Origin: a virus
Virus record (IMG/VR): IMGVR_UViG_3300042691_008394
Location: 1 to 25,687 of that record
DNA: 25,687 nucleotides
Direction: 5' to 3' (one strand)
Positions 1 through 25,687 of the stretch are shown here, piece by piece; positions within the stretch are counted from its first letter, which is position 1; each line of letters opens with the position of its first letter. The notes beneath the pieces were generated by a model that ran no database searches, was not told where the DNA came from, and saw only the letters and a program-made list of their open reading frames with translations. The position numbers and the translations under genes are program-made.

Positions 1-784
1 TTTCATTCCCCTCCTTAATAGGATTGTCAGACTTGATTACTTTTTCATCAAGTCTATTTTTCTGCGATACTAATAAGCCTTTAATCACAGAATTCTTTTC
101 GTTATCGTTTGATTCAACGAAACCAATATTGCTCATGCCTTTGTCGCAAGACGGACATGAGGAAGATTCATCTTGAGATAATCTAATGAGTGAGTCTGAC
201 TCACACCAATAAACATTCTCAAGGTCTACCTTACTAATAATACCATCAATTTTATTTTGACCGTCAGCCATTTTCTCAATTGATACAATGTTTGCAAATT
301 GATTGGCTGGATTGTCTACTAATGAGAGTTCATGGAGGTCATAGTCTTTAATAACACGAATTGACTTGTCCATCTTGGCATCGTAGACTTGTTCAGAATC
401 TTTGATATTGCCACCAATAGAAAAGCCAGAAAGAGTACCATCAAGAACCTTTTCCCAAGTATCCTGAGCACCTTTAGAAATATATGCATTTACGAAAACT
501 CCATTATAAAATTTATCTTCTTCTTTATTATAAAACTGTTCTGATTTAAATGACACTACCCTGCCGACTGCAATAGGCATGTGCATTTCACGTAGGTTGC
601 CACGGAATCTTTCAAAGGCTTTTACGCTAACGTCAGTAGGAACTATATCCTCTTGTTTGTCAACGTTGTCAAGGGTTGCAAAACCAGAAACGATTCGTTT
701 CTCTTTATCGACTTTAGCAATTGGCATTGACAACTTGATACTGTTGTCCTCTGAGTGCCAAAATGCTTTATGCAAATTAGTCAT
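1..784 (-). CDS. Prohead protease, XkdF/S78-like (3' end outside window)
   Basis: The reading frame runs from ATG at 784 off the left edge of the window, so only the first 261 residues are present. The core resembles phage prohead proteases of the S78/XkdF group, which cleave scaffold and capsid proteins during head maturation. Residues 119-125 read SGFSIGG, with a candidate nucleophile Ser122, and residues 151-161 read HELSLVDNPAN, the family's most typical block. His68 in MHMP is a candidate catalytic His. After the protease core, residues 194-213 hold one Cys and then CPSC, a possible small metal-binding tail extension. AGAGGT lies a few bases before the ATG. The gene follows the portal gene by 40 bp, the usual order of a head module. 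The family call is by motif recognition. The C-terminus, which may include a scaffold domain, cannot be seen. Confidence 0.85.
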   Translation of the reverse strand, partial: MTNLHKAFWHSEDNSIKLSMPIAKVDKEKRIVSGFATLDNVDKQEDIVPTDVSVKAFERFRGNLREMHMPIAVGRVVSFKSEQFYNKEEDKFYNGVFVNAYISKGAQDTWEKVLDGTLSGFSIGGNIKDSEQVYDAKMDKSIRVIKDYDLHELSLVDNPANQFANIVSIEKMADGQNKIDGIISKVDLENVYWCESDSLIRLSQDESSSCPSCDKGMSNIGFVESNDNEKNSVIKGLLVSQKNRLDEKVIKSDNPIKEGNE

Positions 785-824
785 ACTACCTCTATTATAA
801 TCAGTGTTTATAGGAACTTTACAA

Positions 825-2378
825 CTATTGTTGAGATCTACCCTCGCCCTGTGCATTTCTGCCAGAGTTGGTTGATGGTGAGTCTGATGCGTTGTTTGTT
901 CTTTCTTGATCTCTATTTCTATTTCCAGTAGCCTGGGCTGTTTGCTCTGCTCTTGCTTGAGCACCCATAACTATTGGATCTGACCCTCCAGGTCTAACTG
1001 GATAGCCAAGTCTTTCACGAACTTCATTTGGAACCAATACCTGCATTCTTAGGTATCTTTCATCAATCTGACTTTGTGTTTGTTCATCTGTCAGGGTTAG
1101 TTCGTTAAACTTGAGGACTACTACATCAGTCTTTTCTTTTACAATCTTGTTAATAGTCTTTTCTAGATTTCTTTGAGAAGGTCTAGCAACTTGCTCTTTA
1201 AATGTTCTGTCTGCTACCAATGCGGAGGCAATTGATACCCCAGCACCCCCACCTACTTTTGAATATGGAACTTGGTGAGCCATCAAGATATCGTCACGAT
1301 TTGCCTTACGATACCTGTCAAACGATCCATCTTGAATTCCGTTTTCAATAGGATCTAACTTAAACTCTACCTTATTATCTGGTCCATCTCCAGGAAGTGG
1401 TATATAAAGAGTTCTGTGGTTTTGACCTTTGAGTCCTGATTGCATAAATCTAAAGAACTTATCTTCTGCATCTGAACTAAGTTTTGCACCTTTTAAGGTA
1501 GCAATGTATCTAGGAACTGCTTTATTTTCAAAATAATCAACGTTATATTTTGCTGCTAATTCGTTTCCAACCATTGAGGTTGCTGCTGAAACTGTATCTG
1601 GAACTCCATAGTATGAGTTCTTTGGAGAATACTTTTTAATATGAATTAGTTCGTTTGGTCTATTATCGCTTGTTACAGGGTTTGCTGTTTTACCTTGAAA
1701 GTTTCTAAAGTAAACAACCTTTTGATTTACTATTTGAATATATCCATCACGCATACGGCGTACACGAATTGTGGTTGCTGGTATATGACCAATGTATCCA
1801 ATTTCACCATTTACTTTACGTCCTATTTCTATGTATCCGTTTCCAACTGTTTCAACATCTGTGTATACTTTTTCTAATACATGTGTAAATGTATCTTCAT
1901 CATTTAAACTTTCTAACCAGTCAGTTACTTGAGACTTAATTCTTTGAATTTTTCTTTGTGCCCTCATCAATGACTCTTCTGACTCTGCTTCTTCAAGTCT
2001 TGCCATTGTTCCGTCTGTAATTTCAAATCCATAACCAAGGCCAACTATGTTAGACACTTTTGCTGCGATGGCAGCGTGGTTTGCAAATGAGTTTTCATAA
2101 AAATATGCTAACTCGTCTAGGTTATAAGGTGGAATAACTACGTCAAAAAGACCATATGCTGTAACCATGTCTTGCTCTGGAAATAGTTGTTTTGATTTTG
2201 CATCATCTACACCAGTGAATGCCTTGTTTAGCATTCTTGCTGCTTTACGTTTAAAGTTATGACTCATTCCGTCATATGACTTTACTATTTCAACGCTGGT
2301 TCCAAAAGAGTCTACTCTGTCTTTTTTTTCTGCTTTATCTAATTGATCTATTCTTGCTATTGCTTCGTTATCTTCCAT
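825..2378 (-). CDS. Phage portal protein (HK97/PBSX type)
   Basis: A 517-residue protein matching phage portal proteins in length and character. Portals form the dodecameric ring at one head vertex through which DNA is packaged and to which the tail attaches. Recognisable segments are YFENSFANHAAIAAKVSNIV near the N-terminus, VDYFENKAVPRYIATL in the middle, HQVPYSKVG followed by a Gly-rich stretch, and VPNEVRERLGYPVRPGG near the end. The C-terminal tail is Gln/Asn/Ser-rich and probably disordered. I place the start at ATG 2378, preceded by AAAAGGGA about 10 nt upstream. It overlaps the end of the upstream gene by 11 nt, which suggests translational coupling. An in-frame GTG at 2414 would add 12 residues but has a weaker ribosome site. 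The prohead protease follows directly. Confidence 0.88.
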   Translation of the reverse strand: MEDNEAIARIDQLDKAEKKDRVDSFGTSVEIVKSYDGMSHNFKRKAARMLNKAFTGVDDAKSKQLFPEQDMVTAYGLFDVVIPPYNLDELAYFYENSFANHAAIAAKVSNIVGLGYGFEITDGTMARLEEAESEESLMRAQRKIQRIKSQVTDWLESLNDEDTFTHVLEKVYTDVETVGNGYIEIGRKVNGEIGYIGHIPATTIRVRRMRDGYIQIVNQKVVYFRNFQGKTANPVTSDNRPNELIHIKKYSPKNSYYGVPDTVSAATSMVGNELAAKYNVDYFENKAVPRYIATLKGAKLSSDAEDKFFRFMQSGLKGQNHRTLYIPLPGDGPDNKVEFKLDPIENGIQDGSFDRYRKANRDDILMAHQVPYSKVGGGAGVSIASALVADRTFKEQVARPSQRNLEKTINKIVKEKTDVVVLKFNELTLTDEQTQSQIDERYLRMQVLVPNEVRERLGYPVRPGGSDPIVMGAQARAEQTAQATGNRNRDQERTNNASDSPSTNSGRNAQGEGRSQQ

Positions 2379-2733
2379 GTTTCTTAAATCCCTTTTCTGC
2401 TGCCATCCAAGCACCTATATCTGTTTCACTTGGGATAAGTCCTGATTTCATTCTGTCTATCTGTTCTGAGTGTTCTTCGTCTGTAACTCTATTAACCCCA
2501 GCCATAAACATAACCTTGCCTGCTGGTGCTCCATAGTGTTCTGCTGCTTTTCTTATTTTTGCCATCTTCTCTAAGTCGTATGGCCTACCTGGAATATTCA
2601 TGATATTGCCATTTCCATCTCCGTAGGGCTTGTTATCAAAGTCACACATCCAAACATAAATACCCCAGTCTGACTTTTTTTCTACTATAGATATTCTAGG
2701 CTTACCATTATTTTTAAGTTTCTTTTGATTCAT
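2368..2733 (-). CDS. Conserved phage protein of unknown function, upstream of portal
   Basis: A 121-residue soluble, charged protein with no signal peptide, membrane segment or cysteine cluster. The sequence opens with a Lys/Asn-rich leader, then SIVEKKSDWGIYVWMCD, a DGNGNIMNIPGRPYD segment and RVTDEEHSEQIDRMKSGLIP. I recall similar short proteins next to portal genes in actinobacterial phages but know of no assigned function. The stop codon lies inside the start region of the portal gene, so the two are probably translated together. There is no Shine-Dalgarno-like purine tract before the ATG. Instead a TGGTATACT box ends only 7 nt upstream, so the message may be leaderless. A head-assembly role is inference from position only. 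Confidence 0.8.
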   Translation of the reverse strand: MNQKKLKNNGKPRISIVEKKSDWGIYVWMCDFDNKPYGDGNGNIMNIPGRPYDLEKMAKIRKAAEHYGAPAGKVMFMAGVNRVTDEEHSEQIDRMKSGLIPSETDIGAWMAAEKGFKKHGR

Positions 2734-2740
2734 GTCAACA

Positions 2741-2768
2741 AGTATACCATATTAAACTGGTCTGCCAA
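2741..2768 (-). promoter_or_regulatory. Promoter placing the start at the ATG of the 121-residue gene
   Basis: Read on the minus strand, TTGGCA (2768-2763), a 16-bp spacer and TATACT (2746-2741) form a good sigma70-like promoter. It also carries an extended -10 TG one base before TATACT. Only 7 nt separate the -10 box from the ATG at 2733, so the predicted transcription start falls on or next to the start codon. No ribosome-binding site is visible, which fits a leaderless mRNA for the 121-residue gene, portal and protease. Confidence 0.6.
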
Positions 2769-5700
2769 CAAATTGATCCCATTCAACGTCAGAAAATACA
2801 TCTAGTCCTTCTGCTTCTAACTCTACTATCGAAGAATCTGAAATAATTGAATTTGAAATACCTAAATAAGCACCAAAGATTCTTTCTCCGTCAATAATAT
2901 AAGTTAAAGTTGTTCTTTTCTCTAGTAAGTCCAACCAGAATGTGTTATACCAATCTTCCCATTGTAAATCTATTTGTTCTATTTGGTTATTAATAACACC
3001 CTCTGTTGTCTTTACTTGCTGCCAAGTTCTTTCACTAATGCTTTGACCAAGCACCAGTGATGATCTCTTATAGAAGGCAATGTTGTTGTATACCATTCCG
3101 TTATAAAGTTCTAATTGTCCAGATATTCCATTTAAAGGTATTGATGACCCAAAGGAAAGAACTAAGGATGTCCACATTAGTGGCTTAATAACTGGATTTT
3201 GAATTTGTATTCCATTTTGATAAAAATCAATTGTTATATCTTCATATCCAGTCTCTGAGTCAAAGGCTTTCAAAAATGCCCTCTTTGCACTTCCTCCTGA
3301 TTCTGGAATTAAATATATATCTAACTTCTTATCTGGTGTAACTAATTTTGCTATCTTCTTTGAATAGTTCATAGTTTCATTTTGATTGTACATTAGCCAT
3401 AATTGAATACCCCCGAGAATATACTGTGAAGATCTTTGAGAGTTAATTGGAATTGAGAAGCCCTTTGTTACTGCTGCGTCACTATTAGCCAAGCATGATA
3501 TTCCAGAGTCTCCTGTCAAATATAGGTATGGAGTAGATTCTCTATATATTCTAAATGGATTCTTTGACTTGTATGAATATACATCTCCATATTTAACTAT
3601 TGGATATATTGTATTTCCAGTCTTTGTTCCTATACCAAAAAATTCTGTTTCGTTATGGGCAATAGATGCTAAGGACATTTTTGCAATATTTGTAGGATAT
3701 GTCTTAACACCCTTTGATTTAACCTCTAAGTGTAAGGTGACGTAGTACTCTTCAAAATCTACTAGTTCCTTAGGTGGGAATATGGCTGTTCCGTCTACAA
3801 TTTCATACTTGGTAGAAACAACATCTATGGTGTTATCAAAGTCAACTACCCTATAGTTTGTAGTGTTAACTGTGCTTGAGTATGATGTGTATGGGATCTT
3901 TCCTACTTGTTGATAATTTTGTATTGTTAGGTAAGACTTTAAGGCATGATTTGGAAGTGTAAAGTTGTTATGTTGTGGAATATTAATAATTGGGTTTGAA
4001 GAGTAGTCTATATTAAATTGAATCATGTCTAAGTCGTAATAACTATTTCCACTTCTATCTTGAATATATTTACCAAAGTAGGATAATGGTATGGAGTCTT
4101 CCCAATACCCCGCAGTTGCCACGTCTAAGTATGTTGCTGGGTTTGATCTTATGGTTGTCAAACTGTAGCATCCTATATATTGAAGAGTAGCCTCATCATT
4201 AGAGATATCTTTATTTATAAATCCATTTTGATTAAACCATGTTGAACAATCTTTGTCTGTAAAGAATCTATTATTAAAAGTTACATTGTATATGTTTCCA
4301 GTAAAGGTATTTGCTCCATTGCCACCTATATCTAAAGATATGTTTTGAGGATTTGAAAAAAAGTTTCCTAGTGTTGTTTGCAGTTCTGAAGATACACTGT
4401 CCATGTCTAAGCCAACCATAAAATAGGTTGATGCGGAAACGCTTGCAGAGTGCTGAAGAACATCGTTAAACAAGTATTGAACGCTAGATCCATTTATAGC
4501 AATTTCAAATATATCTGAGTTAAAAGAATTCTTAAAATACATCAAGGTTTTCTTGCTATTTATAAGTGCATTGGTTGATTTAAACATAGCAAATACTGAC
4601 TTTGTTGGAGAAGATAGTTGTGCTAAGGTACTAAAATGTATAGAAGAATTTATGTTTGAGTAACTAGCACTTGGTGATAAATTAAAGAATGGCACACTGC
4701 CACTTTGAAGTAAGAAGTTGTCTGAATATATGTCTAGGTTTCCTATGTCTTGATAGTGAAGTATTTCTGGAAGATTGTAATCTAAGGATCCTATATATTT
4801 AGATGTAGCGTTTAGATTGTTAAAGTACCCACCATTCCAGTTATTATTTTCTGGATAACTCATTGTTGAACTATAGTTTGCAAATGGGAAGTCTATATAT
4901 AAAGAGTTTCCATCAAAGTTGTTAACTATAATTTCACTACCTACTACTCCTTGACCATAAACAAATCTTCTTTTTGCAACTTCTCCTGGAACTAAATAGG
5001 GATAAATTGCTATACAGTCAAGATCAAAAGGGTGAATATCTTCGTGTCCAAAAAATCCTATCCAGTCTTCATTAGATGCTGGGAAAGAAATATAATCTTG
5101 ATCAATATCCATAGACAAAACTTCTTCTCCGTTTAAAAGAATACTTGCTGTGTCTTTTCCATATCTAACATCTAATAGCATAGGCCTAAACCATTTACCA
5201 ACAAAGTAAGACTTTTTATCTTTTCCTATTTTTAAAGTTAGATATTCTTGATCTACATATAATCCATCATTTGAAGATATTGGTCCAATTATTCTAAATT
5301 CTTGATGTAGGTCAGAATATAATCTAAACCAAAATTCTAAAGTCCTATTCTGATATCTTCCTGATTCATTTAAAAATCCTTTTCCTGGTATTACAAGACT
5401 TGGCATGCCACTTGTAATTGGAGGTTCTATATGAGTAATGTTGCCAGCACCGTAAACCATTGGCATGCTGGTATTAATTGACAAAGGTTTGTTATTATCT
5501 ACTAAGTAATATCCTTTATCTTCTTCATTAAATCCATATGCGTCTGCCTCAACAACTTTATAACTTGTGTTTGGTAGTAGTGATATTAAAGAACTGTCTG
5601 TCAGTGTTTCTGGTATGGTTCCAGTTGATTCCCAATTAAATTCTTCTGACCATTGGCCCAAAGACCAAGCATTAAACAAAACTGAATACTGTTCGAGCAC

Positions 5701-6219
5701 TGCACCGTCTATATACTTTATTTTTATAATTGGCTGAACAGACAAAAATTGATCTGGAAAGTCTGAAGTAAACTGTAATTTTTGCCACGCTGTTATTGCT
5801 ATTCCGTTTACTTGAGTGCTGTCATAAAATGTAGATGAGGCGGATGTATTATACAGAAGTCCTATTTCAAAGTAATCTACTAATGTTTGCAATGCATATA
5901 CAAAAATATTAAAGCATACTGTACTTTTTGTTGAATCAAAAGCACTTGCACTTACTAGTGGTCCAGTGAGGGTTACCAGATCTTCTTCAATATCATTTCT
6001 TGATAGAAGCCTAAAAGACTCTTCTGGCAGTTCGGCTGATGTTACTGTTATTGCAGAAGCAGTACCCCAATCTGCATAGTCTGGAACAAGGTAGTCTAGT
6101 GATTTTTGAGATTGGGTCAATAATGATGGGTTGTATGATTTGTCATCTAGTGCCCACATGGATATTGGATGCTCAGCAAAAATTTTAGATGCATATAGAT
6201 TAGAAATTTTATGGGTCAT
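2752..6219 (-). CDS. Large LamG-domain tail protein
   Basis: A 1155-residue protein, the largest in the window and probably a minor tail or tail-tip structural protein. The N-terminus contains EHPISMWALDD (residues 16-26), a motif I associate with LamG-type phage tail proteins. At least three concanavalin/LamG-like stretches can be discerned: residues about 290-420 (RTLEFWFRLYSD, then GKWFRPMLLDVRYG and ILLNGEEVLSMD), about 545-680 (FAMFKSTNALINS, then GNIYNVTFNNRFF), and about 930-1060 (GIQLWLMYNQ, then MWTSLVLSFGS). LamG domains are beta-sandwiches that often bind carbohydrate, so host glycan contact is plausible but unproven. There is no transmembrane segment. AGAGGT precedes the ATG. The gene lies between the reductase and the head module, ending 18 bp before the 121-residue gene. 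Confidence 0.75.
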   Translation of the reverse strand: MTHKISNLYASKIFAEHPISMWALDDKSYNPSLLTQSQKSLDYLVPDYADWGTASAITVTSAELPEESFRLLSRNDIEEDLVTLTGPLVSASAFDSTKSTVCFNIFVYALQTLVDYFEIGLLYNTSASSTFYDSTQVNGIAITAWQKLQFTSDFPDQFLSVQPIIKIKYIDGAVLEQYSVLFNAWSLGQWSEEFNWESTGTIPETLTDSSLISLLPNTSYKVVEADAYGFNEEDKGYYLVDNNKPLSINTSMPMVYGAGNITHIEPPITSGMPSLVIPGKGFLNESGRYQNRTLEFWFRLYSDLHQEFRIIGPISSNDGLYVDQEYLTLKIGKDKKSYFVGKWFRPMLLDVRYGKDTASILLNGEEVLSMDIDQDYISFPASNEDWIGFFGHEDIHPFDLDCIAIYPYLVPGEVAKRRFVYGQGVVGSEIIVNNFDGNSLYIDFPFANYSSTMSYPENNNWNGGYFNNLNATSKYIGSLDYNLPEILHYQDIGNLDIYSDNFLLQSGSVPFFNLSPSASYSNINSSIHFSTLAQLSSPTKSVFAMFKSTNALINSKKTLMYFKNSFNSDIFEIAINGSSVQYLFNDVLQHSASVSASTYFMVGLDMDSVSSELQTTLGNFFSNPQNISLDIGGNGANTFTGNIYNVTFNNRFFTDKDCSTWFNQNGFINKDISNDEATLQYIGCYSLTTIRSNPATYLDVATAGYWEDSIPLSYFGKYIQDRSGNSYYDLDMIQFNIDYSSNPIINIPQHNNFTLPNHALKSYLTIQNYQQVGKIPYTSYSSTVNTTNYRVVDFDNTIDVVSTKYEIVDGTAIFPPKELVDFEEYYVTLHLEVKSKGVKTYPTNIAKMSLASIAHNETEFFGIGTKTGNTIYPIVKYGDVYSYKSKNPFRIYRESTPYLYLTGDSGISCLANSDAAVTKGFSIPINSQRSSQYILGGIQLWLMYNQNETMNYSKKIAKLVTPDKKLDIYLIPESGGSAKRAFLKAFDSETGYEDITIDFYQNGIQIQNPVIKPLMWTSLVLSFGSSIPLNGISGQLELYNGMVYNNIAFYKRSSLVLGQSISERTWQQVKTTEGVINNQIEQIDLQWEDWYNTFWLDLLEKRTTLTYIIDGERIFGAYLGISNSIISDSSIVELEAEGLDVFSDVEWDQFVGRPV

Positions 6220-6233
6220 GATACCTCTAATCT

Positions 6234-6242
6234 ATTTTAGCA
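6234..6242 (-). promoter_or_regulatory. Extended -10 motif before the LamG tail gene
   Basis: The minus strand reads TG-C-TAAAAT with 14 nt between the box and the ATG at 6219. No convincing -35 hexamer is seen 16-18 bp upstream. AGAGGT lies between the box and the start codon, so any leader would be very short. The call rests mainly on recurrence of the same arrangement before other virion genes. Confidence 0.45.
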
Positions 6243-6247
6243 TGTTG

Positions 6248-8188
6248 CTACTTAGTAATATCTACTATTTCGCATACCCCAGCAACGCAAGAAAGTTCCT
6301 GTGTTCCAGTGGTTCCATCTTCTTTTTCATATATTGAAAGCATTTCCCATTGAATATTAGAAGGAGATTTCTTTACCCATTCTTCATATTCATCTTTAGA
6401 AATTTCTTGATATGGAGCCTGCTTATAAGTATGCTCACTTGCTGGTAAGAAAGACACACCACCAATTGAATCAAAGTTATCAAATACCCAAGCACCTACT
6501 CTTAGCCATTCATCTTCGTGAACATTGATCGTAACGCTAGGGTTATGCTCAGTCCAATGAGTTCTATAAATCTTCCACATCTCTAGATGATCTATGGCTG
6601 TTAAATCTTTTGTTACAGTTGCATTCTTTGGAGCCTTTTGAGGAAAATAAAACACTGTTGTTTCATCAGGCTTCATTACATCTGGTTCATTTGGAACTCC
6701 TGAATCTTTTAAGAATTGTGTTAAAGGATCATTGTTTGAACCACGAACACTTCTAACGTAGTATTCTGAATACCACGGATGAATTCCGCTAGACACCCCG
6801 ACCAGTTGACTTACAGTGCCAGAAGGCTTAACACAAGTAATTGATACAGAAGGGTTAATGTTTAATTTCTTTGCTTCGTGATCATTAACTCTAACTGATT
6901 CTAATCTCATGTCAGTCAACAACTGCTCTAATGCTTTTCCTGCTGTTGAAGTAATCTTGTTACCATAAATTCCAGTTAAGGAAACTCCTAGTAATCTTTC
7001 TTCTTCACAATTATCTTTCCATGTTTTACGAAGATACTTAAAGTTAGTCAATGTTGATTGCCATGTTCCAAGTATTGTAGCAAGTTTAACCTTTTCCATT
7101 AAGTCTTCTCTTGTATCTTCTGCAGAAATGACTACCTCTGTTAAATTACAAAATTCATTTGGACGCAAGATGATTTCTCCACATGGATTTGTTCCAGAGA
7201 CAAGTGATGCATCTCTTCTTCCAAAAGATTCTACGTGTTTACGAACTGAGTCAATGTTGTAGATTCCTCTTTCGCCAGACTTTGATTCGTATAGGTTTCT
7301 CCATTCACGTAAGAATTGTGCAGTATTTGGTTTTGCGTTGTATACGGCAGAATTGTTTGCTAAAGATCTTTGAGGTTGAGTTTCCCACCAAGATCCACTC
7401 TTTGCTTTTGCCATTTCAAAATCATCAAGATTAGAAAGACTGATTAGAGCACTGCGGCGTACTCCTCCTACTACAACTACCTCTCCAACTTTACACATTA
7501 AGTCATGTGCCTCAATTGGCTTTAATCTGCGACCTGCTGCATTTTTAAAAGTATCTGTTGTAAATGTAAATAATGCACTAAGAGGTCCTGGGCCAGAAGC
7601 ACGTCCACCAAAAGTTTTTAATCTTGCACCTGATGGGCGAACCTTTGACATATCCCATTGAGGAACTTGACCTTGTGACAATAAAGCAATTAATTCTTTA
7701 AACGCTTTTGCCCATCCTAACTTAGAGTCTTCTACGACAATAGTTGTTGCAGTTTGATTAAATGATTCTGCTATGACTGGAAGGGAATCAACATATTTTG
7801 ATTCAACACTAAATCCAACTCCTGTTCCGTTCATCAATACATACATTGCTTCATCAAATGCACGTAGACTATCTACTGCAATGAAAGAACAGTTATAGGC
7901 TGCAATATGATCACGCTCTAATGCTGGACCTGCAGTCATCAATGCTCTCATTGAAGGCATAATTCTGTGATTTAAAATTGCATCTTTTACTTCGTCAAAA
8001 ATCTTAGCATTTGGGCTATAGCCATAGTTTAATACCAAGTGGTCCTTCATAAAGTTTATATATCGATCAACCGTTTCTACCCAGGTTTCTCTTCTATTTT
8101 TTTCTTCTATCCACCTTGCATATCTTGAGATATGAATAAAGTTTTTATATGGATCTGTTATGGATCCGTTTTCGTTAATAAATGACAT
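6248..8188 (-). CDS. nrdJ: Class II (adenosylcobalamin-dependent) ribonucleotide reductase, RTPR-like
   Basis: A 646-residue monomeric-type class II reductase that converts ribonucleotides to deoxyribonucleotides for phage DNA synthesis, using a B12 cofactor to make the thiyl radical. The layout matches the Lactobacillus leichmannii enzyme: Cys100 (in AYNCSF) and Cys347 (in EFCNLTEV) as the reducing pair, NPCGEI at 334-339 with thiyl Cys336 and Glu338, KPSGT at 454-458 in the phosphate-binding loop, and a C-terminal CVAGVC (Cys634 and Cys639) to relay electrons. The spacing Cys336 to Cys347 and the C-terminal Cys spacing agree with that family. All key residues are present, so it is probably active. 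It is shorter than the roughly 740-residue bacterial enzyme. I use ATG 8188, 12 nt after AGGAG; an in-frame TTG at 8200 abuts the AGGAG and is unlikely. The gene has its own consensus-like promoter. Confidence 0.95.
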   Translation of the reverse strand: MSFINENGSITDPYKNFIHISRYARWIEEKNRRETWVETVDRYINFMKDHLVLNYGYSPNAKIFDEVKDAILNHRIMPSMRALMTAGPALERDHIAAYNCSFIAVDSLRAFDEAMYVLMNGTGVGFSVESKYVDSLPVIAESFNQTATTIVVEDSKLGWAKAFKELIALLSQGQVPQWDMSKVRPSGARLKTFGGRASGPGPLSALFTFTTDTFKNAAGRRLKPIEAHDLMCKVGEVVVVGGVRRSALISLSNLDDFEMAKAKSGSWWETQPQRSLANNSAVYNAKPNTAQFLREWRNLYESKSGERGIYNIDSVRKHVESFGRRDASLVSGTNPCGEIILRPNEFCNLTEVVISAEDTREDLMEKVKLATILGTWQSTLTNFKYLRKTWKDNCEEERLLGVSLTGIYGNKITSTAGKALEQLLTDMRLESVRVNDHEAKKLNINPSVSITCVKPSGTVSQLVGVSSGIHPWYSEYYVRSVRGSNNDPLTQFLKDSGVPNEPDVMKPDETTVFYFPQKAPKNATVTKDLTAIDHLEMWKIYRTHWTEHNPSVTINVHEDEWLRVGAWVFDNFDSIGGVSFLPASEHTYKQAPYQEISKDEYEEWVKKSPSNIQWEMLSIYEKEDGTTGTQELSCVAGVCEIVDITK

Positions 8189-8220
8189 AAATAAATACAA
8201 CTCCTAGTTTTTTGATTTTA

Positions 8221-8229
8221 TGAGATAAT
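8221..8229 (+). promoter_or_regulatory. Candidate extended -10 for the 77-residue plus-strand gene
   Basis: The plus strand reads TG-A-GATAAT, a five-of-six -10 match with an extended TG. A start near 8236 would give a leader of about 25 nt containing GAGGAGA before ATG 8261. No -35 is visible. This box lies where the reductase promoter begins transcription, so the two divergent promoters would occlude each other. Confidence 0.4.
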
Positions 8230-8232
8230 AGT

Positions 8233-8261
8233 ATTGTACACGAGTTTATGAGGAGAGTCAA
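8233..8261 (-). promoter_or_regulatory. Sigma70-like promoter of the ribonucleotide reductase
   Basis: The minus strand carries TTGACT (8261-8256), exactly 17 bp, then TACAAT (8238-8233). Transcription would begin near 8226, giving a leader of about 38 nt with AGGAG before ATG 8188. The -35 box overlaps the start codon of the divergent plus-strand gene at 8261. The local GTGTACAAT string recurs at the holin promoter. Confidence 0.8.
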
Positions 8262-8494
8262 TGGTTACGTTCCAAGATATACATTTATACAACAAGTTGG
8301 CCAAGAAAGGTTTTGTGCAAAAAATCACATGCCCTTTTGATGAGTCAGATATTGTAATTGTAAAAATAAATAAAGATAATGACCCTATTATTCATTGCAT
8401 ATCATGTGATAGTAGTTTTGATTTAGGCTTAAATACTCAAAAAAGAATAAAAGACGCTATCAACACATTTAAAGATATAAGAAATATTAAATAA
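8261..8494 (+). CDS. Small Cys-containing protein of unknown function (zinc-ribbon-like)
   Basis: A 77-residue protein beginning at an ATG with GAGGAGA about 5 nt upstream. It is one of only two genes on the plus strand. Visible features are ITCPFDESD (Cys24), then HCISCDSSF with Cys46 and Cys49, followed by a basic helix-like C-terminus. One knuckle has a single cysteine, so a full four-Cys zinc ribbon is not present. His45 could supply a fourth ligand. There is no signal peptide or membrane segment. I do not recognise a named family. A role as a small DNA- or RNA-binding regulator would suit the size and divergent position, but this is speculation. Confidence 0.72.
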   Translation: MVTFQDIHLYNKLAKKGFVQKITCPFDESDIVIVKINKDNDPIIHCISCDSSFDLGLNTQKRIKDAINTFKDIRNIK

Positions 8495-8522
8495 TCTCAC
8501 TTATAACATTTTTTAAAAATAC

Positions 8523-8551
8523 TTGATTTTTGGGATTTTAAGGGTTATACT
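8523..8551 (+). promoter_or_regulatory. Promoter of the lysozyme-like gene
   Basis: TTGATT (8523-8528), a 17-bp spacer and TATACT (8546-8551) form a strong sigma70-like promoter. Initiation near 8558 would leave a leader of about 34 nt ending in a near-perfect AAGGAGG ribosome site before ATG 8592. It occupies the 97-bp gap between the two plus-strand genes, so the lysozyme-like gene can be expressed independently. Confidence 0.75.
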
Positions 8552-8591
8552 AGTATGGTAACTAAAAATGGCTTCTTCAAGGAGGTAACTT

Positions 8592-9101
8592 ATGAAGAAA
8601 GTATTATTAGCATTAATGGTATTTATTATTGTTGGAACGTATATTAATCGACTGGATAGATCGTATATTCAATACCCCGCAGAACCGTTAGTGGTCGTCC
8701 CAGAAGGACAGACCACTTCAAGTGTTTTAGGGGCTGTAAAGGCCGCTAGAGAGGCTTCTAGCACTACTGCAGCACGTTCTAAGGCTAGATTCGAAGATCC
8801 TAAATCAGACAAGGCTATTGCTGCATATCAAGAGTATTTGAAAGACATAGTTCCAGATCAAGAAGAATCATGTTATTTTAAGATTATTGATAAAGAAAGC
8901 GATTGGAATCCTCTTGCTCAAAATCCTAAATCTACAGCATTTGGAATAGGTCAATTCTTAAATAGCACCTGGGGATTGATAGATTCTGAAAAGACTAAAA
9001 ATCCATATGATCAAATTGATGCAATGGTTGTATATGTTAAATTAATTTATGGTGATGGATGCAACGCTTGGCACTTTAGAAGCCAGCGTGGTTGGTATTA
9101 A
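8592..9101 (+). CDS. Membrane-anchored or secreted lysozyme/transglycosylase-like protein
   Basis: A 169-residue protein with an N-terminal Met-Lys-Lys and hydrophobic segment (residues 4-18), a low-complexity Ala/Ser/Thr linker (about 45-66) and a C-terminal lysozyme-like fold (about 92-169). The domain shows IIDKESDWNP with candidate catalytic Glu102, then AFGIGQFLNSTW (116-127), the signature of SLT-type transglycosylase domains that cleave peptidoglycan glycan strands. Cys94 and Cys157 could form a disulfide outside the membrane. In a phage this suits an endolysin exported by its own signal or signal-anchor, or a peptidoglycan-processing protein. It has a strong promoter and ribosome site, and its stop codon overlaps that of the convergent glycosyltransferase gene. 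The holin-like gene is about 3.6 kb away on the other strand, so the two are not one lysis operon. Confidence 0.8.
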   Translation: MKKVLLALMVFIIVGTYINRLDRSYIQYPAEPLVVVPEGQTTSSVLGAVKAAREASSTTAARSKARFEDPKSDKAIAAYQEYLKDIVPDQEESCYFKIIDKESDWNPLAQNPKSTAFGIGQFLNSTWGLIDSEKTKNPYDQIDAMVVYVKLIYGDGCNAWHFRSQRGWY

Positions 9102-10195
9102 AGAGCCAATATTTCTTTATAAACACGATCCCAATCAGGACCACGCTTTTCCATGCTATGGAATTCTCTAACAAGACGCATATTTTCTTGACGCTCTTTG
9201 TTTCTAGTTTTTTGATTACTCAACTCTTCAAAATGACCTAGCCATTCTTCTGGTGTTGAGGCCACTCTTCCTATACCAAATTCTTTATTTATATAGTTAT
9301 ATTCTTCAAAATCTGTGGCTATCCACGGTACTCCTGCTGCTGTATATTCTAATCCTTTAATAAATGATTTTGCACGATTAAATTCTACCTTATTCAATGG
9401 AACTATTCCTACATCTAACTTTCTAAACATTTTTTTATAATCTAGAATTGGCTGCATTGGCTCTGAAGTATATAAGTTATGTGGTATGCCTAATTGTTCT
9501 TCTACTGTAGGTGCGTTTAAAATATGACCTGCATGATGAAATCTCCATTTTTTATTTTCTAAAAATTCACCAACAAATGGGTTTAATGTTTCTAGATCGT
9601 TTGAACGCCAAGGTGTTGCACCAACCCATCCAGCGGTTGGCCAGTTTCCAGAAGTATCCTTTCTGAAACTAAAATATTGTGGATCAATTCCATTTCTAAC
9701 CATAAATATGGGTTTGTTTGGATATTCTTTTTTGTAGTAATCATATAAGAAAGGAGTAGAGGTTACTAGAGCATCTGCTAGTTCCATAGTTTTAAAATAA
9801 TGCACTCTGTTATTTCTAGGGTTAGTTGCTGGGTCTGTTGACTTATAAGCCATATTTGAGGGTTCTAATCCAGCATGATGATCATCGATATCAATAACTA
9901 TCTTTTGACCTCTTTCTTGTGCTTTTGGAATTTGTTCAACAAATTTGTCTAACATCATTAATTTTAATACTACGATTTCCCATCCGTGTATTGCTTTTTG
10001 ATCTGGTATTAATAATCCAAAACCATGTTCATCGCTATACCCTGGAAATCCCATTCCAGTGGTCCAGCCAAGTTTTTCTAATTCTTTCATTGGTAGATAA
10101 CATCTATACCAAGCACATCCATTAGGTTGTAAAGGTGAGGTACCAAAAGCCCAATCGTAAGTTAAAAAACAAATGGTTGGTTTTGATTCGGTCAT
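9098..10195 (-). CDS. GT4-like glycosyltransferase
   Basis: A 365-residue protein with the two-domain layout of GT-B family 4 glycosyltransferases, which transfer a sugar from a nucleotide-sugar donor. The N-terminal half starts TICFLTYDWAFG and includes DIDDHHAG (102-109). The C-terminal half has VRNGIDPQYF (166-175), GWVGATPWRSND (189-200), DVGIVPL (261-267) and NRAKSFIKGLEYTAAGVP (273-290), where Lys277 and Glu283 fit the donor-binding pattern. No membrane segment is seen. In phages such enzymes modify DNA, virion proteins or host surface glycans; the target here is unknown. The gene has a consensus promoter with a palindromic spacer and ends by overlapping the convergent lysozyme-like stop codon. 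Fibre proteins or the host envelope are the natural candidates by context, but that is inference. Confidence 0.85.
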   Translation of the reverse strand: MTESKPTICFLTYDWAFGTSPLQPNGCAWYRCYLPMKELEKLGWTTGMGFPGYSDEHGFGLLIPDQKAIHGWEIVVLKLMMLDKFVEQIPKAQERGQKIVIDIDDHHAGLEPSNMAYKSTDPATNPRNNRVHYFKTMELADALVTSTPFLYDYYKKEYPNKPIFMVRNGIDPQYFSFRKDTSGNWPTAGWVGATPWRSNDLETLNPFVGEFLENKKWRFHHAGHILNAPTVEEQLGIPHNLYTSEPMQPILDYKKMFRKLDVGIVPLNKVEFNRAKSFIKGLEYTAAGVPWIATDFEEYNYINKEFGIGRVASTPEEWLGHFEELSNQKTRNKERQENMRLVREFHSMEKRGPDWDRVYKEILAL

Positions 10196-10219
10196 TATTC
10201 TCTTTCTTTTAGTTATTAA

Positions 10220-10248
10220 ATTATATCAGTGTATGTCACTGATGTCAA
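10220..10248 (-). promoter_or_regulatory. Consensus promoter of the glycosyltransferase with operator-like palindrome
   Basis: On the minus strand the perfect hexamers TTGACA (10248-10243) and TATAAT (10225-10220) are separated by 17 bp, with an extended TG before the -10. The whole spacer is a perfect inverted repeat, TCAGTG-ACATA-CACTGA, which extends one further base pair into the hexamers. The -35 begins immediately after the stop codon of the 66-residue gene. Such a palindrome between the hexamers is a plausible repressor or activator site. Confidence 0.82.
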
Positions 10249-10449
10249 TTATGGTTGTTGATTTACCCATGCACTTGCTGAAGAACTATAAACTAGTATG
10301 TCTCCATTTTGAGGATTGCTAATTTGGACCAATCCTAAATTAGTAATGTCATGAGTATGTGGTGAAGGAACTCCAGCCAATGGTATCCAAACGCTTGCAC
10401 TAGAGTCATACACTCTTGCTAATTTGGGTGAGTTGTCATTAACTGGCAT
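10249..10449 (-). CDS. Small fibre-like virion protein (66 residues)
   Basis: A 66-residue acidic to neutral protein rich in Ser, Val and Pro. It contains ARVYDSSASVWIPLAG, PHTHDITNLG and GDILVYSSSASAWV. The two Ser-Ala-Ser-x-W-V/I stretches look like a repeated short beta hairpin, and the HTHDI motif is common in phage fibre tips. The start codon follows directly after the stop of the preceding gene, with TTGGAGA supplied by that gene's last codons. A small fibre or decoration subunit is likely from composition and context, but no family is recognised with certainty. Confidence 0.65.
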   Translation of the reverse strand: MPVNDNSPKLARVYDSSASVWIPLAGVPSPHTHDITNLGLVQISNPQNGDILVYSSSASAWVNQQP

Positions 10450-10698
10450 TTAGTTCTCCAAGTTTGGATAAAAAACTGTTTGATAAAAAGGACCTTCATT
10501 AGGATTTTGCCAATGAACTCCGTCCCAAATCCATCCTTCTAGTGGACCTTCTTTTAAAACATCTCTATTTGAAACATCTATATTTTGATGATCTTGTAAA
10601 AAAACATCTGCAACTCTATCTGGAAGTGCTAGTATTTCAACAACTTCTCCGTCTATAACAAATGCTAACATTCTAGGAGATACAAATTGTTCTGTCAT
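10450..10698 (-). CDS. Small virion-region protein, paralogue of the next upstream gene
   Basis: An 82-residue protein clearly related to the 71-residue product encoded just upstream (10698-10913). Shared features are a short beta-rich start ending in IDGEVV or VDGQVK, a middle SNRDVL or TGRDFK segment, and a C-terminal EGPLEGWIWDGVHW matching EGPMPGWTWDGTNF. The W-x-W-D-G block resembles short repeats in phage fibre or receptor-binding proteins. The ATG overlaps the upstream stop in a TAATG junction with GGAGG nearby, so translation is coupled. Function is unknown. Confidence 0.7.
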   Translation of the reverse strand: MTEQFVSPRMLAFVIDGEVVEILALPDRVADVFLQDHQNIDVSNRDVLKEGPLEGWIWDGVHWQNPNEGPFYQTVFYPNLEN

Positions 10699-10913
10699 TA
10701 TTCCTCCACTGGTGGATTAAAATTAGTTCCGTCCCATGTCCATCCTGGCATTGGGCCTTCTGTTTTAAAATCTCTTCCTGTTATATCTAAAACTATTGGA
10801 TTGCTTAATAATATAGCACCAAGCCTTTCATTAGCACCGAACATATTTTTAACCTGCCCATCAACAACTTGAGCAAATAAAAATGGTCCTGGAAAATTAT
10901 TGCCTAGATTCAT
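10698..10913 (-). CDS. Small virion-region protein with WxWDG motif
   Basis: A 71-residue protein paralogous to the one encoded directly downstream. I choose ATG 10913 because GGAGG sits 5 nt before it; an in-frame TTG at 10925 would put that site inside the gene. The sequence has FLFAQVVDGQVKNMFG, LDITGRDFK and GWTWDGTNFNPP. No signal peptide, membrane helix or cysteine is present. The pair probably arose by tandem duplication and later divergence. A structural role is inferred from the neighbouring fibre-like genes. Confidence 0.68.
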   Translation of the reverse strand: MNLGNNFPGPFLFAQVVDGQVKNMFGANERLGAILLSNPIVLDITGRDFKTEGPMPGWTWDGTNFNPPVEE

Positions 10914-10929
10914 ATTGGCCTCCAAAATA

Positions 10930-10938
10930 ATTATACAC
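10930..10938 (-). promoter_or_regulatory. -10-like box overlapping the stop of the zinc-ribbon-like gene
   Basis: The minus strand reads GTGTATAAT, with the TATAAT at 10935-10930, 16 nt before ATG 10913. It overlaps the stop codon of the 83-residue gene. TG is directly adjacent to the box rather than one base away, as at the reductase and holin promoters. No -35 is seen at the right distance. Confidence 0.4.
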
Positions 10939-11182
10939 CATCAACTTGATTCCACTTTCCCAGTGGGCAACTAGCGTGGGGCAGAGATGTCTTTATTTTC
11001 ATAATGCACCCACACTCTTTACATTGAGTGGTTGATTTAATAAATCTATCACAAGAATTACAAATATCCATCCTATCATTTTTCATAGTTTCATTAATAT
11101 GAACTATATTTGGATTAAAGTAATCCCAAGGCTTTGCTGAATTTTTATCTTTCCATATTTCCCAAGCAGATTTTATGCTCAT
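10931..11182 (-). CDS. DUF6171-like small Cys-rich protein
   Basis: An 83-residue protein with a probable treble-clef or zinc-ribbon core: ICNSCDRFI (Cys41 and Cys44), then QCKECGCIMKIKT (three cysteines) and finally SCPLGKW. The pattern CxxC...CxxCGC...CPLGKW matches the DUF6171 family as I remember it, a family frequent in tailed phages and of unknown role. The N-terminal 30 residues are Trp/Lys/Asn-rich without cysteine. Six cysteines could bind one zinc with two left over. Ribosome site TAGGAA lies before the ATG and overlaps the stop of the preceding gene. Presence among structural genes is usual for such proteins, but no function can be stated. Confidence 0.75.
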   Translation of the reverse strand: MSIKSAWEIWKDKNSAKPWDYFNPNIVHINETMKNDRMDICNSCDRFIKSTTQCKECGCIMKIKTSLPHASCPLGKWNQVDGV

Positions 11183-11189
11183 TTATTTC

Positions 11190-11975
11190 CTAATTTGCTG
11201 AGGCGATGTAAGAGTCTAAAACATTGGATGTTGCAGTTCCACCAGGTGCATAGATTATGCCTGTGTTTGGACCTTTGTTTGCTGATGGTTCGTTCCTATC
11301 TAAAATAGTAGAATGATAGGCTCCACCATCTTGAATTCCATAAACTTTTATATTTGCTTGATTGGTAACTACTCTAATACCTGCAAAGTTATCATTTGAA
11401 TCATTCAAAGTTGTTCTAACTTCAACATCTTGAACTGTGCTAACTGTTCCACCAACTGCCTTGATAACTCTTACGTAAAATCTATATCTTGTTCCAGTTG
11501 AATAGTTTGGACATTGATCACATGTTTCTCCACATACGTCATGACATCCATGTGTGGCATGGCAATAGTGTCCCCAACATCCCATTTGCCTACAGTTGCA
11601 ATTATAATATGAACTAACGTATTGTTCAGAGTTTGAAGTATAGTAAGGAATTGCACCCCACCAATCTCCAGGACCAGAAACCCAAAATGCTAAGCCAGCA
11701 CCGCTACCAAATGTTGATATTTGAGCAGTGATGTCTGCGTCTACAATGTCATAATTAATTGATATTGGATAACTTGTTGCAGATGTTGGAGTATAGGCTT
11801 GAGATGCATTTGATTGCCAATCGCCCTGTATGTTTCTCCAGGGTCCAAAGAAATCAAAGTTATCAGAAAATGATCTAACTATATCTTTTTCTTGAAAACC
11901 TTTTCTTGTAACAGAATTAGATATTGTCTTTTTTTTACTTAATGGTTTATTATTTATTCTACTTGGTTTGGCCAT
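11190..11975 (-). CDS. Virion protein with Cys/His-rich insertion in a LamG-like domain
   Basis: A 261-residue protein. After a basic N-terminal tail (residues 1-30), residues about 36-215 look like one beta-sandwich (LamG/concanavalin-like) domain: FGPWRNIQGDWQ, then GLAFWVSGPGDWWGAIPYY and later RYRFYVRVIK and DSNDNFAGIRVVT. Between the WW strand and the RYRF strand, residues 126-155 form an inserted loop with eight cysteines and four histidines in 30 positions. This is unlike the rest of the protein, which has no other cysteine. Disulfide or metal stabilisation of a receptor-contact loop is a reasonable inference. The last 40 residues are Gly/Asn/Thr-rich. AAGGAA precedes the ATG. Confidence 0.75.
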   Translation of the reverse strand: MAKPSRINNKPLSKKKTISNSVTRKGFQEKDIVRSFSDNFDFFGPWRNIQGDWQSNASQAYTPTSATSYPISINYDIVDADITAQISTFGSGAGLAFWVSGPGDWWGAIPYYTSNSEQYVSSYYNCNCRQMGCWGHYCHATHGCHDVCGETCDQCPNYSTGTRYRFYVRVIKAVGGTVSTVQDVEVRTTLNDSNDNFAGIRVVTNQANIKVYGIQDGGAYHSTILDRNEPSANKGPNTGIIYAPGGTATSNVLDSYIASAN

Positions 11976-11984
11976 TGCTATTCC

Positions 11985-12599
11985 TTATGCTGGGTTTGAA
12001 GTCACAACAATGTCCCATTGTGCTCCATCCCATATATATAGTCTTTGTGGTACTGATGTTACATATGCAATTGTTCCAGCAACTGGACTTGGAATTGCTG
12101 CATCTCTTGCGGCTGTTGTTGCAAATACATTTATTCCACCGTTAATTCTTAAGTTTCCATTAAATTGAGCACTACCATTTACGCTTGCTGTGCCATTGGC
12201 AATTATGTTTTTTGTATTTAATACATCATCAAAACTTGCTGGGGCTTCATATAAATGATATCCTGTCCATACATAGTTTCTATTTGTATCAACTACCCCA
12301 GATATCTGATGCCAAGAATCTGTTTGTTTGTCATACATATATGCTGGTCTTGGATTTACATCTATCTCAGCATAAATAACGCTTCCTGAAGATGGTGTAG
12401 AAATAACGTTGTCTGCAACTTTTGCGTAAGTAAATATTGAAGAGGATGGAACGTCTAAAACTGTAAAACTACCATCAAAGGTAGCGTCAACGCCGTTAAT
12501 AGTTATGTAGTCCCCACTAGAAAGGTTGTGATCTGCTGTAGTAGTTATTTCTGCTTCATTAGCAGTTAAAGATTTGTTGGAAACTATTTTTATTGGCAT
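11985..12599 (-). CDS. Mosaic tail-fibre-like protein
   Basis: A 204-residue beta-rich protein built from recognisable small modules. Residues 11-75 (ADHNLSSGDYITINGVDATF and following) resemble a repeat found twice in the 281-residue protein encoded at 24642-25487. Residues 80-125 have AYMYDKQTDSWHQIS and WTGYHLYEAP. Residues 158-197 (ATTAARDAAIPSPVAGTIAY and following, then YIWDGAQWDIV) match the end of the partial gene at the right edge. Low Cys, high Ser/Thr/Asn/Val and no helix-rich region fit a trimeric fibre or tail-tip attachment protein. GAGGA precedes the ATG and a TGATATAAT box lies 16 nt upstream. Confidence 0.72.
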   Translation of the reverse strand: MPIKIVSNKSLTANEAEITTTADHNLSSGDYITINGVDATFDGSFTVLDVPSSSIFTYAKVADNVISTPSSGSVIYAEIDVNPRPAYMYDKQTDSWHQISGVVDTNRNYVWTGYHLYEAPASFDDVLNTKNIIANGTASVNGSAQFNGNLRINGGINVFATTAARDAAIPSPVAGTIAYVTSVPQRLYIWDGAQWDIVVTSNPA

Positions 12600-12615
12600 A
12601 CTATCCTCTTTTAAA

Positions 12616-12624
12616 ATTATATCA
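12616..12624 (-). promoter_or_regulatory. Extended -10 restarting transcription after the holin terminator
   Basis: TG-A-TATAAT on the minus strand, a perfect extended -10, with 16 nt to ATG 12599. No -35 is present because the upstream DNA is the terminator stem at 12637-12661. A promoter here makes sense because the preceding transcript should end at that terminator. Confidence 0.6.
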
Positions 12625-12629
12625 TGAAC

Positions 12630-12661
12630 AAAAAAAGGGGAGATCTTTTATAGACCCCCCC
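12630..12661 (-). terminator. Rho-independent terminator after the holin-like gene
   Basis: On the minus strand a 10-bp stem (GGGGGGGTCT with AGATCTCCCC, including two G-U pairs) encloses a 5-nt ATAAA loop and is followed by seven Ts. It lies 15 bp beyond the holin-like stop codon. This is the clearest intrinsic terminator in the window. Confidence 0.88.
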
Positions 12662-12676
12662 TATTTTCAGTATTAA

Positions 12677-12922
12677 TTATTTCTTTTTGGCTTTTGATGC
12701 CACTTCTGGTTTTGCACCAAATCCAAATTTAGCATCTTTTGGATTAACTGCACGAATTACTACCCATGCTGCTGCTGAAACTGCTGAGTTTAGGATAGTT
12801 CCTAATGCGTCACCAGTTAGGGCAGTGATATCTGCACCTGAAGCAGTAAATTGTGTTACAAGTGCAATTACAAAAGCATTGAGTGCTGACTCTAATACTT
12901 TTTTATTTAGTAATGATTCCAT
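12677..12922 (-). CDS. Holin-like small membrane protein
   Basis: An 81-residue protein with two hydrophobic segments, about residues 11-26 (SALNAFVIALVTQFTA) and about 36-53 (GDALGTILNSAVSAAAWV), joined by a short loop. It ends in a Lys-rich tail (ASKAKKK). Size, two-helix layout and basic C-terminus fit phage holins, which form membrane lesions to time lysis. The ATG at 12922 has AAAGGAGG 7 nt upstream. An in-frame ATG at 12961 would add 13 residues but lies upstream of the predicted transcription start. The gene is a single transcription unit: consensus promoter before it, terminator after it. It is separated from the lysozyme-like gene. Another small membrane protein remains possible. Confidence 0.6.
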   Translation of the reverse strand: MESLLNKKVLESALNAFVIALVTQFTASGADITALTGDALGTILNSAVSAAAWVVIRAVNPKDAKFGFGAKPEVASKAKKK

Positions 12923-12952
12923 TAATTGTCCTCCTTTAAGAACATGGATACA

Positions 12953-12981
12953 ATTGTACACCCTTTAAGTGGTGGTGTCAA
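12953..12981 (-). promoter_or_regulatory. Consensus promoter of the holin-like gene
   Basis: TTGACA (12981-12976), a 17-bp spacer and TACAAT (12958-12953) on the minus strand. Initiation near 12946 gives a leader of about 24 nt with AAAGGAGG. The GTGTACAAT string is shared with the reductase promoter at 8233-8261. Confidence 0.85.
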
Positions 12982-12984
12982 CCC

Positions 12985-13290
12985 TTATGCTGTTATCTCT
13001 AGGCCAGATATGTGAAAGTTTACTGTTGTTGCTGAAGCGTATGTTTTAACACTTTGACCTGTAGCAAGAACTTGTTTCATATCTAAAATAACAGAGTCAT
13101 TTGCTGGAACAGAAGCATTTAATGCAATTGCAACATCGTTAAATAAAATGCTATATGTTGCTGCTGCACTTGCAGTATTTGCAACTACAACATTATTAAT
13201 TAAAGTTGTTGTTGCTGCTGGAACAACGTAAACTGAACTAGCACTTGTTGTTGCTGCTGCTCTAGATAATGCTTTGAATAGATTTGCCAT
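12985..13290 (-). CDS. Small beta-sandwich virion protein
   Basis: A 101-residue protein rich in Ala, Val, Ser and Thr, without cysteine. Order of features: a short basic start, SSVYVVPAATTTLINNVVVANT, a strand with TYSILFNDVAIAL, VPANDSVILDMKQVL and a final VNFHISGLEITA. The last three strands echo the C-terminal 90 residues of the 281-residue protein at 24642-25487 (STLAVSNTLTHSCYFYAYIV, then DPGETYSMTMGYTL and YFTAFG). This pattern is common in small phage decoration or tail-tip proteins, where it forms a jelly-roll-like sandwich. AGGAGA lies 5 nt before the ATG. No enzymatic motif is seen. Confidence 0.7.
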   Translation of the reverse strand: MANLFKALSRAAATTSASSVYVVPAATTTLINNVVVANTASAAATYSILFNDVAIALNASVPANDSVILDMKQVLATGQSVKTYASATTVNFHISGLEITA

Positions 13291-13298
13291 TTTTTCTC

Positions 13299-13847
13299 CT
13301 ATAGTCCAAGTGCTAGGGCTTCTACGCCGTCTAGCCTTATGGAAAGTTGTGTTACTGTATTCTCTAGTATATCAAATGCTGATTGAGTTGCGTATAAAGA
13401 AGCATTAAATGAAGTTAAATCGTAGTCTCTATCTACCCAAACTTGTCCGTGTGTTGGTGCTGATGGCTCATTTGATGAAAGAGTTACTACCCCTGCACTT
13501 TGTAAATTTTGAGTTTCTCCATTATGATCTAGCCATATATATCCTTCAGGAACTGTAGTTTTTGAATTATCAGTTCGTATAACTAAGTGAGGAATATCGT
13601 TTTGAACTATACCTCCACCTGTTGGAGTGTTTTCTTGAGTGGTAAGTCTAGTATCAATATTCAATAAATGTGAGTGAATACTATTTGGTGATGGATTAAC
13701 GGTTCCATTAAAATCTGCATATCCATAGTGGTATTGTTTAAATGCCTCAACTATATCTGCTGTAGTGTTAATTTGAGGTATTAAAGTATCAAACTCTGTT
13801 TCTTCATATCCAGAAATTTGACTTAATAACTGACCTTGATTAGCCAA
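13299..13847 (-). CDS. Fibre-like protein, TTG start
   Basis: A 182-residue protein starting at TTG, supported by AAAAGGTGAT about 7 nt upstream and by the absence of a nearby in-frame ATG. The N-terminal third (LLSQISGYEETEFDTLIPQI) looks helical and could anchor to the tail. It is followed by HSHLLNIDTRLT, a beta segment IWLDHNGETQNLQSAG, and APTHGQVWVDRDYDLT, which resembles short hydrophobic fibre modules. The C-terminus (LYATQSAFDILENTVTQLSI) has a heptad-like pattern and may be a short trimeric coiled coil. A tail-fibre or baseplate-attached role is inferred from composition and position. Confidence 0.65.
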   Translation of the reverse strand: MANQGQLLSQISGYEETEFDTLIPQINTTADIVEAFKQYHYGYADFNGTVNPSPNSIHSHLLNIDTRLTTQENTPTGGGIVQNDIPHLVIRTDNSKTTVPEGYIWLDHNGETQNLQSAGVVTLSSNEPSAPTHGQVWVDRDYDLTSFNASLYATQSAFDILENTVTQLSIRLDGVEALALGL

Positions 13848-13865
13848 CTTGTATCACCTTTTAAA

Positions 13866-13874
13866 ATTATACCA
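13866..13874 (-). promoter_or_regulatory. Extended -10 before the TTG-started fibre gene
   Basis: TG-G-TATAAT on the minus strand with 18 nt to the TTG at 13847. The TATAAT overlaps the stop codon of the preceding gene. The sequence after it, TTTTAAAAGGTGAT, closely matches the gaps before the genes at 12599 and 17354. No -35 match is seen. Confidence 0.5.
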
Positions 13875-14445
13875 CTATTGATAGATTTACAGTTATAGAT
13901 ACTGATCCAGATAGATCTGAAAGTGTTGGATGTAATGACTTTCCCATTAATGAAACTTGTAGTGATCTGCTAGATCCTGCTGTAAGTATGGATTTTCCTG
14001 TTACTGTTAGTGCTGCTGGAGAAGAGTGGTTTGGTGTTAACTGAACCGCTATATCATCTGAAGTTAAGTTTGCTGGAGCATTTTCATATAAAGATGTTAA
14101 CGGTATCAAAAATGATGCCGATCCAGATGTAAATGTTGTAGATAGTATTTCATTATAGGTTATTGGTTGAAACCTTAATACTGTTTGCCATTCATTTCCA
14201 CCAGGAACCGATACGTATTGATATAGAACTCCGTAATCTGCTCCTAGATCATTTCTAATAAATATATCTGATATAGATGCTGGATCATTTATAAATAGAC
14301 CAGAGTTAACATTTGGATCTCCTGGGCCAGTATATATCTTGCTTCCTTTATCACCTTTTGGTCCAATATCTAACGCTAGTTCTATTGTTTGAGGTGGTCC
14401 GTATACTGTTAAATTGTCATCCTGAACAACAAGATTAATTGCCAT
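13867..14445 (-). CDS. Fibre protein with short collagen-like motif (cassette copy 2)
   Basis: A 192-residue protein. Its first 90 residues align with the start of the 305-residue protein at 14811-15728: LTVYGPPQTIEL against VTIFGPPDVITM, then a short collagen-like GPKGDKG against GPQGIKGDRG. The remainder is different and beta-rich (YNEILSTTFTSGSASFLIPL, then LHPTLSDLSGSVSITVNLSI). Collagen-like Gly-x-y triplets in phage fibres drive trimerisation. It follows the 112-residue gene by 2 bp, with the ribosome site GGGAG inside that gap region. Together they form the second copy of a duplicated two-gene cassette. Confidence 0.72.
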   Translation of the reverse strand: MAINLVVQDDNLTVYGPPQTIELALDIGPKGDKGSKIYTGPGDPNVNSGLFINDPASISDIFIRNDLGADYGVLYQYVSVPGGNEWQTVLRFQPITYNEILSTTFTSGSASFLIPLTSLYENAPANLTSDDIAVQLTPNHSSPAALTVTGKSILTAGSSRSLQVSLMGKSLHPTLSDLSGSVSITVNLSIVV

Positions 14446-14447
14446 TA

Positions 14448-14786
14448 TTAACTCCCGCTAATATCTTGTGTAACATTAATATTTCCAGTAAGAAGTGTAT
14501 ATACTATTGATCCACTTGATACCTGGATATCGTAAACATAAGAACTTGCCAAGAATGCTGATCCTGTTGTAGATGGAATTGTGCAAAATACATTTGATCC
14601 ACTAACTATTGAAGCAGATCCGTTTCCAACAACAATTCCAGAGTCTCCTCTTGCTGTTGATATTGTAAATAGTCCTGAGTAACCTGTAAGGTTTAAGGCA
14701 GTTCCTGAAGAATCTTTTGGTTGAACGAGAAGTTCAAAGGTGTCACCCTTGTAATAACTTATATCGTAACTAACTGGAAATGGCAT
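14448..14786 (-). CDS. BppU-N-like small virion protein (cassette copy 2)
   Basis: A 112-residue protein closely related to the 115-residue product at 15728-16075. Both share the order F-P-x-x-Y, YYKGDT or YYRGDT, LTGYS, FTISTARG or FNIATARG, YDIQV or YDVQI, LLTGNINVTQDI or LVTGTINVTQDI. The YYxGDTxxF...LTGYSxxF pattern resembles the N-terminal domain of phage baseplate upper proteins (BppU), which plugs fibres into the baseplate. A fibre-to-baseplate adaptor is therefore plausible. AAGGGTGAT lies upstream of the ATG. Confidence 0.72.
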   Translation of the reverse strand: MPFPVSYDISYYKGDTFELLVQPKDSSGTALNLTGYSGLFTISTARGDSGIVVGNGSASIVSGSNVFCTIPSTTGSAFLASSYVYDIQVSSGSIVYTLLTGNINVTQDISGS

Positions 14787-14804
14787 TATTTAATCACCCT
14801 TTTA

Positions 14805-14813
14805 ATTGTATCA
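14805..14813 (-). promoter_or_regulatory. Extended -10 before cassette copy 2
   Basis: TG-A-TACAAT on the minus strand, 18 nt before ATG 14786. The TG is part of the TGA stop codon of the 305-residue gene. TTTATG lies 17 bp upstream as a poor -35. The same box and purine-rich spacing recur at 13866, 16094 and 17372. Confidence 0.48.
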
Positions 14814-15728
14814 CGCTGCAGTATTTCCATAAAGCACCCATGAATTTGATCCGACTTTTATAAGAGAAACCTGAGAATATTGTCCATTGGTTCTATTTCC
14901 AGGATTTCCAACAACGCTTACTCCAGATGCTCCAGTAAATGTAACTTGTCCATCTCCCATTTGAATAGCATCTATTTTATGACCAATATCTAAATCTGTA
15001 TTTGTAAATGGAGAAGCATCTAGTGGGACAGTAACGCTAACGTTGCTTGAACTTGTAAATAGCAAAACACCAGCAATATTATTAGGATTTATTGTATATG
15101 TTGTAGCACTTATGCTTGTAATAGGTTGTTTCTTTTTAACATACCCCGCTGAAGCAGAGTTTCCTACAACTAATTCAACATAGGCAATAGATGCTGTTGT
15201 TGCTAGCAAGAATGTTGCTGAAGCCTCTTGTTTTTGTAGATATTGGCTTTCTGCTGCCAATATTGGAAGGTATGTAGAAGTTGCATCTAACTGAGTTAAG
15301 TAAGTAGATGAAGCAGATGATTTTGATAGATAGTTTGATGAGGCATCTACAATTTTTAAATATGTTGATTCTGCATCAAAGTCAGTTACATAGTCTAATA
15401 AATAATTTGGATTGTCTATAAAAAATTGATCTACTAAATCATCAAATCTAATATTAATTACCCATGTAGGACTTCCACTTACTAATTGATATATATAAAA
15501 AGTTCCATATTCAGCACTACCCTCGCCTGTTTGAACATAAAGGTCTCCTAATACTGGAGGAAGTGTTGTAAAGGCACCAGGGTTAGATAATGGTGCAGTT
15601 GCTCCGTTGTATATAACGTTGCCACGATCCCCTTTAATTCCTTGAGGCCCACGTTCAATTGACATTGTTATTACATCTGGTGGTCCAAATATTGTTACTG
15701 CTTCGTTTTCTAAAATTACATCAGGCAT
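14811..15728 (-). CDS. Fibre protein with collagen-like motif and decapeptide repeats (cassette copy 1)
   Basis: A 305-residue protein. Residues 1-95 match the 192-residue cassette-2 protein and include GPQGIKGDRG (27-36). Residues 119-178 are six tandem ten-residue units of the form A-x-S-x-Y-L-x-x-x-x, with a seventh degenerate unit to 188. The rest (about 200-305) is beta-rich and ends in GQYSQVSLIKVGSNSWVLYG, a pattern typical of C-terminal fibre domains. The decapeptide array likely forms a regular beta or trimeric shaft. The ATG overlaps the stop codon of the 115-residue gene (TAATG), so the two are coupled. A tail-fibre shaft with receptor-contact tip is the best reading. Confidence 0.74.
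   Translation of the reverse strand: MPDVILENEAVTIFGPPDVITMSIERGPQGIKGDRGNVIYNGATAPLSNPGAFTTLPPVLGDLYVQTGEGSAEYGTFYIYQLVSGSPTWVINIRFDDLVDQFFIDNPNYLLDYVTDFDAESTYLKIVDASSNYLSKSSASSTYLTQLDATSTYLPILAAESQYLQKQEASATFLLATTASIAYVELVVGNSASAGYVKKKQPITSISATTYTINPNNIAGVLLFTSSSNVSVTVPLDASPFTNTDLDIGHKIDAIQMGDGQVTFTGASGVSVVGNPGNRTNGQYSQVSLIKVGSNSWVLYGNTAA
15195..15374 (-). repeat. Six decapeptide repeats in the 305-residue fibre
   Basis: Six consecutive 30-bp coding units give the decapeptides AESTYLKIVD, ASSNYLSKSS, ASSTYLTQLD, ATSTYLPILA, AESQYLQKQE and ASATFLLATT. The Ala, Ser, aromatic and Leu positions are constant; the other positions vary. The underlying DNA is diverged, so this is an old repeat under protein-level selection. 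Confidence 0.85.
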
Positions 15729-16075
15729 TATGCACCTGCACCAGTGATGTCCTGAGTCACATTAATGGTTCCTGTTACCAAAGTATATGTTTTGTTATTT
15801 TTTGTTATTTGCACATCATAGTGATATACGGTTAATCCTAAGTCATTTCCAACTGTTGGACTTATTGCACAATCAACTGTTCCAGAGTTGGTGTTGACTG
15901 TTGCTGTTGCTGTTGAGACAAAGACTCCAGAAACTCCTCTAGCAGTTGCTATGTTAAATACTGCTGAGTATCCAGTTAGATCAAAGGATGTCCCATTTGC
16001 ATTTTTTGGGGTAATTGAAAAGGAGTAAGTATCTCCTCTATAGTAGTTAAAGTTATATGTAGCGGGAAATGCCAT
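15728..16075 (-). CDS. BppU-N-like small virion protein (cassette copy 1)
   Basis: A 115-residue protein and the first member of the cassette in transcription order. It contains FNYYRGDTYSFSITPK, LTGYSAVFNIATARG, YHYDVQITKNN and TGTINVTQDITG. It has one cysteine (VDCAIS) at the position where the paralogue has FCTIP. As for the paralogue, the start resembles BppU-type baseplate-attachment domains, here as a stand-alone protein that may link the downstream collagen-like fibre to the tail. AAGGTGAT lies 6 nt before the ATG, and a TGGTATAAT box lies 18 nt upstream. Confidence 0.72.
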   Translation of the reverse strand: MAFPATYNFNYYRGDTYSFSITPKNANGTSFDLTGYSAVFNIATARGVSGVFVSTATATVNTNSGTVDCAISPTVGNDLGLTVYHYDVQITKNNKTYTLVTGTINVTQDITGAGA

Positions 16076-16093
16076 TTATTATCACCTTTGTTA

Positions 16094-16102
16094 ATTATAC
16101 CA
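16094..16102 (-). promoter_or_regulatory. Extended -10 before cassette copy 1
   Basis: TG-G-TATAAT on the minus strand, wholly within the 35-bp gap after the DUF6065-like gene and 18 nt before ATG 16075. No -35 match is found. The following AACAAAGGTGAT supplies the ribosome site. Confidence 0.5.
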
Positions 16103-16110
16103 TTTACAAT

Positions 16111-16833
16111 CTAATTATAGGACTTTTTATGCCAGAATTGACGTTTATATGACCTATTGATAAAACTTAGAATTTTAAATACCGCCTTTTGTTTTTTGCC
16201 TTCCTCAAATTCTAAAATATCTGATTCCCAAGAATCTCTTTTAAAAGGAAAGATCTGACATATCGGGGTTCCTGCTGGAACTATTGTTCTCTCTCCTTCA
16301 AAGTTTAATATTTGAAATGGAAAATGAACTGAGTCTGGAAATGTATCAGTATCTACTACCCCTGTAAAAGTTCTAAATGGTAAATCATGTCTATTTAATG
16401 GATGAGTATAAAGACAACTATATCCAGGTGGTGTTTTTATATGCCAGTCAAATAACCATTTAGAGGCATATTTTTCTTCTTTATGTTCTGTTGGTAACAT
16501 AAAGGTCTGATCTATATTGTGTCCTTCAACTATTTTAATTATTGGCTGTAACCATCTAACTGTTATTTCTCCATTGACCTTTTTAAATTCAACGTCTGAT
16601 GATAAAACTGCCATGTAGCCTGTAGTTAAAGCATCTAAAAATGGAACACAACCCTTAAGTGTGCTATTGCTTACACTGGCAACTGGATTTGGATGCATGC
16701 CAAAATCTTTTTCATTATTAACATATAATGGTGCATTCTTATACCAATTAGGAATTGTATTTCTTGATGGAATTGGTGCTGGTAAAAATGACTCTAAGCC
16801 TTTAGCCATAGGCTGAAATTCAATTTTTTGCAT
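16111..16833 (-). CDS. DUF6065-like protein of unknown function
   Basis: A 240-residue protein of a type I associate with DUF6065, found in marine and freshwater phages without known function. Diagnostic stretches are IPNWYKNAP (27-35), STLKGCVPFLDALTTGY (57-73), WLFDWHIKTPPGYSCLYTHP (about 125-145), GVVDTDTFPD and GTPICQIFPFKR. The His/Asp/Trp-rich core could be a cupin-like fold, but I cannot show metal ligands. I use ATG 16833, just after the upstream stop; an in-frame GTG at 16899 would overlap the upstream gene by 58 nt. The leader is A-rich with no clear Shine-Dalgarno site. Position two genes after the halogenase hints at a shared process, without proof. Confidence 0.7.
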   Translation of the reverse strand: MQKIEFQPMAKGLESFLPAPIPSRNTIPNWYKNAPLYVNNEKDFGMHPNPVASVSNSTLKGCVPFLDALTTGYMAVLSSDVEFKKVNGEITVRWLQPIIKIVEGHNIDQTFMLPTEHKEEKYASKWLFDWHIKTPPGYSCLYTHPLNRHDLPFRTFTGVVDTDTFPDSVHFPFQILNFEGERTIVPAGTPICQIFPFKRDSWESDILEFEEGKKQKAVFKILSFINRSYKRQFWHKKSYN

Positions 16834-16841
16834 TATTTTTT

Positions 16842-17354
16842 TTATTCTACTTGTTGTGAAAATGTGTATTCTTCGTAATTTCGTGTCATTGGGTTCCAAA
16901 CTTGAACCTTGCCACCTTCATACAAAGGAACTTTCCATTGCCATGTTGTATGATCAAAGTAGAACATATCTCTTGAAAGATCTCCAAATTCAACCTTAGG
17001 AAGGAATTTGTTAATTGAAGGCTCCCACACAACTCCTACTTGAAAGTCGTCCATATTTCCAATTGGTTCTCCGTTAACATATGCTTTAATTTCTAACTGT
17101 GTTGGAATGCCCAATGAAGAGTTTTGTAAGTTTCTAATTGTTTGTGTAAATTCTAGCCAATAGAAGTGATCTGAATCTTGTGGAAGAATTCCACCGTTTA
17201 GATCTGTTCCTTCTTTGTATGTTGTAAAGTTAACTACTTGATTTGTTAATTTATAAACTTTTGCAAAATGTCTTAATTGTGGATCAATTTGAGTTTCTGT
17301 TGCATAAATAGGTGTTTCTGTATTTTCTACACCTGGATTAAATTCAATAGTCAT
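16842..17354 (-). CDS. Unknown protein between halogenase and DUF6065-like gene
   Basis: A 170-residue acidic protein with many aromatics and no cysteine. I do not recognise a family. Visible stretches are FAKVYKLTNQVVNFTTY, SDHFYWLEFTQTIRNLQ, PTQLEIKAYVNGEP, FQVGVVWEPSINKFLPK and TWQWKVPLYEGGKVQVWN, suggesting a compact beta-rich fold. No signal peptide or membrane segment. AAGGGAG lies a few bases before the ATG. It starts 12 bp after the halogenase and ends 8 bp before the DUF6065-like start, so the three are probably expressed together. A virion or accessory partner role is possible. Confidence 0.65.
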   Translation of the reverse strand: MTIEFNPGVENTETPIYATETQIDPQLRHFAKVYKLTNQVVNFTTYKEGTDLNGGILPQDSDHFYWLEFTQTIRNLQNSSLGIPTQLEIKAYVNGEPIGNMDDFQVGVVWEPSINKFLPKVEFGDLSRDMFYFDHTTWQWKVPLYEGGKVQVWNPMTRNYEEYTFSQQVE

Positions 17355-17366
17355 GTTAACTCCCTT

Positions 17367-19007
17367 TTAAAATTGTATCATATCTTCTTTATTGGTATCT
17401 TCATCTTTTTTATAGAAGGTGTGATATAGGTATTCTGATAATAATGGAGAATTCATGGCATTTCTTTGCCATTTAGCCTTTCTTTCTTCCCACAACCTGC
17501 AATATTCGTTAGTTTTTTCTAATATGCTAAGATCTGGCTCTTCATATTGAACCTGAATTGCTCTTTGCTCATTAACCATGTTTACGTTCATACCTGTTGC
17601 TATATATGTAATTCCAGCATTTCCTATAGGATGACCCCATCCATCTAGGTATCTAATTGACATATCATAAAATGAAGATGACTTATCTATGTATGGGCTT
17701 GTCATTTCGTCTGCTTTATCAGCAAAATGCTTTCTGTTTATAGCCTTCCAGTATTCAGTATCGTCTCTGTGGCTTAATGCGTAGTGTAAGGCAACAAACT
17801 TTGCAAATCCTCTAAACATAACTTGAGTACTTGCGTTATACATATCTCTATCAAATTCAGATATTTCGTTTCCACGATCAAGAGTGTCAATAAGTTTAAA
17901 CAAGAATTCGTGAACAGTATACAAGCCGTTGCTTTCTAATGGTTCAATAAATCCTGCTGATAGTCCTATTGCTACTACGTTTTTAACAAATGTTCTATTA
18001 TGTATTCCTACACGGAATTTAATATCTCTAAATTCTAAGGAATCAATTTCTTCTTTTGTTCTTGGTATAACCATTTTGTCAGACATCAAGTAATTTTTAA
18101 ATTGCTCTAATGCTTCTTCTGGTGTAGCAAATTTATCTGAATAAACATAGCCAGCACCCAATCTTTCCCATGAAGGTATGTTCCAACACCATCCGTTTTC
18201 AATTGCTGTTGAGTTAGTAAAGCCTTCTAATTCTTTATCTTTGTTTCTATAAGGAATTCTTGTTGCCCAGGCTCTATTGTTTGGTAGCATTTCTGCCATA
18301 GAGTCAAATGGTTCCTCTAGTGCACCAGCAAGTAGTAGGCTCTTGAATCCTGTGCAGTCTACAAATAGATCTGCAGTAATATTATTTCCATTGTCTAATG
18401 TTAGATAGTCAATGCCATCCTCATTAGTTTTTATATCTACAACTTTTCCTTCTATGTGCATTACACCTTTTGGCTTACAGTAATTTTCTTTTAGCCAATA
18501 CCCAAACTTGTCTGCATCAAAATGATAAGCAACATCATTTCCAGGGTTAAAGTTGTCAAAGTCTTTAAAATAATTTAAATTAAATCTATTGTTTTCAAAT
18601 AATGCTGCTGCTGGAAACAAGCATCTAACAAAATCTTCTTTTGTTGTTTCTGGATAAAAGAATTTTTTAAAATGCCAGTGATTAAATGATGGAGTTCCTG
18701 GTCCATCAAGTAATGGCTTTCCAAATGGATAATGAAATCCTCCATCGTCTTTTTTATAAAAATCTGTAAATTTAATACTTAGTTTTAATGAAGCGTCTGT
18801 TGCTGGAAAAAAATCTTTTTCATCTAATCCGATAAATCTAGTCCATCTACGAATTCCACCTAGTGTGCTTTCGCCTACCCCTACTGTTTTAATATCTGAG
18901 GGCTCAATAAGGCTAATGTTGTGATTTGGAAATTTTCTTATAAGGGTAGCCGCTGTCATCCATCCAGCAGATCCGCCACCAACTATAACTATCTTTTTTA
19001 CCTTCAT
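17367..19007 (-). CDS. Flavin-dependent tryptophan-halogenase-like enzyme
   Basis: A 546-residue protein with the full set of flavin-dependent halogenase landmarks. These enzymes use FADH2, oxygen and halide to form hypohalous acid that halogenates an aromatic substrate. Seen here are the FAD-binding VGGGSAGW (9-16), TVGVGESTLGG (41-51), Lys75 in DASLKLSIKF at the place of the catalytic lysine, VDCTGF (216-221), WCWNIP (273-278) matching the WxWxIP signature, and GLSAGFIEPLESNGLY (348-363) with Glu358 at the catalytic Glu position. Length is normal for the family, so it is likely active given a reductase partner, which is not in the window. The true substrate may be a small molecule, peptide or protein. 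The gene follows the Gly-rich array by 20 bp and carries a TGATATACT box upstream. Confidence 0.92.
   Translation of the reverse strand: MKVKKIVIVGGGSAGWMTAATLIRKFPNHNISLIEPSDIKTVGVGESTLGGIRRWTRFIGLDEKDFFPATDASLKLSIKFTDFYKKDDGGFHYPFGKPLLDGPGTPSFNHWHFKKFFYPETTKEDFVRCLFPAAALFENNRFNLNYFKDFDNFNPGNDVAYHFDADKFGYWLKENYCKPKGVMHIEGKVVDIKTNEDGIDYLTLDNGNNITADLFVDCTGFKSLLLAGALEEPFDSMAEMLPNNRAWATRIPYRNKDKELEGFTNSTAIENGWCWNIPSWERLGAGYVYSDKFATPEEALEQFKNYLMSDKMVIPRTKEEIDSLEFRDIKFRVGIHNRTFVKNVVAIGLSAGFIEPLESNGLYTVHEFLFKLIDTLDRGNEISEFDRDMYNASTQVMFRGFAKFVALHYALSHRDDTEYWKAINRKHFADKADEMTSPYIDKSSSFYDMSIRYLDGWGHPIGNAGITYIATGMNVNMVNEQRAIQVQYEEPDLSILEKTNEYCRLWEERKAKWQRNAMNSPLLSEYLYHTFYKKDEDTNKEDMIQF
17372..17380 (-). 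promoter_or_regulatory. Extended -10 inside the halogenase 3' end
   Basis: TG-A-TACAAT on the minus strand, made from the last Met-Ile-Gln-Phe codons of the halogenase, 17 nt before ATG 17354. It is followed by TTTTAAAAGGGAG. No -35 match. Coding constraint could explain it alone, but the following sequence matches other virion-gene leaders. Confidence 0.42.
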
Positions 19008-19027
19008 GAAATCTCTTTTCTTATGTG

Positions 19028-20038
19028 TTAACCTAGTATATCATGTGGATTAATTTCACGCAAGTAGTAGGTATCATCAAAATCTTCATTAGATAGTTGA
19101 ATTATAAATCTTCCATGCTGGGGCATATAAATATTTTTATACATATTTTTTACAGCATCTCTAGATCCACTTACAATGCTAAATTTTGATTTATCTATTG
19201 CTTTCTTATATATGTCTTGTCTACTAAAGTCTCCAAATTTTGTTATACCCGCAATTATATGATCGTTCAAATTATTGTTTGGCTGTTCTCCATATTCTTC
19301 TTTATGAACTATGTGTCCAGATCCACCACTTCCTCCTACATCTTTTACTCTAAAATCTGTATTTGATTTTCCACCTACCCAGCCTCCACCACCTCCACCA
19401 TTGTTTCCAGAATTTAAGCCATTTGATCCAATTAAAGAACTATTTTCAATATCTTGAGTAGATGGAGATGAATTGTTTGCTCCTGTTCCTACCCAACCAC
19501 CACCGTTTCCAGCCTTTGATTTTTTAACATCATTTCCACCACCTTTACCTCCACCACCTCCTGCAATCAATAAAACATTTTCTCTTATTACTGGACAGTT
19601 ATCATCTGTCCATTCATTTTTTCCATAATATTCTGTATTTATAAATAAACCACTTAGTCCTCCACCTTGTCCACCCATCATATATCCAGATCCTCCACCA
19701 CCGTGAGTATTTTTATTTCTAAAGTATCCTGCTTGTCCAGCAGTTATTGTATAGTGTATATCTTTTTTAAAATTAACTAATGATTTTGTATACCCACCGA
19801 TTCCTGAAGCATCTTTCATTTTATCTACACCATATGCTGCACCGTCAGCACCCCATAACTCAACCCATGCTATAAAATCTTCATCTGCTATAAATGTAAA
19901 AGATCCATATCCAAGATCTTCGTTATCTCCGTATGATATATCAAAATTACCACCACCAAAACTTAATAATAAATCATTGTTAGATATTGTTTTATTTAAA
20001 ACGTGGCCGTTAGGATTTGTGATTGAAAAATTAATCAT
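19028..20038 (-). CDS. Glycine-rich adhesin-like protein 1 (divergent member)
   Basis: A 336-residue member of a five-gene tandem family and the last in transcription order. It shares the family order: an N-terminal beta region ending FIAWVELWGADGA, the block HYTITAGQAG, a GGxGGGLSGLF segment, LLIAGGGGGKG, then a poly-glycine stretch with GGGGGGWVGG. It differs in having few histidines, more Lys/Asp/Asn and a distinct C-terminus (about 240-336) ending FIIQLSNEDFDDTYYLREI. Poly-glycine with spaced aromatic residues recalls the polyglycine-II sandwich of T-even gp38 tail adhesins, which bind host receptors. AGGAG precedes the ATG. Receptor binding is inference from composition and family resemblance. 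Confidence 0.72.
   Translation of the reverse strand: MINFSITNPNGHVLNKTISNNDLLLSFGGGNFDISYGDNEDLGYGSFTFIADEDFIAWVELWGADGAAYGVDKMKDASGIGGYTKSLVNFKKDIHYTITAGQAGYFRNKNTHGGGGSGYMMGGQGGGLSGLFINTEYYGKNEWTDDNCPVIRENVLLIAGGGGGKGGGNDVKKSKAGNGGGWVGTGANNSSPSTQDIENSSLIGSNGLNSGNNGGGGGGWVGGKSNTDFRVKDVGGSGGSGHIVHKEEYGEQPNNNLNDHIIAGITKFGDFSRQDIYKKAIDKSKFSIVSGSRDAVKNMYKNIYMPQHGRFIIQLSNEDFDDTYYLREINPHDILG
19035..19063 (-). promoter_or_regulatory. Candidate promoter of the halogenase
   Basis: TG-A-TATACT (box 19040-19035) on the minus strand, with TTGCGT (19063-19058) a 17-bp spacer upstream as a partial -35. A start near 19028 gives a leader of about 20 nt containing AAGAGA before ATG 19007. It lies inside the 3' end of the preceding gene. 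Confidence 0.5.
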
Positions 20039-20046
20039 TTTTACTC

Positions 20047-21195
20047 CTAATATGATTGAGACCAGGCGTTATTATCTCCAGGTGCTGTGTGAGTTGGAAA
20101 AACATATTCTGATTTATTCATTATTTCATGTGCTAAAGTTATTACAACTTTTCCATGTTTCTGACCTTCTTTATCGCTTTGACCAACTTCTGATCCTCTT
20201 CCACCTAATCCTGCTAACCCACCGTCACCTTGTGCTAGTGGATTTCTATCATTTGCTGGCATTGGTGTTTGAGTTCCATGATCACCAGGTGCTCTTAAGG
20301 TATGACCTGTAATTATATATTGTGCCTTATCGTTATTTGCTTGTGTGGCAATGTTTGATGGATAAGCATAATGTCCTGATCCACCTCCACCACCATTATG
20401 ATGATTTGATGTATGACCTCCGCCACCACCGCCATACCAACCACCTCCACCTCCACCTAGCCAAGAAGTGTTTGATCCAGAGTGTCCTCCATGTAAAGCC
20501 TGTCCACCTTGTCCACCGTTGTATCCACCACCGCCACCACCTGTTTGTCCACCTCCACCAGAGTTGTGACCACTTCTTCCATCCCAACCACCACCTCCAC
20601 CACCTGCTCCGTGATGTGATTGAGTATGATAACCTTTTCCACCTCCACCTCCTGCAACCAACAATGCTTGTGATTGTGTTACTGGTGTAGTGGTATGTGC
20701 CCATGAACTTTTACCAAAATGAGTAGAGCCCATAAATAAACCTGAAAGACCTCCGCCAGAACCACCTGACGAATGCCCTCTTCCACCACCACCGTGTGTT
20801 GCTACGTTATCAAAATTTCCTCCTTGACCAACGACAATTGTGTATGGAGTTTGTGCTTTAAATTGAACTAGTGCTTGTGTAAATCCTCCACCACCAGCAG
20901 CATTGTCTCCACTTCTATGTTGTCCTGCACCACCAGCACCCCACATTTGAACCCATGCTAAAAAGTCATTTTGTGGTTTTAATACATGTGATCCAAAATC
21001 AAACCACCATTCACCGCTTGAATTATAGTCTCTATAAAAAGATCCACCACCAACATTAAAGATTTCACCTTTTCTTTTTGTTTTTGAATCTGAAAAATGT
21101 GTTGATGGAGTAGCAGTGTATGTAAACAATGATCCATTTGGTCTTGTTAATTCATAAGTAACTTGTTTTTCATTTTTAGATCTAATATTAGTCAT
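20047..21195 (-). CDS. Glycine/histidine-rich adhesin-like protein 2 (type A)
   Basis: A 382-residue protein. Residues 1-95 form a non-repetitive, beta-rich head with GEIFNVGGGSFY, FDFGSHVLKPQNDFLAWVQM and WGAGGAG. After it, YTIVVGQGG, THGGGGRGHSSGG, GLSGLFMG and LLVAGGGGGKGYH lead into a long poly-glycine region with GGGGGGWYGGGGGGHTSN and HHNGGGGGSGHYA. It is closest to protein 4 (22342-23526), with which it shares a perfect 101-bp DNA block. The composition matches polyglycine-II adhesin tips such as those of T-even gp38, and the His clusters may bind metal. A TAATG junction couples it to protein 3. Confidence 0.74.
   Translation of the reverse strand: MTNIRSKNEKQVTYELTRPNGSLFTYTATPSTHFSDSKTKRKGEIFNVGGGSFYRDYNSSGEWWFDFGSHVLKPQNDFLAWVQMWGAGGAGQHRSGDNAAGGGGFTQALVQFKAQTPYTIVVGQGGNFDNVATHGGGGRGHSSGGSGGGLSGLFMGSTHFGKSSWAHTTTPVTQSQALLVAGGGGGKGYHTQSHHGAGGGGGGWDGRSGHNSGGGGQTGGGGGGYNGGQGGQALHGGHSGSNTSWLGGGGGGWYGGGGGGHTSNHHNGGGGGSGHYAYPSNIATQANNDKAQYIITGHTLRAPGDHGTQTPMPANDRNPLAQGDGGLAGLGGRGSEVGQSDKEGQKHGKVVITLAHEIMNKSEYVFPTHTAPGDNNAWSQSY
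20393..20493. repeat. 101-bp perfect direct repeat, copy 1
   Basis: Identical base for base to 22694-22794, inside the poly-glycine region of protein 2. It encodes the stretch from HGGHSGSNTSW through GWYGG to HTSNHHNGG. Identity at synonymous positions implies recent duplication or gene conversion. Confidence 0.92.
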
Positions 21196-22355
21196 TAGTC
21201 AGTACCTACCCATCTATTTGCAGAAATTACTACTCTTCCAGGATACCCCGAATGATCCCATCCTCCACCTAATCCAGTTCTTCCAAAAATTTGTTCTCCA
21301 CTTGATTGACCTTGAGATCCTCCACCTTGACCTGCACCCATCCAATCTGAGTCTGCATGGTATCCAGGGTTAATATTATGATTTTGATGCGTTGTTTTAC
21401 CATTAACTGAATATCCATCTGTTACTAAATCTGGATACTTTGTTTTAATCCAATTATTTGGATACCCACCTGTTGAATGTAAATCTAGCAAATGTCCTGA
21501 ACCTCCACCGCCACCATTATGATGATTACTATGATGTGTTCCACCAGCACCACCAAACCATCCACCTCCGCCGCCTCCAGAGTTTCCTCCGTCTCCTGCG
21601 TGTCCACCGTGTAGTGAGTAGCCTGCTTGTGATCCGTGTCCCCAGTTTCCACCACCACCTGTTTGTGAGCCACCACCAGCATTGTGTCCACTAGTTCCAT
21701 TTGTTCCACCACCTGCTGCTCCAGTTCCATGATGACCAGTACTATGATGTCCTGAGCCTCCGCCACCGCCAGCAATAATTAAAGCATTTTGTCTTCCAAT
21801 TGATCTGAATGAAGTATGGTTAGCACCATGCCCATGACCTGGACCACCATGATTTCCAAATGTATTAAAAAATATACCAGATAGGCCACCTCCTGGACCA
21901 CCGTGAGTTGCTCCACCTCCACCGTTACCAAAAGATCCAGATTGTCCATAATTGTCACGAACGTCAGCACCACTATGTCTATGTGTAATGTGACCTGGTG
22001 ATTGACCAACTAAAACTGTATAAGGAATATCTTTTAAAAATTTAACTGTAGCACTAGAGTATCCTCCTGAACCAGCAACTGCGTCTCCAGTATCATAACC
22101 TCTAGCACCCCCACCTGCACCCCACACTTTTGCTGTTCCATAAAAAGATCTATAAGGAATTATTGTCCATATTCCATATTTTCTTCCAAAATCAAAATGT
22201 CCTGGTTCATTGTGATCAAACTGATGTGTTGTTTGACCAAAGCCCTCTGCAAATATTTTTCCTTGATTTTTATCTTTCCAATAGACATCTTTATGCTCTG
22301 CTAAGGCTTCATTAAAAATATGTGCTATTGGCTGATTTTCTTTAATTCCTGTCAT
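21195..22355 (-). CDS. Glycine/histidine-rich adhesin-like protein 3 (type B)
   Basis: A 386-residue protein most like protein 5 (23526-24626). Both start with a segment containing IFNEA or LFNTA, then W-x-x-I-P, a KVWGAGGGA or KMWGAGGGS motif, and end with NWIKTKYPDLV or YWIKEKYPNIV followed by HQNHN. The middle contains HRHSGADVRD, GGGLSGIFFN, ALIIAGGGGGSGHHS and GGGGGGWFGGAGGTHHSN. The first codons overlap the last 14 nt of protein 4, and AAGGAAA lies before the ATG. It is probably a subunit of the same receptor-binding assembly as its neighbours or an alternative version of it. Confidence 0.74.
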   Translation of the reverse strand: MTGIKENQPIAHIFNEALAEHKDVYWKDKNQGKIFAEGFGQTTHQFDHNEPGHFDFGRKYGIWTIIPYRSFYGTAKVWGAGGGARGYDTGDAVAGSGGYSSATVKFLKDIPYTVLVGQSPGHITHRHSGADVRDNYGQSGSFGNGGGGATHGGPGGGLSGIFFNTFGNHGGPGHGHGANHTSFRSIGRQNALIIAGGGGGSGHHSTGHHGTGAAGGGTNGTSGHNAGGGSQTGGGGNWGHGSQAGYSLHGGHAGDGGNSGGGGGGWFGGAGGTHHSNHHNGGGGGSGHLLDLHSTGGYPNNWIKTKYPDLVTDGYSVNGKTTHQNHNINPGYHADSDWMGAGQGGGSQGQSSGEQIFGRTGLGGGWDHSGYPGRVVISANRWVGTD

Positions 22356-23526
22356 ATCTAGTGTTTCCTTGATTAAATGATAATGGCATTGGATTCTGTT
22401 CTATTGTATTATAAGCATTCTTTAAATACCCTGGAGCAAAATTTATTACAACTTTTCCATGTCTTGAGCCGTGTGTCATATCATTTCCAGCGGCACCTCT
22501 TCCAACATGATTTCCATTTCTTGCTTTGTTGTGAGCATAGTCGTTTAGCCAATTTGCTGGTTTATCTGATCTAAAATTATGATAAGATGCTGAAGATAGT
22601 GTATGTGCTGTAACTAAGTATTTTGATAATTCGCTATTTGGAAAAGATCCACCTTCTGAAGGCATAGCATGATGACCTGATCCACCAGATCCGCCATTAT
22701 GATGATTTGATGTATGACCTCCGCCACCACCGCCATACCAACCACCTCCACCTCCACCTAGCCAAGAAGTGTTTGATCCAGAGTGTCCTCCATGAAATCC
22801 GTGACCAGACCCACCACGACCTCCGTTATTATATCCACCAGATCCACCATTAAATTGAGTTGCTCCAGAAACGTTATGTGCACTTCTTCCATACCAGCCA
22901 CCGCCACCGCCACCGCTACCATGATGTGCAGATCCATGATGGCCTTTTCCTCCACCACCACCTGCAACTAACAATGCCTGATCTCTTCTAACTGGAGTAT
23001 TGTCTGTGTGACCCCAATCTCCTCTGCCATTATGATCTACGTTCATAAATAGACCTGTAAGACCGCCACCAGAACCACCTGATGAGTGACCTCTTCCACC
23101 ACCACCATGTGTTGATGCATTATCACAATGTCCACCTTCTCCAACAACTATTGTGTATGGAGTGTTTGCTTTAAATTTTACTAGACCTCTTGTAAATCCT
23201 CCTCCACCACCATAATTTCCACCTGATGGGTCTGCTCCACCGCCACCTGCACCCCATAAGGAAACCCATGCAGTAAAATCATTTTTTGGATATAAAACAT
23301 GTGAGCCGTAATCTAATTGATATTCAGTTTCAGTACTAAATATACTTCCACCGCCAACATTAAACATTTCTCCCTTAATTGCGGTATATGAATGTTCATA
23401 ACTATTTGTATTATCTACAATTTGATCTTTACTTAAAGCACCACTTGGAGTTTTTAAATAATAATAAGCATAATTATCTAATGATACGTCTGTATCAATT
23501 TTTCTTTTTGAACTTGAATTAGTCAT
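22342..23526 (-). CDS. Glycine/histidine-rich adhesin-like protein 4 (type A)
   Basis: A 394-residue protein and close relative of protein 2. The N-terminal head (about 1-100) has GEMFNVGGGSIF, LDYGSHVLYPKNDFTAWVSL and WGAGGGG. The central blocks YTIVVGEGG, THGGGGRGHSSGG and LLVAGGGGGKGHH align with protein 2, and the poly-glycine region shares the 101-bp identical DNA segment. Heads and C-termini differ more than the centre, with the tail ending GKVVINFAPGYLK. The pattern of conserved scaffold and variable ends fits receptor-binding proteins under diversifying selection. ATG is coupled to the stop of protein 5 by a TAATG junction. Confidence 0.74.
   Translation of the reverse strand: MTNSSSKRKIDTDVSLDNYAYYYLKTPSGALSKDQIVDNTNSYEHSYTAIKGEMFNVGGGSIFSTETEYQLDYGSHVLYPKNDFTAWVSLWGAGGGGADPSGGNYGGGGGFTRGLVKFKANTPYTIVVGEGGHCDNASTHGGGGRGHSSGGSGGGLTGLFMNVDHNGRGDWGHTDNTPVRRDQALLVAGGGGGKGHHGSAHHGSGGGGGGWYGRSAHNVSGATQFNGGSGGYNNGGRGGSGHGFHGGHSGSNTSWLGGGGGGWYGGGGGGHTSNHHNGGSGGSGHHAMPSEGGSFPNSELSKYLVTAHTLSSASYHNFRSDKPANWLNDYAHNKARNGNHVGRGAAGNDMTHGSRHGKVVINFAPGYLKNAYNTIEQNPMPLSFNQGNTRYDRN
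22694..22794. repeat. 101-bp perfect direct repeat, copy 2
   Basis: The second identical copy of the block at 20393-20493, about 2.3 kb away and in the same orientation, inside protein 4. Flanking DNA on both sides diverges at once, so the edges are sharp. Recombination between the copies would delete protein 3 and fuse proteins 2 and 4. Confidence 0.92.
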
Positions 23527-24626
23527 TATGTGGCCACTGTCCTTATAATCATTCTACCATTACCGCCACCATGAGAACTTCCAGTTCTGCCACTACCTGT
23601 TCCCCATCCTTGCGAACTATTTGCGTCAACATCGGTTGATGCTGCTGGTGCTGGATTATGGTTTTGATGTTGTCCTGGAGCAATTTCTAATGTTGAATTT
23701 CTAACAATATTTGGATATTTTTCTTTAATCCAATAATTCCAATGTTCTGGAGTTGAGTATAAATCTAATGCGTGACCTGCTCCACCTCCACCACCGTTAT
23801 GATGAGAGCCAGTTCCTCTATGTGTTCCTCCAGCACCACCCCAGTATCCACCACCTCCACCACCTGTATAAGAAGATGCTCCACCATGTCCACCATGCAT
23901 TCTATATCCACCAGAACCATATGATCCATCACGCCAAGCGTGTGCTGCGTCATATTGATGTGCGTGATTTTGTGCATGTCCATGATGTCCATGTTGTCCA
24001 CCACCGCCTGCACCTTGTCCATGATTTGATGTTCCGTGATGTCCTTGTCCACCACCTCCACCTGCTACTAATATAGCATTAGACTGATTTGGTCCTTCAA
24101 AAGTTGATGCTATTCCGTGGCTAAATTGTGAACCACTCATTCCTTCTAGTCCATGAGTGTTATAAAATATTGCAGACATTCCACCACCACCGCCAGCATT
24201 GTGTCCGCCGTTTCCACCACCACCAAATCCACCAGATTCCCATGGGTTGGTTCTATTTCCATTTGAGTCATGATTGTGATAAGAATAACTTCCACCTTGT
24301 CCTACCCAAAGTGTATAAGGTTTATCTTTATAAAATGTAACTAATGATCTTGCATGACCTCCACCACCTGAAGCACCAGAATCATTATGTGATCCACCGC
24401 CTGCACCCCACATTTTTACTTCACCAGTAAAAGTTTGTTCTGGTATTAAAACCCATTCTCCAAAATTTGTTCCTGGCTGTGTATAGTGTTGACCATTTCC
24501 TGATCCTTTGTCAAATATTGTTTTATAATGACCAGCACGATCTAAATCAATAGATTCATATGATGTAAATGCTGTATTAAATAATGTTGCTAACCTGTTA
24601 GTATTTTTTGTTCTGGTTAGGGTCAC
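23526..24626 (-). CDS. Glycine/histidine-rich adhesin-like protein 5 (type B, first of the array)
   Basis: A 366-residue protein that opens the array in transcription order. It starts at GTG 24626, with AAGGGGGG upstream, and has no competing in-frame ATG nearby. It has the type B head (LFNTAF, then WVLIPEQTFTGEVKMWGAGG), a Gly-rich centre and the most histidine-dense stretch of the family (GQHGHHGHAQNHAHQYDAAH). The motif GGGGGGYWGGAGGTHRGTGS follows, then YWIKEKYPNIV and HQNHNPAPA. It ends GGGNGRMIIRTVAT. Poly-glycine with aromatic and His residues again suggests a polyglycine-II type adhesin tip, possibly metal-binding. The upstream neighbour ends 15 bp before. Confidence 0.74.
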   Translation of the reverse strand: MTLTRTKNTNRLATLFNTAFTSYESIDLDRAGHYKTIFDKGSGNGQHYTQPGTNFGEWVLIPEQTFTGEVKMWGAGGGSHNDSGASGGGGHARSLVTFYKDKPYTLWVGQGGSYSYHNHDSNGNRTNPWESGGFGGGGNGGHNAGGGGGMSAIFYNTHGLEGMSGSQFSHGIASTFEGPNQSNAILVAGGGGGQGHHGTSNHGQGAGGGGQHGHHGHAQNHAHQYDAAHAWRDGSYGSGGYRMHGGHGGASSYTGGGGGGYWGGAGGTHRGTGSHHNGGGGGAGHALDLYSTPEHWNYWIKEKYPNIVRNSTLEIAPGQHQNHNPAPAASTDVDANSSQGWGTGSGRTGSSHGGGNGRMIIRTVAT

Positions 24627-24641
24627 TTATAAGTACCCCCC

Positions 24642-25487
24642 TTACTTCAGTAACGTTCCGAATGCAGTAAAGTAGATACCAGCATGGGAAGCCCTAACAA
24701 CTAGTGCGTCACCTTGATCTAATGTGTAGCCCATGGTCATGCTGTAGGTTTCACCTGGATCTAACGAAACTCTATTTGCAATTATTGATTTATCTGGAGG
24801 AGATGTTTTTGAATCTCCGCTTTTTACTATATATGCATAGAAGTAGCATGAGTGTGTTAGTGTGTTAGAAACTGCTAGTGTTGAAATAATCGCTTGTTCT
24901 GATGTTCCAACTGTAAATACTGTGTTGGCTTTTTGAATTGCTACTGCACCAGGTGCTGTTCCTGTAATAACTGATGCTGATGATTGATCTGCTCCAAGAG
25001 CAATGTATCTAAAAGCACTTGAAGATACTGAATCAAAGATTACCCAATCTCCATCATATTGTGCATCGTTGATGTCAACTGTTATTAAGTCTCCTGCTGC
25101 TGCATTGTGATTACCATCTGTAATTAAAGTAACAATGCCACCTGTTTTTTGTTTATTTAAAACTCTTTTTCCTTGAGCATTTTCATATGAGTAAACATAT
25201 GCTGCTGTTTGTGCTGCATCTGTAATATTTGCATTTGTTAGTGGAACTGTAAAGTATGTTGTTGGGTTAGTGTCATCGTTTTTGCCAAGTTTTGCAACTA
25301 CACGGCGGCGATTCATGATTGATTGATCTGTTGACCAAACTTCTACACGATCTCCTACTGTTAAACCGTGAGGTGTTGTTGTTTCAAAGTATGCTTGGTT
25401 TGTTGTCAAACCTCTTGTTTTAACTGGAAGTCTTTCATATAATCCAGAGGTAACTTGTCCTAAGACCTTATAATTGGAAATTGCCAT
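24642..25487 (-). CDS. Multi-module beta-rich virion protein
   Basis: A 281-residue protein built from repeated small modules. Residues about 32-90 (TTTPHGLTVGDRVEVW) and 115-178 (NHNAAAGDLITVDINDAQYD) look like two copies of one fold; the latter resembles residues 11-75 of the 204-residue protein at 11985-12599. Residues about 190-281 (STLAVSNTLTHSCYFYAYIV to YFTAFG) resemble the stand-alone 101-residue protein at 12985-13290. No enzymatic motif, signal peptide or membrane segment. The likely role is a tail-tip or fibre-attachment protein, with the C-terminal sandwich as an interaction unit. GGGAG lies 7 nt before the ATG and the start is 1 bp after the stop of the preceding gene. Confidence 0.72.
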   Translation of the reverse strand: MAISNYKVLGQVTSGLYERLPVKTRGLTTNQAYFETTTPHGLTVGDRVEVWSTDQSIMNRRRVVAKLGKNDDTNPTTYFTVPLTNANITDAAQTAAYVYSYENAQGKRVLNKQKTGGIVTLITDGNHNAAAGDLITVDINDAQYDGDWVIFDSVSSSAFRYIALGADQSSASVITGTAPGAVAIQKANTVFTVGTSEQAIISTLAVSNTLTHSCYFYAYIVKSGDSKTSPPDKSIIANRVSLDPGETYSMTMGYTLDQGDALVVRASHAGIYFTAFGTLLK

Positions 25488-25488
25488 T

Positions 25489-25687
25489 TTATACTCCCAT
25501 CAGTAGAAGTGGTGATACGAAACTATCGAACTCGATACTTTCCCATCTTTCTTGACTACTGTAATATTGTTGTGCCTTTTTTGTTTGCACATAAACCATT
25601 GTACCATGACTTGGATCAGGTATTATTTCATCTCTTTCTGCTTCGGTAGAGAATACGTTTACCCCATATTTTGCTCTTAATGAACCT
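25489..25687 (-). CDS. Fibre-like protein, C-terminal end only
   Basis: The frame enters from the right edge and ends at TAA 25491-25489, giving the last 65 residues. It has GVNVFSTEAERDEIIPDPSH and then GTMVYVQTKKAQQYYSSQER, ending WESIEFDSFVSPLLLMGV. The first part matches residues 158-197 of the 204-residue protein at 11985-12599 (VFATTAARDAAIPSPVAGTI). This short module is widespread in phage fibre and tail-tip proteins in my experience. The rest of the gene is outside the window, so length and start are unknown. Confidence 0.75.
   Translation of the reverse strand, partial: GSLRAKYGVNVFSTEAERDEIIPDPSHGTMVYVQTKKAQQYYSSQERWESIEFDSFVSPLLLMGV

Follow-up and report, generated by a model that had tools for sequence, protein, structure and literature searches.

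Flavin-dependent halogenases (FDHs) in many aquatic phages are paired with tail proteins rich in His, Trp and Tyr, which suggests self-halogenation of host-binding proteins. The DNA stretch analyzed here (the window) is an IMG/VR virus record of 25,687 bases from a phage that was never isolated. Judged by sequence, it holds an example of a phage cassette that recurs: a VirX1-type FDH gene immediately preceded by between one and five genes for Gly-rich tail-fibre proteins. The enzyme is intact by its motifs, and the association was observed in gene order, in co-occurrence and in amino acid composition. The best reading, to which we give a probability of about 50%, is an FDH-adhesin cassette whose enzyme halogenates His, Tyr and Trp residues of the adhesin. 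The more pointed proposal that phages use such a dedicated cassette to halogenate their own receptor-binding fibre proteins, mainly at conserved His residues, is put forward tentatively, at odds somewhat short of even.

The FDH gene of the window (17367-19007, minus strand) encodes a 546-aa VirX1-type protein. Its ORF matched the PF04820 profile with E = 4.6e-101 and 339 bits, the curated cut-off being 21, and phrog_2928 with E = 5e-141. The nearest solved structure was VirX1 of cyanophage Syn10 (PDB 6qgm; 5e-99, next best 5.8e-72), which belongs to the same PF04820 fold family, has the same catalytic motifs and is 38% identical to the window enzyme. The first-pass annotation had described an FDH with a full set of catalytic landmarks, and all of these were indeed found: GGGSAGW from residue 10 (GxGxxG at residues 10-16), Lys75, WCWNIP at 273-278 and EPLES at 355-359. 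The catalytic-type Lys75 (codon 18783-18785, minus strand) takes the position of Lys79 of PrnA/VirX1, and Glu358 in EPLES (codon 17934-17936, minus strand) that of Glu346 of PrnA. Both were invariant in a comparison of 30 phage FDHs, as were W273, W275, P278 and E355; the Ile of WxWxIP was the exception among the landmarks. The window FDH is intact by sequence and is predicted to have halogenating activity.

The FAD site, the catalytic Lys and Glu and the WxWxIP motif are shared with the free-tryptophan halogenases PrnA, RebH, PyrH and Thal. Single-sequence alignments of the window FDH with these enzymes, however, stopped at about residue 425-437 whereas the VirX1 alignment was longer, and the window FDH is not surrounded by a metabolite cluster. 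Profile alignments to RebH/PrnA ran beyond residue 425-437. Halogenases of the MibH type, from RiPP pathways, act on a ribosomal polypeptide, as the window FDH would if the hypothesis holds. In contrast to these systems, no leader-peptide precursor or RiPP enzymes were noticed in the window, and the FDH partner there is a large, putative Gly-rich fibre protein.

Directly ahead of the FDH, and co-directional with it, are five Gly-rich ORFs, with gaps that range from -14 to +20 nt. All five products passed the cut-off for PF12810, the ALK/LTK glycine-rich domain. Gly-rich protein 1 (23526-24626, minus strand; 366 aa, about 11% His, PF12810 at 1.6e-6) carries the sequence GGGGGGYWGG, protein 2 (22342-23526, minus strand; 394 aa, about 8% His, 3e-11) GGGGGGWYGG and protein 3 (21195-22355, minus strand; 386 aa, about 10% His, 2.3e-7) GGGGGGWFGG. 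GGGGGGWYGG recurs in protein 4 (20047-21195, minus strand; 382 aa, about 8% His, 1.7e-10), while protein 5 (19028-20038, minus strand; 336 aa, 2.6e-17) has GGGGGGWVGG and about 2% His in its Gly-rich part. The run of five co-directional Gly-rich genes ahead of the halogenase that had been noted before thus stands, with tight packing on one strand and a common domain family. The predicted structure of protein 2 (pLDDT 73) resembled ALK/LTK structures in a Foldseek comparison (E 3.8e-6, probability 1.00, 18% identity), with a low TM-score of 0.33 and an rmsd of 10. A PDB profile search with the Gly-rich alignment gave no match; of the two structure searches, that by fold was the one that picked out ALK/LTK. 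In a PHROG search the window Gly-rich proteins matched the unannotated phrog_1589/7388 only, and tblastn of one of them against phage isolates returned no match. Compared with the ALK/LTK domain and with phage fibre proteins of the PF21722 and phrog_863 type, the window proteins are far richer in His and are encoded beside a halogenase.

The same gene run continues upstream, after a spacing of 15 nt, with a tail-region protein (24642-25487, minus strand) that had no family match in Pfam or PHROG. On the other side, 12 nt downstream of the FDH, lies a gene for a 170-aa protein (16842-17354, minus strand), also without Pfam or PHROG match, and then a phrog_7084 (DUF6065-like) gene (16111-16899, minus strand; 3.6e-45). 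phrog_7084 genes were found directly downstream of the FDH in 50 of 61 VirX1-type loci, including that of Syn10 VirX1. In these loci their overlap with the FDH gene had a median of about 28 nt, and the products of phrog_7084 genes (window 16111-16899; L308:13577-14365) are possible enzyme partners.

Linkage of FDH genes to Gly-rich tail genes was seen repeatedly, far more often than expected by chance. Immediately ahead of the FDH, Syn10, S-CREM1, S-WAM1 and S-RIM44 have genes for Gly-rich proteins of 252-272 aa with conserved His residues; these proteins match PF21722 and the tail family phrog_863 (4.8e-67). The window lineage shares with Syn10 a context of Gly/His-rich, putative tail-fibre genes upstream and the phrog_7084 gene downstream, but has Gly-rich proteins of the PF12810 type, a single FDH and no recognizable adjoining 2OG oxygenase. 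Other phage FDHs have other kinds of Gly-rich genes nearby. Around VirX1-type FDHs nearly all Gly-rich genes lay on the FDH strand and no more than 5 kb ahead of the enzyme gene: 164 were found in this interval, all co-directional and at about 5 per 10 kb, against 0-0.2 per 10 kb elsewhere. At least one upstream Gly-rich gene was present in 57 of the 58 VirX1-type loci whose upstream DNA extended for 4 kb or more, and in 30 of 50 loci with window-type FDHs; the remaining 20, without a Gly-rich neighbor, count against the main reading. So do the His-poor Gly-rich neighbors at some FDH loci (L054-L058 and L059-L079).

The link also held when the search started from the fibre protein. Viral-contig loci chosen by fibre alignment had an FDH wherever this could be tested (65 of 65), 13 further loci being set aside where the contig ended within about 1 kb of the fibre gene. 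A tblastn search with the Syn10 fibre protein matched 20 of 50,697 phage records, and each of these 20 had a VirX1-type FDH. Among S-RIM44 records five had both the fibre gene and a VirX1-type FDH, while the four lacking such an FDH also lacked a fibre match; in one of the latter (KX349297) the equivalent site was occupied by a 294-aa protein that is not Gly-rich and by small genes. The fibre gene and the FDH are gained or lost together. A survey of whether the two gene types co-occur had been suggested in the first-pass annotation, which took a lack of co-occurrence as an argument against adhesin halogenation, and with a link this recurrent (57/58, 65/65 and 20/20) that argument falls away. 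The survey used mechanically called ORFs, fragmentary records and loci related by descent. Since the VirX1-linked fibre proteins are largely one homologous family, independent origins are few and there were fewer events than loci.

The Gly-rich domains linked to FDHs show a selective enrichment in His, Trp and Tyr, strongest for His. Within 5 kb of an FDH their mean His content was 4.74%, compared to 0.72% in unselected FDH-free contigs (p = 5.5e-27) and 0.56% in those relatives of the window phage that have no FDH. With one value per sequence family, the 18 families with members upstream on the FDH strand exceeded the 99 control families 4.5-fold in His (p = 5e-7), 2.4-fold in Trp (p = 1e-4), 1.7-fold in Tyr (p = 4e-4) and 2.5-fold in Cys (p = 3e-3), whereas Phe was unchanged (0.9-fold). 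An interim conclusion that Trp is not enriched was discarded because half of the controls behind it had been chosen for the Trp motif; unbiased controls gave enrichment of both Trp and Tyr. The emphasis that had initially been placed on Trp is therefore borne out in part, as Trp is enriched but His, not Trp, stands out most.

The His contrast was also seen within genomes. In the window four of the five array proteins had 8-11% His and three other Gly-rich proteins 0-2%, while Gly-rich proteins of FDH-less relatives were nearly all at 0-1.6%; the same within-genome contrast appeared in G019, G024 and G026. When FDH lineages were defined at 60% identity, 12 of 15 had linked proteins with more than 1.5% His, a level reached by 16% of control proteins (binomial p = 6e-8). 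Seven His positions were 89-100% conserved among 100 VirX1-linked fibre proteins. Two pattern scans for His-His beside poly-Gly were also made. Among the matches listed, an FDH was present in 11 of 12 records with more than 3% His in the Gly-rich part and in 3 of 20 below that level (p = 3e-5), leaving out ORFs judged to be out of frame (L697, L715, L723, L727, L868, L893, L898 and L923). Counting the FDH-less L893 and L923 changed the former ratio to 11/14 (p = 3e-4, again among the matches listed). The idea that 2OG oxygenases account for the His-rich domains was not supported: window-type loci with a 2OG neighbor had a lower His content (1.5% vs 3.3%), and a scan of 31 ORFs from the sibling genome gave no Pfam 2OG family.

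In the available part of the VirX1 report (PMC8407142), FDHs are described as forming an electrophilic halogenating species that attacks electron-rich rings, and VirX1 as having a large, unusually open and accessible active site that accepts bulky substrates, with a preference for iodide followed by bromide. Among the aromatic amino acids, natural halogenated forms are best documented for Tyr, His and Trp according to the portion of PMC8659048 that is available. The same portion mentions sponge skeletons, in which 5-bromohistidine and halotyrosines occur in structural material; these differ from the present case in being of animal rather than viral source, and the enzyme is not identified there. 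For the phage cassette we infer that the fibre protein is the substrate, and the residues modified, the halide used and the effect on adsorption are inferred with it. Late in infection the FDH would draw on the host for reduced flavin and on the environment for its halide (bromide, iodide or chloride), and would halogenate His imidazoles at the Gly-rich tips of the fibres; Tyr and Trp there are probable further targets. Halogenated tips would give the host-contact surface a different chemistry. Speculatively, the substrate may be presented with the help of partner proteins, for instance phrog_7084.

In its strict form the earlier proposal held that the FDH acts specifically on the Trp of the poly-Gly motif GGGGGGWxGG. 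A Gly6-aromatic motif is present in all five array genes of the window, as had been noted, and together with the 2.4-fold Trp enrichment in FDH-linked families this speaks for it. When viral contigs were scanned for GGGGGGWYGG, 102 stretches were found, and among the matches listed (80 of 102) the motif was encoded in frame in Gly-rich ORFs at 79 of 80. However, 48 of 50 phage records with GGGGGGWYGG had no FDH, the two with an FDH over the cut-off being the window lineage. The looser motif Gly5-Trp-Tyr/Phe-Gly-Gly occurred in bacterial and archaeal genomes in at least 119 stretches, in the reading frame at 80 of 80 loci among the matches listed. Furthermore, one array gene of the sibling phage (L002), the counterpart of that for Gly-rich protein 3, encodes GGGGGGYYGG instead, and the VirX1-linked fibre proteins have no common GGGGGGWxGG motif and a mean Trp content of 0.8%. 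PF12810 genes were present in 2 of 50 FDH records, in the window lineage only. In a set of 29 records that have a related portal gene, PF12810 genes were present in three and an FDH in four; the fourth FDH lies close to a contig end, which may have cut off its upstream genes. The motif is real, but is a trait of paralogous copies and of this domain type generally rather than of halogenase loci. It was ruled out as a halogenase signature, and its Trp as the specific target is very improbable. For the purposes suggested earlier, tuning of receptor contact or resistance to proteolysis, no evidence emerged in either direction.

Action of the FDH on a small molecule, such as a host metabolite, pigment, signal or free Trp, is a less probable but serious alternative. 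The late tail operon would then be merely an insertion hot-spot and fibre and FDH a linked block without mutual action. This would fit the many small aromatics that VirX1 halogenates in vitro; small aromatics are also the only substrates for which activity is reported in the available part of PMC8407142, which counts against fibre halogenation. Published guesses of antibiotic protection or host metabolite tuning (PMC2984593, PMC9964418, PMC10452541), the location of the S-B64 FDH outside the tail region and the frequency of 2OG oxygenases as FDH neighbors point the same way. It leaves unexplained, however, why His, Trp and Tyr but not Phe are selectively enriched in the linked proteins, why this enrichment recurs in different Gly-rich families (PF12810 in the window, PF21722 beside VirX1), and why the link is near-obligate in both directions. 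Sugar- and metal-binding sites often contain His, Trp and Tyr, and the enrichment of these residues could instead reflect glycan or metal binding, a point that also weighs against the main reading. If the adhesin uses them to bind a ligand or metal, the FDH could modify a host receptor or surface glycan, for example to block superinfection, and be co-selected with receptor type. The VirX1-linked adhesins are tail-fibre proteins, and cassette replacement at the tail locus fits receptor switching, but a cytoplasmic flavin enzyme would need to reach surface targets, and we consider this explanation unlikely. We know of no halogenated virion peptide, which likewise counts against adhesin halogenation.

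In the published virion proteome of S-SZBM1 the products of genes 51-54 were detected, while the Gly-rich SSZBM1_48-50 and the FDH were not listed (PMC9146016). The SSZBM1_48-50 genes (L964:5597-8157) lie directly downstream of the detected genes. Their non-detection fits modification, and equally low copy number or poor tryptic coverage with too few peptides. In silico, trypsin coverage of SSZBM1_48 and _49 was 41-53%, and 16 of their 17 usable tryptic peptides contained His, Trp or Tyr. A proteome search blind to halogenation could therefore miss both proteins.

The role of the phage 'tryptophan halogenases' is an open puzzle, and the published ideas are called speculative (PMC2984593). Our searches of the openly available literature turned up no paper that connects phage halogenases with Gly-rich tail proteins; the novelty of the link is provisional because subscription papers lay outside this search. 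The near-obligate pairing with tail fibres enriched in His, Trp and Tyr points to a concrete protein substrate that is testable on existing isolates. If adhesin halogenation is confirmed, VirX1-type enzymes would gain a native substrate and virions a new kind of modification, with phages building host-contact surfaces by halogen chemistry, and these FDHs could serve as tools for halogenating folded proteins.

Further features were observed beside the cassette. In cyanophages FDH genes are followed by extended series of genes for 2OG-Fe(II), JmjC and DUF6445 oxygenases (L308:14576-19547; L513:10628-16118). These genes adjoin the tail-fibre genes, and their products may be further protein-modifying enzymes. 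Single viral contigs with at least three Trp_halogenase-type genes were L849 (G138), L914 (G143), L694 (G137) and L703 (G128); they had four to six PF04820 matches, some being pieces of one gene, which suggests several specificities within one phage. The tail-gene region of the window encodes a 261-aa protein (11190-11975) with a dense Cys/His segment, CNCRQMGCWGHYCHATHGCHDVCGETCDQC, that is metal-binding in appearance. A small lytic-transglycosylase-like ORF (8592-9101) is among the very few plausible plus-strand genes in the otherwise minus-strand structural region. A ribonucleotide reductase gene (6248-8200; phrog_367, 4.8e-187) also lies inside the structural gene region, and its copy in the sibling phage matches the B12-dependent class.
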